From Duncaniella muris (GTDB lineage: Bacteria; Bacteroidota; Bacteroidia; Bacteroidales; Muribaculaceae): a stretch of DNA of 64,000 bases. Below, piece by piece: positions 1 to 64,000 of this stretch. The stretch's first letter is position 1. Each line of letters starts with the position of its first letter. A program made the translations under genes and the position numbers. The DNA is taken from contig NZ_PUEC01000016.1 in NCBI RefSeq assembly GCF_003024805.1, positions 1 to 64,000 on the forward strand, read 5' to 3'. The notes under the pieces are model-generated. The model did no database searches. It was not told where the DNA came from and saw only the letters and a list, made by a program, of their open reading frames with translations.

Positions 1-78
1 CAGAAGGTCGGAAAGCGCGTATGTGCAACGACCTGTAACCCGATGATCGGGTACTGTCATAAAGATTTCGTTTAGCAT
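1..78 (-). CDS. ISAs1-like transposase, N-terminal fragment (cut by window edge)
   Basis: The minus strand encodes an open 26-residue N-terminus that runs off the left edge: MLNEIFMTVPDHRVTGRCTY followed by ALSDLL. A leading 'F..VPD.R......Y.L.DLL' pattern is typical of the N-terminal domain found on ISAs1-family DDE transposases, which read 'I.DPR....R.YPL.ELL'. The ATG complement is at 76-78 and a good Bacteroidota promoter lies 30 bases upstream, so the start is well supported. Only the first residues are visible, so no catalytic residue can be checked, and it could be an intact or a broken copy. The low GC of the next 800 bases fits an insertion hotspot. Confidence 0.5.
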   Translation of the reverse strand, partial: MLNEIFMTVPDHRVTGRCTYALSDLL

Positions 79-111
79 GATTTTAGTATCTATATTGTTG
101 ATTGTCAGCTA

Positions 112-142
112 CAAAGATACTAAAAAAGCACGAGATATGCAA
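112..142 (-). promoter_or_regulatory. Bacteroidota-type promoter of the transposase-like gene
   Basis: Reading the minus strand, TTG (142-140), 20 nt, then TATCTTTG (119-112) matches the Bacteroidota TTTG/TAnnTTTG consensus. Transcription would start near 105, about 27 nt before the ATG at 78. Confidence 0.55.
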
Positions 143-295
143 GCTTTATGGCGCTAAAAATCAGACTGTTGCCGAGATTTTAACACTATAAAATTACTAA
201 GAATTCATGACTTCGGATATGGTGTATTCAAAGAATTTCCCTACATCTATCATCGTTGACGCAACGCCATCGCTGCTTATCGCCTAAAATTTTGA

Positions 296-541
296 TGCGG
301 TTGCCCTGCTGATAAGGTAAAATATATTTTAGGTATATATAGAGGGATTGTGCGTATTGTCATTGAAGTTAAAGAGAAGGCCCTTTGTTCGGTTGCAGAA
401 GACGGAACGGTTTTCAAAAATCCGCGATTCGCATTTGTTGGTGATATAGTCCCGGATTCTCCATATCTTAATACAGACGTAACGAACTATCCTTTTGGGA
501 GTGGTGGCGCGATAACTTATATTCCACGGACCAATTTTTAG
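296..541 (+). pseudogene. Coding remnant, C-terminal part of an unrecognised protein
   Basis: A frame opens after the stop at 293-295 and runs to TAG at 539-541. It encodes about 81 residues without an ATG; the first possible start is GTG at 350. The peptide ends NTDVTNYPFGSGGAITYIP plus RTNF and has normal globular composition, unlike a random frame. The lack of a start and the surrounding low-GC DNA suggest the 3' part of a gene whose 5' part was lost or frameshifted. I do not recognise the family. The antisense frame at 329-547 has poorer composition and is probably a shadow. Confidence 0.3.
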
Positions 542-666
542 CACCATAGCTTAGTGGCATGAATGGTATAAAGCACAACTCTGGAATTGAATGGATTCCG
601 ATATTTTTATTGAGTGCAGGCATATGAAGATCTGGGAGGGTAAAAGTCTATGCAGGAAATAAAAAC

Positions 667-706
667 CGGTATGATGTAGGGGTCATCGCGACTTTGCATC
701 ATACCG
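667..706. terminator. 10-bp hairpin, possible terminator
   Basis: CGGTATGATG at 667-676 pairs perfectly with CATCATACCG at 697-706 around a 20-base loop, followed by TTTAAAC. It may end transcription of the decayed region. The T tract is weak. Confidence 0.35.
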
Positions 707-1034
707 TTTAAACAATAGCATTCAATTAAAATAGATTACATGAGCTATCTATAGCTAAGCTTTATTGTCCAAATGTTTTTATCTGTTATTCTCGTATAAT
801 TATCTGTATGCAAAATTACAATAACATTATGCGTCTGAACATACCTAAATATGGGTAATTTTCTATTATTTAGGTGTCTGTTCTAATTGAAAACAATTAG
901 TACGGGCCGATTTCAGGATGTTTCCGGCAGTAGATAGTTGGCGCTGCGTCTTCCTTCTTCGCATCAGCCGGACTGGATGTGGCGTTTTATTCTTGCATCT
1001 TTGTCTGGCTTCATTACCGCGCGAATGCGTTGCA

Positions 1035-1077
1035 GCCTCGCTGATGCTCGGAGAAAGCGCCAGCGAGGCCGGATTTT
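1035..1077 (+). terminator. Hairpin with T tract upstream of the SRP RNA
   Basis: GCCTCGCTG (1035-1043) and CAGCGAGGC (1061-1069) form a 9-bp stem, followed by CGGATTTTT. It fits a rightward rho-independent terminator that would insulate the SRP RNA promoter from upstream transcription. Confidence 0.4.
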
Positions 1078-1141
1078 TGACGTTTTTAGAAAGAATTTTT
1101 GAAGAAATCTGCTCCACGAGAAAAATATTCAGCCGGGATGC

Positions 1142-1171
1142 TTGCGGATTCGGGGAAAAGTAGTACCTTTG
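1142..1171 (+). promoter_or_regulatory. Promoter of the SRP RNA gene
   Basis: TTG at 1142-1144, 19 nt, then TACCTTTG at 1164-1171, which matches the Bacteroidota consensus. It places the start of transcription at or just before the RNA 5' end at 1177. Confidence 0.7.
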
Positions 1172-1176
1172 CAGCC

Positions 1177-1273
1177 GGGTAAGTCCTACACGACCAGCTC
1201 CCTGAGAACTCCGCCAGGTCTTGATCGAAGCAACGGTATCAGGTTGTAGCGGTGCGATGTAGTAAGCTTACCC
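1177..1273 (+). ncRNA. ffs: Signal recognition particle RNA, small bacterial type
   Basis: A 97-nt RNA whose ends pair perfectly (GGGTAAG at 1177-1183 with CTTACCC at 1267-1273), followed by eight T residues. The centre holds the domain IV signature: a CCAGG half-loop facing GAAGCAACGG, the conserved SRP core bound by Ffh M domain. It is followed by a TGTAGCGGTGCGATGTAG stretch resembling the matching arm of E. coli 4.5S RNA. The apical loop reads TTGATC between short TC/GA pairs instead of the usual GGAA tetraloop. The consensus promoter at 1142-1171 and the terminal T run define both ends. Role: scaffold of SRP for co-translational membrane targeting with Ffh and FtsY. Confidence 0.85.
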
Positions 1274-1290
1274 TTTTTTTTGTGCCCTTT

Positions 1291-2370
1291 TCAGAACTTT
1301 ACAACCAGTTCAGCACACACTTTATCTCCGTCGCCTACAGGCACCACGGCATCGTGGTGATAGAAATACTTCTCATAGCTGAGGCGCAGATCGCAGCGCA
1401 CGAATTTATAAATGTAGCTCAGAGTACCCCCGACTGTCACACGGTTGCGCGCGGCATAGTCAGTGAAAAGTTTCCCTTCGTCATTTCTGTTACCGCTGCT
1501 GTAGGCGGTCATTCCGTCGAATCGGGCCTGGACCGAGGCGCGGTTGAATATGCCTGCTTTTACAGGAAAACCGTAGTCGGCAAACACATTGTAGCCGTGA
1601 GCGGCCTTGTGGGCCTTGTTGGTGTAGTGCTTGTTGAGATACTCGCCCTCAAGAGTGAGACCGCCGTGGGTCCATGTCACGGAGCCCGTGAGCGAATTGA
1701 TGCGCACAGAGTCCGGGATAAGAGTCTCGGCACCGGCGGCGATCTTTACCTCGCCGATTGTCCAAAGGGCTTTTCCGGCAAAGGCCATCTCTTTCACCCA
1801 CACATTATGGTCAGCCATCGATGTGGGGTTGAACGCTCCGGCTTCAAGGCTGAGGAGCGATGATCCGCTTGTGGGAAAGGTATAGCTCAGCTTGGCTCCG
1901 ACACCGCGCACGTTGTTCATTATGCCGCCGATAAACGAGTGGTTTGAGAAAAAATATGTGCCAGGTCCGCGGAAACAGTCGGTGCCGAAAGGCAAGCGGA
2001 ACTGTCCGCCCTGCAGGCGCAGGCGCTTGGTAAAGCTGACACGCCCCCAGGCATCGAGGATCTTCATTTTACCCTGGTCGCAGAAGTCGGTCTGGATATA
2101 ATAGTCGATAGGCTGGGCTATCTCTCCGGAAATAGACACGCGGGCATTGCGCACCGCAAAGCGGTTTTCGCCCCCCTTGGTGTCCATCTCCCAGCGGGCG
2201 CGGACTGTGCCGTGGATTTTGGGGACAAGATTAACCTTGTCTTTGCTGACTTCGTCAGATTGCGGCTGAGTGCCGGACTGCTGGTTTTCAGCGGCAAGAC
2301 TTTTCTGAAATGATGCCAGAAAGGCAACGATGGCAAGAGGGAGGCAGAGATGTCTGATGTGTAGTTTCAT
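1291..2370 (-). CDS. OprP/OprO-type outer-membrane porin
   Basis: A 359-residue beta-barrel protein with a signal peptide ending near residues 24-26 (FQKSLAAEN). After a polar linker, the body shows the phosphate-selective porin O/P pattern: KIHGTVRARWEMDT, RNARVSISGEI, YYIQTDF, WGRVSFTKRLRLQGGQFRLP, and a C-terminal strand ending CAELVVKF with a terminal Phe, the BAM recognition residue. Known role: passive uptake of anions or other small solutes across the outer membrane; the specificity here cannot be read. It lies 95 bases downstream of the ECF sigma gene on the same strand and could be co-transcribed. It converges with the SRP RNA, the two ends being 17 bases apart. Confidence 0.8.
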   Translation of the reverse strand: MKLHIRHLCLPLAIVAFLASFQKSLAAENQQSGTQPQSDEVSKDKVNLVPKIHGTVRARWEMDTKGGENRFAVRNARVSISGEIAQPIDYYIQTDFCDQGKMKILDAWGRVSFTKRLRLQGGQFRLPFGTDCFRGPGTYFFSNHSFIGGIMNNVRGVGAKLSYTFPTSGSSLLSLEAGAFNPTSMADHNVWVKEMAFAGKALWTIGEVKIAAGAETLIPDSVRINSLTGSVTWTHGGLTLEGEYLNKHYTNKAHKAAHGYNVFADYGFPVKAGIFNRASVQARFDGMTAYSSGNRNDEGKLFTDYAARNRVTVGGTLSYIYKFVRCDLRLSYEKYFYHHDAVVPVGDGDKVCAELVVKF

Positions 2371-2465
2371 TAGTCAGTGTGAGGATAGAGTCTGAATGAT
2401 GCGGGTTTATGAAATTTTTCTTTAGAGAAGTCAGCCTGCACGCGGAAGGGGGCCGGCCGCTCCTC

Positions 2466-3056
2466 TCAGATGGCAAGTGCGATATTGTTTTCGGCAGCGA
2501 TGCGGCGCATGTTTATGATGGCGTAGCGCATGCGTCCGAGAGCGGTGTTGATGCTGACGGATGTGGCTTCGGCTATTTCCTTAAATGACATGTTGCGGTA
2601 GAAGCGCATAACGAGCACCTCGCGCTGCGGATCAGGGAGGGCCATGACAATGCGTCGCAGATCTTCGTCGATCTGGGTGCTCACTATGGCATCCTCGATA
2701 TTCCCTTCACAGAGGTCGCGGCGGTTGAGCACATCGCTGGTTTCGTCATCGGCCGAGACGGCATTCTCGATTTTTTCCTGGCGGAAGAAGTCGATGATCA
2801 GATTGTGGGCTATCCGGGTGAGCCATCCCGAAAATTTGCCGTGCTCGGTATAGCGTCCCTGCTTGATGGTCATGATGGCTTTGACGAATGTCTCCTGGAA
2901 GATGTCGTCGGCAATATCCTTGTTTTTTACAATGTGAAAAATGTAGGAATAGACTTTCTGCTGATGGCGTTCAAGCAATACGTCAAAAGCGTCGTTGTTG
3001 TCATTGGCATAAGCTGCAACCAGATCACGGTCGGCGAGCTTTGACAGATTTTGCAT
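2466..3056 (-). CDS. ECF-type RNA polymerase sigma factor
   Basis: A 196-residue sigma-70 family protein. Region 2 covers roughly residues 20-95 (AFDVLLERHQQKVYSYIFH, DDIFQETFVKA, FSGWLTRIAHNLIIDFFRQ), with core-binding and -10 recognition helices. Region 4 covers about residues 130-185 (LPDPQREVLVMRFYRNMSFKEI, with the helix-turn-helix ATSVSINTALGRMRYAI). No anti-sigma factor gene is next to it, unlike the SusCD-linked ECF factors of this phylum, so it may be a free-standing general ECF sigma factor or be controlled from elsewhere. A promoter candidate is at 3162-3192. The downstream porin may be in the same transcript. Confidence 0.88.
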   Translation of the reverse strand: MQNLSKLADRDLVAAYANDNNDAFDVLLERHQQKVYSYIFHIVKNKDIADDIFQETFVKAIMTIKQGRYTEHGKFSGWLTRIAHNLIIDFFRQEKIENAVSADDETSDVLNRRDLCEGNIEDAIVSTQIDEDLRRIVMALPDPQREVLVMRFYRNMSFKEIAEATSVSINTALGRMRYAIINMRRIAAENNIALAI

Positions 3057-3161
3057 TGGTTTCTCGTTTGATTGGTTAGAGTAGCAATGTTCTATAGGCG
3101 GTAAATTTAATTAAAAAACGTTAAAATAAAGGCGGCATACAATAAACCGGAATTCCTATGG

Positions 3162-3192
3162 CAAATATATCAAAATTTCATTGACCTCGCAA
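3162..3192 (-). promoter_or_regulatory. Candidate promoter of the ECF sigma gene
   Basis: On the minus strand TTG (3192-3190), 20 nt, then TATATTTG (3169-3162), about 105 bases before the ATG at 3056. Confidence 0.5.
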
Positions 3193-3345
3193 TTGTATTG
3201 ACATACTTTAACCACTGTTATTCTATGTTTCACACAATAATTCCGATGAATTGGTGTTCTTCTATTTAAGAACTGTCTGAAACAAGGCAAAAACGACGTT
3301 AGAATCTGCTATTCCCACCACCACAACCTGAATCTTCACAATATC

Positions 3346-4377
3346 ATGGCTTCTTCCGAACACTGCGGCAAAACAATGGTTGTTCTCAACCAATATAAAT
3401 CCTATGGCCTGCCAAGTGTGGCAGAGTGGTATGCGGCCAACGGGGGAGAGGTCAGATTGCTTTATATATCAGAGGCTTCGAAGTCCGGTTTTCTTTCAAA
3501 GAAAGGTCTGCTGCGTGAATGGACCAAGGCCTTTTTCAAATGGGCTGTGCAGCCGCTGACTTTCAGAAACCGCATTGTCTACTGCACTTCGGCCCAGTTG
3601 CCGTTCATGCTCATCTGCCGTCTGGCCGGACTGGCTTTGGGCGACTGCCGCGTCTACTTCCATAATTTTTATCTACATGAACTCGGACGCAAACCGCTGG
3701 TGAAACGAATTCTCCGGTTTCTCCTTGCCGACAGCCGTTTTACTATTCTGACCCAGTCAGAGGGGGAGATCGAGTACTACAGAGCCCTTTCGTCAAAAGT
3801 TAATCTGAAATTCATACCATTCTGTTCCGATTTCACACCCGTGGCCAAAGAGGATCAACGGACAGCCGGTCTTCCTGATTCATATGTGTTTACCGGAGGA
3901 TATACGAACCGAGACTATCCTCTGATGTTCAGACTTGCCGGGCGTTTTCCTGACAGACAGTTTGTCTTTGTCGCCTCATCGCTTAACGGCATTGAGTGCC
4001 CTCCCTCCCTTGACAATGTAACTCTTCTTTACAATCTCCCGAAAGATCAGTTCGAGTCGATCCTTACGGGTGCCGAGGTGGTTATTGTCCCTCTCAGGGA
4101 AGATGTCGGGGCTTCCGGTCAGATGCTTGCCATTTCGGCTGCAAGGAATGCAAAGCCGGTGGTCTATACAGATCTCTCGGTCATCAGTTATTTCTTCTCA
4201 GACGGTGCCGGCATTCCTTATCGTCTCGGCGATCTTGACTCTCTGTCCGCCGGGCTGCATGCGTTGTTGTCTGATTCCGGACTGAGAGAGCGCTGTGGAC
4301 GGAAAGCCCTTGAACGCAGCCGCAATTTTACTATGGATGCCCAGCTGCCGCTGCTGCGTGATGTCATGGCCCTTTGA
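3346..4377 (+). CDS. Glycosyltransferase, GT-B fold (GT4-like)
   Basis: A 343-residue cytoplasmic protein. The N-terminal half (residues about 10-170) has the loose Rossmann pattern of a GT-B acceptor domain, with a hydrophobic segment near residues 75-105 that could touch the membrane. The C-terminal half contains VFTGGYTNRDYPLMFRLAGR, VTLLYNLPKDQFESIL and VVIVPLREDVGASGQMLAI; the last resembles the donor-binding E-x-G-x-S region of GT4 enzymes. Likely role: transfer of a sugar from a nucleotide donor to a surface glycan or lipid. No other polysaccharide gene is nearby, so the product is unknown. It is a single-gene transcript, followed by an inverted repeat at 4406-4438. Confidence 0.65.
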   Translation: MASSEHCGKTMVVLNQYKSYGLPSVAEWYAANGGEVRLLYISEASKSGFLSKKGLLREWTKAFFKWAVQPLTFRNRIVYCTSAQLPFMLICRLAGLALGDCRVYFHNFYLHELGRKPLVKRILRFLLADSRFTILTQSEGEIEYYRALSSKVNLKFIPFCSDFTPVAKEDQRTAGLPDSYVFTGGYTNRDYPLMFRLAGRFPDRQFVFVASSLNGIECPPSLDNVTLLYNLPKDQFESILTGAEVVIVPLREDVGASGQMLAISAARNAKPVVYTDLSVISYFFSDGAGIPYRLGDLDSLSAGLHALLSDSGLRERCGRKALERSRNFTMDAQLPLLRDVMAL

Positions 4378-4399
4378 TTATTCATTTGATCATTTCAGA

Positions 4400-4541
4400 A
4401 AAAACAAATCCGGCTGCTCTCACGAGTTACCGGATTTTAACCTATGATTCACTTATTATTTTTTGCTTAAGTCGGATGCATCGTCAGCAGCTCTCCCGGA
4501 GCACTGTGGTCCCGGCGGGATTACGTGCCACTTCTGATGCG
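4400..4541 (-). ncRNA. Candidate structured small RNA
   Basis: The minus strand has a -7 box TATCTTTG (4553-4546), then about 140 nt with no ORF, then a strong terminator. From 4540 leftward the RNA can fold into a three-way junction: GCATC (4540-4536) pairs with GATGC (4482-4478); GTGG/CCAC stacks on TCCC/GGGA with a GCC loop; and GCTC/GAGC closes a CGGGA loop. An A/U-rich stretch follows. The end is AAATCCGG...CCGGATTT plus GTTTTTT (4438-4400). I cannot assign it to a known family. No good -33 box is visible, so the case rests on the -7 box, the fold and the terminator. Confidence 0.4.
4406..4438 (-). terminator. Rho-independent terminator (probably bidirectional)
   Basis: AAATCCGG (4406-4413) and CCGGATTT (4430-4437) form a perfect 8-bp stem. 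On the minus strand it is followed by GTTTTTT, the better direction, which would end the small RNA. On the plus strand it is followed by TAACC, and it could also end the glycosyltransferase transcript. Confidence 0.65.
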
Positions 4542-4571
4542 GGTGCAAAGATATGTCATATTTTTGAAATT

Positions 4572-4612
4572 AGGGGCTTTCAGACTGAAAAAATCAGTGT
4601 CTGAAAGCCCCT
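4572..4612. terminator. 14-bp hairpin downstream of the M3 peptidase gene
   Basis: AGGGGCTTTCAGAC (4572-4585) pairs perfectly with GTCTGAAAGCCCCT (4599-4612). It lies 40 bases past the M3 peptidase stop and probably ends that leftward operon. The plus direction is followed by GTTAACGTTTTTT. Confidence 0.65.
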
Positions 4613-4652
4613 GTTAACGTTTTTTACTGAAACGGGCAGTTGTCAGCGGTTG

Positions 4653-6830
4653 TTATTTGCCGCCGGGAGTCTTGATGTCGCCGCCTTTGGCGCTCTCAGC
4701 CTTGGGGGCGAGACCGCGGTTGCGGAGGAGGGCATCTACCGAAGGTTCATGGCCGCGGAAACGTACATAAAGTTCCATCGGATCCTCGCTGCCGCCCTTT
4801 TCAAGCACATTTTCTTTGAATGCTTTTGCTGTGGCGGGATCAAAGATACCTTTTTCGCTGAAGAGTTCGAAGCCGTCGGTGTCAAGCACTTCGGCCCAGA
4901 GGTAGGTGTAGTAGCCGGAGGCATAGCCGTCGCTGCCGAACACGTGTTTGAAGTAGGGCGAGCGGTAGCGGTAGGCTATCTGCCGGGGCATGTTGAGCTT
5001 TTCGGCAACCTGCTTTTCAAAATTGTCCACGTCAATCGTCTCGCCTTCGGCCGGATTGAGCATTCCCCATTCGAGGTCAAGCAGCGATGCGCCGGCAAGT
5101 TCGGTGGTGGTGAAGCCCTGGTTATGGGTGGAAGCGGCCTGGAGCTTGTTGATGAGGCTTTCGGGGATCACCTCGCCTGTCTTGTAATGGAAGGCGAATT
5201 CCTTGAGCAGTTCGGGTTCCAGAGCCCAGTGTTCGGTGATCTGAGAGGGAAGTTCCACGAAGTCTCGGTCAACGTTTGTGCCTGCCTGGCTGCGGAGTTT
5301 GGCGCGGGTGAGCATGCCGTGGAGTCCGTGGCCGAATTCGTGGAACATGGTTTCCACTTCATCCACAGTAAGGAGGGCGGGTGTGTCGGCAGTGGGGCGG
5401 GTGAAGTTGCCCACGTTGTAGATGATCGGACGGCCAACGGTTCCGTCAGGATCTTCAAACGATCCTTTGAACTCGCTCATCCATGCGCCCTGGCGCTTTG
5501 AAGGGCGGGGGAAGTAGTCGGTCATGAAGACTGCCACGTGTTCGCCCTTGAGGTCTTTGACTTCATAGACCTTGACTTCGGGATGATATTTCGGGGCTTC
5601 GGGAAGTTCGGTGAATGTCACGCCGTAGAGTCTTTCGGCCAGAGTGAAGATGCCTTTGCGCACATTCTCAAGCGAGAAGTAGGCGCTGACTTCGTTTTCG
5701 TCAAGCTCGAATTTTTTCTGACGGAGTTTTTCGGCATAATAATAGTAGTCCCAGGGTGCGATCTCGAATTTGGCGCCTTCGTTGCGCACGTATTCCTGCA
5801 TTTCGGCTACTTCCTCGCGGGCGCGGGCTGTGGCCGGTTCCCATATTTTCATCAGCAGGCTCTTGGCTGCTTCCGGGGTCTTGGCCATGACGTTGTCAGT
5901 CATGTATGACGCATAGTTGTCAAATCCGAGCAGGCGGGCCTTGGCGGCGCGGGTCTTGATGATCTCGCCGATGACAGGGCGGTTGTCATAGGGCGCTTCG
6001 GAGGCAAGTTTCATGTAGCCTTCATACATTTTGCGGCGCAGTTCGCGGTCATCGGCATATTTGAGCAGGGGCAGACGGCTGGGGGCGTGGAGCGTGAAGA
6101 TCCATTTGCCGGCCTTGCCGCGGCTGGCAGCTTCGGTGGCGGCGGTGCCCACGATGCCTGCCGGAAGTCCGGCGAGTTTCGACTCGTCATCCACAAGAAG
6201 TTCGAAGCTGTTTGTCGATGCAAGCAGATTGCGGTTGAACTGGAGATAGAGGCGGGTCAGATCGTTGTTGATGTTTTTGAGTTTTTCTTTCTCGTCGGCT
6301 GAAAGAAGGGCGCCGTTGCGGGTAAAGCTCTTGTAGGAGAGTTCGATGGCGCGTTTCTGCGGACCGTCAAGTCCGAGCTGGTCGCGGCGGTCGTAGAGAT
6401 ATTTGACGCGCTGGAAGAGCTTGTCGTTCATCGAGATCTCATCAGCTGCCGCCGCTGCCATCGGATAGGCTTTTTCAGAGATGGCGGTCATCTGGTCGTT
6501 GTTGTCGGTCTCGTCAAGAGAGCCGAACACGAGCATCACGCGCTGGAGCAGAGCTCCGCTCTTTTCCATGGCGAGGATGGTGTTGTCGAAGGTCGGGGTA
6601 GCCGGATTGTTGGCTATTGCCTCGATCTCCTTTTTCTGTTCGGCTATGCCCTGTTCGATTGCGGGGAGATAGTCGCCATAGGTGATCTTGTCGAACGGCG
6701 GAATTTCAAACGGGGTGTTGTAAGGAGCCAGAAACGGGTTCTGACGGGTCTGTGCAGTCATATCTGCTGAGGTGCTTAGTGCTGCCGGGAGCAATACGGC
6801 GCCGAGGGCGGCTGTTAATAATCGGTTCAT
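4653..6830 (-). CDS. dcp: M3 family metallopeptidase, peptidyl-dipeptidase Dcp-like
   Basis: A 725-residue zinc peptidase with an N-terminal signal peptide (MNRLLTAALGAVLLPAALS), so it probably works in the periplasm. The active-site motif HEFGH lies at residues 497-501 within ETMFHEFGHGLHGML; the third zinc ligand Glu follows about 25 residues on in DRDFVELPSQITEHW. The length and the C-terminal YTYLWAEVLDTDGFELF and LYVRFRGHEPSVDALLRNRG match oligopeptidase A/Dcp enzymes. Known role: release of dipeptides or cleavage of short peptides. It is the last gene of an operon with two rhomboid proteases and an EEP-fold membrane protein, 35 bases after the latter. Confidence 0.9.
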   Translation of the reverse strand: MNRLLTAALGAVLLPAALSTSADMTAQTRQNPFLAPYNTPFEIPPFDKITYGDYLPAIEQGIAEQKKEIEAIANNPATPTFDNTILAMEKSGALLQRVMLVFGSLDETDNNDQMTAISEKAYPMAAAAADEISMNDKLFQRVKYLYDRRDQLGLDGPQKRAIELSYKSFTRNGALLSADEKEKLKNINNDLTRLYLQFNRNLLASTNSFELLVDDESKLAGLPAGIVGTAATEAASRGKAGKWIFTLHAPSRLPLLKYADDRELRRKMYEGYMKLASEAPYDNRPVIGEIIKTRAAKARLLGFDNYASYMTDNVMAKTPEAAKSLLMKIWEPATARAREEVAEMQEYVRNEGAKFEIAPWDYYYYAEKLRQKKFELDENEVSAYFSLENVRKGIFTLAERLYGVTFTELPEAPKYHPEVKVYEVKDLKGEHVAVFMTDYFPRPSKRQGAWMSEFKGSFEDPDGTVGRPIIYNVGNFTRPTADTPALLTVDEVETMFHEFGHGLHGMLTRAKLRSQAGTNVDRDFVELPSQITEHWALEPELLKEFAFHYKTGEVIPESLINKLQAASTHNQGFTTTELAGASLLDLEWGMLNPAEGETIDVDNFEKQVAEKLNMPRQIAYRYRSPYFKHVFGSDGYASGYYTYLWAEVLDTDGFELFSEKGIFDPATAKAFKENVLEKGGSEDPMELYVRFRGHEPSVDALLRNRGLAPKAESAKGGDIKTPGGK

Positions 6831-6865
6831 GTTTCCGGATGGTATTATATATATTGGTTTATCGG

Positions 6866-8080
6866 TCAGGGTGCGGATTCAGGCTGAAGCCGGAGGTCCT
6901 TGTCGAAGAGGAAGGTGGTCAGCAGCGGGTTGTGGTCGCTTGAGTATATGCCTCCGCGCTCTATGTCAATGGCTTTGAACGGTCCGCGGTAAAGCACATG
7001 GTCTATGCGGAAGTAGAAGCGGTCACCGTGATATGTGATGGCCGGCCCGAAGGCGGCGTCGGCATAAGCGTCGTTCATTCCGTCGGCGCTGAGGATGCGG
7101 CGCACGGCATAGCAGTCAGGGATGTCATTGAAGTCGCCGGCCACTATGAACGGACCGCCTATCGAGTCGATCACGTTTTTGACTGTGTTGGCCTGGGCGG
7201 CCCGGTCTCTGAACGCCACCGCGAGTTTGCTCAGAAGCTGCGATTTCACATCGTTGATCTCACTCCTGAGTTCCTGCTTGCTGTCAGGCACGTTACGGAA
7301 AGTCTGTTTGTAGAGGGCCTTGTCGGCATCGGTCAGGCCGATGGATTTCAGGTGGACGTTTATCAGGTGAACTGTCTGCCCTTTTATGTCAAGCCGGAAG
7401 CATTCCATCACGTTGTGGTCTTTGGGCGGGATGTGGATTCTGACCGGAGTGACGGGATACTTCGAATATACCGAGAGCTGATTATCGCGGTTGATCACCC
7501 GGTAGGGGTAGCGGGCATAGAGCGAGTCGAGCTGGCTCTGCTTCATGTGCCAGTAGTCGCCTGTGGTTACCGCTCCTGATTCCATCATGTTCAGTCTGCC
7601 GGGGCAGGTCAGTTCCGGTCCGGCCTCCTGAAGGTTGACAATGTCGGCGTCGGTCGAGAGTATGTAGCTCATAGTGGCGTTTGCCTCCAGCTCCGGGTTT
7701 TCGCCACGGAAGTCGCAGTAGTGGAGTATGTTGTATGTCAGCAGGGTGAATGACCGCTCCTTTTCCTGCTCCGAAAGGCTGTGGCCTAAGATGTGGAGTG
7801 GCGAGAAGCTGAGTATCGGCTGGATGGAGATGAGCCATCCTCCGGCTATGATCAGAGCGAGCCGCCGGTCGAAGAACAGATCGGCTGTCATCACTATCAT
7901 CCCCAAGAGGAGCATTGCCGGAAAGGTCATGGCTATCATGGCCATGATCACACGTGTGTCAGGGTTGAAAGTCCCTCCGTAGGCTGCCAGGATGGTGAGC
8001 ATGGCAACAAACAGATTGATCCCCACGGCTATGGCGAGGACTGTCGATCTGACCGGGCGGTGTGGACGGGGAATTTTCAT
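6866..8080 (-). CDS. Membrane-anchored endonuclease/exonuclease/phosphatase-fold protein
   Basis: A 404-residue protein with three N-terminal membrane helices (about residues 14-36, 42-68, 72-92) and a C-terminal EEP catalytic domain. Catalytic motifs are in order: LTYNILHYCDF, DIVNLQEAGPE, INVHLKS, VAGDFNDIP, FRIDHVLYRG and YSSDHNPLLTTF. Together these give the Asn/Glu metal site, the GDFND Asp/Asn pair and the SDH general base. The domain most likely faces the periplasm. In this family such enzymes hydrolyse phosphodiesters or phosphomonoesters; the substrate is unknown. The start codon overlaps the stop of the upstream rhomboid gene by 4 bases (ATGA type), so translation is likely coupled. 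Confidence 0.82.
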   Translation of the reverse strand: MKIPRPHRPVRSTVLAIAVGINLFVAMLTILAAYGGTFNPDTRVIMAMIAMTFPAMLLLGMIVMTADLFFDRRLALIIAGGWLISIQPILSFSPLHILGHSLSEQEKERSFTLLTYNILHYCDFRGENPELEANATMSYILSTDADIVNLQEAGPELTCPGRLNMMESGAVTTGDYWHMKQSQLDSLYARYPYRVINRDNQLSVYSKYPVTPVRIHIPPKDHNVMECFRLDIKGQTVHLINVHLKSIGLTDADKALYKQTFRNVPDSKQELRSEINDVKSQLLSKLAVAFRDRAAQANTVKNVIDSIGGPFIVAGDFNDIPDCYAVRRILSADGMNDAYADAAFGPAITYHGDRFYFRIDHVLYRGPFKAIDIERGGIYSSDHNPLLTTFLFDKDLRLQPESAP

Positions 8081-9018
8081 TTGATCTTACGGCTGACATC
8101 GAAAAGGCGCTGACGCTCTTCGGGTGTAAGGGCGGCATAGCCTGATTTTTTTATTTTGTCGAGAATAGAGTCGAGCACCTCGCGGTCTGAGCGGCTGCAT
8201 GTGGGCTCATGCTGTTTAGCTGTCTTCTGGCCGGAGCCTGCGCCGGCCTGGCGGGTGTTCCGCTCAGGTCTCGCGGAGCGGCTGCGGCTCCAGGCTGCTG
8301 AGGTGAGACTGTTCCATAGGTTGGCCATTCGGTCAAAGGCCCGGTTGAACGGAGCCGTGATGTCATGGCCGCGTTTCATGCGCAGGGCATAGAGAGCTCC
8401 GACGGCCACCCCGCCGATATGGGCTATCTCTCCCCCGGCATTGTTGCCTGTGACTCCTATGAGCACCAGAAATATGGTGATTATGGCAATCCATTTGATC
8501 GACACCGAACCGATAAACAGCAGATTCATTCTGAAATCGGGCATGAGTATGGCCGTGGCGGTGACTATGGCTATCACCGAGGCCGATGAGCCGATGAGCA
8601 TCCCGTAATGCTGGGCAAACATAGGCAATCCGCAGTAGGCCGCTATAAAGAGCACGGCGCCGCCCAGTCCGCCAAGCAGATAAAGCGCAAGGAGTTGCCG
8701 CGGTGTGGCTATCATCATGAAGAGTGTGCCGAACCAGTAGAACCACAGCAGATTGAACACAATGTGCATCAGGTCATACTGCGCGAACATATAGGTAAGC
8801 AGCGTCCACGGGCGCGTCAGGAGCACTCCCGGCGAACTTGGCAGCTGCACATAGCCCAGCACGGCGTTGATGAAGTCAGGGTTGCCGGAGAATATGCCTC
8901 CGATGGCCGTCAGGCGCAACACCACGAAGACCCCGATGTTGACCCAGATGATCTTCATCAGCATCGTAGAGGTCGAAAACGACCGTCTCAGCTGTCGCAG
9001 TGTGTCAGAAACCGCCAT
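8077..9018 (-). CDS. Rhomboid family intramembrane serine protease (second of pair)
   Basis: A 313-residue protein with six or so membrane helices in the first 220 residues. The rhomboid signature is visible: LLTYMFAQYDLMHIVFNLLWFYWFG (loop 1 and helix 2), a serine motif GSSAS in place of GASG, and AHIGGVAVGALYAL carrying the catalytic His. A cytoplasmic tail of about 90 residues is rich in Arg, Ser and Gln and ends LTPEERQRLFDVSRKIK. Known role: cleavage of transmembrane substrates. It overlaps the upstream rhomboid by 14 bases and the downstream EEP gene by 4. The altered GSSA motif keeps the serine, so activity is plausible. Confidence 0.85.
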   Translation of the reverse strand: MAVSDTLRQLRRSFSTSTMLMKIIWVNIGVFVVLRLTAIGGIFSGNPDFINAVLGYVQLPSSPGVLLTRPWTLLTYMFAQYDLMHIVFNLLWFYWFGTLFMMIATPRQLLALYLLGGLGGAVLFIAAYCGLPMFAQHYGMLIGSSASVIAIVTATAILMPDFRMNLLFIGSVSIKWIAIITIFLVLIGVTGNNAGGEIAHIGGVAVGALYALRMKRGHDITAPFNRAFDRMANLWNSLTSAAWSRSRSARPERNTRQAGAGSGQKTAKQHEPTCSRSDREVLDSILDKIKKSGYAALTPEERQRLFDVSRKIK

Positions 9019-9769
9019 GAAAAGTGCCTTTCTTTTTCCAGTAGAGTATTATGAAGAAGCCGAAGATCATGCCTCCGAGATGAGCGAAGTGGGCCACTCC
9101 GTCGCTCCTTCCCGCTGCCTCGCTGAGACCTATGAGAATCTCGATCACACCCATGCCTATCACCATCCACTTGGCCTTGATGGGCACCGGAATGAAAAAC
9201 AGATAGAGCGGAGCGTTCGGGAAGAGCATACCGAAGGCAAGCAGGATGCCATAGATGGCTCCCGATGCGCCGATTGTCACAAACATGTTGAGGTTTCTGG
9301 CCAGCCACGCTCTGCCTTCGGCCGTGAACTCGGAGTTGGTCACAAACTCGCGGGCTTCGGCGAAGTCCACGTCAGAAGTCTTGGCGATGAGTCTGACAAA
9401 GGTGTCTTCCCAGGTCAGCGCCCAGGTCAGCTCCTGGATCAGGGCCGCACCGACACCGCATGAGATGTAATAAAACAGAAAGCGGGCGCTCCCAAGAGTG
9501 CGTTCGAGCGTCATGCCGAACATGAACAGGGAGAACATATTGAAGAAAATATGTGCCAGGCTCCCCGTCGAGTGCATGAACATGTATGTGAGCAACTGGG
9601 CCGGATTGAAATCCGAAGCCTTGAAATAGTGGAGACCGGCATAGGTCTCCAGGTCCGCGCCGAGATGACGCGGAAGTACGAACATTGCCAGCCAGACAAT
9701 CAGATTTATGATAATCAGATTCTTTGTAACAGGCGGCATCTGTGAGAAAAATGAGTTTCCTGTCTGCAT
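9005..9769 (-). CDS. Rhomboid family intramembrane serine protease (first of pair)
   Basis: A 254-residue rhomboid with complete catalytic motifs: GASGAIYGILLAFG (serine) and AHLGGMIFGFFIIL (His), plus the loop 1/helix 2 motif LLTYMFMHSTGSLAHIFFNMFSLFMFG. It carries an insertion of about 45 charged residues after helix 3 (WALTWEDTFVRLIAKTSDVD and onward). I choose the ATG at 9769 (MQTGNSFFSQMPPVTKN) instead of the upstream ATG at 9805, because homologues begin about ten residues before PPVTKN and because a TAAATTTG -7 box at 9782-9775 lies inside the longer version. First gene of the rhomboid-rhomboid-EEP-M3 operon. Confidence 0.87.
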   Translation of the reverse strand: MQTGNSFFSQMPPVTKNLIIINLIVWLAMFVLPRHLGADLETYAGLHYFKASDFNPAQLLTYMFMHSTGSLAHIFFNMFSLFMFGMTLERTLGSARFLFYYISCGVGAALIQELTWALTWEDTFVRLIAKTSDVDFAEAREFVTNSEFTAEGRAWLARNLNMFVTIGASGAIYGILLAFGMLFPNAPLYLFFIPVPIKAKWMVIGMGVIEILIGLSEAAGRSDGVAHFAHLGGMIFGFFIILYWKKKGTFHGGF

Positions 9770-9774
9770 AGCTG

Positions 9775-9782
9775 CAAATTTA
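9775..9782 (-). promoter_or_regulatory. -7 box of the rhomboid operon
   Basis: TAAATTTG on the minus strand ends six bases before the ATG at 9769, implying a leaderless or nearly leaderless mRNA if used. No clear -33 box is visible, so the call is tentative. Confidence 0.35.
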
Positions 9783-9858
9783 CAAAATATTCCCCGAATA
9801 TTCACATCACTATGCGGGGAGTAGGGAAATATGCGGAGAGATAGGGGGCGGATTATTT

Positions 9859-9875
9859 GTAAACAATTGTTTTAC
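9859..9875. promoter_or_regulatory. Palindrome GTAAACAATTGTTTTAC, possible operator
   Basis: A 17-base near-perfect palindrome centred on CAATTG in the 289-base gap between the rhomboid and efflux operons. It could bind a TetR-like or similar dimeric repressor of the RND operon. No regulator gene is adjacent. Confidence 0.3.
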
Positions 9876-10058
9876 GCATAATAGTGTGCCGACCGGCCTG
9901 ATTAACTGTTTTTAACTGATGTGGCGCTCCCGCAGAAAGGAATATTTACCGGGCGTAAAACAAATGCCGCTGTCAACGTGTTAAAATTGAAATAATTTCA
10001 TCAATTTTAAGGCAGGCGAGATTCCTGCTGTTTATAAACTTGAATAGCACAAAGGACA

Positions 10059-11141
10059 ATGAATAGACTCCGTTCATCATCAGGCATGGCAAAAGCCGTG
10101 GTGTTAGTCTGTGCGGCTCTTCTGACGGGCTGCGGACACTCTGAAAAGGCGCAGGTAGCTCCGCCGGTCAAGGTGACGGTCATGCCTGTGAGCATGACCC
10201 GCCCTGACGGCAGACTGTCTTTTTCCGGGACTGTGGAATCAGCGGAAACCTCGATGCTGAGTTTCTCCGTGCCGGGAACCATTACAGATCTCTATGTCGA
10301 GGAAGGTCAGCGCGTGGCCAAAGGGCAGGTGCTCGCCAGAGTCAGGAGCGACAGCTATGTGAACGCCGGCAATATCGCCGATGCGGAACTTGCAGAGGCC
10401 CGCGACGCATATGCGCGTCTTAAGAAACTTCATGACGCCGATGCCCTTCCTGAGATCAAATGGGTTGAGGTGCAGAACAAGCTGAAGCAGGCTGAGAATG
10501 CAGCCGAGATGTCACGGCGCGCCGTCACGGATGCCACTCTTCATGCTCCGGTCAGCGGTGTGGTCAGCCGGAAACTTGCCGGAGTCGGGCAGACGGTCAT
10601 AGCGGCTGAGCCGGTGCTGGAGCTTGTGACCGTCAGTGATATCCGCATAACTATTTCCGTTCCTGAAAGTGAAATCGGCGCGATTGCCGAAGACCAGGCC
10701 GCCACGGTCGGTTTCAAGAGTCTCGGCATAGACTCGCTCTCCGGCCGCGTGGTGCGTAAATCGGTTGTGGCTGATCCTCTGACACGCGCCTATACGGTCA
10801 AAATTGCCATTCCGACGGCTGACGGACGCATCCTGCCGGGCATGGTCGGAGATGTGGCCGTAGCTTCAGTCGCGTCGGCTGATTTGTCGGCCACGGCGGC
10901 AGAGGTGCTTCTTCCCTCGCAGTCTGTTCTTCTCGACTCTGACAACCGCACGTTTGTCTGGGTGGTTGACGGAGGCAAGGCGGCCCGGCGCTTTGTCAAG
11001 GCCGATGCTCTGGCTTCGGGCGGCGTAATAGTGTCGGAAGGCCTTTCGGCCGGCGACAGCGTGATAGTGGCCGGTATGCGGAAAGTTGGAACCGGCTCTC
11101 CTGTCAGCGTAGAGATTCAGGGAGCCTACGGGGCCGAATGA
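10059..11141 (+). CDS. RND efflux periplasmic adaptor lipoprotein (membrane fusion protein)
   Basis: A 360-residue AcrA/MdtA-type adaptor. The N-terminus carries a lipobox, LLTGC, with Cys25 as the lipidated residue. The lipoyl half-motifs follow: TGTITDLYVEEGQRVAKGQVLARV-like sequence around residues 70-95 and DATLHAPVSGVVSRKLAGVGQ around 155-175, flanking a short coiled hairpin (about 100-150). The beta-barrel and membrane-proximal domains follow. Role: links the inner-membrane pump to the TolC channel. The first gene of a three-gene operon; the pump starts 41 bases downstream. Confidence 0.92.
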   Translation: MNRLRSSSGMAKAVVLVCAALLTGCGHSEKAQVAPPVKVTVMPVSMTRPDGRLSFSGTVESAETSMLSFSVPGTITDLYVEEGQRVAKGQVLARVRSDSYVNAGNIADAELAEARDAYARLKKLHDADALPEIKWVEVQNKLKQAENAAEMSRRAVTDATLHAPVSGVVSRKLAGVGQTVIAAEPVLELVTVSDIRITISVPESEIGAIAEDQAATVGFKSLGIDSLSGRVVRKSVVADPLTRAYTVKIAIPTADGRILPGMVGDVAVASVASADLSATAAEVLLPSQSVLLDSDNRTFVWVVDGGKAARRFVKADALASGGVIVSEGLSAGDSVIVAGMRKVGTGSPVSVEIQGAYGAE

Positions 11142-11182
11142 GTTTATATTTCCTAATTACAGATATACTCTAAGTTCAGACT

Positions 11183-14100
11183 ATGTCCAGTCAGTCAGAT
11201 TCTAAAAACACTGTTCCGGCTCCGTTGGCAAAGCCATCGCCGATAGTCGTGGCCGGAATGAAATACAGCAAGGAGATCATTCTGATCACCTGTATTTTCA
11301 TCGCTTTCGGCATCTATGCACTGAAAGTGATGGATAAAAACGAGTTTCCATCGTTTACAATCCGCGAGGGTGTGGTCGGTGCGGTCTATCCGGGCGCTTC
11401 TGTCGAACAGATAGAACAAGAGGTGCTGAAGCCTCTTGAAGACTATGTGTTTTCTTACAATGAGGTCGACAAGACCAAAACCCACTCGCAGATTTCAGGC
11501 AATACGGCCATCATCTTCGTAGAACTTGATGACAATGTGGATGATGCCGACAGCTTCTGGAACGAGTTCAAGATCGGCATGGAGGCCGAGAAACTCAAAC
11601 TTCCGCCGGGAGTGCTCGGCGTGGAGACTCTCAGCGATTTCGGCGAGACATCGGCGCTGCTCATAACCATGCAGAGCAATGAAAAGACATATCGGGAGCT
11701 GAATGACTACATGGACGATCTCAAAGACCGTCTGCGCACCATAGAGAGCGTAGGCACAATGTCGGTCTCCGGTATGCAGACCGAGCAGATTGCGGTCCGT
11801 TTCGACCCTGAAAAGCTCCAGCACTATGCCCTCTCGGAGAAGACCGTAGGCGCTACTCTTCTGGCCCAGGGTTTTCAGACCACCGGAGGCTCTCTCCGCA
11901 ACGGCAGCTATACCCGGCCTGTATTCGTGGCCCGTCCGGTCAATTCAGTGGCCGATGTCGCCGCTATGGTTGTGTTCTCGGCCCCTGACGGCAGTGTGGT
12001 CCGGCTCGGCGATGTGGCCGAGGTCAGAAAGGAATATCCCGATCCTGACAGCTATATCACCAATAATTTCGATAAATGCATACTCTTGAGCGTGAGCATG
12101 AAAGACGGTTACAATATCGTAGAGATGGGCAAGGAGGTCGACGCGCAGCTTGAAAAGGCCCGTGCCGACATGCCGGAGTCTGTCACGCTTTTCAAGATAA
12201 CAGATCAGCCGGTGGTGGTCAACAGTTCGGTCAACTATTTTCTCGTCGAGCTGCTGATAGCCATAATCGCGGTGGTGGTCGTCATCATGATTCTTCTGCC
12301 GCTCAAAGTGGCGCTGATCGCTGCGGCGACAATTCCGGTGTCGATCTTTATCTCGCTCGGACTCTTCTATGCCTTTGACATAGAGCTCAACACCGTGACC
12401 CTCGCCTGTCTGATTGTGTCGCTGGGCATGATTGTTGACAATTCGGTGGTGATCATTGACGACTATGTTGAACTGATCTCCGAGGGCATGGACCATATGT
12501 CGGCCACTCTCCGGTCAGGAACCGAATTTTTCAAAGCCATTTTCTCGGCCACACTCGCCATATCGGTGACTTTCTTCCCCTTCCTTCTGACGGTGACAGG
12601 CATGTTCCGTGACTTCCTGACGGATTTCCCCTGGGGCATGACCATAATTCTGTTTGTGTCGCTTCTGATAGCCGAACTTCTCGTGCCATTCATGCAGTTC
12701 AGGCTGATCAAGGAGCCGATCTACAAGGAGCAGCAGGAGGCTCTCGCCTCAGGCAAGAAAAAGTTCAGCATTTTCAACTCGATGCAGAAAGGCTATGACC
12801 GTCTGATAGGGCTGTGCTTCAGATGGCCTAAAACTACCATCCTTATAGGTGTGATCTGCGTGGCGGCAAGCGCATGGATGTTTGTGGCCACACCTCTGCA
12901 GCTCATGCCTATAGCCGAACGCAATCAGTTTGCCGTAGAGATTTTCCTTCCGCAGGGCACCTCCGTGGAGCGCACCACCCAGGTGGCCGACTCGCTTGAG
13001 CGAATACTGGCAGCTGATGACAGAGTGGTATCGATAGCCTCTTTCCACGGCTGCTCGTCGCCTCGCTTCCAGGCCACTTACGCTCCGCAGGTCGGAGGCC
13101 CGAACTTCGCGCAGTTCATAGTCAACACAAAAAGCAATCAGGCTACCATCGATGTGCTCAACGACTACACCGGAAAGTACGAAAGCTGGTTTCCCGATGC
13201 CTTTGTCCGCTTCAAGCAGCTCAGCTATTCCACCGCCGACTATCCGGTGGAGATCCGTTTCACCGGATCTGACCGCGAGGCTCTGAGCCAGGCCTGCGAC
13301 TCGCTGTTGCGTGTGGCCCGCCGTGTGCCCGGACTGAGAAACGTGCGATCCTCGCTTGACAATCCTGTGGCCGTCGCCATGGTCACGCCTGACGTGACAC
13401 GTGCTTCGCGGCTCGGTCTCAACAGTGTGCTCCTTGAAACTACTCTTGCCATGCGTTATAGCTCAGGACTTCCGGTGGCCACGGTCTGGGAAGGCGACTA
13501 TGGCATACCCGTGGTGCTCAAAACCGGAACTTCTGACCGGTCAACCGCCGAAGATCTTCTCGGCGAGCCTATGCCGGTGATCGGCCTGGGCGATGTGCCT
13601 TTGCGCCAGATAGCCGATGTCAGGCCCGAATGGCATCCTGGCATGCTCACACGTTACAGCGGCATCCCATCCGTGTCGCTCATTGCCGAAGTGCAGCGCG
13701 GGGTCAACGTGATCGACCGCACGGAAGCTCTGATGGACAGCATAGACCGTTATGAGCTTCCAGCCGGAGTCAGCCTTACACGCGGAGGCGAATGGGACAA
13801 CACCATGAGCACTCTCCCGCAGATTCTTGGAGGCCTGGCCATCGCTGTGGTCATCATCTTCTTCATCCTCCTGCTGCATTATGCCGCGGCTGACACGGCG
13901 CTCCTTCTTCTTGCCTGCCTGCTGCTGTGCATTCCGGGCGCGGCAATCGGACTGCGCATCCAGTCTACGGATCTCTCGCTCACCTGTGTGCTCGGTCTGG
14001 TGTCGCTGATGGGCATCCTTGTCAGAAACGCGATAGTGCTTCTCGACTATGCCGAAGAGCTGCGCAATCAGGGCGCGAGTGTCTACGATGCTGTCTTCAA

Positions 14101-14344
14101 TGCTTCCAGCCGACGTATGCGCCCTATCTTCCTGACATCTGCCGCCGCCACTATGGGTGTGCTCCCGATGGTCATGGGTGACAGTGCCCTGTGGAAACCC
14201 ATGGGAGTGGTGATATTCTGGGGCACACCTGTCACCATGATATTCATCCTCACCGTGATCCCCGTGGCCTACTGCCTGATGAAAAACCGCGGAAAGGCGG
14301 CTGACAAACCTCTCGAAGAGCCTCTTGAAACCCATCTGCTCTAA
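11183..14344 (+). CDS. RND family efflux transporter permease
   Basis: A 1053-residue AcrB/HAE1-type pump with the standard 1 + 5 + 1 + 5 membrane helix layout: a first helix near residues 28-48, helices from about 350 to 540, then a second set near 870-1040. Two large periplasmic loops lie between. Helix 4 contains LGMIVDNSVVIIDDYVE; the Asp of VDN corresponds to the proton-relay Asp. The N-terminal porter domain (YPGASVEQIEQEVLKPLEDYV) is typical. Role: proton-driven export of drugs, lipids or small molecules; substrate unknown. The N-terminal cytoplasmic tail is Ser/Pro-rich and a little longer than in AcrB. Confidence 0.93.
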   Translation: MSSQSDSKNTVPAPLAKPSPIVVAGMKYSKEIILITCIFIAFGIYALKVMDKNEFPSFTIREGVVGAVYPGASVEQIEQEVLKPLEDYVFSYNEVDKTKTHSQISGNTAIIFVELDDNVDDADSFWNEFKIGMEAEKLKLPPGVLGVETLSDFGETSALLITMQSNEKTYRELNDYMDDLKDRLRTIESVGTMSVSGMQTEQIAVRFDPEKLQHYALSEKTVGATLLAQGFQTTGGSLRNGSYTRPVFVARPVNSVADVAAMVVFSAPDGSVVRLGDVAEVRKEYPDPDSYITNNFDKCILLSVSMKDGYNIVEMGKEVDAQLEKARADMPESVTLFKITDQPVVVNSSVNYFLVELLIAIIAVVVVIMILLPLKVALIAAATIPVSIFISLGLFYAFDIELNTVTLACLIVSLGMIVDNSVVIIDDYVELISEGMDHMSATLRSGTEFFKAIFSATLAISVTFFPFLLTVTGMFRDFLTDFPWGMTIILFVSLLIAELLVPFMQFRLIKEPIYKEQQEALASGKKKFSIFNSMQKGYDRLIGLCFRWPKTTILIGVICVAASAWMFVATPLQLMPIAERNQFAVEIFLPQGTSVERTTQVADSLERILAADDRVVSIASFHGCSSPRFQATYAPQVGGPNFAQFIVNTKSNQATIDVLNDYTGKYESWFPDAFVRFKQLSYSTADYPVEIRFTGSDREALSQACDSLLRVARRVPGLRNVRSSLDNPVAVAMVTPDVTRASRLGLNSVLLETTLAMRYSSGLPVATVWEGDYGIPVVLKTGTSDRSTAEDLLGEPMPVIGLGDVPLRQIADVRPEWHPGMLTRYSGIPSVSLIAEVQRGVNVIDRTEALMDSIDRYELPAGVSLTRGGEWDNTMSTLPQILGGLAIAVVIIFFILLLHYAAADTALLLLACLLLCIPGAAIGLRIQSTDLSLTCVLGLVSLMGILVRNAIVLLDYAEELRNQGASVYDAVFNASSRRMRPIFLTSAAATMGVLPMVMGDSALWKPMGVVIFWGTPVTMIFILTVIPVAYCLMKNRGKAADKPLEEPLETHLL

Positions 14345-14420
14345 GAGCTTGCCTAAGAAGCCGCTATTAGCCGGCCTATAAAATCCATCTGACAATCTTT
14401 CTCAAAATCCATATCAAGCG

Positions 14421-15740
14421 ATGAGACATATCAGATTTGCAATACTACTCGTTTCGCTCGCCGTGGCATCAGGGCTGAAAGCCGCTGAGGCAGACTCGGT
14501 CATCACTCTTGACCGCTGTATTGAACTGGCGCTTGCCAATAATATGGCCGTGCGCAATGCCGCCAATGACACCAGGGCGGCCGTAGAGCTTCGCTGCGAA
14601 GCGTTCACTAAATATTTTCCGGAGGTATCAGCTACCGGGATGGCTTTCTGGACGCATAATGACATTTTTCAATACAATCTTCTGGACATAATCGAGATCG
14701 GATTCATCAACAAGGGCAAGATGGCCGGCGTGCAGGCCATGCAGCCGGTGTTTATGGGCGGACAGATCGTCAACGGCAACAAGCTTGCGGCTGTAGGCGA
14801 GGAAGTGGCGAGGCTGCGTCAGCAGCAGACTCTCGACGAGTTGCGGCTGACAACCGAGTCGCTCTACTGGAAACTGGTGACTCTCAAAGCCTCACGCGGA
14901 GCTCTTGAAGCCGCAATAGCCACGCTTGACACGCTTGACACCCAGGTGAAGGTGGCTGTGGACGCCGGTGTGGCCATGCGCAACGATCTGCTCAAAGTGC
15001 AGCTGAAACGCAACACCTACCGCTCCGAAATGGTCGATCTTGACAATGGCATCAAGCTTGTCAGAATGCTTCTCGGCCAGTATATGGGCAAAGGCGCAGA
15101 CTGGAATTTCGATGTAGACGACGCTGTGCCTGAGGCTGTGCCTGATTTTCCTGCCGAGCTCTATATGCCCGGTGCTGACGCGCTGCCTCTGACCACCGAC
15201 TATAAGCTGCTGCAGAAAAACGTCGAGGCCAAAAAACTCGAAAAGCGCATAGAGATAGGCCGGAACCTCCCGCAGGTGGCGCTCGGAGCCGGATGGTTCT
15301 ACCACGACCTGCTTGAACAGAACCACAACTTCGGTGCGCTGATGGTGGCTGTCAACATTCCTCTCTCCGGATGGTGGGGCGGTTCACATGCCATCAAACG
15401 TAAGTCGCTTGCGCTTGAAAATGCCCGCAATGAGCTGACGGATCTTGGTGAGAAACTCGAAATCGGAATGCAGGACAAGTGGAACAATCTCACCGCCGCC
15501 CACCGCAAGATGGACATTGCCTGTGAAGGGGTGGGGGAAAGCACTGAGAATCTGCGGCTCAACCGCCTCTATTATGAGGCCGGAATGTCGACGGTCACTG
15601 ACGTGCTTGAAGCTGAAGCGAGCCACAAGGAGTCGATTGACAGCTATATAGCGGCTTACGGCGCATTCTGCGTGGCCCGGTCGGCCTATCTGATCGCCAC
15701 CGGGCGCACCGCCGCCGGCAGTGATTCCGGCGATCTGTGA
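14421..15740 (+). CDS. TolC family outer-membrane efflux channel
   Basis: A 439-residue outer-membrane factor with a signal peptide ending near AAEAD (residue 24). It shows the two-fold TolC repeat: long helical segments at about residues 30-110 and 120-210, then again at 250-320 and 330-430, with strands between (for example QVALGAGWFYH and GALMVAVNIPLSG). Role: exit duct of the tripartite pump. The third gene of the RND operon, 76 bases after the pump. No TetR or other local regulator is present. Confidence 0.9.
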   Translation: MRHIRFAILLVSLAVASGLKAAEADSVITLDRCIELALANNMAVRNAANDTRAAVELRCEAFTKYFPEVSATGMAFWTHNDIFQYNLLDIIEIGFINKGKMAGVQAMQPVFMGGQIVNGNKLAAVGEEVARLRQQQTLDELRLTTESLYWKLVTLKASRGALEAAIATLDTLDTQVKVAVDAGVAMRNDLLKVQLKRNTYRSEMVDLDNGIKLVRMLLGQYMGKGADWNFDVDDAVPEAVPDFPAELYMPGADALPLTTDYKLLQKNVEAKKLEKRIEIGRNLPQVALGAGWFYHDLLEQNHNFGALMVAVNIPLSGWWGGSHAIKRKSLALENARNELTDLGEKLEIGMQDKWNNLTAAHRKMDIACEGVGESTENLRLNRLYYEAGMSTVTDVLEAEASHKESIDSYIAAYGAFCVARSAYLIATGRTAAGSDSGDL

Positions 15741-15794
15741 CAGCGGTTTTTTCTTTGTGTTAACCTTATTTAACGCTGAAAATATCGCAAAATA

Positions 15795-15826
15795 TTTGGC
15801 AGGATAAATAAAAGTTTCTACCTTTG
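15795..15826 (+). promoter_or_regulatory. Promoter of the initiator tRNA gene
   Basis: TTTG at 15795-15798, 20 nt, then TACCTTTG at 15819-15826: a perfect Bacteroidota consensus ending 17 bases before the mature tRNA. Confidence 0.8.
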
Positions 15827-15843
15827 CACCACGAAAATGACAT

Positions 15844-15915
<72 letters not shown>

Positions 15916-15921
15916 CTAAGA

Positions 15922-15959
15922 AGAAAGCCTTGCAACCGGCAGCGGTTGCAAGGCTTTCT
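15922..15959 (+). terminator. Terminator of the initiator tRNA gene
   Basis: A perfect 16-bp stem: AGAAAGCCTTGCAACC, loop GGCAGC minus pairing bases, and GGTTGCAAGGCTTTCT, followed by CTTGTT. It starts six bases after the tRNA. Confidence 0.8.
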
Positions 15960-16006
15960 CTTGTTCGCCCCCTCGTCTGGGGCGGGGGATAGATCAGAAT
16001 GATTAA

Positions 16007-16039
16007 AAGAGGCTGCCTAAACTTGTTAGACAGCCTCTT
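16007..16039 (-). terminator. Terminator of hicB
   Basis: AAGAGGCTG (16007-16015) pairs with CAGCCTCTT (16031-16039), extended by CTAA/TTAG with a mismatch. On the minus strand the stem is followed by TTTAATC, so it fits the end of the hicB transcript. Confidence 0.65.
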
Positions 16040-16068
16040 GTGGTCCAATGACTTTGTTTAGTGTCCAA

Positions 16069-16479
16069 TTAAACAGAGAGCGCGACCAATTCTTTGCCAA
16101 GGTGGTTGAGGGCACCTACTATTTTCTCAGCTTGTTTCGGGCGTGGCTTGGAGCGTCCGGCTGCGTAGTGCCAGAGTTGGCGCTGATTTATGCCTGTAAT
16201 ACATTGCAGGGCTGCAAGAGAGAAAATATTCTGATAGTGATTCAGCAGACTCTGCACATCAAATCTGTAACGGATAGCTACATCTTTTTCAGCCAGAATC
16301 GGAGGATATTCAGTGCCATCGGCCTGACAGCATTCAACATAAAAATCAATGCTTTCTCGCACATACGGTTCAAAACCGTCGAAATCGCCTTCGTATGCAA
16401 CGACCCAGCCCGGAATAATGTCGCAAGAGGCACTATATCCTGAGGGGGTCTTCGATGTATTGATAGTCAATGTCTGCAT
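16069..16479 (-). CDS. hicB: HicB-family antitoxin with C-terminal DNA-binding domain
   Basis: A 136-residue protein. The N-terminal half (residues 1-70) shows the HicB RNase H-like fold pattern: SGYSASCDIIPGWVVAYEGDF, with the spaced acidic ESIDFYVECC helix. The C-terminal part (about 75-136) is a Cro/C1-like helix-turn-helix (LAALQCITGINQRQLWHYAAG, then KPRPKQAEKIVGALNHLGKEL). Known role: binds and neutralises HicA and represses the operon. Unusually, it does not follow hicA directly: 205 bases separate them, including a hairpin and an inverted-repeat element whose end touches this start codon. Confidence 0.82.
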   Translation of the reverse strand: MQTLTINTSKTPSGYSASCDIIPGWVVAYEGDFDGFEPYVRESIDFYVECCQADGTEYPPILAEKDVAIRYRFDVQSLLNHYQNIFSLAALQCITGINQRQLWHYAAGRSKPRPKQAEKIVGALNHLGKELVALSV

Positions 16480-16480
16480 A

Positions 16481-16566
16481 TAAGTAACTCTTCAATATTG
16501 AACGATATAATATACATAAGTAGCTCCTAAGGATAATCTTTTAAATTAATTTTTCAGAGTTACTTA
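16481..16566 (-). repeat. Inverted-repeat element copy 1, between hicA and hicB
   Basis: An 86-bp element bounded by TAAGTAACTCT inverted repeats (16481-16491 and 16556-16566). Read on the minus strand it shares with copies 2 and 3 a central TCC...GGAG palindrome, an ATG, and the right end TTGAAGAGTTACTTA. The right end stops one base before the hicB ATG. The internal reading frame MYIISFNIEELLICRH overlaps the hicB start and is conserved as MYIISFNFEELL in copy 2. No target-site duplication is obvious. Confidence 0.75.
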
Positions 16567-16588
16567 ATTATAACAATTTATTTTATAA

Positions 16589-16617
16589 AATAGCGCGGGC
16601 ATCATGCCCGCGCTATT
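16589..16617. terminator. 12-bp GC-rich hairpin between hicA and the element
   Basis: AATAGCGCGGGC and GCCCGCGCTATT pair around ATCAT. It lies just downstream of hicA on the minus strand, so it may reduce read-through from the toxin into the antitoxin gene. The T tract is weak on both strands. Confidence 0.5.
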
Positions 16618-16684
16618 GTTCCGCACAAAGAGATGGCATTAAAATGAAAGGAAGGGGAAGGGAGTTTTGCTCCCTTTCCCTCAA

Positions 16685-16882
16685 TCAGAACTCTAAGCCT
16701 GATTGTTTCTGCACACTGTCAAGTTCTCTGCCGTAGATGTCTGACGACGGTTTTCCATTGAGTGTTACCGTGCCGGGCTTCGTCGGATGTTTTAACTGGC
16801 GGTGGCTACCTTTCTGCCTGACGATCATCCAACCGTCGGCAAGCAGCACTTTGAGCACTGCTGAGGTTTTTAATACTCTCAT
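16685..16882 (-). CDS. hicA: HicA-family mRNA interferase toxin
   Basis: A 65-residue double-stranded RNA-binding-like toxin. The core matches HicA closely: LLADGWMIVRQKGSHRQLKHP followed by TKPGTVTLNG and a C-terminal LDSVQKQSGLEF; the catalytic His is the one in GSH. I choose the ATG at 16882 (MRVLKTS) over 16912 because the -7 box TACCTTTG (16917-16910) overlaps the longer start, and because HicA proteins begin just before this point. Known role: cleavage of mRNA, and tmRNA in some species, when not bound by HicB. Toxin comes first in the operon. Confidence 0.88.
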   Translation of the reverse strand: MRVLKTSAVLKVLLADGWMIVRQKGSHRQLKHPTKPGTVTLNGKPSSDIYGRELDSVQKQSGLEF

Positions 16883-16909
16883 GTCAATGTTCTCTTTAAT
16901 TGGACACTG

Positions 16910-16940
16910 CAAAGGTAGTAATTTTACTATTATTCTGCAA
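16910..16940 (-). promoter_or_regulatory. Promoter of hicA
   Basis: TTG (16940-16938), 20 nt, TACCTTTG (16917-16910) on the minus strand. The predicted start near 16903 leaves a leader of about 20 bases before the ATG at 16882. Confidence 0.7.
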
Positions 16941-16991
16941 GGCGCTTGAATATTTTTTTCAAAAAGATGAAAGCCACCGATATGAAAAGGA

Positions 16992-18449
16992 TCACTCCCG
17001 GCGGGGGAGGGGGAGGGTGATGGTGAAGATCAGGCCGCCGGAGGGGCGGTTGTCAACCCTGATGGAGCCGCCGTGTTGCACGACGGCGTTTTTGACTATC
17101 GACAGGCCGAGTCCGGTTCCGCCCGATGCCCGCGAACGGCCTTTGTCTATGCGGTAGAATCTCTCGAAGAGGTGGGGCAGATGTGATGGGTCGACTCCGC
17201 AGCCGTTGTCGGCTACTGAAATTACCGCTTTGTCGCTGCTGAGCGAGACTGTTTTAAGGCTGATGCTGTCACCCCCGCTGTAGGCTATGGCGTTTTCAAT
17301 CAGATTGTGGAACACTGAGGCGAGCAGATCGGCATTGCCTTCTACGGTCAGCGGTCCGATGATTTCATTGTCGATTCCGATGCCTTTTGCCTCGGCGGCA
17401 GGGGTGCAGTCACAGACCACTTCGGCTATGAGCGGCTGCAGATCCACCCGGCTGCGCGAGATCATGCGTCCGCCATCGTCCATGCGCGTAATGATGGCTA
17501 CGTCGGCAAGGAGGCGCTTGAGTCTTCCGGCGTTGGCCAGGCAGCGTTCGAGGAATTCGCGACGCTTTTCCGGCGCCATGTTCTCATGGGTCAGGAGGGT
17601 CTCTATGCAGACGTGGATGGAAGCCACCGGGGTTTTCAGCTCGTGGTTGATATTGTTGGTCAGCTGTTTCTTTATCCGATCCTTTTCTTGCTGCTGGTGC
17701 ATGGCGGCTGCATGTTCGCGGTCGCGGTCGGCCACGGCCTGCTGCAGGCGGGCATAGAGGCGCACTATGTGGTTTGAGATGTCGCCAAGTTCATCGTGGG
17801 GGAAAGGTTCGGTGTCTATGATCTTCTCTCCGCGCTCAGCCTTTGCTGCGAAGCGGTCGAGCCGCAGAATGTTCTGTCCCACGCGGCGTGTGGCCAGGAA
17901 TCCGAGGAAGCAGAAAAGGAGCGTCAGTCCGCCCATAGCCCAGAGGAAAGTGTGGTCGGCCTCAAGGATGCGGCTGAGAGGCAGGGAGTAGGGCAGTGCG
18001 GTGCGCACAATCATTCCGTCGGCGCTGCGTGTGGCCGAGTAGAAGTAGGTCGAGCCGGTGCTTTCGCTGTGGCGGCGCAGTGTGTATCCAGAGCCGTTGC
18101 GCATGGCTTCGGTGATTTCCTTGCGGCCGCTGTGGTCTGAGCCGGGGAGATGGTCGAGGGAATTGTCATAGATCACCTTGCCCTGGGAGTCGATGATGCT
18201 GACGCGGATGTCGCCGAGCGGGGCAAAGCGGTCAAGGTCGATCTGTTCCACGGTCTTTCCTTCGGCCAGGCCGTCGGAGATGTGGAGGTTGACCAGCTGC
18301 AGTTGCGAGTTGAGTTCCGCGGCCTTGAACTCCTTTTCACGACCGTACTGGAAGATGACCATGCTCCCGACGAGCAGCAGCGAGTAGCCCAGGAGCCACA
18401 CAAAAAGGCGGCGGGCATAGGAGAGCCTAATCCATGAATCCGTAGCCAT
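16992..18449 (-). CDS. Two-component sensor histidine kinase (PhoR-like)
   Basis: A 485-residue membrane kinase. Helix 1 is at about residues 13-34 and helix 2 at 168-187, enclosing a periplasmic sensor domain of about 130 residues. A HAMP-like segment follows, then the H-box INHELKTPVASIH with His269, the N-box LIENAIAYS with Asn386, the G1 box VADNGCGVD and the G2 box GTGLGLSIV. The neighbouring OmpR-type regulator overlaps its start by 23 bases, so the two form a coupled pair. The stimulus is unknown; PhoR/BaeS-like phosphate or envelope sensing is a guess from the architecture. Confidence 0.92.
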   Translation of the reverse strand: MATDSWIRLSYARRLFVWLLGYSLLLVGSMVIFQYGREKEFKAAELNSQLQLVNLHISDGLAEGKTVEQIDLDRFAPLGDIRVSIIDSQGKVIYDNSLDHLPGSDHSGRKEITEAMRNGSGYTLRRHSESTGSTYFYSATRSADGMIVRTALPYSLPLSRILEADHTFLWAMGGLTLLFCFLGFLATRRVGQNILRLDRFAAKAERGEKIIDTEPFPHDELGDISNHIVRLYARLQQAVADRDREHAAAMHQQQEKDRIKKQLTNNINHELKTPVASIHVCIETLLTHENMAPEKRREFLERCLANAGRLKRLLADVAIITRMDDGGRMISRSRVDLQPLIAEVVCDCTPAAEAKGIGIDNEIIGPLTVEGNADLLASVFHNLIENAIAYSGGDSISLKTVSLSSDKAVISVADNGCGVDPSHLPHLFERFYRIDKGRSRASGGTGLGLSIVKNAVVQHGGSIRVDNRPSGGLIFTITLPLPRRE

Positions 18450-19113
18450 AGCCTGAGCGGGTTTTGATGTGGGAGCCGTAGCGGCCTATCTTCTGTCGGA
18501 TGCGGGTGATGTTGACGTCGACCACGCGGTCAAGCACCACCACTTCATCGGGCCAGATGTCTTTGATGAGTTCCTCGCGTGAAAAGACGCGGCCTATGTT
18601 GCGTAGAAGTCTGAGCAGGATCTCGAATTCTTTCCGAGGGAGTCTGATCTCCTCGCCGTCAACCAGGCAGCGTTTGCATGAGGGGATCACGGTCAGTCCT
18701 TCGAATGTCACCTTCTCCTCGGCCTGAGGCTGGGGTGTGGCAGGAGCTGAGCGGCGCAGCACGGTCCGCACTCTGGCTATGACGTTGCGCAGCGAGTAGG
18801 GTTTCATTATGTAGTCGTCGGCGCCGGTCTCCAGACCTTCGATCATGTCGTCTTCCGTGTCTTTTGCCGTGCAGAAGATCAGCGGCACAGATGCTGTGGC
18901 CGGATTGGCCCTGATGATGCGCGCAAGCTGCAGGCCTGAGATCTCGCCCATCATTATGTCGAGGAGAATCAGGTCATACGAGCCTATGTCAAGGGCAAGC
19001 GCTTCTTCGGCGCTTCCGGCGGTGTCTACCTCATAGCCTTCGGCCTCAAGATTGAAGCGCAGGGCCTCGCGCAAGGTCTCTTCGTCATCGACGACCAACA
19101 GTCTCTTGCTCAT
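18427..19113 (-). CDS. OmpR/PhoB-type response regulator
   Basis: A 228-residue regulator. The receiver domain has the acidic pair in VVDDEE, phospho-acceptor Asp52 in LILLDIMMG and conserved Lys104 in YIMKPYS. A winged-helix output domain follows (about 130-228), with RLPRKEFEILLRLLRNIGRV, VFSREELIKDIWPDE and the C-terminal hairpin RSGYGYGFMD. I choose the ATG at 19113 (MSKRLLVVDDEE); the longer frame from 19218 adds 35 unrelated residues. First gene of the pair, with the kinase overlapping by 23 bases. A -7 box lies at 19249-19242. Confidence 0.93.
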   Translation of the reverse strand: MSKRLLVVDDEETLREALRFNLEAEGYEVDTAGSAEEALALDIGSYDLILLDIMMGEISGLQLARIIRANPATASVPLIFCTAKDTEDDMIEGLETGADDYIMKPYSLRNVIARVRTVLRRSAPATPQPQAEEKVTFEGLTVIPSCKRCLVDGEEIRLPRKEFEILLRLLRNIGRVFSREELIKDIWPDEVVVLDRVVDVNITRIRQKIGRYGSHIKTRSGYGYGFMD

Positions 19114-19241
19114 TTGGGATTGTAATTTATGCTTTATGGCATTATAACAACCGGAGGCTGTGAAACGGTCATCTGACAGTGATAGTTCTTTCTGGTTTTG
19201 TTTTAGTTCTTCTTTCATGGGTTCCGGATGGATTTCTGATG

Positions 19242-19249
19242 CAAAGATA
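19242..19249 (-). promoter_or_regulatory. -7 box upstream of the two-component operon
   Basis: TATCTTTG on the minus strand, about 130 bases before the chosen ATG at 19113. It gives a long leader and no -33 box is clear, as can occur for activator-dependent promoters. Confidence 0.4.
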
Positions 19250-19344
19250 CACAGAGAAAACGAAGAAAGAGTGCGATAATGCGGGGGAACGTGGCCTTGC
19301 CGGGATTTTTTTTGCCAAGAGGCTGTAAAGCTTGCGGTTTTTAT

Positions 19345-19352
19345 TAACTTTG
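19345..19352 (+). promoter_or_regulatory. -7 box upstream of the ROK gene
   Basis: TAACTTTG, 33 bases before the ATG at 19386. No properly spaced -33 box is seen. Confidence 0.4.
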
Positions 19353-19385
19353 TGGATAACAGACAACACCTAATATATATTATAT

Positions 19386-20486
19386 ATGTATATCCATGAC
19401 AGCAGAACAGTAGTAACCCTTGACGCCGGCGGCACCAATCTGGTGTTCGGAGCTATGAAAGGGTGCGAGTATATCACAGAACCGATCACTTATCCCTCTA
19501 ATGCCCATGACCTTGACCTCTGTCTCGACACTATGGTGAGCGGTTTTCGCGAGGTGATCGACTCGCTTGACGAGAAGCCGGTTGCCATCAGCTTTGCCTT
19601 TCCGGGCCCGGCCGACTATCCCAACGGCATAATCGGTGGTTTTCTGCCGAATTTTCCGTCGTTTCGCGAGGGTGTGGCTCTGGGACCCTTTCTGGAAAAT
19701 GAATTCGGCATTCCGGTGTTCATCAACAATGATGGCGACCTGTTTGCCTACGGCGAGGCGCTATGCGGAGCTCTGCCTGATATCAACCGCCGCCTTGCGG
19801 AAGCCGGAAGCGGCAAGCGCTACCGCAATCTGCTGGGCTATACCTTCGGCACCGGTTTCGGAGTGGGAATGGTGGTCAACGGGCAGCTTAACCGGGGCGA
19901 TAACTCCTGCGTGGAGACTTTTTGTCTGCCCCACAAGACCAAAAATGGTATCATAGTCGAGGAGGGGGTGGCCGTCAGAGCCGTGAAGCGTGTATATGCC
20001 GAACTGTCAGGCGATCTCGGCCACAGTTTCGAGCCGAAAGATATCTGCGAGATTGCTGATGGCAAGCGGCCCGGCGATGTGGCGGCGGCCCGCAGGGCTT
20101 TTGAGGAATTCGGAGAGACTGCGGGCGATGCGATGGCCATAGCCGCCCAGCTGATCGACGGCATAATAGTGATAGGCGGCGGCATCACGGCAGCCCGTCA
20201 TCTCATACTGCCTTCGCTGCTGGGAGAGCTGCGCGCGTCTCTGTCGACGATCGGAGGCGACAGTGTGCGCCGTGTGCAGATGGAGGTGTTCAACCTCGAC
20301 GATCAGGCTGAGTTCGAAGCTTTTGCAAGAGGAAACAGCCGCCGTATCCCTGTCAGAGGCACAGACCGGACGGCTGTCTATGACGATATGAAGCGTATAG
20401 GTGTGACATTCTCGCGTCTCGGAGCCTCAAAAGCTATCTCGGCCGGGGCCTATGCCTTTGCTTTGTCGAAGATCGACGGCGAGTGA
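19386..20486 (+). CDS. ROK family sugar kinase-like protein
   Basis: A 366-residue ROK protein. The N-terminal ATP phosphate-binding loop is VVTLDAGGTNLVFGAM; the sugar-binding region includes FINNDGDLFAYGEAL, with Asn-Asp in the position of the catalytic Asp; and a second phosphate loop is YTFGTGFGVGMVVNG. The C-terminus has the adenosine motif DGIIVIGGGITAARHLILP. The ROK zinc motif (Cys-x-Cys-Gly-x-x-Gly-Cys) is absent; the matching place reads NSCVETFCLPHKTKNG. It lacks a DNA-binding domain, so it is likely a kinase for glucose, mannose or an amino sugar, not a repressor. Single-gene transcript. Confidence 0.8.
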   Translation: MYIHDSRTVVTLDAGGTNLVFGAMKGCEYITEPITYPSNAHDLDLCLDTMVSGFREVIDSLDEKPVAISFAFPGPADYPNGIIGGFLPNFPSFREGVALGPFLENEFGIPVFINNDGDLFAYGEALCGALPDINRRLAEAGSGKRYRNLLGYTFGTGFGVGMVVNGQLNRGDNSCVETFCLPHKTKNGIIVEEGVAVRAVKRVYAELSGDLGHSFEPKDICEIADGKRPGDVAAARRAFEEFGETAGDAMAIAAQLIDGIIVIGGGITAARHLILPSLLGELRASLSTIGGDSVRRVQMEVFNLDDQAEFEAFARGNSRRIPVRGTDRTAVYDDMKRIGVTFSRLGASKAISAGAYAFALSKIDGE

Positions 20487-20938
20487 GCTCCCTCTTTGAG
20501 GCATCGTCATCTCCCGTCATGTATTGTATTCATGACGGTAAATCGGTGTCCTCGACCGGACACCATCATTGAAAGATCATCGCTATCCCCCCGACACCTG
20601 TGTGCTATCGCACGGTGTCGGGGGCTACGATTAAATCGGTGTCCTCGACCGGACACCCGCTATCCCATACCCGGTCGGTGGTTCCGGCGCCATTCTGTAG
20701 GCACTTGCCGCCCCATACCCGGCCGGGGTCCGGTGTCATCCACGGGCCTTGCTGCCATTGGCGGACCTTTCATCGTCGCGGTTAGGCTGGTGGCGTCCGG
20801 AGGACGCAGATTTACTCATAGCCCGTGACACCGCAGCGCAGAGCGCAAAGGTGTCACGGGCTACGTGTATTTCTCCGAAAACAGGTGCCCGGTCAAGGAC
20901 ACCGATTTACGGTCGTTCAATGCAGGAGGATGAAGACT
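20487..20938. repeat. Intergenic region of palindromic GGTGTCC repeats
   Basis: No gene. It holds two copies of the 20-base palindrome GGTGTCCTCGACCGGACACC (20545-20564 and 20638-20657), a CCCGACACC...GGTGTCGGG hairpin (about 20590-20622), a CCCGTGACACC...GGTGTCACGGG hairpin (20823-20861) and a half copy near 20900. The same parts recur, partly inverted, at 58.3-58.95 kb. The short ORFs called here contain only repeat-derived sequence. Confidence 0.75.
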
Positions 20939-22390
20939 TTATGCTTCCTGCCCGGCGGCGCCGTGCTCCATGATGGCCTGTACGGAGTTGATGGCGAGGA
21001 AGGTAGCGCCTGTGCCGTTGATCGCCCCGAGGATGGCGATGCGGTCTTCAGGCGTAAGCAGGCCCTGCTCGATGAAGTCATGAAGAGCCACAAGCGGATA
21101 GCGCTGCTGCCGGGTATAGTCTTCGTAGTAATATGCCTTGATGCCGTAGGAGATGCTCAGCCAGCGCATGGTGCGGCGGCGATAGCAGATGGCATAGACG
21201 GGACACGCGCCGCGGAACGATGCGATGAACCGGGCTGTGCGTCCGTGGTAGGCATTGGCAATGATGGCCTTGGTGCCGATCTCGCGCTCGGAGACTACGG
21301 CCTGGCGGGCAAGGAATGAGGTGACGTGTTCGTCGGCGAGCTGCGGAATATTGTCGCTGGTGATGGTGGCGGTCAGAGAAGCCTCCACATCCTGGGCCAC
21401 ACGTGCCATAGTCGACACGGCTTCGACCGGATAACGGCCGTTGGCAGTTTCGCCTGAGAGCATGAGGCAGTCGGCGCGCTGATAGACGGCGTTGGCTATG
21501 TCGCTGACCTCGGCGCGGGTGGGTCGCGGCGAGGTGATCATGGAGTGGAGCATCTGGGTGGCCACGATCACAGGATGGTGTGCGGCTATACATTTGGCTA
21601 TCATCTCGTGCTGGATCACGGGGATGCGTTCGGCAGCCACTTCGATGCCGAGGTCGCCGCGGGCAATCATGATGCCATAGGAGGCTTCGAGAATGGAGTC
21701 GAAGTTGTCGACGCCCTGCTGGTTTTCGATCTTGGAGATGATCTTCATGTCGGAGCCGAGGCGGTCGAGCTCGTTCTGGACGGCTTTGACATCATCGGCG
21801 CTGCGCACAAACGAGTGGGCCACGAAATCGACGCCGAGCTTTGCGGCTGTGGCCAGAGTGGCCTTGTCGCGTTCGGTGAGCGAGGCCAGACGGATGTCGC
21901 TGCCGGGAATGTTGACGCTCTTGCGCGAGCCGAGGTTGCCGTCGTTGAGACAGCGGGCGCGTATGATGCCGGTGGCGGCGTCGATGTCAAGAATGAGGAA
22001 GTCGAGCTCGCCGTCGTCGATGAGGAAGTGCATGCCCGGATGCACGTCATTGGCAATGTCGGCATAGTTCAGGCAGATGCGTCCGGCACTTGTCGGTTCC
22101 GAGGTGTGACCGCAGAATTCCACTTCCATTCCTTCGCGGAAAGCAATCTTGTCGTTTGGCTCGGAGTTGACTGTAGTGCGTATTTCCGGCCCCTTGGTGT
22201 CGATGATGATGCCGATACGGGGTGAGACAGCCCGGCAGTTTTCCACTATCTGTGCCATTCCTTCGGCTCCGAGATGGGCCGAATTCATGCGTACCACGTT
22301 CATGCCTGCTTCGAAAAGACTGCGGATAAAATCCACATCGCAGCGGCGGTCGGAAATCGTCGTGATTATTTTAGTGCTCTTTTTTAGCAT
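20939..22390 (-). CDS. pyk: Pyruvate kinase
   Basis: A 483-residue glycolytic enzyme converting phosphoenolpyruvate and ADP to pyruvate and ATP. Signatures in order: IDTKGPEIRT (substrate and nucleotide binding), DDGELDF (B-domain lid), ISKIENQQGVDNFD (catalytic Lys and Glu), IMIARGDLGIE (metal and phosphate site), VATQMLHSM and MLSGETANGRYPVEAVSTM. The C-terminal allosteric domain is complete. Single gene with a -7 box at 22531-22524. Confidence 0.96.
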   Translation of the reverse strand: MLKKSTKIITTISDRRCDVDFIRSLFEAGMNVVRMNSAHLGAEGMAQIVENCRAVSPRIGIIIDTKGPEIRTTVNSEPNDKIAFREGMEVEFCGHTSEPTSAGRICLNYADIANDVHPGMHFLIDDGELDFLILDIDAATGIIRARCLNDGNLGSRKSVNIPGSDIRLASLTERDKATLATAAKLGVDFVAHSFVRSADDVKAVQNELDRLGSDMKIISKIENQQGVDNFDSILEASYGIMIARGDLGIEVAAERIPVIQHEMIAKCIAAHHPVIVATQMLHSMITSPRPTRAEVSDIANAVYQRADCLMLSGETANGRYPVEAVSTMARVAQDVEASLTATITSDNIPQLADEHVTSFLARQAVVSEREIGTKAIIANAYHGRTARFIASFRGACPVYAICYRRRTMRWLSISYGIKAYYYEDYTRQQRYPLVALHDFIEQGLLTPEDRIAILGAINGTGATFLAINSVQAIMEHGAAGQEA

Positions 22391-22940
22391 GTGCCTATTA
22401 CTTATGATTTATGTGAAATGACTGAATGACAGACCGGTCATCATAACCTCCTTTTTCTCGGCCCGGATGACTCGGCCGCACAGGCCTGACGGTATGAAAA
22501 TCCTGCCTTGTGCAAATTTTTTGCAAAATTACTCAAATCTATCGGTTAAGCCATGAAACCGTTAAAAATATTTTGCATTCCGAGGCCTGACAAGTCATGT
22601 GCGAGTCCTGCCGGTTTCCGGATTCCGTCCGTCCAATACCTTACATGAAAAGATGAGGAATGGGCGTAATTTTATATAATATTAACTAAAAACGCCACCC
22701 TTCTCACAAGAGCATGTGAAAAGTCTATTGTATTAAAATACATAATTTTGCAGCAATATCGGCTATGATCTCTTAGAGGGCGTTTCATAACACCTCTCTG
22801 ACGCCTCTTGTTTCAAGTGTGTTTGATAAAGTTGAAAAAGAGACTGCCGTGTCCGCTCTCCTTTTATAGAGAGTGATGGACGGTAGTCTCCTTCTGATGA
22901 GTTATGATTGACGGTATATATCTGTGAGCGATATGTCGGC
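22391..22940. other. Intergenic region between pyk and the DUF3127 gene
   Basis: 550 bases. It holds the pyk -7 box TAATTTTG on the minus strand (22531-22524), an isolated TAATTTTG on the plus strand (22743-22750) without a -33 box, a weak AGAGGGCGT/ACGCCTCTT hairpin (22772-22807) and the DUF3127 terminator (22838-22890). I see no gene in it. Confidence 0.6.
22838..22890 (-). terminator. Terminator of the DUF3127 gene
   Basis: GAGACTGCC and GGTAGTCTC form the base of a long, nearly complete stem whose upper part pairs GCTCTC with GAGAGT. On the minus strand it is followed by TTTTTCAAC. Confidence 0.75.
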
Positions 22941-23357
22941 TTAGAAAGGCAGGTCGTCAGTAGCCGAGGGAGTGAGGTCTGGAGCCGGGGGAGCGGGAAC
23001 TGCGGCGGGAGCTGCATAGCCCTGAGGCATCTGCTGGGCGGGACCGTAGGCTGCGGGAGCGCCATAGGCTGCAGGAGCGGCTGCTGCGGCAGTGGCATCC
23101 TCGGCTTTCCATGCGCGGACTTCTACGAACCAGCGGCCGTTATATTCGCGGCTGTCGATGTCAAAGCTGATTTTCACAAGCTGTCCGACCTGTAGAGGAT
23201 ACTGGTCCACACGGTCACCGAAGAAGTTGAAGAAGACTTTACGGGGGTAGGTTTCCTGTGTCTCAAGCACATATTCGCGTTTCTTCCAGGGGTTTCCTTT
23301 TTGAGATGTGCCTCCTACTTCGGGGAGAGCGACGATGATTTTTCCTGTAACTTCCAT
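22941..23357 (-). CDS. DUF3127 OB-fold-like protein with SSB-like acidic tail
   Basis: A 138-residue protein. The first 85 residues match the DUF3127 family of Bacteroidota: EVTGKIIVALPEVGGTSQKG, NPWKKREYVLETQETYPRKV, FFNFFGDRVDQYPLQVGQ and ISFDIDSREYNGRWFVEVR. This pattern resembles an OB fold. A low-complexity Ala/Pro/Tyr/Gln linker (about 88-128) follows, then a tip ending ATDDLPF. The last residues imitate the DDDIPF tip that SSB proteins use to recruit repair enzymes. Nucleic-acid binding is an inference from fold and tail; the family function is not established. It has a consensus promoter (23418-23449) and its own terminator. Confidence 0.8.
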   Translation of the reverse strand: MEVTGKIIVALPEVGGTSQKGNPWKKREYVLETQETYPRKVFFNFFGDRVDQYPLQVGQLVKISFDIDSREYNGRWFVEVRAWKAEDATAAAAAPAAYGAPAAYGPAQQMPQGYAAPAAVPAPPAPDLTPSATDDLPF

Positions 23358-23417
23358 ATTGTGTTTAGAATTTTTCGGGGTGGATTGATGCGGCCGGCCA
23401 TAGGGGCAGACCGACTA

Positions 23418-23449
23418 CAAAAGTAATCAATTTCCCCCAACCTGCCAAA
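23418..23449 (-). promoter_or_regulatory. Promoter of the DUF3127 gene
   Basis: TTTG (23449-23446), 20 nt, TACTTTTG (23425-23418) on the minus strand: a full Bacteroidota consensus about 60 bases before the ATG. Confidence 0.7.
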
Positions 23450-23558
23450 TCCCCGCCTCCTCCATTCCCAAAAACTTTTCAACACACTTTTCAACACTCC
23501 TCATGGGCAGCCCGTGTCAAAAGGGGAAATGTCGCGGAAGCAAGCGCTCAAAGTGTGC

Positions 23559-25094
23559 CTATGGTTTTTCCCAGACGGTGATGCTTTTGCGCAGAGCCAC
23601 ACGGCCATACTTTTTCATCTGCTGGCTGCTGTTGCCTTTCTGCTGGCGGAGCACATATATTTTGACCGGACGGAAACCGATCTGCTCGGCTATGGCTGTT
23701 GAAATGAAATCTACCGGAATCACTTCTCCTGCATAGCGCACATTGTCATTGACAAAAGCTACTTTCGCACTATGGCGACAGGTGCGAAACAGTTCAAAAA
23801 ACAGAAATGTCAACTCAGTGAAATATCCTTCGACCATAGGGATTACTCCTTTGTTGTTGATCTCTCCGTTGGCCATTCTCAGTTTCAAGGCTTCTATGAC
23901 CTCTTTTAAAGGTTCGCATGACTGGAGTATTCCGCATATCCGCTCAAAGTCGGCAGCCCGACCAATGGATGTATAGAAGTCACGCAGATGGCTGACTTTT
24001 GATTTGTTTTCGACCGTACATGACAGCAGGTCCTGACGCAGTTGCCTGATTCTGGTGTCAGAAACGCCAAGGTAAGCAAGTTCGAGCGCATATGTGCGGG
24101 TATAGTCGTAGCGGTTGCAGTATGGCGGTGATGTGATCACGGCATCAATACTTTCAGAGGCCCTCAGCGGGAGTTTGTATAAAACACTTCCTTCATGGAA
24201 ATCACAGCTGCATCCTTTGCGGCGTGGCATCGTGTTGCGGATCAACTCAATGTCAGCTATGAACTGGTTGAGTTCGGAGATGATTGCATTTCTGAACGAG
24301 GGTATGTCACCTTTGTTGAGCTTTACGACCATAGGGCGCCTGCCGGTTTCCTCGCGTTTCTGTATTGCGCGGATTATTTTGGGCGAGCGGATGTCCCAGC
24401 GCAGATATTGACCGTCTTTGGCCGAGTAGCTAATCCGCTCCAGAATGTTTATTGCACACAGCCGGAAGAGGGTCTTGCAGTTGTCTGAAAAGTCTGATGA
24501 GGCAATCAGTTCTGTGAAGTAATTCAGTTCGATAGCGTTTTGTTTGGGATAGCCGTCTTCTGTGATGGTGATATATGGAGTTTCCTGACGGTAGTTTCCG
24601 GGCAATTCCCGGCTTGCTATAAATTCAATAAGCTGATGAAGCTCGGCTATGTTATAGTCATGGACCGCGCTTTTTGCTTTTATGGCGATGGCTGACATCG
24701 GCAGGATGTCATAACCGATGCTGTTGATGTTCTCTGCTGACGCTACCAGAGCGGTGGTGCCGGATCCCATGAAGGGGTCGAGTATCGTGTCGTCAGGCTG
24801 GAGTTTGAATTCGCTGATGAGATTTCTGACAAGTTCGGCTGAAAAACCTTCTTTGTATTTCAGCCAACTGTGGATGCTGTCGTTCTTGCTCAGCTGGAAA
24901 CTGACGCTTTTGCGGTCGAATCGGTCGGTTATATCGGCAAGCGGCCAATATTTTTCTTCCAGACGGAGTCGTTCTGAGTCAGAAGCGAAGCCTTCGGCTG
25001 AAAATGACGAGAGTTTCCATCGGTTGTCAGTATCCGTTGCAGTATATTCAGGGAATAGGCTTGAAATCATGTCGGTCAAAGGCTTAGTGTCCAT
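23559..25094 (-). CDS. Type II DNA methyltransferase (partner of the BsoBI-like endonuclease)
   Basis: A 511-residue amino-methyltransferase. The S-adenosylmethionine motif DPFMGSGTT is at residues 106-114 and the catalytic motif TSPPY at 321-325. The long stretch between them (about 200 residues) would hold target recognition, so the motif order is I, recognition, IV. TSPPY is typical of N4-cytosine or N6-adenine enzymes. With the partner's identity, N4-methylation of the cytosine in CYCGRG is the best guess (inference). It starts inside the endonuclease gene with a 19-base overlap, so both are in one transcript with the endonuclease first. Confidence 0.88.
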   Translation of the reverse strand: MDTKPLTDMISSLFPEYTATDTDNRWKLSSFSAEGFASDSERLRLEEKYWPLADITDRFDRKSVSFQLSKNDSIHSWLKYKEGFSAELVRNLISEFKLQPDDTILDPFMGSGTTALVASAENINSIGYDILPMSAIAIKAKSAVHDYNIAELHQLIEFIASRELPGNYRQETPYITITEDGYPKQNAIELNYFTELIASSDFSDNCKTLFRLCAINILERISYSAKDGQYLRWDIRSPKIIRAIQKREETGRRPMVVKLNKGDIPSFRNAIISELNQFIADIELIRNTMPRRKGCSCDFHEGSVLYKLPLRASESIDAVITSPPYCNRYDYTRTYALELAYLGVSDTRIRQLRQDLLSCTVENKSKVSHLRDFYTSIGRAADFERICGILQSCEPLKEVIEALKLRMANGEINNKGVIPMVEGYFTELTFLFFELFRTCRHSAKVAFVNDNVRYAGEVIPVDFISTAIAEQIGFRPVKIYVLRQQKGNSSQQMKKYGRVALRKSITVWEKP

Positions 25095-26032
25095 GCGCAG
25101 TAAGATGTCAGTTGGCCGTCATCTGTGAGATTTGCGGCAAAACTTAAGGTTGAATCCGAGAGCTGATCCCAGATCTCGGTAGCCATTTTTGCTTCGATGG
25201 CGGCTGCTATGAATGATGTGCACACCGGAGTCGGTCTGAATGCAGATCTGATGCGGGCAAGTGCGGAGTTGCCGGTTTTCCAGTGTTCATCGGCTCCGGC
25301 CGGGTCTATGCCGCCTTTGAGTTCTCCGAACATCAGGGCTTTTTGTGGATGATTCACAATGCGTCCAAAATCAAAACTTAGGCAGTCGCCATCGAAAAGG
25401 CAGATGTCTACATTGTTGTTGACCAATGGTATTTTTGTATTGAAAAACAAGAGGCGGTTCTTGCCATCGTGGCTCCACTGGATGGCGGCGATTTCAGATG
25501 CTGCTGTAAAGTCGGCTTCGTAGCTGCCGCTTGTCCATCCGTTGTTTTTCTTTTGCTGTTTTGACAGCACGTAATATGGGATTTCCCGGATAGCCAGTAA
25601 TGAAAGCAGTTTCCTGACGAGTTTCATCTGAGCGAGTTCACCGACATAGTTCCTCATGGATCCGCCGAGTGAATCACCTTTGATCAGCAGAAAGCGATAT
25701 GTAAGTTCTTCTGCAAATTCATCGCCTGCGGGTTCAAGGAAATTCTTTATCAGAGCGCGTATTGCTTCGGTCTTGTCTGCTTCAGTGAAATATTTGAAGG
25801 CTTTGTCAGAAAGTCCGGACGCTGTAAGAAGAGCCGGGCGGATGGCATCGATGCCGAGCAGAGCCTGCGGATTTTCTGCTGCCAGGGCATATGCGCGTAG
25901 AGTCCTGGCCTGTTCGATGTACGGGCGGCCTTTTTTATTCTTTGCAAGAGCGGCCTCTATGAAGCCGCTGCGGGTCTGGGTGCGGGAGGTGATCAGTTCT
26001 TGGGCTGATCTGATGATCAATAGTGGATTCAT
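25076..26032 (-). CDS. AvaI/BsoBI-like type II restriction endonuclease
   Basis: A 318-residue nuclease. The active-site region reads NNNVDICLF with Asp209, then GELKGGIDPAGADEHWK with Glu237, Lys239 and His250. In BsoBI the catalytic residues are Asp212, Glu240, Lys242 and His253, so all four align with a constant three-residue offset, and the length agrees (BsoBI 323, AvaI 315). This supports a PD-(D/E)xK enzyme of that family, predicted to cut CYCGRG; the specificity is an inference. The methyltransferase overlaps the 3' end by 19 bases. A consensus promoter ends only seven bases before the ATG. Confidence 0.88.
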   Translation of the reverse strand: MNPLLIIRSAQELITSRTQTRSGFIEAALAKNKKGRPYIEQARTLRAYALAAENPQALLGIDAIRPALLTASGLSDKAFKYFTEADKTEAIRALIKNFLEPAGDEFAEELTYRFLLIKGDSLGGSMRNYVGELAQMKLVRKLLSLLAIREIPYYVLSKQQKKNNGWTSGSYEADFTAASEIAAIQWSHDGKNRLLFFNTKIPLVNNNVDICLFDGDCLSFDFGRIVNHPQKALMFGELKGGIDPAGADEHWKTGNSALARIRSAFRPTPVCTSFIAAAIEAKMATEIWDQLSDSTLSFAANLTDDGQLTSYCAWTLSL

Positions 26033-26039
26033 GGGATTA

Positions 26040-26070
26040 CAAAGATACTTATTTTTCCGTTATGACGCAA
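26040..26070 (-). promoter_or_regulatory. Promoter of the restriction-modification operon
   Basis: TTG (26070-26068), 20 nt, TATCTTTG (26047-26040) on the minus strand. The ATG at 26032 begins eight bases after the box, so the mRNA would be leaderless or nearly so. Confidence 0.65.
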
Positions 26071-26103
26071 CCGAGGCCTCCGCTGTGTGGGCGGGGCCTC
26101 GGT
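26070..26103. terminator. 9-bp hairpin downstream of the HdeD-like gene
   Basis: ACCGAGGCC (26070-26078) pairs with GGCCTCGGT (26095-26103). It could end the HdeD transcript running left, though no T tract follows. It overlaps the -33 box of the restriction operon by one base. Confidence 0.4.
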
Positions 26104-26163
26104 GATATTGTAGGGTGGAGGAGGGGCTGATTCTGTCAGCGGCATGAGGCGCGCTTCATGCCA

Positions 26164-26718
26164 TCAGCGGCGTTCGACGGGTTTCATGTCGTAGGAGAGC
26201 ATCGCGAGAGTGAAACCCCAGTAGATGAAGGCGAGCGATGTGAGGAAGCTTGTCATTGCCATGTCCTGTACCCAGCCTGCTTCAATGAAGAAGAAGCCGA
26301 TGAGCATCAGCAGTATGCCGTTGATGAGCTGAAGCCACCAGTAGCGGCGTCCGCTCTGGTTGACTGCGCTGCAAAGGGCGCTGATGCCCCAGAAGATGAA
26401 GATGAAGGCAATGAAGTAGGGGAATACTGCTTCGGAGAGTACGATGCTGCGGACCATGAGGAAGCCGATGAACATGTCGATGATGCCTCCGGCAAGCCAC
26501 CATCCCCAGCCTCTGCCGCGGTCAGGTCCGGAGGAGACGAGGAGCTGGACAATGCCCACAAGGATGAGCAGCCATCCGAAGATCTGGGATGCTACGGCGT
26601 AGCCGGCTACGGGCCAGAACCAGTAAGCGAAACCGCAGATGACCATTAGGATTCCCGCTGCGAGGATCACCCACCAATAGCGGGTCTGTCCCCAGAATTT
26701 TTCAATTAGCGTTTTCAT
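26164..26718 (-). CDS. HdeD family (DUF308) membrane protein
   Basis: A 184-residue integral membrane protein with six predicted helices arranged as three hydrophobic hairpins: WWVILAAGILMVICGFAYWF, ASQIFGWLLILVGIVQLLVS, WWLAGGIIDMFIGFLMV and similar. This tandem 'G..L...G...' pattern is characteristic of HdeD/DUF308 proteins. In E. coli HdeD belongs to the acid-resistance island; in Bacteroidota the role is unknown. It is the last of three leftward genes but is 169 bases from the previous one and probably transcribed separately. Confidence 0.75.
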   Translation of the reverse strand: MKTLIEKFWGQTRYWWVILAAGILMVICGFAYWFWPVAGYAVASQIFGWLLILVGIVQLLVSSGPDRGRGWGWWLAGGIIDMFIGFLMVRSIVLSEAVFPYFIAFIFIFWGISALCSAVNQSGRRYWWLQLINGILLMLIGFFFIEAGWVQDMAMTSFLTSLAFIYWGFTLAMLSYDMKPVERR

Positions 26719-26887
26719 AACGTCTTGTGTTTTTTGTTAATAGTTGAAATTGATTTTGCGATATAGTTTGTGTGTTTGCTTCATAGAAGTGATTGCGCTG
26801 AATCGGAAGTGAGGAACAGCAGGATCACTCGCTGTAATGTAATAACGCGCGGCGTTTTGAATTTGTTGAGAAAAAGTGCTTAAGGAC

Positions 26888-27823
26888 CTATGGCGCGGAT
26901 GAGGCCGGCATACTGTCGGTCTGCGCGGCTGTGGCGGCGGCTGAGGTCAGATAGCGTTCCACGAGGGTGGAGTATTGTGGTGTGGTCTTGAAGCGGCGTA
27001 TCTGGGCGTCGAGGGTGTCGGCAAGCGCGGTGTTGTCTTTGTTGACTACCCATGACTGGAACTGGGTGAACGATACTGGTGTGGCCAGGTTGACGTCAGG
27101 ATAGTCCTCGGCGAGGCGTGTGGCTTTGGCTTCGTTGATGACGGCGCGCGGGATGCGCCCCATTGCGGTCAGCATGAAGAGTTGCTCGGCGCTGTGGATA
27201 GAGTCGTGACGCAGGATTATGGTGTCGCCGATCTCATGGCTCAGGTTGCGGAGGCGTTCGGCGATCGGTGTGCCTCCTACTGTCCAGACTTCCTTGCCGG
27301 CGAGGTCGAGGCGCGAACGGACGGTGGTGTCGAGGCTTATGAGTACCTGGCGGTCGAGGTAGACGGGTTCGGTGAAGCGGAAGCTGTCGCGCCGCGAGGA
27401 GGTAAGCGGATAGTCGGAGATGACCACGTCATAGACGCCGCGTTTCAGCTCGTCGAGTGCCGAGGTGACGGATGATATTGGGTAGAATTTGACATTGTCT
27501 CCATAGAGGGTGGCCATCTGTTTCATCATCTCGTAGTTGAAGCCTGCGAGTGAGTCGCCGTAGCGGTAGAGCGACATGGGTGAGTAGTCGATGGCCACGT
27601 TGATGGTGTCGCCTTTGGCGCGTGTGTATTCATAGCCGTTGTTTGCTACGGGCGAGGAGCAGCTTTTGACCGAGACGATCACTCCGACGGCTATGAGTAT
27701 GAGCGAGAGGAGTATGCCTCCGCGGGGGCCGTGGAAGAAGTCTGCGAGGTTGCCGTGGCGTGGGCGGCCGGTGGTTTTATAGTCAGGGTCTGTGGGTGTC
27801 ATAGGGCCGGTTGTCTGATACAT
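26888..27823 (-). CDS. Membrane-anchored periplasmic solute-binding domain protein (MltF-like N-domain)
   Basis: A 311-residue protein with a 35-residue cytoplasmic tail, one membrane helix (GGILLSLILIAVGVIVSVKS, about residues 35-54) and a family 3 solute-binding domain: INVAIDYSPMSLYRYGDSLAGF, FNYEMMKQMATLYG, LDELKRGVYDVVISDYPLTS and FTEPVYLDRQVLIS. This arrangement resembles the N-terminal regulatory half of lytic transglycosylase MltF, but the catalytic transglycosylase domain is absent. There is no transporter next to it. It may bind muropeptides or amino acids and signal or regulate; this is inference. It lies 75 bases after a Porin_10 gene on the same strand and could be its operon partner. 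Confidence 0.7.
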   Translation of the reverse strand: MYQTTGPMTPTDPDYKTTGRPRHGNLADFFHGPRGGILLSLILIAVGVIVSVKSCSSPVANNGYEYTRAKGDTINVAIDYSPMSLYRYGDSLAGFNYEMMKQMATLYGDNVKFYPISSVTSALDELKRGVYDVVISDYPLTSSRRDSFRFTEPVYLDRQVLISLDTTVRSRLDLAGKEVWTVGGTPIAERLRNLSHEIGDTIILRHDSIHSAEQLFMLTAMGRIPRAVINEAKATRLAEDYPDVNLATPVSFTQFQSWVVNKDNTALADTLDAQIRRFKTTPQYSTLVERYLTSAAATAAQTDSMPASSAP

Positions 27824-27898
27824 TTATGTATATATAAACAATCGGCCGGCGAAAAAAGGTTGACGGATGAGCCTGTGCTTCGGCTTGTCAGGAGCGGA

Positions 27899-29875
27899 TC
27901 AGTTTGAGAAGTCTACTATCACGCCCATCTGGAAGCGGCGCGGGTTGAGCGGATAGTGGGGCATGGAGAAGTAGTTGTTGTCGCCGATGAGGCCTTGGTT
28001 GACGTGTGAGAAGAGCACGAAGAAGCGGGCGCGTGAGAGCTTGAGGTTGAGATAGGCTGTCATGAAGGGGTAGTTTCCGCAGTCGATCTCGCGCTGGTTG
28101 CAGAAGGCCATTGTGGCGGGCTGGTAGGCGGGGGCCTTGTATTTTGTGTAGTAGTCGCAGTCTACACCGAGCTGGACTTTGAGCACTCTCGCCACTCTGA
28201 AGAGCAGATAGAGGTTGGAGTAGACGGCCAGTCTGGGCAGAGGTATGACTGCATCGTTGGTTGATGTCTGATAGATGATGGTATTGTCCCAGTTGAGTGC
28301 GCGCCAGCGGAGGTTCTGCTGTGCGCGGATGCTGAACACCTGCACGCTGCCGCTTTCCTGGGTGGGGAGCCCGTCGGCGTTGAAATAGATGTGGTTCTGG
28401 ATGTTTTCCACTCCGATGTTGATGTTGGTTCCGGTGTGGGGGATGTTGAGGATGCCGCCGAGGCGGAGGCGCCGGATTTTGCCGAAATCGTTTTTCCAGG
28501 CGAAGTGGTTGGAGATGAAGTTGTTCATCAGATATGGCGCCGAGGTGTTGCTGAAAAGGCCATAGGCTTTGACCGATACGGTGTCGCCGAGCAGTCTGAA
28601 TCGGGTCGATGCGTTGCCATCAATCTTGATTTCGCCTGCTGCGGGACCGATGAGTCCGATGTTGGCTGTGGCTTCATAGTTGAGCAGATGGCCCTGCTGC
28701 TTGGTGAGCTGTGCGCCTACGTAGAGCAGATTTTCATTGGCTTTGTGGGCGAGGCGCGATTTGAAGGGGTAGGGTGTCAGTGCGGCGGGGCGGTCGTCGC
28801 CTGAGATTGCCAGGGTGTCGGGTGTCTGCCAATAATGGCGTATCTCGTGGGTGACGAAGGCGGCGAGACCAGCTTTGGCGTATTTGTTGAAGCCTTCAAG
28901 CAGAGAGATGCCAATGGTGTTGCGCAGTGAATTGTATTTGGTGCGGTCGCAGGTGGCATCGGCGTCAAGATAGTGGTTGGCCCAGTATTCCTTGCCTTCC
29001 GAGGAGCTGGTGTTGGTGAAGCGGTGGCGGGAGTCTTTGTAGTCAAGAGTCCAGATGAAGCTTGACACTGGGACGTATTCGCGGGCCACTACGGAGTCGT
29101 TTTCGTCGCGGGTCTCTTTCCAGAAGCCCACTTTGTAGCGGTGGTTCATGTAGAACTGCTGTCCGCGCACACGTGAGTGGGCTGCTGATAGGTAGGTCGG
29201 GATACTTTTGGGGTTGATGGTCGAGACTCCGCCCTGGATTTTGGCCGGATCGGTGATGTAGAGGTCGTCGGTGATGCCGCCGTTTTCCTTGTTGAGGAAG
29301 TTGAAGGAGTTGAAGAAGGCCTGCATTTCATAGCGGTCACCCATGTAGGACCCTGATAGCCCCCAGGAGAAACCTTTGGCGGCCTGATATTCATAACTGC
29401 CTTTGGAGTAGGGATAGTGGACGCGGGCACCGATCTGCGCGCGCTTGCTGATATTGCCTGAGAAGAGCATGCGCAGATAGTCCTGGGCTATTTCGCGTCC
29501 GCCTCCGGTGTTGTAGCCCAACTGGGTCACGGGGATGCGGGTGTTGAAAAAGCGCATGTTGTCGACGGTCGGAATCCAGAACTGTTTTGCATCGCGGAAA
29601 AAGAAGTCGCTCATGGGCTCGCTTTCCATGAAGATCATGTTTTTGCCGACGGAGGCCTGATTGCCTGTGGTGGCGAAGGCAGGGCTGACAGAGGTAGGGA
29701 CGGCCGTGCGGTAATAGTTGTGCATGAGGGTGTCCATCGGGACCCGTTCGCGCAGTCCGAGCGGCTGGATGATGCGCCAGCTGTATGACAGCGAGTCAGA
29801 CGGTGTGTCATCTTTGCCGAACCCCTGAAGTCCGGCAATGAGTATGGTGAAAATGATGAGGATATGCTTTTTCAT
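27899..29875 (-). CDS. Putative outer-membrane porin, Porin_10 family
   Basis: A 658-residue protein with a signal peptide (MKKHILIIFTILIAGLQGFG). It has many alternating aromatic strands, for example YEMQAFFNSFNFLNKENGGI, YMNHRYKVGFWKETRDEND, YANSLYLLFRVARVLK-like segments and FFVLFSHVNQGLIGDNNYFS, and ends FQMGVIVDFSN. Large Bacteroidota beta-barrels with this N-terminal SYSWRIIQPLG...P.DT pattern are annotated as putative porins (Porin_10). The substrate is unknown. A consensus promoter is at 29979-30009. The solute-binding protein downstream may share the transcript. Confidence 0.8.
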   Translation of the reverse strand: MKKHILIIFTILIAGLQGFGKDDTPSDSLSYSWRIIQPLGLRERVPMDTLMHNYYRTAVPTSVSPAFATTGNQASVGKNMIFMESEPMSDFFFRDAKQFWIPTVDNMRFFNTRIPVTQLGYNTGGGREIAQDYLRMLFSGNISKRAQIGARVHYPYSKGSYEYQAAKGFSWGLSGSYMGDRYEMQAFFNSFNFLNKENGGITDDLYITDPAKIQGGVSTINPKSIPTYLSAAHSRVRGQQFYMNHRYKVGFWKETRDENDSVVAREYVPVSSFIWTLDYKDSRHRFTNTSSSEGKEYWANHYLDADATCDRTKYNSLRNTIGISLLEGFNKYAKAGLAAFVTHEIRHYWQTPDTLAISGDDRPAALTPYPFKSRLAHKANENLLYVGAQLTKQQGHLLNYEATANIGLIGPAAGEIKIDGNASTRFRLLGDTVSVKAYGLFSNTSAPYLMNNFISNHFAWKNDFGKIRRLRLGGILNIPHTGTNINIGVENIQNHIYFNADGLPTQESGSVQVFSIRAQQNLRWRALNWDNTIIYQTSTNDAVIPLPRLAVYSNLYLLFRVARVLKVQLGVDCDYYTKYKAPAYQPATMAFCNQREIDCGNYPFMTAYLNLKLSRARFFVLFSHVNQGLIGDNNYFSMPHYPLNPRRFQMGVIVDFSN

Positions 29876-29978
29876 AATGTGCCTGCAAAGGTACTTAAAA
29901 ATCGCGCATAAAAAAAATTATCCGTCATCTCGACGAATAATCTTCTTACCTTAAATCTAATACCATGAAAAACTGATG

Positions 29979-30009
29979 CAAAGGTATAGACTTTTTGGGA
30001 TATGTCAAA
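29979..30009 (-). promoter_or_regulatory. Promoter of the Porin_10 gene
   Basis: TTTG (30009-30006), 19 nt, TACCTTTG (29986-29979) on the minus strand. A second TACCTTTG box at 29893-29886, closer to the ATG, has no -33 partner. Confidence 0.7.
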
Positions 30010-30149
30010 TATTTATGTTTAAAAACATCTTTGTTTTAACTTTATTTTACTATTCGGGTATTGGAATGAGATTTTGTTAACAGGGATTAAGCTTTTGCGG
30101 AGATTAAGAGGCCGTTTTTAAACAGCCCCTAAGAACTTTGGAGCGGCGG

Positions 30150-31487
30150 CTATTTCCGGGTGATGGAAAAAATGTTGACAGCGTTGCCTCCGCGTTTTTT
30201 GCGGCCCTGGGAGGTGACGACCATGTATTTTCCGTCGGCTGACCGACCGAGGCCTACTGGGTAGGAGTCGCAGCGGATCGAGGTTTCGAGTTTCATGGTC
30301 CGGGCGTTGACTATGTCGATACGGTTGGCGAAGTTGCAGGCAGCATAGACATATCTGCCGTCGGGCGAGACTTCGATGGTGCGCGCGCCGGCACCAACCT
30401 TGCATCCTTTCCATCCGTTTGCCTTGATGGCGCGGCGTTTTGCGGCCGAGGCCGAGGCGATGGCGCTGCCGAGGCTGTCGGTGTGAATTTTCCAGACCAT
30501 GCCGTTGACGTTGCAGGAGGCGAAGAGGTTTTTGCCGTGGAGGGTGAGGTGTCTTACATTATATATATTGTTGATGAAGCCTATGTGTTTCATGGTTTTC
30601 AGGTCGACCACGGCTATGGAGCCTGCCATGCAGCCGATGAGCATGTGGCGGTCGCCGGGGAGGAAAACTGTGCCGCGCAGGAGGTAGCCGGAGTTGGAAT
30701 CGCGGTTCACGGATTCGTTAAGCGGAAAGTCGAGTCTGAGTTTGTTGCCGATAGTGACGGGCGGCAGATGGCTCCAGCGGGCCGGATCGGGCGAGGAGAT
30801 GTCAATCAGGCCTACGGTGTTGTCGCCCCAGTGGGTGACTGCAAGAAGTCGGCCGGAGTTTGAGACGGAGACCATCTTGGGGAGAGGGCCGGTGTCAAAC
30901 ATGCGGACAATCGAGTCGGTGCGGGTGTCAACCACGGCCATTGCCGAGGGGTCTTGGGCATTGATGTCGAAAGTGCGGCGGTAGTATGGAATCCAAAGGT
31001 ATCGGCCGCTGTGGGAGAAGGTCATTTCCACGGGTTTGCCGCTGAAAGATCTGCGTGCGCCGTTGGGGTAGTGTTCCCATTTGTAGTGTGGCGAAGAGGT
31101 CCAGTTGTCGCCTTGTCCGGTTTTGAATGTGTGGTTTATGACTTTGAGCTTGCGCATGCTTCGGGCATCATAGACTATGGTGCGGCAGCCTTCAAGTGAG
31201 TTCACATAGAAGCGAGAGCCGTCGGGGTGGAAGGCGGCTGATTTTGGCGAGTGGATGTCGGTGTCATAGGTGGAGCGCTGCGAGGCGTTGAACTGCTGCT
31301 TTTTGCCGATATTGGTGATGGTGATTGCTCCGTCGCGTGTCGAGGCTTTGTCGCCTATTTCGGAGCGGACCAGGGCTGGTTCGTCGGTCTGCGCTGTGGC
31401 CGGAATGAATGTTGCGGCAGTCAGGAGCATGGCTGTAGCCGCGCGCATGATGAGCCGGAGAGGGTGTGTCGGGTGGTGTGATGTCAT
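30150..31487 (-). CDS. Secreted seven-bladed beta-propeller protein (YncE/PQQ-type)
   Basis: A 445-residue protein with a signal peptide (AATAMLLTAATFIPATAQ); an alternative ATG at 31448 would shorten the N-terminus by 13 residues and gives a more usual signal. The mature part has repeated blades of about 40-45 residues with 'SPDGRYVYAAC', 'HPDGSRFYVNS', 'SHSGRYLWIPYY', 'SNSGRLLAVTHW' and 'SADGKYMVVTS' motifs, the YncE/cytochrome D1-type propeller signature. No catalytic motif is visible. It probably acts in the periplasm or at the surface as a binding scaffold. Confidence 0.72.
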   Translation of the reverse strand: MTSHHPTHPLRLIMRAATAMLLTAATFIPATAQTDEPALVRSEIGDKASTRDGAITITNIGKKQQFNASQRSTYDTDIHSPKSAAFHPDGSRFYVNSLEGCRTIVYDARSMRKLKVINHTFKTGQGDNWTSSPHYKWEHYPNGARRSFSGKPVEMTFSHSGRYLWIPYYRRTFDINAQDPSAMAVVDTRTDSIVRMFDTGPLPKMVSVSNSGRLLAVTHWGDNTVGLIDISSPDPARWSHLPPVTIGNKLRLDFPLNESVNRDSNSGYLLRGTVFLPGDRHMLIGCMAGSIAVVDLKTMKHIGFINNIYNVRHLTLHGKNLFASCNVNGMVWKIHTDSLGSAIASASAAKRRAIKANGWKGCKVGAGARTIEVSPDGRYVYAACNFANRIDIVNARTMKLETSIRCDSYPVGLGRSADGKYMVVTSQGRKKRGGNAVNIFSITRK

Positions 31488-31677
31488 TTTCCTTTGATGG
31501 TTTGTTGAAATGATTGGTCAGGTTGGAATTTGATTTCTATAAGCTGTTTTTAACAGCCCTTTAAATTGTGTGTCGATGAATCATCGGTGGTTCCGTGTGT
31601 CGGATTGCAACGCATGAAAAAATGCGGGCGCTAAGATAATGAAAATTTTGCAGATAGCATCTGTCGGGAATACAAAA

Positions 31678-31715
31678 AAGCGGTCTGAGCGCACGGGGTG
31701 AGGCTCAGACCGCTT
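31678..31715 (-). terminator. Terminator of guaA
   Basis: AAGCGGTCTGAGC and GCTCAGACCGCTT form a perfect 13-bp stem. On the minus strand it continues TTTTGT. It lies 50 bases after the guaA stop. Confidence 0.85.
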
Positions 31716-31765
31716 GATATGTGGGTGTGTGGAAGGAAAGGCCTATTCCTTTGCCGGGAAGGCGC

Positions 31766-33289
31766 TTATTCCCACTCGATTGTGGCCGGCGGTTTGGAGG
31801 AGATGTCGTAGCAGACGCGGTTGACGCCGCGGACTTTGTTGATGATATCGTTGCTGACTTTGGCCATGAAGTCGTAGGGGAGGTGGGCCCAGTCGGCGGT
31901 CATGGCGTCGGTCGAGGTTACGGCGCGCAGGGCTATGGCACGTTCGTAGGTGCGTTCGTCGCCCATGACTCCTACGCTCTGCACGGGGAGGAGGATGGCT
32001 CCTGCCTGCCATACTTTGTCATAGAGATCCCAGTCGCGGAGGCCGCGGATAAAGATGTCGTCGGCGTCCTGGAGGATGCGGACTTTCTCAGGGGTGATGT
32101 CGCCGAGAATGCGGACGGCGAGGCCGGGGCCGGGGAAGGGGTGACGTTTGATGAGGTGGTCTGGCATGCCGAGCTGACGGCCTACGGCGCGGACTTCGTC
32201 TTTGAAGAGCAGACGGAGGGGTTCGCACAGACGGAGGTTCATCTTTTCGGGCAGACCGCCTACGTTGTGGTGGCTCTTGATGGTTGTGCCGGTGATGGAG
32301 AGGCTTTCGATGCAGTCGGGGTAGATGGTTCCCTGAGCGAGCCATTTGACGTCTTTGATCTTATGGGCTTCTTCATCAAACACATCGATGAAGCCTTTGC
32401 CTATGATCTTGCGCTTGCGTTCGGGCTCGGTGACTCCGGCGAGTTCGCTGAAGAATTTTTCAGAGGCGTCGACGCCGATCACGTTGAGGCCGAGACATTC
32501 GTAGTCGTGGAGCACGTCGCGGAATTCGTTTTTGCGCAGCATGCCGTGGTCTACGAAGATGCAGGTGAGGTTCTTGCCGATGGCGCGGTTGAGGAGCACT
32601 GCGGCTACCGAGGAGTCGACTCCGCCACTGAGGCCGAGCACCACCTTGTCATCGCCGAGCTGCTCTTTGAGCTGGGCCACTGTAGATTCGATGAATGATT
32701 CGGCAGTCCAGTCCTGCTTGCCGCCGCAGATGTCGACCACGAAGTTGCGCAGAAGCTGGGTTCCGTGTTCCGAGTGGTAGACTTCGGGGTGGAACTGCAC
32801 GCCCCAGGTCTTTTCGCCTTCAACCTGATAGGCGGCTATTGCAACCTTGTCGGTGGAGGCTATGGTGTTGAATGAGTCGGGGATCGCGGTGATGGTGTCG
32901 CCGTGGCTCATCCACACCTGTGATCCTGCGGGGATGTTTTTGAACAGAGGGTTCGCGGTGTCGATCTTTGTCAGGTGGGCACGGCCGTATTCGCGTGAAG
33001 GAGCGGGTTCCACACTGCCGCCTGAGGTGTAGGCGATGAACTGAGCTCCGTAGCAGATGCCGAGCACCGGCAGGTGTCCGCGCAGGCGCGAGAGTTCGGT
33101 GTGGAAGGCTTTTTCATCGTAGACCGAGAAGGGGGAGCCTGAGAGAATCACGCCGATGACCGAGGGGTCGTCGTAGGGGAACTTGTTGTAGGGCAAGATC
33201 TCGCAGTATTCGCCGAGCTCGCGCACACGGCGTCCGATGAGCTGTGTGGTCTGCGATCCGAAGTCGAGAATGATTATCTTTTCCTGCAT
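31766..33289 (-). CDS. guaA: GMP synthase (glutamine-hydrolysing)
   Basis: A 507-residue two-domain enzyme converting XMP, glutamine and ATP to GMP. The N-terminal class I amidotransferase domain (residues about 1-190) has the nucleophile in [10 protein letters not shown] and the His/Glu pair in [15 protein letters not shown]. The ATP pyrophosphatase domain has the P-loop [18 protein letters not shown], and the C-terminal dimerisation domain is complete (ending [14 protein letters not shown]). I choose the ATG at 33289 ([13 protein letters not shown]) because homologues begin there and a -7 box lies upstream, inside the longer frame. Single gene with a strong terminator. Confidence 0.96.
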
Positions 33290-33336
33290 AAAGTGGGAAT
33301 AAGAGATGGTTGTGGTAATGGATTGATTTCTGAGTG

Positions 33337-33344
33337 CAAATTTA
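33337..33344 (-). promoter_or_regulatory. -7 box of guaA
   Basis: TAAATTTG on the minus strand, 47 bases before the ATG at 33289. No clear -33 box. Its position excludes the longer ORF start at 33367. Confidence 0.45.
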
Positions 33345-33469
33345 CTCAAAAATCGTGAGATTTTCACCCCGTCGCAATAAAGATGGTGAAATTTTATTAA
33401 AGCGCCTCAAAAGTGCTTTAAAATAGGCTCAAATAGTAGTTTAAAGGCGGTTATGTGAGAAAAATTGAG

Positions 33470-33477
33470 TAATTTTG
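33470..33477 (+). promoter_or_regulatory. -7 box upstream of the KdsC-like gene
   Basis: TAATTTTG, 22 bases before the ATG at 33500. The -33 region lacks TTTG. Confidence 0.45.
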
Positions 33478-33499
33478 CGGGCTAATTCAAAATGAGACA

Positions 33500-33979
33500 A
33501 TGAACAGAATAAAACTTTTTCTGACCGATGTAGACGGGACGCTGACTGACGGGGGTATGTATTACACCGCCGGGGGTGATGCCATGAAAAAGTTCAACGC
33601 GCGCGACGGCATGGGGCTGCTGCTCCTTCAGAAGGCCGGCATAAAGGTGGGGATCATCACCAGCGAGAACACCGGCATTGTCAGAAGCCGTGCCGAAAAG
33701 CTCGGTGTGGATTTTCTTGTCCAGGGCCGGCGTGACGGCGGCAAGCTTGAAGCCGCGCTTGAGATCTGTGCTCGGATAGGCATCGGGCTTGACGAGGTGT
33801 CATACATAGGCGATGATGTCAATTGCAGCGATCTGCTGCGCGCCGCTGGTGTGGCTGCCTGTCCGGCCGATGCGATGGCTGCTGTCAAGGCTATAGAAGG
33901 AATACGGATAATGAATCTTAAAGGAGGAGAGGGCTGTGTGCGGGAGTTTGCCGAAGCGGTCCTTTCCGGGGAATATTAA
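33500..33979 (+). CDS. KdsC-like HAD phosphatase (3-deoxy-octulosonate 8-phosphate phosphatase type)
   Basis: A 159-residue HAD hydrolase of the cap-less KdsC subgroup. Motif I is FLTDVDGTLTDG with Asp9 and Asp11, motif II is GIITSE, motif III holds Lys81 in RRDGGKLEA, and motif IV is VSYIGDDVNCSDLL. The length matches KdsC tetramers. Most likely role: dephosphorylation of Kdo-8-phosphate or a related sialic/nonulosonic acid phosphate for surface glycans. It heads an operon with a YhhQ transporter and a YjjG-like phosphatase, a neighbourhood that does not prove the substrate. Confidence 0.8.
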   Translation: MNRIKLFLTDVDGTLTDGGMYYTAGGDAMKKFNARDGMGLLLLQKAGIKVGIITSENTGIVRSRAEKLGVDFLVQGRRDGGKLEAALEICARIGIGLDEVSYIGDDVNCSDLLRAAGVAACPADAMAAVKAIEGIRIMNLKGGEGCVREFAEAVLSGEY

Positions 33980-34021
33980 TACGTTGTTAAAAAACAACCT
34001 CTGAACAAACTCTGAAAAAAA

Positions 34022-34708
34022 ATGAGCAAAGTAAAAATATCAGTGACTTTCATGCTGCTTGCGGTGACGTTCTGCGTCTGCCTCATAGTCAGCAATCTGA
34101 TGGAGATAAAGACTGTGGATCTTGGCCCGCTGACCATAACCGCGGGCGTGGTGGTCTTTCCGATCTCCTATATTCTCAACGACTGCATAGTCGAGGTCTA
34201 TGGCTTCAGCAAGGCGCGTCTTGTCATCTGGCTCGGCTTCGGGATGAATCTTCTTGTCTCGCTGCTGCTGCAGCTCGGCATCTGGCTTCCAGGAGCGCCG
34301 TCGTGGCAGGGCCAGGAGGCTATGGAGGTGGTCTTCGGGGCTGTCCCGCGCATCTTCGCGGCCAGTTTCATTGCCTTCCTGTGTGGCTCGATGGTCAATG
34401 CCTATGTGATGTCGCGCATGAAGGCTGCCTCTAACGGACGCCGCTTTTCTCTGCGGGCCATCGTGTCGTCGCTGTGGGGCGAGGGGGTTGATTCGGTGAT
34501 CTTCTTCCCGATAGCTTTCGGCGGCATCCTTGCATGGAATGAAATAGCGATGCTGATCATCACGCAGACCTTCCTGAAGACTTTCTACGAGGTGCTGATC
34601 CTGCCGGTGACCATGAGGGTTGTAAAGATGCTGCGCGATCATGAAGGCGGCGATGTGACAGATGACAGCCGGACGTCATACAAATGGTGGAAGATCAATG
34701 AAATATGA
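34022..34708 (+). CDS. Queuosine precursor transporter, YhhQ family
   Basis: A 228-residue membrane protein with about six helices. The family (VUT_1/YhhQ) is recognised from SNLMEIKTVDLGPLTITAGV, VVFPISYILNDCIVEVYG and VYGFSKARLVIWLGFGMNLL, plus the later DSVIFFPIAFGG motif. Known role: uptake of 7-cyano-7-deazaguanine or 7-aminomethyl-7-deazaguanine for queuosine in tRNA. It starts 42 bases after the KdsC-like gene and overlaps the next gene by 11 bases. Confidence 0.85.
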   Translation: MSKVKISVTFMLLAVTFCVCLIVSNLMEIKTVDLGPLTITAGVVVFPISYILNDCIVEVYGFSKARLVIWLGFGMNLLVSLLLQLGIWLPGAPSWQGQEAMEVVFGAVPRIFAASFIAFLCGSMVNAYVMSRMKAASNGRRFSLRAIVSSLWGEGVDSVIFFPIAFGGILAWNEIAMLIITQTFLKTFYEVLILPVTMRVVKMLRDHEGGDVTDDSRTSYKWWKINEI

Positions 34709-35414
34709 AGGTGTCAAGTGGGTGTGGTTCGATCTTGACGACACTCTGATTGATTTTCATGCCAATTCGCGGCTGGCCAATGCGATCATCTATCGCGAGG
34801 CCGGCCTTGACCGCTATTATGCCACTCCTGAGCAGTGGATCGAGGCATATGAGGGGCACAACCGCCTGCTGTGGGAGCGCTACAGCCGAGGGGAGATCAC
34901 GCAGGGTTTTCTGCGTGTCGACCGTTTCGCCACACCGCTGTCTCCCCGCTGGGCCGGAAGTCGCGAAGATCTTGAAGCCTTCTGCTGGAGGCTCGACAGG
35001 GAGTATCTCGACCGGCTTGCCGAGCAGACGGTGATGATTGACGGTGCCGTTGAGCAGCTCTCCCGCCTGCGCGCGCATTATAATATAGGTGTGCTCAGCA
35101 ACGGGTTCAAGGAAGTGCAGCATCGGAAGCTGGAAAACACCGGACTCGCGCCGCTTGTGGATCTTGTGGTGCTCAGCGATGACGTGGGCTTCAACAAACC
35201 TGACCTGCGTATCTTTGCCCATGCCATGAAGCGCGCCGGAGAGATGGATCCGCAGGCCCATCTGATGATCGGCGACAACCTTGCGGCCGATGTAGGCGGG
35301 GCTGTCAGGGTGGGCTGGCGTGCAATACACTTCGACCGCACTCAGCCGGGGTTGCGCTGGAGAGGAAGCCATATTGCCATAGCCGATCTGAAGCTGCTTG
35401 AGGGGCTTCTGTGA
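34698..35414 (+). CDS. HAD family hydrolase, YjjG/YfnB-type nucleotidase
   Basis: A 238-residue HAD protein with a helical cap. Motif I is WFDLDDTLIDFH, motif II is IGVLSNGFKEVQ, motif III includes the Lys in GFNKPDLRIF, and motif IV is LMIGDNLAADVGGA. The combination resembles YjjG, a pyrimidine 5'-nucleotidase that removes non-canonical dUMP-type nucleotides. I choose the ATG at 34698 (MKYEGVKWVWFDL), which overlaps the YhhQ stop by 11 bases; the frame from 34662 adds twelve residues from inside the transporter gene. The function is inferred from family only. Confidence 0.82.
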   Translation: MKYEGVKWVWFDLDDTLIDFHANSRLANAIIYREAGLDRYYATPEQWIEAYEGHNRLLWERYSRGEITQGFLRVDRFATPLSPRWAGSREDLEAFCWRLDREYLDRLAEQTVMIDGAVEQLSRLRAHYNIGVLSNGFKEVQHRKLENTGLAPLVDLVVLSDDVGFNKPDLRIFAHAMKRAGEMDPQAHLMIGDNLAADVGGAVRVGWRAIHFDRTQPGLRWRGSHIAIADLKLLEGLL

Positions 35415-35487
35415 GGCTTTTTCGGCGTTTTTTCTCGCTAAAGTGGTGAGAAAGTGAAATTTAAGCAAAAAATTATAGGAATTATAG

Positions 35488-35517
35488 TTGATAATCCAAA
35501 AAAAGTTCCGATATTTG
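35488..35517 (+). promoter_or_regulatory. Promoter of the HU gene
   Basis: TTG (35488-35490), 19 nt, GATATTTG (35510-35517), one mismatch to TAnnTTTG. About 70 bases before the ATG at 35590. Confidence 0.5.
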
Positions 35518-35589
35518 CACTTGCAAAAAATTGCGCCTTGAAAAAGCGCAACGTCAAAGATATTAACCAATTATAAAATTCATATTGTA

Positions 35590-35871
35590 ATGACTAAAGC
35601 TGACATCGTTAACGAGATCTCAAAATCAACCGGAATTGACAAGGCCAACGTGCTCGAAACCATCGAGAAATTCATGGAGACCGTAAAGGAATCTCTCTCT
35701 CACGGCGAAAACGTCTATCTTCGCGGCTTCGGTAGCTTCATCACCAAGGTGCGTTCGGAAAAGACTGCCCGTAACATATCAAAGAACACCACTATCATCA
35801 TCCCCGAACACCGCATCCCCGCTTTCAAGCCCGCCAAGGTGTTTATGGAAGAGGTTAAGGATCTGAAATAA
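35590..35871 (+). CDS. HU/IHF family nucleoid DNA-binding protein
   Basis: A 93-residue HU-family protein. N-terminal helices (MTKADIVNEISKSTGIDKAN) are followed by the beta-ribbon arm: VYLRGFGSFITKVRSEKTAR and the DNA-intercalating region TTIIIPEHRIPAFKPAK. Helical dimer that bends DNA. In place of the usual R-N-P tip of HU, the arm carries EHRIPAF. It is followed 53 bases later by the COX24-like peptide gene. Confidence 0.93.
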   Translation: MTKADIVNEISKSTGIDKANVLETIEKFMETVKESLSHGENVYLRGFGSFITKVRSEKTARNISKNTTIIIPEHRIPAFKPAKVFMEEVKDLK

Positions 35872-35924
35872 TTCTGCCTGCCAGAAAATCCAACTTTTAG
35901 TTAAACAAAATAAATACCAACCAC

Positions 35925-36014
35925 ATGCCAAGCGGAAAGAAAAGAAAAGGCCACAAGATGGCTACCCACAAGCGTAAAAAACGCCTTCGCAAAAACCGCC
36001 ACAAGAAGAAATAA
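35925..36014 (+). CDS. AURKAIP1/COX24-domain peptide (bS22/mS38-like ribosomal protein)
   Basis: A 29-residue, extremely basic peptide, MPSGKKRKGHKMATHKRKKR then LRKNRHKKK. This matches the COX24/AURKAIP1 domain: the 'K..H...THKRKKRLRK.RHK' core is that of mitochondrial mS38 and of mycobacterial bS22 that lie near the small subunit decoding site. The role as a small-subunit ribosomal protein in Bacteroidota is inferred from this similarity. It sits between HU and RNase G, in a growth-related neighbourhood. Too short for most ORF callers. Confidence 0.82.
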   Translation: MPSGKKRKGHKMATHKRKKRLRKNRHKKK

Positions 36015-36133
36015 TTCTTGCGTAGTTGCGTAATGAACACGAAGAACAAACTCTTTTGCCCGGCTCTTGAACAAAGACGCACGCAAAAGGTTTGTTCTTT
36101 GCGTCATTTCTCTAATCCGGATAACGCTTATCA

Positions 36134-37756
36134 ATGAAAAGTGAACTGATTGTAGACGTACAGCCCGGTGAGGTTTCGATAGCCTTGCTTGAGGATTCGC
36201 GGCTCGTCTCCTTGCAGAAGGAGTCGCGCAACATCGCCTACGCTGTCGGAGACATCTATCTTGCCAAAGTCAAGAAACTGATGCCCGGCCTTAACGCCGC
36301 CTTCGTCAACGTGGGCTACGAGAAGGACGCTTTTCTTCATTATCTGGATCTCGGTTCTCAATTCTCCACCTACTCGGCCTTTCTGAAGGCCATTCTCGTC
36401 GACAAGAAGTCTGATACCACCGTCCCGAAAATCAAGCGCCTGCCCGACATCGACAAACACGGCGCCATCACCGGCGTCCTGGAGCCGGGCCAGGAACTCA
36501 TGGTTCAGATAGTCAAGGAGCCTATCTCGTCGAAAGGCCCCCGTCTGACCACTGAGATCACTTTCACCGGACGCTACATGGTGCTCATACCATTCGGCGA
36601 CAAGATCTCCCTTTCGCAGAAAATCAAGACCACGGAAGAAAAACTCCGCCTGCGTCAGCTCATCGAAAGCATCAAGCCGAAAAACTTCGGAGTAATCATC
36701 CGCACCTCGGCCGAAGGAAAGAGCGTAAGGGAGCTGCACCACGAGCTCAAAACCCTCCTGCGCTGCTGGGAGGAGACAGTGGCAAAAGCGCAGAAAGCAA
36801 GCGCCCCGGCTCTCATTTTTGAAGAGGAAAGCCGCATCGTCGGAATGCTTCGCGACGTATTCAGCCCCACTTTCGAGAGCATTCATGTCAATGACAAGGA
36901 AATCTTCAGCCAGATTTCAAAGTATGTCAACCTCATTTCACCGGAGAGCAAAGACATCGTCAAGCTTTATGAGGACGATGTCCCCATCTTCGATCATTTC
37001 AGCATCACCCGCCAGATAAAATCGTCGTTCGGAAAGACGGTTTCATTCAAATCCGGCGCCTATGTAATCATCGAACATACCGAGGCACTCCATGTCATTG
37101 ACGTCAACTCCGGCAACCGCTCGAAAGCCGCACCTGACCAGGAAAGCAACGCGCTTGAGGTCAACCTGCGGGCCGCCGACGAGATAGCCCGCCAGCTGCG
37201 CCTGCGCGACATGGGCGGCATCATCGTCATCGACTTCATCGACATGAACAAAGCCGAGCACCGGCAGAAACTCTATGAACACATGCGCGAGGTGATGGCC
37301 AATGACCGCGCCCGCCACAACATTCTGCCGCTGAGCAAGTTCGGGCTGATGCAGATCACCCGCCAGAGAGTGCGCCCGGTGCTTGACATAAACACCTCCG
37401 AAACCTGCCCGTCGTGTCACGGCAAAGGCGAGGTGCGCCCGTCGCTGCTCTTCACCGATCTGCTGCACGAAAAACTCGACTATCTGGTCAACACGCTTAA
37501 GACCAAACACTTTGTGCTCTATGTGCACCCCTTCGTGTCGGCCTATCTGAAGAAAGGTTTCCCGTCGCTCTACCGTCGCTGGCAGCTTGAATTCGGCTTC
37601 AACTTCCGGATCGTGCCTGACGAATCGCTCGCCTATCTGCAGTATCGCGTACTTGACCGCGACCGCAACGAAATCGACCTCAAGGAAGAGAAAGACATGG
37701 ACTCCTCGGCATCGAAATCAAAAGCAAAAACCAAGAACCGAACCCAGGAAGATTAG
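36134..37756 (+). CDS. rng: Ribonuclease G/E
   Basis: A 540-residue RNase E/G family endoribonuclease. An S1 domain occupies residues about 35-130 (IYLAKVKKLMPGLNAAFVNV, GYEKDAFLHYLDL), followed by the 5' sensor and RNase H-like parts (PISSKGPRLTTEITFTGRYM), the DNase I-like catalytic region with Asp residues in HVIDVNSGNR and GGIIVIDFIDM, and the zinc-link TCPSCHGKG. The tail is short and Lys-rich, without an RNase E scaffold. Role: rRNA maturation and mRNA decay. It starts 120 bases after the COX24-like gene and ends in a strong terminator. Confidence 0.93.
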   Translation: MKSELIVDVQPGEVSIALLEDSRLVSLQKESRNIAYAVGDIYLAKVKKLMPGLNAAFVNVGYEKDAFLHYLDLGSQFSTYSAFLKAILVDKKSDTTVPKIKRLPDIDKHGAITGVLEPGQELMVQIVKEPISSKGPRLTTEITFTGRYMVLIPFGDKISLSQKIKTTEEKLRLRQLIESIKPKNFGVIIRTSAEGKSVRELHHELKTLLRCWEETVAKAQKASAPALIFEEESRIVGMLRDVFSPTFESIHVNDKEIFSQISKYVNLISPESKDIVKLYEDDVPIFDHFSITRQIKSSFGKTVSFKSGAYVIIEHTEALHVIDVNSGNRSKAAPDQESNALEVNLRAADEIARQLRLRDMGGIIVIDFIDMNKAEHRQKLYEHMREVMANDRARHNILPLSKFGLMQITRQRVRPVLDINTSETCPSCHGKGEVRPSLLFTDLLHEKLDYLVNTLKTKHFVLYVHPFVSAYLKKGFPSLYRRWQLEFGFNFRIVPDESLAYLQYRVLDRDRNEIDLKEEKDMDSSASKSKAKTKNRTQED

Positions 37757-37794
37757 CATCCAAGCCTTTTCCCTGTTCTTACGAACCCTATCAG

Positions 37795-37838
37795 AAACCT
37801 CCCGTCGCAGACTGCAAGGTCTGAGCCGGGAGGTTTTT
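37795..37838 (+). terminator. Terminator of rng
   Basis: AAACCTCCCG pairs with CCGGGAGGTTT (11 bp with one bulge), followed by TTTTCG. A second small stem (CAGAC/GTCTG) fits in the loop. Confidence 0.8.
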
Positions 37839-37946
37839 CGCATCTTCCGGCAGTAGCGGCAGTCAGGGAATGGAGGGTGCTGAGTCCGTGTGTCGGCGTG
37901 GTTGGCCTTAAGAACAATTTCGAGGAGATTTTTTGTAGAGATTAAA

Positions 37947-37977
37947 TTTGCTTTACAACTTTTTATGACTAATTTTG
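37947..37977 (+). promoter_or_regulatory. Promoter of the methylmalonyl-CoA decarboxylase operon
   Basis: TTTG (37947-37950), 19 nt, TAATTTTG (37970-37977). Full Bacteroidota consensus, 88 bases upstream of the epimerase ATG. Confidence 0.75.
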
Positions 37978-38064
37978 CAAGGGCTAAGAACGCCTGTGCG
38001 TAATTGGCCCGAAATCAATTTAATCACAACTAATTATAAGCATTAATTTATTATTTTTCATATC

Positions 38065-38484
38065 ATGGATATTTCCCACATCGAGCACGTAGGCATCGCA
38101 GTTCCTGATCTGAAGGAAGCCATCGCCTTTTACGAAAACACTCTTGGCCTTAAATGTTTTGCCATTGAAGAAGTTGAAGATCAGAAAGTACGCACCGCCT
38201 TCTTCAAGGTAGGCCAGACCAAGATCGAACTTCTTGAAGGAACTTCTCCTGAAAGCGCCATCTCAAAGTTTATCGCCAACAACGGCGGCCGCGGCGGCAT
38301 CCAGCACATCGCATTCGCCATTGAAGACGGTGTGGCCAACGCTCTGGCAGAAGTCGAAGGCAAAGGCTGCCGTCTGATCGACAAGGCTCCGCGCAAGGGT
38401 GCCGAAGGTCTGAACATCGCGTTCCTTCACCCGAAATCAACTTGCGGTACTCTTATCGAACTCTGCGAGGACCCCAACAAGTAA
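38065..38484 (+). CDS. mce: Methylmalonyl-CoA epimerase
   Basis: A 139-residue vicinal oxygen chelate enzyme that interconverts (R)- and (S)-methylmalonyl-CoA. Metal-ligand positions are visible in HIEHVGIAVPDL, QTKIELLEGT, GGIQHIAFAIED and GTLIELCED. It is the first gene of the operon, 83 bases before the carboxyltransferase, which uses the (S)-isomer produced here. Function in this organism: link from succinyl-CoA via methylmalonyl-CoA to propionate. Confidence 0.95.
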   Translation: MDISHIEHVGIAVPDLKEAIAFYENTLGLKCFAIEEVEDQKVRTAFFKVGQTKIELLEGTSPESAISKFIANNGGRGGIQHIAFAIEDGVANALAEVEGKGCRLIDKAPRKGAEGLNIAFLHPKSTCGTLIELCEDPNK

Positions 38485-38567
38485 CATCCATCTCCCATCC
38501 CCGTCAGCAATGACGGAGACAGAAGAAATCTACAACCAAGAACTCCACCCATTTTACTTCGAAACAA

Positions 38568-40121
38568 ATGAGTAACCAGCTTGAAAAAGTAAAAGAGCTT
38601 ATCGCCCTTCGCGAAGAAGCCCGCTTAGGCGGTGGCGAAAAGGCCATTCAAAAACAGCACGAGAGAGGCAAATACACAGCCCGCGAGCGTATCGCACAGC
38701 TTCTCGATGAAGGCTCTTTTGAGGAAATCGACATGTTTGTCCGTCATCGTTGCTACAACTTCGGACAGGAAAAGAAAAGCTATCTCGGCGACGGCGTTGT
38801 GACCGGCTACGGCACAATCGACGGCCGACTCGTATATGTATTCGCTCAGGACTTCACCGTGTTCGGCGGATCTCTCAGCGAGACAATGGCCCTCAAGATC
38901 TGCAAGATCATGGACATGGCCATGAAGATGGGCGCACCCGTCATAGGTCTCAACGACTCAGGCGGCGCACGTATCCAGGAAGGCATCAACGCCCTCGCAG
39001 GCTATGCCGAAATTTTCCAGCGCAACATCCTCGCCTCAGGCGTGATTCCCCAGATCTCCGGCATCCTCGGCCCCTGCGCCGGCGGTGCGGTGTATTCTCC
39101 AGCGCTGACTGACTTCACCATCATGACCAAGGGCATCAGCTACATGTTCCTCACCGGCCCGAAGGTGGTCAAGACCGTGACCGGCGAAGACGTGACCCAA
39201 GAAGCACTCGGCGGCGCAACCGTGCACTCGCAGAAGAGCGGTGTGGCACACTTCGCAGCCGAAGACGGCGAAGAGACCCTGCGCATCATCCGCAAGCTCT
39301 TCAGCTACATCCCCCAGAACAACCTCGAAGAACCGCCGCTGGTTGAATGCAACGACCCCATTGACCGTCTGGAAGACTCTCTGAACGAGATCGTGCCTGA
39401 CTCGGCCAACCATCCCTATGACATGTATGAGGTCATCAACGCAATCGTCGACAACGGCGAATTCCTTGAAATCCAGCGCGAATACGCAAAAAATATCATC
39501 ATCGGCTTTGCCCGTTTCAACGGCCAGGCAGTCGGCATAGTTGCCAACCAGCCCAAATATCTCGCCGGTGTGCTTGACAGCAACGCATCTCGCAAGGGTG
39601 CCCGCTTTGTCCGCTTCTGCGATGCCTTCAACATTCCTCTGGTGACCCTCGTCGACGTCCCCGGCTTCCTCCCCGGTACCGGTCAGGAATACAACGGCGT
39701 GATCCTCCACGGCGCCAAGCTCCTCTATGCCTACGGCGAGGCCACAGTGCCCAAGGTGACAGTCACACTGCGCAAGAGCTACGGCGGCAGCCACATCGTG
39801 ATGTCATGCAAGCAGCTTCGCGGCGACATGAACTACGCATGGCCCACGGCAGAAATCGCTGTTATGGGTGGCGCAGGCGCTGTTGAAGTGCTCTATGCCA
39901 AGGAAGCCAAGGCAGCTGAAGATCCTGCCAAGGTGCTCCGCGAAAAGGAAGACGAATACAACAAGCTCTTCTGCAACCCCTACAACGCCGCCCGCTACGG
40001 CTATATCGACGACGTCATCGAACCTCGCAACACCCGCTTCCGCATCATCCGTGCCCTGCAGCAGCTTGCGACCAAGAAGGTTGTCAACCCGGCCAAGAAA
40101 CACGGCAACATACCTCTCTAA
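38568..40121 (+). CDS. mmdA: Methylmalonyl-CoA decarboxylase alpha subunit (carboxyltransferase)
   Basis: A 517-residue acyl-CoA carboxyltransferase. The N-terminal half carries [20 protein letters not shown], the CoA-binding loop SGGARIQEG and the oxyanion region [16 protein letters not shown]. The C-terminal half carries biotin-site [18 protein letters not shown] and [21 protein letters not shown]. PccB and MmdA are alike; the neighbours (OadG-like, biotin carrier and OadB beta subunits, with no biotin carboxylase) make the sodium-pumping decarboxylase the better call. Role: transfer of the carboxyl group from (S)-methylmalonyl-CoA to biotin, giving propionyl-CoA. Confidence 0.92.
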
Positions 40122-40172
40122 ACCGCGAGGGAAGGTCACCCCAAACCGATAAAACAAACATCAGAAAAAGTT

Positions 40173-41099
40173 ATGAAGAAAAGACTTTTAACGCTGTTGC
40201 TGGTGACTCTCGCCTGTGTCACGGCAGTGTCGGCCCAAGGTCGCCGCGGTCTGCGCCTCAACGAGGTGATGATCGCCAACGACTCCACAAGTGTGGTGGA
40301 CGACTTCGGCCGTTACAGTGCCTGGGTTGAGCTTTACAACTCGACTTTCGCACCGCTGGAGATCTCAAGCGTCTTCATCACCAACGACCGCAGCAACAAT
40401 ACTCTCTATCCCGTGCCTTTAGGCGACGTGAATACCGAGATTCCCGCCCGTCAGCATGTGCTGTTCTGGGCCGACGGAGAGCCCAACAAGGGAACTTTCC
40501 ATCTGAATTTCACCTTCACTCCCGGTGAGGACAACTATCTTGCCATCTATGACGCCAACGGCCTGTCGCTCATCGACGAGATCGTGGTGCCCGGCAACCT
40601 GCTCCCCGGACAGTCATATGCCCGCAAGGCTGACGGCGAAGGCGGTATCAACAACCCTGAGGACTGGGAAGTGCGTGACGGCTCGGAAGCCAAGTATATC
40701 ACGCCTTCAAGCAACAACATCATCAAGAGCACCAACAATAAGGTGGACAGCTTCGCTGAAAACGATCCCCACGGATTTGCGATGGCTGTGATGGCGATGT
40801 GCATCGTGTTCTCGGCGCTGCTCGTGCTTTCGATCTGCTTCTACATCATCAGCCGCATCGGAGCCTCTGTGTCGCGCTCTCGCAAGATCAAGGCTCTCAG
40901 CTCAGATGACGAAGAACTGGCAGACCACCATCACGAACAGGATTCAGGTGAGGTCATCGCCGCTATCTCGGCAGCTCTCTCCGAGCATCTCGATGCTCAT
41001 GATCGCGAAAGCACAGTGCTGACCATCAACAAGGTGCGTCGTGCCTATTCGCCCTGGAGCTCGAAGATCTACAATCTGCGCGAACTTCCCCGCAAATAA
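40173..41099 (+). CDS. Lamin-tail domain fused to OadG-like gamma subunit
   Basis: A 308-residue protein with a signal peptide (MKKRLLTLLLVTLACVTAVSA) and an extracytoplasmic lamin-tail domain (about residues 27-185): RLNEVMIANDSTSVVDDFGR, SAWVELYNSTFAPLEISSVF, the ending DNYLAIYDANGLSLIDEIVV, and NNPEDWEVRDGSEAKYITPS. A single membrane helix follows (about 207-228, FAMAVMAMCIVFSALLVLSI) and then a cytoplasmic tail with a His-rich patch (DHHHEQDSGEV) as in OadG gamma subunits, which bind zinc and dock the alpha subunit. Position and tail make it the gamma subunit of the pump; the role of the lamin-tail domain is unknown. Confidence 0.82.
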   Translation: MKKRLLTLLLVTLACVTAVSAQGRRGLRLNEVMIANDSTSVVDDFGRYSAWVELYNSTFAPLEISSVFITNDRSNNTLYPVPLGDVNTEIPARQHVLFWADGEPNKGTFHLNFTFTPGEDNYLAIYDANGLSLIDEIVVPGNLLPGQSYARKADGEGGINNPEDWEVRDGSEAKYITPSSNNIIKSTNNKVDSFAENDPHGFAMAVMAMCIVFSALLVLSICFYIISRIGASVSRSRKIKALSSDDEELADHHHEQDSGEVIAAISAALSEHLDAHDRESTVLTINKVRRAYSPWSSKIYNLRELPRK

Positions 41100-41148
41100 T
41101 CGTGTCCACCTCATTAACACTTTCAACCATTGAAACACTATCACGACA

Positions 41149-41583
41149 ATGAAAGAATATAAATATAGAATCAACGGTAACCCATACACCGTCAAAGTCG
41201 GCGACATCGACAACAATATCGCCAAGGTGGAGGTCAACGGTGTTCCCTATAAGGTGGAACTCGAAAAGACCGAAAAGCCTGTGACCATCGTAACCGCCCC
41301 GCGTCCATCGGCAGCTCCCCGCACAGAGAGCGGCGCCAAGGTGATCGCCAAACCCAAAGCCGCAGCCGCAGGCTACAGCGTCGAGGCTCCTCTGCCCGGT
41401 GTGGTAGTTTCGGTCAACGTCAAAGTGGGAGATGTCGTCAAGGCATCTGACACTGTAGTCGTGCTTGAGGCCATGAAAATGGAAAATGCCATCCATGCAG
41501 GCCAGGATGGCACAGTTGCCTCGATCGCTGTCTCGGCAGGTGATTCCGTGCTCCAGGGTGCAGCCCTCATTACCCTCGAATAA
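41149..41583 (+). CDS. mmdC: Biotin carboxyl carrier subunit of methylmalonyl-CoA decarboxylase
   Basis: A 144-residue carrier. The N-terminal part is a small basic domain (MKEYKYRINGNPYTVKVGDI), then an Ala/Pro-rich hinge (about 50-76), then the biotinyl domain with VLEAMKMENAIH, where Lys110 carries biotin, flanked by APLPGVVVSVNVKVGDVV and GDSVLQGAALITLE. Role: carries the carboxyl group between the alpha and beta subunits. Gene spacing is 49 bases before and 62 after, within the operon. Confidence 0.93.
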   Translation: MKEYKYRINGNPYTVKVGDIDNNIAKVEVNGVPYKVELEKTEKPVTIVTAPRPSAAPRTESGAKVIAKPKAAAAGYSVEAPLPGVVVSVNVKVGDVVKASDTVVVLEAMKMENAIHAGQDGTVASIAVSAGDSVLQGAALITLE

Positions 41584-41645
41584 AAAGAGTGAGTGTAGTC
41601 TTACAATCTGATTGAAAACCTCACTTCCAAGTAACAGCATCAATT

Positions 41646-42800
41646 ATGTTTAGCGAATTCTTAACCCAAAACCTTCAGGAGTTCTGGCATCTGACAGGTT
41701 TCTACAACGCCACGTGGCAGCATCTGGTGATGCTGGTGGTGGGCTTGTTCTTCATCTGGCTTGCCATTAAGAAGAACTTCGAGCCCATGCTCCTCGTGCC
41801 TATAGGTTTCGGTATCCTTATCGGCAATGTGCCCTTCAACACTACCGCCGGTCTGGAAATCGGTATTTATGAAGAAGGCTCCGTGCTCAATATCCTCTAC
41901 AACGGTGTGAGTGCAGGCTGGTATCCGCCTCTGATCTTCCTCGGCATCGGCGCCATGACCGACTTCTCGGCACTGATCGCCAATCCGAAGCTCATGCTCA
42001 TCGGCGCTGCCGCGCAGTTCGGTATCTTCGGTGCCTACATGGTGGCTCTTCTTTTAGGCTTTGCTCCTGACCAGGCCGGTGCGCTTGCCATCATCGGCGG
42101 TGCCGACGGTCCGACAGCAATCTTCCTTTCGTCGAAACTCGCTCCGAACCTAATGGGCGCCATTGCCGTGTCGGCTTACTCCTATATGGCTCTCGTGCCA
42201 GTGATCCAGCCGCCGCTGATGCGCTTGCTGACCACCAAGAACGAGCGTCTGATCAAGATGAAGCCCGCGCGTGCCGTGTCGCAGAACGAAAAGATCATTT
42301 TCCCGATCGTGGGTCTGATCCTCACCTGCTTCGTTGTGCCTTCGGGTCTGCCGCTGCTCGGCATGCTCTTCTTCGGCAACCTTCTGCGTGAGTGCGGTGT
42401 CACCAACCGTCTGGCCAAGACTGCCAGCAATGCCCTCACCGATATTGTCACCATCCTTCTGGGCATGACAGTCGGCGCATCGACCCAGGCGTCAGAGTTC
42501 CTGACTTCGGAGACTATCTGCATCTTCCTTCTTGGCTTCATGGCGTTTATCATCGCCTCGGCCAGCGGTGTGATCTTCGTCAAGCTCTTTAATCTGGTTC
42601 TTCCGAAGTCCAAGAAGATCAATCCGCTTATCGGCAACGCCGGCGTTTCGGCCGTTCCGATGTCGGCACGTATTTCAAACAACCTCGGTCTGGAATACGA
42701 TCCGAGCAACTACCTGCTGATGCACGCTATGGGCCCGAACGTGGCCGGTGTGATCGGTTCGGCTGTGGCAGCCGGTGTGCTTCTCGGATTCCTTGCCTGA
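41646..42800 (+). CDS. mmdB: Sodium ion-translocating decarboxylase beta subunit
   Basis: A 384-residue membrane protein of the OadB/GcdB/MmdB family with about nine helices. Key regions are TDFSALIANPKLMLIGAAAQ, the conserved IIGGADGPTAIF (residues 151-157 hold GGADGPT, with the Asp that binds sodium), and NPLIGNAGVSAVPMSARISN near the C-terminus, plus LLMHAMGPNVAGVIGSAVAAG. Role: decarboxylation of carboxybiotin coupled to export of sodium ions. Last gene of the operon, followed by a terminator at 42828-42882. The NhaD antiporter at 44.7 kb could use the resulting gradient. Confidence 0.94.
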   Translation: MFSEFLTQNLQEFWHLTGFYNATWQHLVMLVVGLFFIWLAIKKNFEPMLLVPIGFGILIGNVPFNTTAGLEIGIYEEGSVLNILYNGVSAGWYPPLIFLGIGAMTDFSALIANPKLMLIGAAAQFGIFGAYMVALLLGFAPDQAGALAIIGGADGPTAIFLSSKLAPNLMGAIAVSAYSYMALVPVIQPPLMRLLTTKNERLIKMKPARAVSQNEKIIFPIVGLILTCFVVPSGLPLLGMLFFGNLLRECGVTNRLAKTASNALTDIVTILLGMTVGASTQASEFLTSETICIFLLGFMAFIIASASGVIFVKLFNLVLPKSKKINPLIGNAGVSAVPMSARISNNLGLEYDPSNYLLMHAMGPNVAGVIGSAVAAGVLLGFLA

Positions 42801-42827
42801 TGATATCAGGATCTGAATATCCCTTAT

Positions 42828-42882
42828 AAAAACGCAGGGGCATAAATTTTAGCTGAATAAAATGTTATGCCTCTGCGTTTTT
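42828..42882 (+). terminator. Terminator of the mmd operon
   Basis: AAAAACGCAG...GGCATAA pairs with TTATGCC...CTGCGTTTTT around an AT-rich loop; the stem is about 16 bp with one mismatch and ends in TTTTT. Confidence 0.8.
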
Positions 42883-42915
42883 CATGATTACTTTCCTGCG
42901 ATAAGTTATTTGTAA

Positions 42916-43115
42916 TAAGTAACTCTGAAAAATTAATTTATACTATATGCGGAATTTATTCAGAGGCAGAATCGAGGAATGAAGAGGGAGTTTATAGACA
43001 TAAACGACCGATGAAGAACTTGATTCTGACCGGAATAAAACCGCAGAGAGTATAAAAGATCCTCCATAGGAGATACTAATGTACATTATATCGTTTAATT
43101 TTGAAGAGTTACTTA
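42916..43115 (+). repeat. Inverted-repeat element copy 2 with nested inverted repeat
   Basis: A 200-bp element bounded by TAAGTAACTCT (42916-42926) and AGAGTTACTTA (43105-43115). The right 60 bases match copy 1 closely: AAAGATCCTCCATAGGAG, ATG, then TACATTATATCGTTTAAT and TTTGAAGAGTTACTTA. Compared with copy 1, 116 bases are inserted (42939-43054), themselves bounded by TATACTATATGCGG and CCGCAGAGAGTATA, an 11-of-14 inverted repeat. A TAATTTTG -7-like box sits near the right end. Confidence 0.75.
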
Positions 43116-43348
43116 AAAATTGTTCCAGGAATCCGGCCCTGATTGAGAACCATTGTGGCGGCAGGGGTGTTTATAAAATAGAAATTCTCACATCCGTATG
43201 CGTTTGATTTCAACTGCAGACCTCTTTTTTCGCCAATGCGGCACAGTGCATAGTGAATCGGCAGGCCTGATTTAAACCGAACAATAAGGTCCGGAACATT
43301 TATCCATTCTTTCTGATTTATGGTAACACGAAAACTTATTGATGCTCT
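43109..43348 (-). pseudogene. C-terminal fragment of an unrecognised protein
   Basis: On the minus strand a frame is open from 43348 to a stop at 43111-43109, with no start codon at its beginning. It encodes about 79 residues with protein-like composition, including EWINVPDLIVRFKSGLPIHY, ALCRIGEKRGLQLKSNAYG and FINTPAATMVLNQGRIPGTI then FK. Its 5' part overlaps the oppositely oriented gene at 43320, so the rest is missing. The stop codon lies inside the end of repeat element copy 2, suggesting that the element's arrival shaped this remnant. Family unknown. The opposite-strand small frame at 43079-43204 is more likely its shadow. Confidence 0.35.
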
Positions 43349-43670
43349 CTACCGGAAATATAATCGGCCTCCGGCGTCGACAGACGAGCTTAACTTTTCT
43401 CTGCTTTTTGACTATGCGCTGGAAAATCACGGCATAGTCATTGATGAGGATGACCTGTTTATCGGAAGCGTTGATCCGTCATCGCCGTTTGCCAGAATTC
43501 CGCTCAGGCATATACACGAGATATTTGAATTTGAAAACCAGATAGCGATCGTGTTGCGCAACTCGATTGTCTTTCTGAGCAAGTCAGACTCTAAAGTGAA
43601 TGTGCATCTGCGTATGGAAAAAACATCGGTCTGGTCGCGCATCAAAGATTCGTTGCTATATAGAGACTGA
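43320..43670 (+). CDS. Hypothetical protein, 116 residues
   Basis: Encodes MVTRKLIDALYRKYNRPPAS followed by a compact acidic/hydrophobic body, FSLLFDYALENHGIVIDEDD, LFIGSVDPSSPFARIPLRHI and VVLRNSIVFLSK-like segments, ending KDSLLYRD. No signal peptide, membrane helix or known motif is visible, so it is a small cytoplasmic protein of unknown function. It is 31 bases upstream of tcdA and probably co-transcribed with it. Codon use matches the neighbouring housekeeping genes, which supports a real gene. Confidence 0.7.
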   Translation: MVTRKLIDALYRKYNRPPASTDELNFSLLFDYALENHGIVIDEDDLFIGSVDPSSPFARIPLRHIHEIFEFENQIAIVLRNSIVFLSKSDSKVNVHLRMEKTSVWSRIKDSLLYRD

Positions 43671-43701
43671 CCGCCCGGCCGCTATTCTGTAATTACTTGT
43701 A

Positions 43702-44478
43702 ATGATAAAGGATTCTTTCAACCGTGTGGCCCTTCTGACAGGGACTGAGGCTTTCGGGACTCTGGCCTCGCGCAGGGTCATAATCTTCGGCGTAGGCGGC
43801 GTGGGGAGCTGGACTGCCGAGACTCTGGTGCGCAGCGGTATAGCCCGGCTGACTATTGTCGATGCGGATACAGTGGCCGCCTCTAACATCAACCGTCAGC
43901 TGCCGGCCACGTCATCAACGGTAGGCCGTGTGAAAGTCGAGGTGATGAAGCAGCGTCTGCTTGACATCAACCCTGATGCCGAGATTGAAGCCATCCATGA
44001 TTTTTATAACGCCGAAACCCAGTCGCGCTACGATCTCAGGGACTATGACTATGTCATAGATGCCATTGATTCGCTGGCTGACAAGGCTCTGCTCATTCTG
44101 AACGCAACGGCGGCAATGGCCGAGACGGCCAAAAGTTCCCGACCGGTGCGCTTCTACTCATCGATGGGAGCGGCTCTCAAGCTTGACCCCTCGCGCATAG
44201 CCGTGGCTGAGTTCTGGAGAGTGAAAGGCTGCCCGCTTGCAGCGGCTTTAAGGCGCAAGTTTAAAAAATCGGGTGTTTTTCCTACCCGCAAGTTCCGCTG
44301 TGTCTATTCCGACGAACTGGTCGCAAATCATGCTGATGCGGTTATGCTCGCTGACCGGAGCGGGGCCATGACCTACGGAAAAGTGGCAGTCAACGGGGCT
44401 TTCATGCACATTACAGCTGTTTTCGGAATCACTCTTGCCTCTCTTGTCATCCGCGATGCCATCGGAAAGACTGTCTGA
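43702..44478 (+). CDS. tcdA: tRNA threonylcarbamoyladenosine dehydratase
   Basis: A 258-residue E1-like (ThiF/MoeB superfamily) enzyme. The nucleotide-binding loop IIFGVGGVGSWTAE has its glycines at residues 30-35; the catalytic or ATP-binding residues are in SNINRQLPATSSTVG; and the conserved IDAIDSLADKALLI and C-terminal PTRKFRCVYSDE are typical of TcdA/CsdL. Role: ATP-dependent dehydration of t6A37 to the cyclic form in tRNAs that read ANN codons. Operon with the preceding hypothetical gene. Confidence 0.9.
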   Translation: MIKDSFNRVALLTGTEAFGTLASRRVIIFGVGGVGSWTAETLVRSGIARLTIVDADTVAASNINRQLPATSSTVGRVKVEVMKQRLLDINPDAEIEAIHDFYNAETQSRYDLRDYDYVIDAIDSLADKALLILNATAAMAETAKSSRPVRFYSSMGAALKLDPSRIAVAEFWRVKGCPLAAALRRKFKKSGVFPTRKFRCVYSDELVANHADAVMLADRSGAMTYGKVAVNGAFMHITAVFGITLASLVIRDAIGKTV

Positions 44479-44551
44479 ACGGACTTGAGATGTGCTTGTC
44501 AACCAAGCGCTAAGTCTCCTGTGATTAAGGAAATCTTTCATTATTGTAAAT

Positions 44552-44582
44552 TTTGTTTTGATTCTGATAATTCCGACCTTTG
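44552..44582 (+). promoter_or_regulatory. Candidate promoter of nhaD
   Basis: TTTG (44552-44555), 19 nt, GACCTTTG (44575-44582), one mismatch to TAnnTTTG, 105 bases upstream of the ATG. Confidence 0.5.
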
Positions 44583-44686
44583 CGCCCGAATTGTCAGTAC
44601 CGACAGGTCACTTGGCCTGCTGTTTTTTGCCTTAAATTCACGTTTTTGAAAAATCAATCATAATCCATGAAATAAAAACTTTAGAA

Positions 44687-45976
44687 ATGGTAACAGCTAT
44701 TGTCACGTTTTTTATCCTCGGCTATCTGTGCATCGCACTTGAGAGTGTGTTGAAGATCAACAAAGCCGTACCCGCACTGCTTATGTGTGTTATCTGCTGG
44801 ACTCTCTACGCCTGCGGCGTGGGCGACAGCGCTGACTATTCCGGACGTCTGCTCCATCATCTCGGAGAAACCTGCGAGATTCTCTTCTTCCTCATGGGCG
44901 CCATGACCATCGTCGAGATCGTCGATGCCAACGGCGGATTCTACTTCGTTCATGACGCATTGGCCACCAAAAGTAAGAAAACACTTCTGTGGCGCATCAC
45001 AGCCATGACCTTCATCCTCTCGGCCATACTTGACAATCTTACCACCTCGATCGTGATGATCATGGTGTTGCGCAAGCTGATCGAAGACCATAAAGACCGC
45101 ATGATCTATGGCGGCATCATCATAATCGCGGCCAATGCCGGCGGAGCCTTCTCGCCGATCGGCGACGTTACCACCATCATGCTCTGGATCAAAGGCATGA
45201 TCTCGACCGGCGGTGTGATCTCACAGCTCATCATCCCCTCGATTGTCTCGGTTGTCGTCTCGGCTCTCTGCGTCTCGCTCTACCTCAAAGGCGAGGTCGT
45301 GGCTCCGAAACGGTCTGAAGCCAATGAAGTCAGGAATTCTCCGGCTGACCGCAAGATCATACTCATCTTCGGTGTGGGCGGCCTGATCTTCGTGCCTATC
45401 TTCAGAATGCTCACCGGTCTGCCCCCTTTCATGGGCATACTCCTCGCTCTCGGTGTGCTGTGGCTTGTAAGCGAATGGCGCTCCAACCGCTGCTCTATCC
45501 TGGCCGGTGACTCACATCTGAAAGTGACAACTCTGCTTTCGCGCATTGACCTCGCCACCATACTCTTCTTTCTCGGCATTCTCCTCGCAGTGGCCACCCT
45601 CCAGGAAACCGGAGTGCTCACCGCGTTCGGCCAGTGGCTCAATGAAGTCTCCAATGGTAACCACTATCTTGTGACCGGTGTCATCGGCGTGGTTTCAAGC
45701 ATCGTCGACAACGTGCCCCTCGTGGCAGGCTGCATGGACATGTATGCCATCGCTCCGACCGGCGATTTTGCCTGCGACGGATTGTTCTGGCAGCTGCTTG
45801 CCTACTGTGCAGGAGTCGGCGGCTCGATGCTCATCATCGGATCGGCAGCCGGAGTCGTGGTCATGGGCCTCGAAAAAATCAGCTTCGGCTGGTATCTGCG
45901 CCGTTTCACCTGGATTGCCTTCGCCGGCTATATCGCAGGCATGGGAGCCTACGCTCTGGAAACTCTTTTCATGTAA
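44687..45976 (+). CDS. nhaD: NhaD-type sodium/proton antiporter
   Basis: A 429-residue membrane protein with about 12 helices. NhaD/IT-superfamily features include LGETCEILFFLMGAMTIVEI, LSAILDNLTTSIVMIMVLRK, NAGGAFSPIGDVTTIMLWIK, FFLGILLAVATLQETGVL and SSIVDNVPLVAGCMDM; the paired 'DN.TT' and 'DNVP' motifs lie in the transport core. Role: exchange of external protons for internal sodium ions. Placed 1.9 kb from the sodium-pumping decarboxylase, it may share in sodium cycling (inference). Single gene. Confidence 0.9.
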   Translation: MVTAIVTFFILGYLCIALESVLKINKAVPALLMCVICWTLYACGVGDSADYSGRLLHHLGETCEILFFLMGAMTIVEIVDANGGFYFVHDALATKSKKTLLWRITAMTFILSAILDNLTTSIVMIMVLRKLIEDHKDRMIYGGIIIIAANAGGAFSPIGDVTTIMLWIKGMISTGGVISQLIIPSIVSVVVSALCVSLYLKGEVVAPKRSEANEVRNSPADRKIILIFGVGGLIFVPIFRMLTGLPPFMGILLALGVLWLVSEWRSNRCSILAGDSHLKVTTLLSRIDLATILFFLGILLAVATLQETGVLTAFGQWLNEVSNGNHYLVTGVIGVVSSIVDNVPLVAGCMDMYAIAPTGDFACDGLFWQLLAYCAGVGGSMLIIGSAAGVVVMGLEKISFGWYLRRFTWIAFAGYIAGMGAYALETLFM

Positions 45977-46012
45977 TTTTCAGCGGCATTTTAAGCTAAA
46001 AAGCTAAAATGT

Positions 46013-46043
46013 TTTGAAATACGAAAAAGAATTGCTAATTTTG
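46013..46043 (+). promoter_or_regulatory. Promoter of rpsU
   Basis: TTTG (46013-46016), 19 nt, TAATTTTG (46036-46043), about 104 bases before the ATG. Confidence 0.75.
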
Positions 46044-46146
46044 CAGCGCAAATCCGTGAGGCGTCCGCCGGGACAGTCTGAAACAGGGCGTTTTTGCGGC
46101 CGTCTCACCAATCAATAACTTAAATATCAATAATCAAGAAACCAAA

Positions 46147-46338
46147 ATGATCATCGTACAAGTAAAAGAAGGTGAAAACATCGAAAAGGCACTGAAGAAA
46201 TTCAAGCGTAAATTTGAAAAGACCGGCATCGTTCGCGAGCTTCGTTCACGTCAGGCTTTCCAGAAGCCCTCTGTGACCAACCGTAAGAAAATGATGAAGG
46301 CTGTTTACGTCCAGCAGCTTCGTGCCAACGAAGAATAA
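46147..46338 (+). CDS. rpsU: 30S ribosomal protein S21
   Basis: A 63-residue basic protein, MIIVQVKEGENIEKALKKFK then RKFEKTGIVRELRSRQAF, the standard bS21 sequence. In Bacteroidota bS21 helps sequester the anti-Shine-Dalgarno sequence with bS18 and bS6. It has its own promoter and a hairpin 103 bases downstream. An AAAGGAGGTC sequence, a strong SD-like stretch, lies at 46379-46388 after the stop. Confidence 0.96.
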   Translation: MIIVQVKEGENIEKALKKFKRKFEKTGIVRELRSRQAFQKPSVTNRKKMMKAVYVQQLRANEE

Positions 46339-46440
46339 GATTTTTCTGATTAGCACTCTACCTTTAGACAATCAACCGAAAGGAGGTCAGGAAAACACCC
46401 GGAAATCACCCGAATTTATTTGAAAGAAACATATTCAATG

Positions 46441-46474
46441 GCGGTGAAGATTGCAGACTGCAACTCTTCATCGC
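46441..46474 (+). terminator. Hairpin downstream of rpsU
   Basis: GCGGTGAAGA-TTGCA pairs with TGCAA-TCTTCATCGC (15 bp, one bulged C and one G:T). The following TATTGTTG is a poor T tract. Confidence 0.45.
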
Positions 46475-46510
46475 TATTGTTGTGACTTGAAACGTTATAT
46501 AATATAATAC

Positions 46511-46528
46511 ACCTATATTAATATAGGT
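46511..46528. promoter_or_regulatory. Perfect 18-bp palindrome ACCTATATTAATATAGGT
   Basis: Perfect dyad 45 bases upstream of the glycosidase-like gene. It could be the operator of a dimeric regulator or a cruciform. No known site was recognised. Confidence 0.45.
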
Positions 46529-46572
46529 ATTGATATAAGCATTACTCACCTCTGACATTCCGCCTGCTGATT

Positions 46573-48606
46573 ATGTCGCGCATATTTCTACTGTTGGCCT
46601 GCCACCTGACACTGCTCCTTGCAGTGTCATGCTCACATGCAGGTGTGGAAAAGAATGCCATATATGACGGCGGCAGTTTCGAACTGTATCCAGACAGCAT
46701 TGTCCGGGGCCACCGGATCTACACAGCCTCCGGCCTCAGGGCGGCTGAGTCAGGCAGGGCAGGGGAGTGTGACTCGCTTCACAGAACCGTGGCCTACAGT
46801 TCAGCCGGACGCATGGCCGATGCACTGTTTGCCGCCGCGCTCGCCGATACTTCGGCATTGACAGTGGCTGATGTCAGGCTGGCAGGGGCCTTTCTGCGGC
46901 CAGAGGAGTCAATGGCTGCGCTCAGGGCAGAGGTGGCCGACGGCTGTATCCGCTGCCAGGATTTCCCGAAGATTTCCGACATAGGCTGCTGGGCCATTGC
47001 CGCCTGGGAACTGTATTGTGTGACCGGCTCGCGCCAGTGGCTCAAAGAAGCCTATGACATACTGACCGCCTCAATCCGCAGGCAGTGGAAGCAGCCCTCC
47101 GGAAGAGTCGCCCCCCTGGTGTGCGGGCAGGTCGCACGGATTGACAATCCTGCGGATTATTATCCTGACTGGATGACGGCGATGGACCGCTACCAGACAC
47201 TGGCTCTGGAGGTCAACGTCTCGCAGGCCACGGCCAGTTCTGTAGCGTCGCGTATGGCCGGAGAACTGAATCTCTATGCCGAGCATGAGCATCAGATCCA
47301 GTTTGCAGCCTTGCGTTCAGCGATCAATGACCGCCTGTGGATTCCCGACGGGCAGCGCTACGGACAGTATCTCTACGGAGTTTATTATCCGGTGTTGTCA
47401 GCCGTGTCTGACAGTCGTGCGAACGCGCTCTGCGTGCTCAACGGCATAGCCACAGCGGAGATGGCCGAGGATCTGGTCAGCGCCATGCCGGTCTATCGTG
47501 ACGGAGTACCTGATGTCTGTCCGCAGATCAACCCGTCTGCCGGCTCTTGCTCGCCGCTTACCCAGGCTCTTTTCACTCTTGCGGCCGCCAAGGTCCGCAA
47601 CCCGCAGGCCTTTGTGCTTGGAGTGGCATCGCTTATGAACATGGCTGTTGACGGCAATCTAACTTCCGAGTGGCCGGCAGTGGTCTGCAAAGGCTTTTTC
47701 GGTATGGATTTCACTCCTGATGGCATTGACTTCCGACCGATAGTGCCGGTGGCATTCGCAGGAGACAAGACTCTGGGCGGTTTCCGTTATCGCGACGCGG
47801 TGTTTGACATCGTTATGCACGGCACGGGCGACCGTATCGCCACCTTTGCCGTCGACTCCGTATCGCTGGAGACCCCGCGTCTGCCGGCCTCTCTGGAGGG
47901 CCGTCATAGGGTGGACATCACCCTGTCAGGCAACGATCTGCCGGAGCCTGGTGTGAACATCGTCGAGCGCAGAGATCTGCTCCACGTCCCGCAGCTGAGG
48001 TGGAGTGATGACGGCAGTACTGTCGAGATAATGGATTTCGACCCTGAGATCCGCTACAGTCTTTTTGTGGATGGAGTAATGACCCAGGTGCTCGGCGCTG
48101 AGCGCTATTCGCTCCCTCCGTCTGAGCCTTCAGTCACCGCGATCATGCCCTCGCTTCCGGGTGGGCTGACCGGATTCTCGCCGCCCGGCCATGTCTATGC
48201 TCCGGGTCAGTCGGAAGTCACCGTACTCGCATCGTCAGTCATACCGCGCCGTCCGCCTCTGCATCTGATCAAAGACCGCCGGACAGCCGACGGCTATATC
48301 GAGCTTGCTGCCCGCCACAACACCCGCATCACCTGCTATGCCAACGTCCCTGCCGCCGGTGACTACTTTCTGACCGTTGGCTACTCCAACGGTTCGCAGC
48401 GCGACGCGCTCCGCACTCTCAGCATCAACGGTCGCGATGTGGCCACTCTGGTCTGTCCCTCGTTCCATCATGACGACTGGGTGACCGTCAGACCGTCAAA
48501 CACCGTGGTGGTCTCCCTGCAGGAAGGCCCCAACAAGATCGCGCTTACATACATCAGCGGCACCATGCTGCTCAACAGAATAACATTACTGAAAAAGGTC
48601 CATTAG
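46573..48606 (+). CDS. Lipoprotein with six-hairpin glycosidase-like domain
   Basis: A 677-residue protein with a lipobox LLAVSC (Cys at about residue 20). Residues about 90-380 are a helical (alpha/alpha)6 glycosidase-like domain: ISDIGCWAIAAWELYCVTGS, YYPDWMTAMDRYQTLALEVN, WIPDGQRYGQYLYGVYYPVL and PSAGSCSPLTQALFTLAAAK resemble GH63/GH78/GH95-type toroids; the acidic residues of DWMTAMD are possible catalytic groups. A beta-sandwich follows, and the last 140 residues (YIELAARHNTRITCYANVPA, GDYFLTVGYSNGSQRDALRT) resemble a CBM35-like carbohydrate-binding module. Likely surface or periplasmic glycan hydrolase; substrate unknown. Confidence 0.7.
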   Translation: MSRIFLLLACHLTLLLAVSCSHAGVEKNAIYDGGSFELYPDSIVRGHRIYTASGLRAAESGRAGECDSLHRTVAYSSAGRMADALFAAALADTSALTVADVRLAGAFLRPEESMAALRAEVADGCIRCQDFPKISDIGCWAIAAWELYCVTGSRQWLKEAYDILTASIRRQWKQPSGRVAPLVCGQVARIDNPADYYPDWMTAMDRYQTLALEVNVSQATASSVASRMAGELNLYAEHEHQIQFAALRSAINDRLWIPDGQRYGQYLYGVYYPVLSAVSDSRANALCVLNGIATAEMAEDLVSAMPVYRDGVPDVCPQINPSAGSCSPLTQALFTLAAAKVRNPQAFVLGVASLMNMAVDGNLTSEWPAVVCKGFFGMDFTPDGIDFRPIVPVAFAGDKTLGGFRYRDAVFDIVMHGTGDRIATFAVDSVSLETPRLPASLEGRHRVDITLSGNDLPEPGVNIVERRDLLHVPQLRWSDDGSTVEIMDFDPEIRYSLFVDGVMTQVLGAERYSLPPSEPSVTAIMPSLPGGLTGFSPPGHVYAPGQSEVTVLASSVIPRRPPLHLIKDRRTADGYIELAARHNTRITCYANVPAAGDYFLTVGYSNGSQRDALRTLSINGRDVATLVCPSFHHDDWVTVRPSNTVVVSLQEGPNKIALTYISGTMLLNRITLLKKVH

Positions 48607-48646
48607 CCCGCGCTCCGTGGCTTCAACCGCATAAACAAGACATTTG

Positions 48647-49150
48647 ATGAAAACAATCGGAATCATCTCTGACACCCATTCCTGCTGGGACGACCGCTAT
48701 GCCGCCCATTTCAAAAACTGCGACGAGATATGGCACTGTGGCGATGTTGGTGACATCGGTGTGATACGCCGCCTCGAAGAGGTGGTGCCCGTGGTCAGGG
48801 CCGTGCGCGGCAACATTGACCACGGCGACGTCTGCCGCAGGTGTCGGGAAGTAGAGTGCTTTCAGATAGAGGGTGTAAATGTCTGGATGACCCATATCGG
48901 AGGCTATCCCGGACGCTACGCCCCCGGCGTGAAGCGTCAGCTCATAGAAAACCGCGTCAACCTCATGGTCTGCGGCCATTCCCACATCCTTAAAGTGATG
49001 CCCGACGCCGAACTCGGCCTGCTTCACGTCAACCCCGGTGCTGCCGGTTATCACGGATGGCAGAAAGAGCGCACGCTCGTGCGCCTGACCATCGACACCG
49101 GTTCGGTCACCGGCCTTGAAGTCATCGAGCTCGGCAAAGTCAAAATCTGA
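48647..49150 (+). CDS. YfcE-type metallophosphoesterase
   Basis: A 167-residue calcineurin-fold phosphodiesterase. Metal-binding motifs: IISDTHSCWDDR (Asp, His), IWHCGDVGD (Gly-Asp), VRGNIDHGD (Gly-Asn-x-Asp), MVCGHSHILK and HVNPGAAGY. I choose the ATG at 48647 over the TTG three bases earlier. In E. coli YfcE hydrolyses phosphodiester model compounds; the in vivo substrate is unknown. It follows the glycosidase-like gene by 40 bases and may be transcribed with it. Confidence 0.88.
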   Translation: MKTIGIISDTHSCWDDRYAAHFKNCDEIWHCGDVGDIGVIRRLEEVVPVVRAVRGNIDHGDVCRRCREVECFQIEGVNVWMTHIGGYPGRYAPGVKRQLIENRVNLMVCGHSHILKVMPDAELGLLHVNPGAAGYHGWQKERTLVRLTIDTGSVTGLEVIELGKVKI

Positions 49151-49213
49151 TTCCGGTCAGCAATCCGGTGCGGGCCGCCGGAAATGACAGGCCTGCCTGC
49201 TCTGATCAGGATG

Positions 49214-49262
49214 AAAAAAAGCAGAGGAGTCTGTGTCGCGCTGAGGTGACACAGACTCCTCT
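49214..49262 (-). terminator. Terminator of the OmpA-family gene
   Basis: AGAGGAGTCTGTGTC (49223-49237) pairs perfectly with GACACAGACTCCTCT (49248-49262). On the minus strand it is followed by GCTTTTTTTC. Confidence 0.85.
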
Positions 49263-49353
49263 CTGTTCCGGCATTGACCGCTCCGCTCAGGCGGAGGGAA
49301 GCCATATACGGATAATGGAATTGATGATTGCTAATTGTCGAGACGCTTGCGGT

Positions 49354-50055
49354 TTATTTCAGATTACCGCTGTTGGCCTGGTCGATCATCTCCTTGCTTG
49401 CGGTGATGAAGATTTCCACACGGCGGTTCTGCGCGCGTCCTTCGGCAGTAGAGTTTGATGCGATATAGTCCTGCATGGGCAGACCTTCGGCAGAAAGACG
49501 GTTGGCCTGCACACCGCTGTTGAGCAGATAGTTGCGCACGGCGTTCGCACGTCCGGTAGCCACACGCTCGTTCACGGCGAGAGTGCCGGTGTCATCGGTG
49601 TAGCCGTAGATCTGCACGTTTGTGCCGGGGTTGTTGATGAGCGAAGCGGCAAACTTGCTCAGATCAGTGCGCGCGTTGGCGCTGAGGGTTGTGCCGTTGG
49701 TGGGGAAAAGAATTCCGCCGTTAAAAGTCACCTGGATTGCCTGGAGACCGTTTTCGTCAGTTACCTGCTTGATCTCGGCCTGCTTTGCGAGTTCGGCCTC
49801 AAGTTCGGCTTGCTGCTTGTCCATCTTCTTTCCGATGAGCACACCTGCGCCTGCGCCTACCGCAGCGCCTATAGCGGTACCGATGGCAGCGCCTTTACCG
49901 CCGCCGATGAGAGCTCCGAGGCCTGCTCCGAGAGCTGCACCGCCGCCGCCGCCGATGGCAGCGCCCTTGCCCGTATTGGACCATGAAGAACATCCCGTGG
50001 AGAGAAGCACGCAGAGTGCCATTGCAGGAATTCCTAATGCTTTTGCGAGTTTCAT
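49354..50055 (-). CDS. OmpA-family lipoprotein with glycine-zipper region
   Basis: A 233-residue lipoprotein with lipobox LLSTGC (Cys22). Residues about 30-75 are a glycine zipper (GAAIGGGGGAALGAGLGALI, GKGAAIGTAIGAAVGAGAGV), which may insert in the outer membrane. A short coiled segment and the OmpA C-terminal domain follow: YGYTDDTGTLAVNERVATGR and RAQNRRVEIFI, which hold the Asp and Arg that bind diaminopimelate. Role: anchoring the outer membrane to peptidoglycan, as in YiaD/Pal-type proteins. It has a consensus promoter and its own terminator. Confidence 0.9.
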   Translation of the reverse strand: MKLAKALGIPAMALCVLLSTGCSSWSNTGKGAAIGGGGGAALGAGLGALIGGGKGAAIGTAIGAAVGAGAGVLIGKKMDKQQAELEAELAKQAEIKQVTDENGLQAIQVTFNGGILFPTNGTTLSANARTDLSKFAASLINNPGTNVQIYGYTDDTGTLAVNERVATGRANAVRNYLLNSGVQANRLSAEGLPMQDYIASNSTAEGRAQNRRVEIFITASKEMIDQANSGNLK

Positions 50056-50413
50056 TGCTTTTAATGTTTTTAAGTTAACGTGTTAAATTCAGACGCAAAA
50101 ATAGGAAATTCCCTCAACATATCCCAATAAAATCTATAATCGGGACTGTTTTATCACTTTCTTGCGTCTACATTAGATAATACGTCCGGCAGAGCGATAA
50201 AGTTTTTTGTCGGGACTGTGTTCTTTGACAAAAAATTCTTAATTTTGTCAGCAGTTATGGTTGACGTAAAATCCTTCCGTCGGCATAACTGACACCGGTC
50301 AGCTGACAGCTGCGCGTCTAAAACGAAGGTTAACCTTAAATTTTTCGCCTTGCGCGCTAATATCAGACCTATCACAACACCGGCGCGCGGGTGTCCGATT
50401 TTTTGGCTTTCTT
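50056..50413. other. Divergent intergenic region between ompA-like and DMT genes
   Basis: 358 bases. It contains the OmpA-family promoter (50096-50127, minus strand) and a TAATTTTG box (50240-50247, plus strand) upstream of the DMT gene with a 5' leader of about 160 bases. No ORF or RNA is recognised. Confidence 0.6.
50096..50127 (-). promoter_or_regulatory. Promoter of the OmpA-family gene
   Basis: TTG (50127-50125), 21 nt, TATTTTTG (50103-50096) on the minus strand, 40 bases before the ATG. Confidence 0.65.
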
Positions 50414-51340
50414 ATGTCAACGAAGCGTTTTTCAGCCGGAAGCAACCTCATCTATCATGCCGGCGCGGCTGTGGCAGTCATGGGATGGGGTATCTCGTTC
50501 ATTTCAACCAAAGTCCTCATGGACAACGGCCTTTCGCCGATCGAAGTCTACATCTATCGTTTCGCCCTTGCCTATCTGGCCCTGCTGCTCTTCTGCCACA
50601 AGCAGATCAGAAGCAACACATGGCGCCATGAATTCATATTCATACTTGCGGGCCTCTTCGGAGGGTCGATCTACTTTATCTCCGAGAACGTCGCCCTGCA
50701 GTACACCCTGGTCAGCAACGTCTCGCTAATCACATCTCTCTCTCCGCTTCTCACGGTGCTGCTCATTGGCTTCCTCTACCGCTCGGAACGTCCGGGCAAA
50801 GCCACCATTTTCGGATCGGCTATAGCCTTCGTCGGAGTGGGGCTTGTGATTTTCAACAGTAGCTTCGCTCTGAGCATCAACCCCCTCGGCGACCTCCTCG
50901 CCCTGCTCGCTGCCCTCTGCTGGGCCGTCTACAGCATCATCATCAAGCAGCTCACACCACTCTACAGCGCACTGTTCATCACCCGCAAGACTTTCTTCTA
51001 CGGAGTCCTGACAGCCCTTCCCTTCCTGCTCATCGAGCCTCATGTCACCTCTCCCGCCGTGCTCATACAGCCCAAACTGCTGCTCAACATTCTCTTCCTC
51101 GCCCTCTTCTGCTCTCTGTTCGCTTATCTGATGTGGGCAGTGATCAACGGCAAGATCGGAGCTGTCAAGGCCTCGAACTATATGTATTTCCAGCCCGTGG
51201 TCACCCTCGTCTTCTCCTTCCTGATTCTCGGCGAGAAGATCACGCTGATCGGAGTGACCGGCTGCGCCATGATTCTGCTCGGAGTCTGGCTGGCCGACTA
51301 TCTGCAGAAGCGCGGATCGCGCGCCGCAACGCGCCACTGA
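50414..51340 (+). CDS. EamA/DMT family transporter
   Basis: A 308-residue drug/metabolite transporter with ten helices in two EamA halves. The first half includes VMGWGISFISTKVLMDNGLS and VALQYTLVSNVSLITSLSPL; the second half includes DLLALLAALCWAVYSIIIKQ and NYMYFQPVVTLVFSFLILGE, followed by GVTGCAMILLGVWLADYL. Such proteins export amino acids or metabolites; the substrate cannot be read. Ends 64 bases before the tricorn-like gene's chosen start and may be co-transcribed. Confidence 0.88.
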   Translation: MSTKRFSAGSNLIYHAGAAVAVMGWGISFISTKVLMDNGLSPIEVYIYRFALAYLALLLFCHKQIRSNTWRHEFIFILAGLFGGSIYFISENVALQYTLVSNVSLITSLSPLLTVLLIGFLYRSERPGKATIFGSAIAFVGVGLVIFNSSFALSINPLGDLLALLAALCWAVYSIIIKQLTPLYSALFITRKTFFYGVLTALPFLLIEPHVTSPAVLIQPKLLLNILFLALFCSLFAYLMWAVINGKIGAVKASNYMYFQPVVTLVFSFLILGEKITLIGVTGCAMILLGVWLADYLQKRGSRAATRH

Positions 51341-51404
51341 TCAGCCCCGTGCCTCACTCACAATAATGACAGAAATCAATAACCAATCACGCTATAACTT
51401 ACTT

Positions 51405-54400
51405 ATGAACAGACGAAACCTCCTCGCCACTCTTCTTGCCGGCGCGGCACTTGGTGCCGGAGCCGTCACCCCGATGTGGCTCCGAGATGTACGCATCTCG
51501 CCTGACGGATCGAAAATCGCCTTCACCTACAAAGGTGACATCTTCACAGTCCCTGCCAAGGGCGGAGAAGCCACGCGCCTCACCGCCAATGAAGCCTACG
51601 AGGCCATGCCCGTATGGTCGCCCGACGGATCGAAGATCGCCTTCACCAGCGACCGCGAAGGAAATGCCGACATCTACATCATGGACTCCAGAGGCGGCGA
51701 AGCCACACGCCTGACTTTCAACTCTGTGGCTGAAACTCCCTGGGCCTTCACCCCCGACGGCTCAGCCGTGGTCTACTCGGCTTCAATCCAGGACGCTCCC
51801 GGATCGCTCCTCTTCCCCTCCTCATGGCAGACCGAGCTCTACAGTGTGCCCGTCAGCGGCGGACGCCCCATGCAGATCCTCTCAACTCCCGCCGAGGCCG
51901 TCAGCTATCTCCCTGACGGAAAATCATTCCTCTACATGGACCGCAAGGGACTTGAAGACGAATGGCGCAAGCACCACACCTCGTCAGTCACCCGCGATCT
52001 CTGGAAATACGATGCCGCAAGCGGACGCCACACCAACCTCACCGACCGTGCCGGTGAAGACCGCAACCCCGTGGTCAGCCCCGACGGCAAGACCGTATGG
52101 TTCCTCAGCGAGCGTGACGGAGGCAGCTTCAACGTCTACTCAGCACCCGTCGACGACCTCTCAAAGGCAAGCCGCCTGACAAACTTCACCACCCATCCCG
52201 TCCGCTTCCTCTCGCGCGGAGCCGACGGCACTCTGGCTTTCACCTATGACGGCGAGATCTACACCATGACCCCCGGAGCCAAACCCTCCAAGGTCAGGAT
52301 CGACATCACGGCCGACCAGTCGGAGCCCCTCCGCATCCGCAACTTCAGCAGCGGTGCATCAGGTGCCGTTCCCTCGCCCGACGGCAAACAGGTGGCCTTC
52401 TCTAATCGCGGCGACATCTTCGTGACCTCCGTTGACTATCCCACAACACGCCAGATCACATCAACCCCCGCCGCTGAAAACTTCATCTCCTGGGGCAGTG
52501 ACAACCGCACTCTCTACTACACCTCCGACCGCGACGGCCACCTTAATATATATAGCGCCAAGATAGGCCGCGACGAGGACCCCAACTTCCCCAACGCAAC
52601 CCTCGTTGAAGAGACTGCAATCTTCCCCGCCGGCGACCGCACCGACCGTGCCAACCCCGTGATCTCGCCTGACGGCAAGCAGATGGCCTTCACCATCGAC
52701 CGCCGCGACATCGCAGTGATGGACCTCGCCTCAAAGAAAGTGCGCAGACTCACCAAGGGCAACATCTGCAACGACCGTGACGGTATGCTCGACTACTCAT
52801 GGTCGCCCGACGGAAAATGGCTCGTGGCCGTGGTCGACATGCACCGCCGCTCACCCTATTTCGACATCGCCATCATCAATGCCGCTGACGGCACAATCAC
52901 CAACATCACCAACTCGGCCTACATGAACCAGTCGCCCCGCTGGGTGATGGGAGGCGATGCAATCCTCTTCCTCAGCGACCGCTACGGTATGCGCAGCCAC
53001 GCTTCATGGGGATCGCAGTATGACGTGCTTCTGGCCTTCACAAACCAGGCCGCCTATGACCGCTTCCGCCTCTCGCCCGAAGACTTCCAGCTTCAGAAAG
53101 AGCTGAAAGCCTCGCGCGCCAAAGCCGCTGCCAAGCCCGCCGCCAAAGCCGACGGCAAGAAGAAAGCCGACTCAAAGGCCGACAAGGATAAAGCCGCCAA
53201 ATCAGACAAAGACAAGGATTCAAAGACCATCAACGTCGAGCTCGACGGCATCACAGACCGCATAGTGCGCCTGACCCCATTCTCGGCATCCATGTCTGAC
53301 GCCTATATCGACGACCAGGGCGAAACCCTCTGGTTCCTCGCCCAGGTTGACAACGGCTACGACCTCTGGAAGAAAGACCTCCGCAAAGGCACCGTGAGCC
53401 TCGCCTCCAAGCTCGGCGCACGCCCCACCGGCATGCAGCCCGCAGCCGCAGGCAAGACCCTCTTCCTCACCGGCGGCGGAGCCATCCGCAAGATGAGCCT
53501 CCCCGGCGGAAAGATTGACGGCGTAAGCTTCTCGGCCACTCAGAAATTCGATGCCGCGGCCGAACGCGAATACATGTATGACTACATGCTCACCGAAGCC
53601 GAAAAACGCTTCTTCGGCACCGACATGAACGGCACCGACTGGAAAGCTATGGGCAAGGCCTACCGCAAGTTCCTCCCCCACATCAGCCACAACGCCGACT
53701 TTGCCGAACTCACAAGCGAGATCCTCGGCGAGATCAACGTCTCCCACTCCGGAGGCCGCTACTATCCGCAGGGCGCCCGCGAAGCCACTGCCTCGCTCGG
53801 CCTGCTCTATGACATGACCTATCCCGGACCCGGCCTCAAGGTGGGCGAAGTGCTCGCAGGCGGCCCATTCGGCCACGCCGACTCCTCGATGAAGCCCGGA
53901 GCCGTCATCACCGCCATCAACGGCACCGAGATCGGCTCGAAGACAGACCCCACCGTGATGCTCAACTCTCTGGCAGGCCGCAAGACCCTCGTGGCCTTCA
54001 CCCTCCCTTCAGGTGAAAAGGCCGAGGAAGTGGTGCTCCCGGTCAGAGCCTCGGTGATCAACGGCCTGCTCTATGACCGCTGGGTCAAACGCAACGCCCA
54101 CCTGGTCGACTCTCTCTCAAACGGCCGTCTCGGCTACGTCCACATCAAGTCAATGAACGATGAAAGCTACCGCACCATCTATGCCGACATCCTCGGCAAA
54201 TACAATGAGTGTGACGGCATAGTCATCGACACCCGCAACAACGGCGGCGGCCGTCTCCACGAAGACATCGAAGTGCTCTTCAGCGGCAAGAAATACCTCA
54301 CTCAGGAAATCAAAGGCCAGCCAGTAGGCGAAATGCCCTCGCGCCGCTGGAACAAGCCTTCGATCATGCTCACCTGCGAGGCCAACTACTCCAACGCCCA

Positions 54401-54677
54401 CGGCACCCCCTGGGTCTACCGCCACATGAAACTCGGAAAGGTGGTCGGTATGCCCGTCCCCGGCACCATGAGCTCGGTCAACTGGATCGACATGCAGGAC
54501 CCCTCGCTCGTGTTCGGCATTCCCGTGATCGGTTTCCGCACCGCCGAAGGCAACTATCTTGAAAACACCCAGCTTGAGCCTGACGTGAAGGTGGCCAACG
54601 ACCCCGCCCGCATAGTCCTCGGTATCGACGACCAGCTCAAAACCGCCGTTGAGACCCTCCTCAAAGACCTCCGCTGA
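51405..54677 (+). CDS. Tricorn-type serine protease homologue, secreted
   Basis: A protein of about 1090 residues. The signal peptide begins MNRRNLLATLLAGAALGAGA; I choose this ATG at 51405 over 51366, which adds 13 polar residues. Two beta-propeller regions (about 30-330 and 340-560) show repeated 'SPDGSKIAFT', 'SPDGKTVWFLSE' and 'SPDGKQMAFTIDR' blades. A Lys/Ala-rich linker lies at about 564-610, a PDZ domain at about 810-880 (GPGLKVGEVLAGGPFGHADS), and an S41-type core at the end with nucleophile Ser996 in EANYSNAHGTP and IDTRNNGGG before it. Role: degradation of peptides in the periplasm; related to archaeal tricorn. Confidence 0.9.
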   Translation: MNRRNLLATLLAGAALGAGAVTPMWLRDVRISPDGSKIAFTYKGDIFTVPAKGGEATRLTANEAYEAMPVWSPDGSKIAFTSDREGNADIYIMDSRGGEATRLTFNSVAETPWAFTPDGSAVVYSASIQDAPGSLLFPSSWQTELYSVPVSGGRPMQILSTPAEAVSYLPDGKSFLYMDRKGLEDEWRKHHTSSVTRDLWKYDAASGRHTNLTDRAGEDRNPVVSPDGKTVWFLSERDGGSFNVYSAPVDDLSKASRLTNFTTHPVRFLSRGADGTLAFTYDGEIYTMTPGAKPSKVRIDITADQSEPLRIRNFSSGASGAVPSPDGKQVAFSNRGDIFVTSVDYPTTRQITSTPAAENFISWGSDNRTLYYTSDRDGHLNIYSAKIGRDEDPNFPNATLVEETAIFPAGDRTDRANPVISPDGKQMAFTIDRRDIAVMDLASKKVRRLTKGNICNDRDGMLDYSWSPDGKWLVAVVDMHRRSPYFDIAIINAADGTITNITNSAYMNQSPRWVMGGDAILFLSDRYGMRSHASWGSQYDVLLAFTNQAAYDRFRLSPEDFQLQKELKASRAKAAAKPAAKADGKKKADSKADKDKAAKSDKDKDSKTINVELDGITDRIVRLTPFSASMSDAYIDDQGETLWFLAQVDNGYDLWKKDLRKGTVSLASKLGARPTGMQPAAAGKTLFLTGGGAIRKMSLPGGKIDGVSFSATQKFDAAAEREYMYDYMLTEAEKRFFGTDMNGTDWKAMGKAYRKFLPHISHNADFAELTSEILGEINVSHSGGRYYPQGAREATASLGLLYDMTYPGPGLKVGEVLAGGPFGHADSSMKPGAVITAINGTEIGSKTDPTVMLNSLAGRKTLVAFTLPSGEKAEEVVLPVRASVINGLLYDRWVKRNAHLVDSLSNGRLGYVHIKSMNDESYRTIYADILGKYNECDGIVIDTRNNGGGRLHEDIEVLFSGKKYLTQEIKGQPVGEMPSRRWNKPSIMLTCEANYSNAHGTPWVYRHMKLGKVVGMPVPGTMSSVNWIDMQDPSLVFGIPVIGFRTAEGNYLENTQLEPDVKVANDPARIVLGIDDQLKTAVETLLKDLR

Positions 54678-54715
54678 ACCTGAGGCAAAACCTCACAAGG
54701 CTCTAATAAATCCAG

Positions 54716-54764
54716 TTAGTCCGATTAGTCCGATTAGCCAGATCGGACTAATCGGATTAATTTT
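54716..54764 (+). terminator. Terminator of the tricorn-type gene
   Basis: TTAGTCCGATTAGTCCGAT pairs with ATCGGACTAATCGGATTAA (19 bp, one mismatch), followed by TTTT. Each arm is itself a direct repeat of TTAGTCCGA. Confidence 0.8.
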
Positions 54765-54799
54765 CGTTTCAAAGCACTCCAATAAAAAGACCCTCGGCT

Positions 54800-54829
54800 T
54801 TTGAATTTATGCGAATTTCATTATATTTG
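54800..54829 (+). promoter_or_regulatory. Promoter upstream of repeat copy 3 and the DUF3791/DUF3990 operon
   Basis: TTTG (54800-54803), 18 nt, TATATTTG (54822-54829). Transcription from here would pass through repeat element copy 3 as its leader. Confidence 0.6.
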
Positions 54830-54848
54830 CGTAATAAAACTACTCGGC

Positions 54849-54918
54849 TAAGTAACTCTGAAAAAGATCATCCATCGGAGCTGCTTATGCACATCTGTTA
54901 ATTTTGAAGAGTTACTTA
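54849..54918 (+). repeat. Inverted-repeat element copy 3, ending at a start codon
   Basis: A 70-bp element from TAAGTAACTCT (54849-54859) to AGAGTTACTTA (54908-54918). The middle GATCATCCATCGGAGCTGCT and TATGCACATCTG match copies 1 and 2, with the ATATCG part deleted. A TAATTTTG box lies at 54899-54906. The ATG of the DUF3791 gene starts at 54919, the next base. The internal ATG frame is only four codons long (MHIC). Confidence 0.75.
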
Positions 54919-55134
54919 ATGACATTTGATCAACTGGACTTCACCACATATTGTATAGGCGCACTCTCGGAGAGACTCAAACTCTCACAGCCAACAGTAT
55001 TCCGAATGCTGAAAGACTCGGATATTCTTGGCAGCTATATTGTGCCCGGCTACGAAGTGCTTCATACATACAGTCCCGAATACATTGCCGACGACCTTGT
55101 CAGTCTCATGAAAGAAAGAGGGGTAATACAATGA
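54919..55134 (+). CDS. DUF3791-like small protein, first of toxin-type module
   Basis: A 71-residue protein: MTFDQLDFTTYCIGALSERL, KLSQPTVFRMLKDSDILGSY, then IVPGYEVLHTYSPEYIADDL. The 'F..YCI..LSE.L..S...V..ML...G.L..YI...YEVLHT.....I.DD' pattern matches DUF3791, a short family found beside DUF3990 proteins in gut bacteria. The middle resembles a helix-turn-helix, so DNA binding or antitoxin activity is possible (inference). It begins directly at the end of repeat copy 3 and overlaps the DUF3990 gene by four bases. Confidence 0.72.
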   Translation: MTFDQLDFTTYCIGALSERLKLSQPTVFRMLKDSDILGSYIVPGYEVLHTYSPEYIADDLVSLMKERGVIQ

Positions 55135-55601
55135 AAGTCTACCACACATCAACCATTGAAATAATCAATCCTGACATCATTCATTCCCGCGAAGGTCTTG
55201 ATTTCGGCAAAGGATTCTACTGCACAGTGCTTCGGGAACAGGCCGAAGCCTATGGATTGCGATTCTCGCTCAGGGGAATTCCAGCAATACTCAACGAATA
55301 CGTCCTCGACTCGGCCTATCTCGAAGCCAACATCAGGCAGTTTGTGTCATATGATGAAGAATGGCTTGACTTCATCATGGCAAACCGGCAGAATCAGCCG
55401 GTGACAGACTATGAAATCATTGAGGGAGGAGTAGCCGACGACAAGATATTCCGGACAATAGACCTGTATCTTTCAGGCGACATCACCAAAACCGACGCGC
55501 TCAACAGACTTAAATACGAAAAACCAAATCACCAGATTTGTTTCAGATCACAGAGCGTTATAGACCGATATCTGAAATTTGTTTCATCTACAGAATTGTA
55601 A
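55131..55601 (+). CDS. DUF3990 protein, putative ADP-ribosyltransferase-fold toxin
   Basis: A 156-residue protein. MKVYHTSTIEIINPDI and LDFGKGFYCTVLREQAEAYG give a 'YH.S' and a 'GFY.T' block spaced like the His and Tyr blocks of H-Y-E-type ADP-ribosyltransferases (His5, Tyr30 here); Glu76 or Glu77 in SYDEEWLDFI could be the third residue. The DUF3990-typical YEIIEGGVADDKIF and NHQICFRSQSVIDRYLKF follow. NAD-dependent modification of a cellular target is an inference; the family has no assigned function that I can cite. ATGA overlap with the upstream DUF3791 gene, and four bases before the next, indicate tight coupling. Confidence 0.72.
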   Translation: MKVYHTSTIEIINPDIIHSREGLDFGKGFYCTVLREQAEAYGLRFSLRGIPAILNEYVLDSAYLEANIRQFVSYDEEWLDFIMANRQNQPVTDYEIIEGGVADDKIFRTIDLYLSGDITKTDALNRLKYEKPNHQICFRSQSVIDRYLKFVSSTEL

Positions 55602-55605
55602 ACCG

Positions 55606-55839
55606 ATGGATGGACGAAGAATTGTATTGCAAATGAAGTATGCCCGCATAATCAGCGGGCTTGCCGCCCGACTGGGGCTGTCGATCGAAAAAGCTATGGA
55701 GATATTCTATGGCTCAGCCACATTTCAGCTGATAGAAAAAGGCATTGCCGATCTTCACGCCCGATCGGAAATTTACCTTGTCGATGAGCTCATCCTCGAA
55801 CTCTCGGCCGCAAAAAATCAGTCAAACGCTTGCAGGTAA
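55606..55839 (+). CDS. DUF3791-like protein, third gene of the module
   Basis: A 77-residue protein: MDGRRIVLQMKYARIISGLA, ARLGLSIEKAMEIFYGSATF, then QLIEKGIADLHARSEIYLVD and ELILEL. The 'K....I..LA..LG.S...A...FY.S....LI..GI.DLH..S..YL.DE.' pattern is the DUF3791 family, and it also resembles the first gene. An internal ATG at 55633 (MKYARII) could be the true start. It may be the antitoxin or a second partner of the DUF3990 protein. A candidate rplS promoter begins inside its 3' end. Confidence 0.72.
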   Translation: MDGRRIVLQMKYARIISGLAARLGLSIEKAMEIFYGSATFQLIEKGIADLHARSEIYLVDELILELSAAKNQSNACR

Positions 55840-55860
55840 ACAGATTTTCCACTACCTTTG
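55830..55860 (+). promoter_or_regulatory. Promoter of rplS
   Basis: TTG (55830-55832), 20 nt, TACCTTTG (55853-55860), 86 bases before the ATG. Confidence 0.7.
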
Positions 55861-55945
55861 CACCCGAATTCGCAATCTCTGGCAAGGACAAGCAGCCTGC
55901 GTATATTGCGAGCAGTGTTAACATTTTTAATATACGTATAGAAAA

Positions 55946-56305
55946 ATGGACTTAATTAAAGTTGCTGAAGAAGCTTTCGCCACAGGCAAGCAGCACCCTG
56001 ACTTCCAGCCCGGCGACACCATCACCGTCGCTTATCGAATCAAGGAAGGTAACAAGGAACGTATCCAGCAGTATCGCGGTGTCGTTATCCGCATTTCCGG
56101 TGACGGCAACAAGCGCCGCTTCACCGTACGCAAAATCTCCGACAACATCGGCGTTGAGCGTATCTTCCCCATCGAATCACCGTTTATCGACTCAATTACC
56201 ATCAACAAATATGGTAAAGTGCGTCGCGCTAAACTCTACTACCTCCGCTCACTCACCGGCAAAAAGGCCCGTATCAAAGAGCGCCGCGTAGTCAAGAAAG
56301 CTTAA
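55946..56305 (+). CDS. rplS: 50S ribosomal protein L19
   Basis: A 119-residue bL19. The family sequence is clear: [60 protein letters not shown] and [20 protein letters not shown]. It lies at the 30S-50S interface. Transcribed from its own promoter, and ended by the hairpin at 56361-56412. Confidence 0.97.
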
Positions 56306-56360
56306 AAAAAGTAATACCCGCCCGTCCGGGCGTCCCCCAACTCCATCGCCCGGACACTTC

Positions 56361-56412
56361 AAAGAACCGCAAGTCGTATCACCGTGAGGCGAGAAAACTT
56401 CTGCGGTTCTTT
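56361..56412 (+). terminator. Terminator of rplS
   Basis: AAAGAACCGCA (56361-56371) pairs perfectly with TGCGGTTCTTT (56402-56412), followed by ATCTTTTT. Confidence 0.75.
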
Positions 56413-56423
56413 ATCTTTTTCCG

Positions 56424-56570
56424 TCAGAGTGCAGGCATCACAGCCGCAGCCACATCTGTATCACCGAAAATGTCAGCGATAGTCAGCCACAGAAAAAGCA
56501 GTATGATCAGAACTACCACTCCGATCACAAGCCACACAGCAGTCCCTGATTTTGATTTTTTCTCACTCAT
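56424..56570 (-). CDS. 48-residue single-span membrane peptide
   Basis: On the minus strand an ATG at 56570 opens 48 codons: MSEKKSKSGTAVWLVIGVVV, then LIILLFLWLTIADIFGDTDV and AAAVMPAL. A Lys-rich N-terminus and one strong membrane helix (residues 12-31) predict an N-in inner-membrane miniprotein. The coding frame reads cleanly to a TGA at 56426-56424. It lies between the rplS terminator and a secreted protein gene on the other strand. It resembles the many unstudied small membrane proteins; function unknown. Confidence 0.6.
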   Translation of the reverse strand: MSEKKSKSGTAVWLVIGVVVLIILLFLWLTIADIFGDTDVAAAVMPAL

Positions 56571-56744
56571 AATATAAATTAGTTAAAACAGAGGTTAGCA
56601 AATCTTTCAACCTTTACAACACACGCCCGCCCCCAAAAGTTGCCCCTACGGCAAAAATCGCCAAAAACTCCGAAAGATTGCCCTAAATCAACCCGCTCAC
56701 CAAATTTTAACATAATTGTTATATTATATTAAGCGCAGATGCAC

Positions 56745-56752
56745 TAACTTTG
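56745..56752 (+). promoter_or_regulatory. -7 box of the secreted protein gene
   Basis: TAACTTTG, 81 bases before the ATG at 56833. The nearest upstream TTG is 26 bases away, longer than usual. Confidence 0.4.
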
Positions 56753-56832
56753 CATTATATATCTGCTTAGACTCTCCACCGGAACACGAAATAACATCCC
56801 TCTTAGCTTAATTAATTATAAATCAATCGCTT

Positions 56833-58293
56833 ATGAAAAAAACTTTACTCTCACTCGCAATTTTGCTCCTCGGCCTCGGCGCAAATGCCCAAGAAGTCCT
56901 TTCATCCATCGAGTTCAAACAAAACAGTACAGACTATGAAAAAATAGGTAATTATACTGATACCTGGAAATCAACAGATGAAAAATGGGTATTCAAGGGC
57001 TTTAATAACAACAAAAACGGCTGGGATTTCATTGCAGGCGGCCGAAAAAATAATGCTTCAGAGCCTTATTTCTACACCGGAGTTTATGCAGCCCCCGTAT
57101 CGAAGATTGTTATAGGTATAGCAGCCCGTTATACAGCAAGCGCTATCACTTCAGCAACCTTATATGTTGCAGATACTAACACTTTTGAGAATGCGGTTAA
57201 AACTTCGCTCACTCTGCCTACCGGTGCAAATTCAGATTGGACAATCACAATTCCCAATCCGGCAGAAAACAAATATTACAAAGTTGGCCTTGTAATTCCA
57301 TCTCAAAAATCTAACGGTCAGGCGATATCAATTAATAAGATTACCGTATATGGTAAATCTGATAAGGCTGATGCAGAGTATGCTTTTTCAAAGGCTTCTG
57401 TTTGTGCCCCATTAGGATCTTCAATTGATGCACCTGATTTTACTTGTGCAGAAGGTGCTCCTGCCCCTGAATATGTGTCATCGAATACTGACGTGGCAAC
57501 TGTAAACTCAGCTACCGGTGCCGTGACAATTGTTGGTGTGGGAACCGCTGAAATTTCTGCAAAATCAGAATCAAATGATAAATTCCTTGCAGGATCGGCT
57601 TCGTATAAAGTTTATGTAGGACAGCCTGTAAACTCGATTGCTGAAACAATGGCGATCACTGATAAAGCAACACTGCTCTATATCAACTATCCCCTGACTG
57701 TTGCTTTCAAGAACTTCAATAACACTTTCGCTTGCAACGGCAATGATTTTATCCAGGTCTATGGTACTCAGCCTGCCTACACCGTCGGCGATGTGATCCC
57801 CGCAGGTTGGATCGGCTGCTATGACTTGTTTAACAAAACTACCCCTGAGATCATTAATCCTATCGACATGCCTGAGGCCACTGAAAACAACGGCTTCACT
57901 CCTGCAAAAGTTTCAGAAATCACAACTGCTGATGTAAACAAGGTTGTGACAATTGAAAACGTTGTGTTTGCGGAAGCTACCCCCTCTACAAAAGACAACT
58001 TTACCGGAACAGTTAATGGCTCGGAAGTTGCGATGCGCAACAACTACACTATCAAAGGTGTCGAAGCCGGAACCTACAATGTGACCGGTGTGGTGGCTAT
58101 CTATAGCGGAAAAGCTCAGTTCAACGTAACCGGCTATGAAAAGGTTGTAGATACCGGCATCGCCGACATCGTAGCTGACGAAAACGCCCCCGTGGAATAC
58201 TTCAACCTCCAGGGCATCCGCGTTGAAAACCCCGAAAACGGTCTTTATATCCGTCGTCAGGGCAACAAAGTCACCAAGGTGATTGTTAAGTAA
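56833..58293 (+). CDS. Secreted protein with Ig-like domain and C-terminal sorting-like tail
   Basis: A 486-residue protein with a signal peptide (MKKTLLSLAILLLGLGANAQ). Residues about 22-185 form a beta-rich domain, about 190-270 a BIG2-type bacterial Ig-like domain (APEYVSSNTDVATVNSATGA and VTIVGVGTAEISAKS), and about 275-440 an OB-like or lipocalin-like beta region. The end, PVEYFNLQGIRVENPENGLY followed by IRRQGNKVTKVIVK, matches the C-terminal domain that Bacteroidota use for type IX secretion or surface attachment. The N-terminal third is more AT-rich than its neighbours. Likely a cell-surface adhesin or binding protein; ligand unknown. Confidence 0.75.
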   Translation: MKKTLLSLAILLLGLGANAQEVLSSIEFKQNSTDYEKIGNYTDTWKSTDEKWVFKGFNNNKNGWDFIAGGRKNNASEPYFYTGVYAAPVSKIVIGIAARYTASAITSATLYVADTNTFENAVKTSLTLPTGANSDWTITIPNPAENKYYKVGLVIPSQKSNGQAISINKITVYGKSDKADAEYAFSKASVCAPLGSSIDAPDFTCAEGAPAPEYVSSNTDVATVNSATGAVTIVGVGTAEISAKSESNDKFLAGSASYKVYVGQPVNSIAETMAITDKATLLYINYPLTVAFKNFNNTFACNGNDFIQVYGTQPAYTVGDVIPAGWIGCYDLFNKTTPEIINPIDMPEATENNGFTPAKVSEITTADVNKVVTIENVVFAEATPSTKDNFTGTVNGSEVAMRNNYTIKGVEAGTYNVTGVVAIYSGKAQFNVTGYEKVVDTGIADIVADENAPVEYFNLQGIRVENPENGLYIRRQGNKVTKVIVK

Positions 58294-58325
58294 ACAGACT
58301 ACAAACCGAATCTATAATATCGGAC

Positions 58326-58368
58326 AGCATCCGTCCCTCCGTGGAGAGGGCGGATGCTTTTTTATTCC
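58326..58368 (+). terminator. Terminator of the secreted protein gene
   Basis: GCATCCG and CGGATGC form the outer stem with CCCTCC/GGAGAGGG inside, followed by TTTTTTATT. It lies 35-70 bases after the stop. Confidence 0.75.
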
Positions 58369-58581
58369 CCCCGATAATTGCGGCGGGGATTGGAATAGCG
58401 GATGTCCGCCAACGGCACACCGGAGGGGTACGGGACGGCGGGGCGTGCGGAATCTGAATGGGTACGGGACAGCGGGGGAGTGATGGTAAATCGGTGTCCT
58501 CGGCCGGACACCAGCCGTTTGTGTAAATCATGTACCCGTGACACCGCAGCGCACAGCGCGCAGGTGTCACGGGCTACGAGT

Positions 58582-58743
58582 AAATCAGCGTCCTCTGGAC
58601 GCCATCAGCCGATGCGTAACGGCGAATGATCCGGAGGCCATTAGCCGAAGCGTAACGGCGAATGATCCGGAGGCCATTAGCCGAAGCGTGACAGCGTATG
58701 TCCCGGACGCCATTAGCCGAAGCGTGACAGCGTATGTCCCGCC
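58582..58743. repeat. 36-bp tandem repeat, about 4.5 units
   Basis: Units at 58582-58617 (diverged), 58618-58653, 58654-58689 (identical to the previous), 58690-58725 and a partial 58726-58743. Each contains a GCCATTAGCCGAAGCGT core. Units are contiguous with no spacers. Identical neighbours suggest recent duplication. Confidence 0.8.
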
Positions 58744-59049
58744 GATTTTATCCGGACGGGTATTGGACAGCGGGTGTCCGCAGGTAGTGTTTCCGGATGG
58801 GTATGGGACAGCGGGTGTCCGCCAGGACACCGATTTAATCGTAGCCCCCGACACCGCGCGCAGCACAAGGTGTCGGGGGAATAGATATTAACCAAAAATG
58901 AAGGTGTCCGGTCGAGGACACCGATTTACCATCACGAATTCGGCCCTATCCGGTATGTATGGATGACGGATTCCCGCCGACGGGATGTGAACCTATGCAG
59001 ATGATCGGCTGACGGGATGCAAACCCATGAGTTGTATGCCGGGGGATGG

Positions 59050-60111
59050 TCAGGCCTGGCGGATGTAGTCGGCTATCCATGCGCCGACGGCATCGGTGCC
59101 GTAGGTGGCGCCGCCTTCAACCTGGATTTCGGGGGTACGGACATTGGCGTCAAGCGATGCATTGACCGCCTTGCGGATCAGCGCTCCCTCTTCCATGAGG
59201 TTGAAATACTCGAAAAGCATGGCCACAGAGAGAATCTGGGCCAGAGGGTTGGCGATGTTCATGCCCTTGGCCTGCGGCCATGAGCCGTGGATGGGCTCGA
59301 AAACAGGAGTCTTCTCTCCGGTGGAAGCCGAGGGCAGAAGGCCCATCGAACCGGATATGACAGACCCTTCGTCGGTCAGAATGTCGCCGAAGGTGTTTTC
59401 GGTCACCATCACATCGAAGAAGCGGGGCTCCTGGATCATGCGCATGGCTGCGTTGTCGACATACATATAGTCAGTGTCTACGTCGGGATACTGCGGTGCG
59501 ATTTCCTGGGCCACCTTGCGCCAGAGACGCGAAGAGGCGAGCACGTTGGCTTTGTCGACCACGGTCAGATGGCGGCGGCGACGGCGCGCATAGCTGTAGG
59601 CCACGTGGAGAATGCGTTCGATCTCCGGGCGGGTGTAGGCATTGGTGTCATAGGCGCGGTCGTTGTCTTCGTATTTCTCGCCGAAATACATTCCGCCGGT
59701 GAGCTCGCGGATGCAGATGAAATCGGCACCCTCCACCAGCTCGGCGCGCAGCGGAGATTTGTGGATCAGACACCGGAAAGTCTCCACGGGCCGGATGTTG
59801 GCGAAAAGGCCGAGTTTTTTGCGCATGGCGAGCAGGCCCTGTTCGGGGCGCACTTTGGCGTTGGGGTCGTTGTCGAATTTAGGGTCGCCCACAGCCGAGA
59901 AGAGCACTGCATCGGCCCAGAGGCAGGTCTCGAATGTCTCTTCAGGGAAGGGATCGCCCACCTTGTCAATTGCGTCGGCTCCACAGATGGCGTAGCGGTA
60001 TTCAACCGCGTGGCCGAATTTTTCACACACAGCCGTCATGACGTCCACGCCCTGACGGGAGATTTCCGGGCCGATGCCATCGCCGGGAAGTACTGCTATT
60101 TTGAGGTTCAT
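59050..60111 (-). CDS. leuB: 3-isopropylmalate dehydrogenase
   Basis: A 353-residue isocitrate/isopropylmalate dehydrogenase-family enzyme. It starts [20 protein letters not shown] (ATG at 60111; the frame extends upstream but only inside the neighbouring gene). Substrate-binding Arg residues are in RPVETFRC and [11 protein letters not shown], the conserved Tyr in [10 protein letters not shown], the catalytic Lys in [14 protein letters not shown], and the NAD and metal motifs in [20 protein letters not shown] and FEPIHGS. Role: NAD-dependent oxidative decarboxylation in leucine synthesis. The last gene of the leu operon, 28 bases after the synthase-like gene. Confidence 0.96.
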
Positions 60112-60139
60112 TGTCTGAAGAAGTTTCTGAATGATTTTT

Positions 60140-61675
60140 TTAGTCGGTATTTTTTGTCGGCAGCGTCTCAAGGATGTTGAGCATCTTGACGGTTGCCTGG
60201 ATTGCGGCCTCGGTCTGGTCGGCGTCGAGTCCGCGGGTCTTGAAGAGGTTGCCCTGAAAATTCCAGGTGATGGTGGTGTGGACCAAAGCGTCGGTCTTGC
60301 CGCCGGGGGGGATGTTGACCGTATAGTTGGCGAGGGTGGGGAAGGTGCGCCGGAGTTTCTCGTTGTAGATTCGTCTGACGGCGCGCATGAAGGCGTCGAA
60401 CTGACCGTCGCCCACGGCGCTTTCCTGAAACTCCGCACCGTCTACCACGAGTTTCACTGTGGCCGTAGGGCGCAGGCCCTGCGAGAGGCTGAGCGCGTAG
60501 TTGTCGACGCGGACTTTCGAAGGGATGGCCTGGTGTTTGAGCACGTCGGCCACTATGAATGGCAGATCGTCCTGGGTCACTATCTCTTTCTTGTCGCCGA
60601 GGCTGATGATGCGCTCGGTGACCTTCAGAATGTCAGATTCGGACAGTTCAATGCCCAGCGCCTCAAGATTTTTCTTGATATTGGCCTTGCCTGAGGTCTT
60701 GCCGAGGGCATACTCGCGTTCGCGGCCGAAGCGTTCGGGCAGAAGGTCGTTGAAGTAGAGCTGGCTCTTGTTGTCGCCGTCGGCGTGGACGCCGGCACAC
60801 TGGGTGAAGACGCTGTCGCCGATGATCGGCTTGTTCGGTGGCACCATTATTCCGGAGAAGGATTCGACGATGTGGCTGACCTTGTTGATCTTGCTCTCGT
60901 CGATGTCAGTTGTGGCTCCGAGCTGGTCATGGATCACGGCCACGGCGCTTGAGAGCGTGGCGTTGCCGGCGCGTTCGCCCAGGCCGTTGATGGTGCAGTG
61001 CACCCCTTTGGCACCGCCTTTGACGGCGGCGAAGAGATTGGCCGTGGCCAGGTCATAGTCGTTGTGGGCGTGGAAGTCGAAGTGGAGATCCGGATAGCGC
61101 ACGGTCATGGTGTGCATGTATGACAGCGTGTCGTAGGGGTTGAGAATGCCCAGTGTGTCAGGGAGCATGAAGCGTCTGACGGGCAGGTCTCTGATGGCGT
61201 CCATCAGCGCGAAAACGTAGTCAGGGGAGTGCTTCATGCCGTTTGACCAGTCTTCGAGGTAGATGTTGACGTCGAGTCCGGCCTCGCGGGCGCGGGCCAC
61301 TTCGGCGGCTATCGCCTCGAAGTGCTGTCCGGGAGTCTGCCTGAGTTGCAGGTAGCAGTGTTTTTCCGAGCCTTTGGCCAGGAGGTTGATCACCTTTCCG
61401 CCCACGCCGCAGATCCAGCTGACGGAGCGTCCGCCGTCAAGGAATCCGAGCACCTCGATGCGGTCTGTGAAGCCTGTCTCCGCGGCCCATGCGCAGACCT
61501 TGCCCACCGCCTCGCGCTCGCCGTCGGAAACTCGCGCCGAGGCTATCTCGATGCGCGGCACATGGAGCTCCTGCAGCAGCAGGCGGGTGATGGCGAGCTT
61601 CTCTGATGTGGAGAAGGATACGCCTGAGGTCTGCTCTCCGTCGCGGAGAGTGGTGTCCATTATCTCGATATACAT
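60140..61675 (-). CDS. 2-isopropylmalate synthase-like protein, probably citramalate synthase
   Basis: A 511-residue HMGL-type acyltransferase. The catalytic domain holds [34 protein letters not shown] and [12 protein letters not shown]; the C-terminal LeuA regulatory domain (about 390-511) holds [18 protein letters not shown]. It differs from the true LeuA whose 3' end lies at 63813-64000. A second synthase in a leu operon is often (R)-citramalate synthase (pyruvate plus acetyl-CoA, entering isoleucine synthesis), which LeuB and LeuCD then process. That assignment is inference; a second 2-isopropylmalate synthase is the alternative. Starts 4 bases downstream of the leuD stop. Confidence 0.82.
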
Positions 61676-61679
61676 AGGC

Positions 61680-62267
61680 TCAGCGGGCGGCCTCCCAGGC
61701 CTCTATGTCGGCCTTGCGCGAAAGCAGATACTCGATGTCGTCGAGGCCCTCGGCGAGACACTGTTTCTTGTAGGGGTTGATGTCGAAGTTCTCGCTTTTG
61801 CCTGTGGCGAGATTGGTGATGGTCTGCGAGGGGAGGTCGACGCGCACCTGGGTCTGCGGATGGGCGGCTATGGAGTCGAAAAGCTCCGAGAGGAATTCCT
61901 CGCTGACCACCACGGGGAGCACGAAGTTGTTGAGCTCGTTGTTTTTGTGGATGTCGGCGAAGAAGCTTGAGACCACAACGCGGAATCCGTAGTCATGGAT
62001 GGCCCACGCGGCATGTTCGCGGCTCGATCCTGAGCCGAAGTTCTTGCCGGCCACGAGGATGCAGCCTGAGTAGGTGGGGTCGTTGAGCACGAAGTCTTTT
62101 ATCGGGTTGCCCTCCTTGTCGTAGCGCCAGTCGCGGAAGAGGTTGTCGCCGAAGCCTTCGCGCGAGGTGGCTTTGAGGAAGCGGGCGGGTATGATCTGGT
62201 CGGTGTCTATATTCTCCATCGGCAGCGGGACGCAGGTGGAGGTTATGGTGGTGAATTTTTCTTTCAT
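61680..62267 (-). CDS. leuD: 3-isopropylmalate dehydratase small subunit
   Basis: A 195-residue swivel domain. Motifs are [36 protein letters not shown] and [20 protein letters not shown]; the GSGSSREHA loop contributes to the aconitase-type active site. With LeuC it isomerises 2- to 3-isopropylmalate, and probably citramalate. 59 bases after leuC and 4 bases before the synthase-like gene. Confidence 0.96.
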
Positions 62268-62326
62268 GATGTGCGTTTGGGTGTGGGTGGGGGGAGGGGG
62301 AATGGCGGATCTGTTGGGGTGGGGAT

Positions 62327-63724
62327 TTACCGGAGAGTCCGCGGATCGGTCAGCACGCCTGTCACCGCCGAAGCGGCCGCAACGAGCGGTCCGGCGAGTA
62401 TGGTGCGCGATCCGGGGCCCTGGCGGCCTTCGAAGTTGCGGTTTGAGGTGGAGACAGCGAGTTTGCCTGCCGGCACCTTGTCTTCATTCATAGCCAGACA
62501 GGCCGAGCATCCGGGCTGGCGGATCTCGAATCCGGCTTCCTCAAGAATTTTGTCGAGCCCCTCCTCGCGGATCTGCGTGTTGACTTTCCATGATCCGGGC
62601 ACGAGCCAGGCGGTGATGCCCGGAGCTTTGCGGCGCCCTCTGACAAAGTTGGCGAAGGCGCGGAAGTCTTCGATGCGGCCGTTGGTGCAGCTGCCGAGGA
62701 ATACGTAGTCCACGGGGGTTCCGGCGAGCACCTGGCCCACTTCGAAGCCCATGTAGTCGAGCGATTTGCGGTAGGAGATCTTTCCGGCTTCGTCTTCGGG
62801 ATCGGGCGCGGGGATCGGATCGTTGATGCCGATGCCCATTCCGGGGTTGGTGCCGAAGGTGATGCGCGGCTCGATGTCGGCGGCGTCGAAGTTGATCTCG
62901 CGGTCAAAGACGGCGTCGGGGTCAGAGGGGAGGGTGCGCCAGTAGGCTAAGGCCTTTTCCCATTCCTCGCCTCCGGGGGCGAACTCGCGGCCCTTTACGT
63001 AGGCTATAGTGGTCTCGTCAGGGGCTATCATGCCTCCGCGGGCTCCCATTTCGATAGAGAGGTTGCAGACGGTCATGCGCTCTTCCATAGAGAGACGGCG
63101 TATAGTGTCACCGGCATATTCCACGAAATAGCCCGTGGCGCCGCCGGTGGTCATCCGGGCTATGATGTAGAGCGCTATGTCTTTGGCGGTCACACCGGGG
63201 CGCAGTTCTCCGTTGACGTTGATGCGCATTGTCTTCGGTTTGGGCTGGAGGATGCACTGCGATGCAAGCACCATCTCAACCTCGCTCGTGCCGATGCCGA
63301 AGGCCACGGCTCCGAATGCTCCGTGGGTCGAGGTGTGGCTGTCGCCGCAGACTATGGTGTAGCCCGGCAGGGTGAGGCCGTTTTCCGGACCGATCACGTG
63401 GATGATGCCGTTTTTCGGGTGTCCGAGTCCGTAGAGCGTCACGCCGAATTCCTGGGCGTTGCGGGTGAGGGTCTCGACCTGGTTGCGCGACACAGGGTCG
63501 GCTATCGGCAGGTCCTGGTTGAGGGTGGGGATGTTGTGGTCAGGAGAGCAGTAGGTCTTTTCCGGACGGAACACTTTCAGACCGCGCTTGCGGAGGCCTT
63601 CGAAAGCCTGCGGGCTTGTCACCTCGTGGCAGTAATGGCGGTCGATATAGAGTTGAGAGGGTCCGCCTTCGATGTCGTTGACAACGTGTGCGTCCCAGAT
63701 TTTGTCAAAAAGAGTTTTTCCCAT
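62327..63724 (-). CDS. leuC: 3-isopropylmalate dehydratase large subunit
   Basis: A 465-residue aconitase-family subunit. The three 4Fe-4S ligands are Cys346 in [13 protein letters not shown] and Cys406 and Cys409 in [12 protein letters not shown], one residue off from E. coli LeuC (347, 407, 410). Active-site regions [30 protein letters not shown] and [10 protein letters not shown] are intact. I choose the ATG at 63724 ([15 protein letters not shown]); the longer frame from 63904 only runs through leuA in another frame. Middle gene of the leu operon, 88 bases after leuA. Confidence 0.97.
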
Positions 63725-63812
63725 AATGTGGATTCCTGGAGTGTGTGTGGCCGAAGGCTGTCTGGACAACAGCCTCCGGAATGGTGTGGTTGTGTGTGGG
63801 GGGATGATTGTG

Positions 63813-64000
63813 TTATCTGACGAATTTGTTGATGGCGTCAATGAAGGCCTCTGCGCTGGCTGCCACGATGTCGGTGTTGGCCGAGAAACCGTAGTAGGGC
63901 ACACCGTCGTGCTCCACGGTCATGTGGACCTTTCCCACATCGTTGCTGCCCTTGTTGATGGCCTGGATGAGGAATTCCTTGACGAGCATCTTGCGGCGAA
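63813..64000 (-). CDS. leuA: 2-isopropylmalate synthase, C-terminal part (continues beyond window)
   Basis: The minus strand ends in TAA at 63815-63813 and is open to the window edge. The visible 62 residues, [60 protein letters not shown], are the LeuA dimer or regulatory tail (leucine-binding domain end). Its place as first visible gene before leuC, leuD, the second synthase and leuB makes leuA the best call. The catalytic domain is outside the window. Confidence 0.85.

Follow-up and report, generated by a model that had tools for sequence, protein, structure and literature searches.

The window analysed here, which is the whole stretch of 64,000 nucleotides at the start of contig NZ_PUEC01000016.1 of Duncaniella muris, contains three short elements that share their termini, as had been proposed in an earlier note made from the letters of the sequence. 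The sequence TAAGTAACTCT occurs six times in the window, each time as an end of one of the three elements, and the count is still six when one mismatch is allowed, compared with a mean of 0.32 matches at that tolerance in the shuffled window. The inverted ends are perfect over 11 nt in all three elements and 84-90% complementary over 17-21 nt. Copy 2 (42916..43115, plus strand) is a full-length element of 200 bp with the arrangement TA...TA, and it is made up of a left end (42916..42945), a hairpin core of 84 nt with stacked tandem GA/GA steps (42956..43039) and a right end that contains TAATTTTG (43095..43115), all on the plus strand. Copy 1 (16481..16566, minus strand, 86 bp) and copy 3 (54849..54918, plus strand, 70 bp) keep both ends and are without the middle part of copy 2. 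When the three copies are aligned, with copy 1 reversed, both ends are common to all of them, and the TCC...GGAG palindrome followed by an ATG is present in 3/3, which agrees with the original description. None of the elements (70, 86 and 200 bp) contains an ORF of at least 80 aa.

Copy 1 lies between hicA (PF07927; 16685..16882, minus strand) and an ORF of 136 aa (16069-16479), and on the minus strand it stops one base short of the ATG of the latter. The position is as reported. The ORF, which had been called hicB, has no Pfam match at E ≤ 0.01 and a weak match to HTH_60 (E = 0.26); the neighbouring gene encodes HicA. Between hicA and copy 1, at 16589-16617, there is a GC-rich inverted repeat, perfect over arms of 14 nt, that resembles a terminator, in which case the 136-aa ORF beyond it would need its own promoter. 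The same insertion of copy 1, with the same flanks, is found in the related genome G019 (L032). Copy 3 ends at 54918 and directly adjoins the ATG, at 54919, of a DUF3791 gene (PF12668; 54919..55134, plus strand), the downstream partner of which is a DUF3990 gene (PF13151; 55131..55601, plus strand). This pair (54919-55601) matches the PADLOC candidate defence families PDC-M13A and PDC-M13B, and just upstream of copy 3, after a 1103-aa ORF, repeated and inverted TCCGATTAGT-like units are located at 54711-54765. In G019 the site of copy 3 (L427) is occupied by a 75-bp version, in which a short frame starting from the ATG of the element stays open and overlaps the start of DUF3791; the window version, which is 5 nt shorter, closes that frame. 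Copies 1 and 3 are thus found beside toxin-antitoxin-type genes, but this association does not extend to copy 2, which is preceded by an OAD_beta gene and has an ORF without family assignment on its other side. There is no start codon at the end of copy 2, and the next ORF of at least 80 aa begins at 43320.

The three window elements are MITEs, that is, short, non-autonomous and non-coding members of a family that is spread over the whole genome. A 21-nt end pattern, with up to three mismatches, gave 17 forward and 14 reverse matches in the genome of D. muris, a few of which are ends of the related IS, and the reversed-pattern control gave none. The copies in this genome fall into two classes, one of about 200 bp and one of shorter forms that keep the ends without the middle; copies 1 and 3 belong to the short class and have lost the core by internal deletion. 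Dispersed copies of the element are present in relatives too. In order to find sites without the element, the flanks of nine insertions were joined and searched in 16 genomes of the same genus, and clear empty sites were obtained for two of the nine, namely copy 2 and the L002 element. At the site of copy 2, G019 has an uninterrupted sequence with a single TA where the window has TA-element-TA; the empty site of L002 is similar, again with a single TA. Since the site in G019 is empty with one TA, copy 2 was inserted with duplication of TA. The remaining queries of this search found the copy 3 site occupied, not empty, in both genomes, or gave partial matches or none, and a distant match to the joined flanks of L008 in G008 (70%) aligned poorly. 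A separate empty-site search among the retrieved loci yielded a single candidate, which was rejected as a false pair. The flanking TA taken alone is uninformative, being present in 112 of 129 copies compared with 109.8 by chance re-pairing. At the one syntenic site compared, copy 2 is either present or absent and not inverted, which gives no evidence for phase variation.

The first 30 bases of copy 2 match the end of an IS630-type element that the same genome carries at four contig ends (27/30, counted by eye). Only the C-terminal fragment of that element is visible there, and the end of its ORF resembles that of decayed elements in the relatives G009 and G025. In a decayed copy in G025 (L064/L102), a DDE_3 transposase (PF13358, E = 2.6e-8) lies between such ends, and a search for DDE_3 in the genome of D. 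muris gave no match. Taken together, the DDE_3 domain between such ends in G025 and the TA duplication identify the end family designated A (TAAGTA...) as derived from IS630/Tc1-mariner. The RUP repeats are another case linked to an IS630-type element. The suspicion that the window elements belong to a short, non-autonomous, MITE-like family is therefore upheld by the two one-TA empty sites, the end in common with an IS630-type element and the dispersed copies in relatives.

The middle part, present in copy 2 and missing from copies 1 and 3, has a pronounced secondary structure: the whole element folds with z = -8.65 relative to shuffled sequence. Both the loss of the middle and the folding had escaped the earlier note. 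A covariance model (R1) was built on the 84-nt core; the window core scores 97.1 bits with it and is the sole core detected in the window by model R3 at E ≤ 1. In an alignment of 15 long copies from several genomes, 19 of the 26 predicted pairs were changed on both sides, and with 39 sequences double (compensatory) changes were seen in 22 of 24 pairs. Over these 39 sequences 94.9% of the cells are paired, compared with 69.7% in shuffles and 35-50% when the structure is slid along the alignment; the arms of a MITE may stay complementary by copying at the DNA level, which would also produce double changes. Outside the pairs, the conserved letters are arranged as stacked tandem steps in which GA stands opposite GA, 1-2 bp apart, a feature that was read from the alignments and then checked with patterns. 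Of the 37 representatives from Bacteroidales, 30 have two such steps and 24 have three; for the 12 from Rubritalea the numbers are 8 and 3, and for 980 shuffled sequences 6 and 0. These counts use hits chosen by the model and are therefore not blind. The loosest form of the pattern was dropped, as it matched 900 of the 980 shuffled sequences.

Among 46 representatives with less than 90% identity, there are 963 Watson-Crick pairs, 60 G-U, 13 A-C and 57 others, and the excess of G-U over A-C points to the strand as written, either as RNA or as single-stranded DNA. To judge by the covariation and by this excess, the pairing and the unpaired GA steps look selected on one strand, so the core most likely works as RNA. 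Rfam 15 contains no family that matches the core, whether in the window stretch, in 20 Bacteroidales loci or in 11 Rubritalea loci; snoRNA-like matches to the window stretch were far below the gathering score and were discarded. A match to the TPP riboswitch, also below the gathering score of Rfam, was noted near one core-bearing element (L121, 825-923). One core in G009 (L099, 677-797) carries about 37 extra nt, partly palindromic, in the terminal loop, and this loop therefore tolerates insertion.

An automatic search detected inverted ends around 107 of 124 aligned core copies, with the core starting 37-42 nt inside the end in 97 of the 124. The same search found ends at 19 of 123 random places in these loci and in 7 of 124 copies with shuffled flanks, never at 37-42 nt, so that chance does not account for the peak at this distance, though it may account for some of the less strict end assignments. 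The 17 copies for which no ends were found, owing to contig-end cuts, decay or, in the case of L204, the length of the element, are retained in these counts. The core reads inward throughout, its 5' side being closer to the element end in each of the 107 placements. The ends themselves belong to different families, namely A, B (GAACTCATTTAAAC-like), C (AGAGGTTGTTTAAA-like) and others. In family-A MITEs the core is located near one end only; family C elements, of about 325 bp, have one core per end, and both of these read inward. Identical TNA flanks are found in 19 of 21 cases in family C (9.5 expected by re-pairing), and identical flanks in 4 of 10 in family B (1.0 expected). The flanks of family C point to a TNA duplication, as against the TA duplication of copy 2. 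Most core copies (107/124) overlap no called ORF, and the position lists showed by eye, which is not a formal test, no pattern in the orientation of the core with respect to replication.

L204 in G137 is an IS5-type element of about 1180 bp with inverted ends and TAA on both sides. Its interior encodes parts of an IS5-type transposase, with segments of DUF4096 and DDE_Tnp_1 in two frames. A start codon is not clearly apparent, and the element is perhaps no longer intact. A core reading inward is located at each of its ends (E = 1.5e-19 and 5.2e-8, with 9.9 kb searched and filters off). A shortened IS5-type element, L309, keeps a transposase fragment together with both cores. The decayed IS630-like elements L101 and L102 have ends of the type described above, and neither has a core, which means that not every transposon of this kind requires the core. 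The core thus has the appearance of an end module that belongs to IS5-type elements and is carried by IS630-type MITEs too, which would have acquired it by capture.

Matches to R1 at E ≤ 0.001 are present in 162 of 297 sampled genomes of the host family, Muribaculaceae, and in 19 of its 30 genera in the sample. Eight genomes chosen for having copies gave between 20 and 95 matches each, 438 in all, when 150 candidates were scored in each genome. As these elements served as seeds for the models, later hits are not a blind sample. With stricter filters, one genome of 345 was positive in the phylum sample, that of D. muris itself, and 8 of 247 in the order sample, five of them outside the family. 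An exact pattern of 28 letters matched at least 115 stretches among the GTDB contigs; among the 80 matches listed, the titles are of the Bacteroidales type except for one Paenibacillus and one Rubritalea profundi record. The MAG titled Paenibacillus sp. NALB_7961_12 (JAMPHR01; L247, L248, L260, L280 and L308) is probably a mislabelled genome of Muribaculaceae that corresponds to the same-genus genome G012. Rubritalea profundi belongs to the Verrucomicrobiota, and 21 of the 33 matches listed for it have E < 0.05; several of its cores sit, as judged by eye, between inverted ends of their own. A model that included 15 of the R. profundi matches was positive in 21 of 387 Verrucomicrobiota genomes, Rubritalea among them. 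The motif pattern matched 8 of 23 Verrucomicrobiota loci, several of the misses (L395, L412) show the motif by eye, and some of the weaker hits in this phylum may be chance. Plasmid and phage collections gave no match; in IMG/VR the strict pattern gave no match and a looser one found one family-A element on two contigs with the same sequence.

We consider it about an even chance (probability roughly 0.5) that these elements are MITEs moved by an IS630-type transposase and that their hairpin core is a portable end module acting as an RNA insulator. A transposase of the IS630/Tc1-mariner type would move the MITEs in trans into TA sites, the full-length copies carrying the core about 40 nt inside the left end and copies 1 and 3 having lost it by internal deletion. 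The core itself is a module common to other kinds of mobile elements, and it reads inward in every copy for which ends were found. Because of this orientation, the core RNA would be formed when outside transcription runs into the element past the nearer end. Such an RNA could pause, end or process stray transcription, perhaps by binding a host factor, and the insulation would keep outside transcription from disturbing the ends or waking the transposase, which could make the insertion less harmful. The elements and their structure are demonstrated by the sequences, and the insulator function is suggested by that structure.

The earlier note had explained the elements differently, as a mobile sequence that provides a promoter or leader and so activates whichever gene sits at the right end, and copies 1 and 3 do abut start codons; insertion into short intergenic gaps already brings the ends close to start codons, and the explanation is unlikely in the light of the larger sample. 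Among the 67 family-A copies flanked to left and right by genes at up to 400 nt, 41 have a co-directional gene on the right (p = 0.09), and gene starts fall at -20 to +25 nt of the right end, set in this test at a fixed distance from the core, in 21 of 41 cases compared with 11 of 33 for the left end (p = 0.16), so neither orientation nor distance is significant; the other groups have no excess of co-directional right-hand genes over the opposite arrangement (3 to 3 in B, 10 to 15 in C and 5 to 11 among the unassigned). The promoter-like box ascribed to the right end survives in part. Of 128 distinct copies, 49 have the motif TAnnTTTG in the right arm, for which shuffled arms predict 4.6, and 23 have it in the left arm, but it is accompanied by TTG 19-22 nt upstream (the -33/-7 pattern) in only 10 of the 128, and it follows that a -10-like box is enriched while the full promoter is not conserved. 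The enrichment of this motif in the right arms of family A is fully explained by neither the insulator nor the promoter reading. A conserved mini-ORF in the right arm was considered and rejected, as the frame is open in some copies and closed in copy 3 and in other species (by eye); for a mobile leader it is likewise unfavourable that no right-arm reading frame is kept in all copies examined. The idea that the repeat is simply the ancestral 5' leader of one toxin-antitoxin family, to which the neighbourhood of two of the three window copies could point, deserves practically no credence, given the copies dispersed over the genome, the OAD_beta gene beside copy 2 and, decisively, the precise empty sites in a relative.

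The main rival to the insulator concerns the molecule in which the core acts, and it is a serious if doubtful possibility that the core works as DNA, in the form of a hairpin, extruded or single-stranded, that lies at the transposon end and would aid the assembly of the ends by the transposase or a host protein. The fixed spacing of about 40 nt across families would suit an end-recognition module, though it suits an RNA insulator too, and so would the presence of the core at both ends of IS5-type elements; GA/GA steps are, moreover, stable in DNA as well. It is more difficult for such a role to account for a core that is common to elements with different target duplications and sits near one end only in family-A MITEs, for short copies that retain normal ends without it, and for the ratio of G-U to A-C of 60 to 13, which is a better fit to RNA. 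The simplest view, that the core is an inherited palindrome of an ordinary MITE hairpin without a function of its own, draws on the fact that MITEs usually fold well and that copying between arms can keep them alike, yet it appears quite improbable, because the GA steps, which are not palindromic, persist on one strand whereas the stems change (30/37 and 8/12 compared with 6/980, counts that are not blind) and because the core is common to elements with different ends.

If the RNA insulator reading is carried further, the core could represent an unnamed class of structured RNA with stacked GA/GA steps, a portable transposon end module that IS5-type elements carried and IS630-type MITEs captured, that spread over Bacteroidota and Verrucomicrobiota, and that insulates against inward transcription by binding a conserved host factor; this wider proposal is put forward tentatively. 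MITEs are usually regarded as transposon remnants that contribute nothing of their own. If the reading is true, a covarying and strand-specific hairpin that keeps its distance from the ends of elements with different transposases would be a functional non-coding component that mobile elements have in common. The finding would also offer a way to study how transposons tolerate outside transcription, a marker by which repeats could be recognised in common gut bacteria, and a specific RNA for which a binding partner can be sought.

MITEs with folded transcripts, such as RUP and BOX, are already known. RUP and BOX of Streptococcus pneumoniae are small MITE-like repeats with tightly folded predicted transcripts and pairing inverted ends, and some of them are co-transcribed with genes (PMC3049150). 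They resemble the window elements in being small, dispersed and strongly folded, and differ from them in that the portions of that paper available to us describe no core common to different transposon families or phyla (PMC3049150). Correia and ERIC repeats alter expression when transcribed, for example through RNase cleavage or promoters (cited in PMC3049150), and are likened to the window elements by their description in that source only. BrickBuilt, MITE239 and MITE464 are repeats of Porphyromonas gingivalis, another species of Bacteroidales; BrickBuilt and MITE464 have IS5-type ends (e.g. GAGACTGTTGCA) that resemble the family C ends found here (GAGGTTGTTTAAA), but their interiors consist of tandem repeats, and a GA-step hairpin is not described in the sections of the source available to us (PMC4596501). 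The window elements are classed here as MITEs, and their core as a structured module that has no name so far; neither the family nor the core is described among the literature matches listed, with subscription papers and preprints outside the search. In IS10 and IS50, RNA structures in read-through transcripts protect the transposon by hiding the ribosome site of the transposase. The core is like these in that it concerns RNA made by outside transcription, and it differs from them in being an end module, one that is kept even in MITEs without genes.
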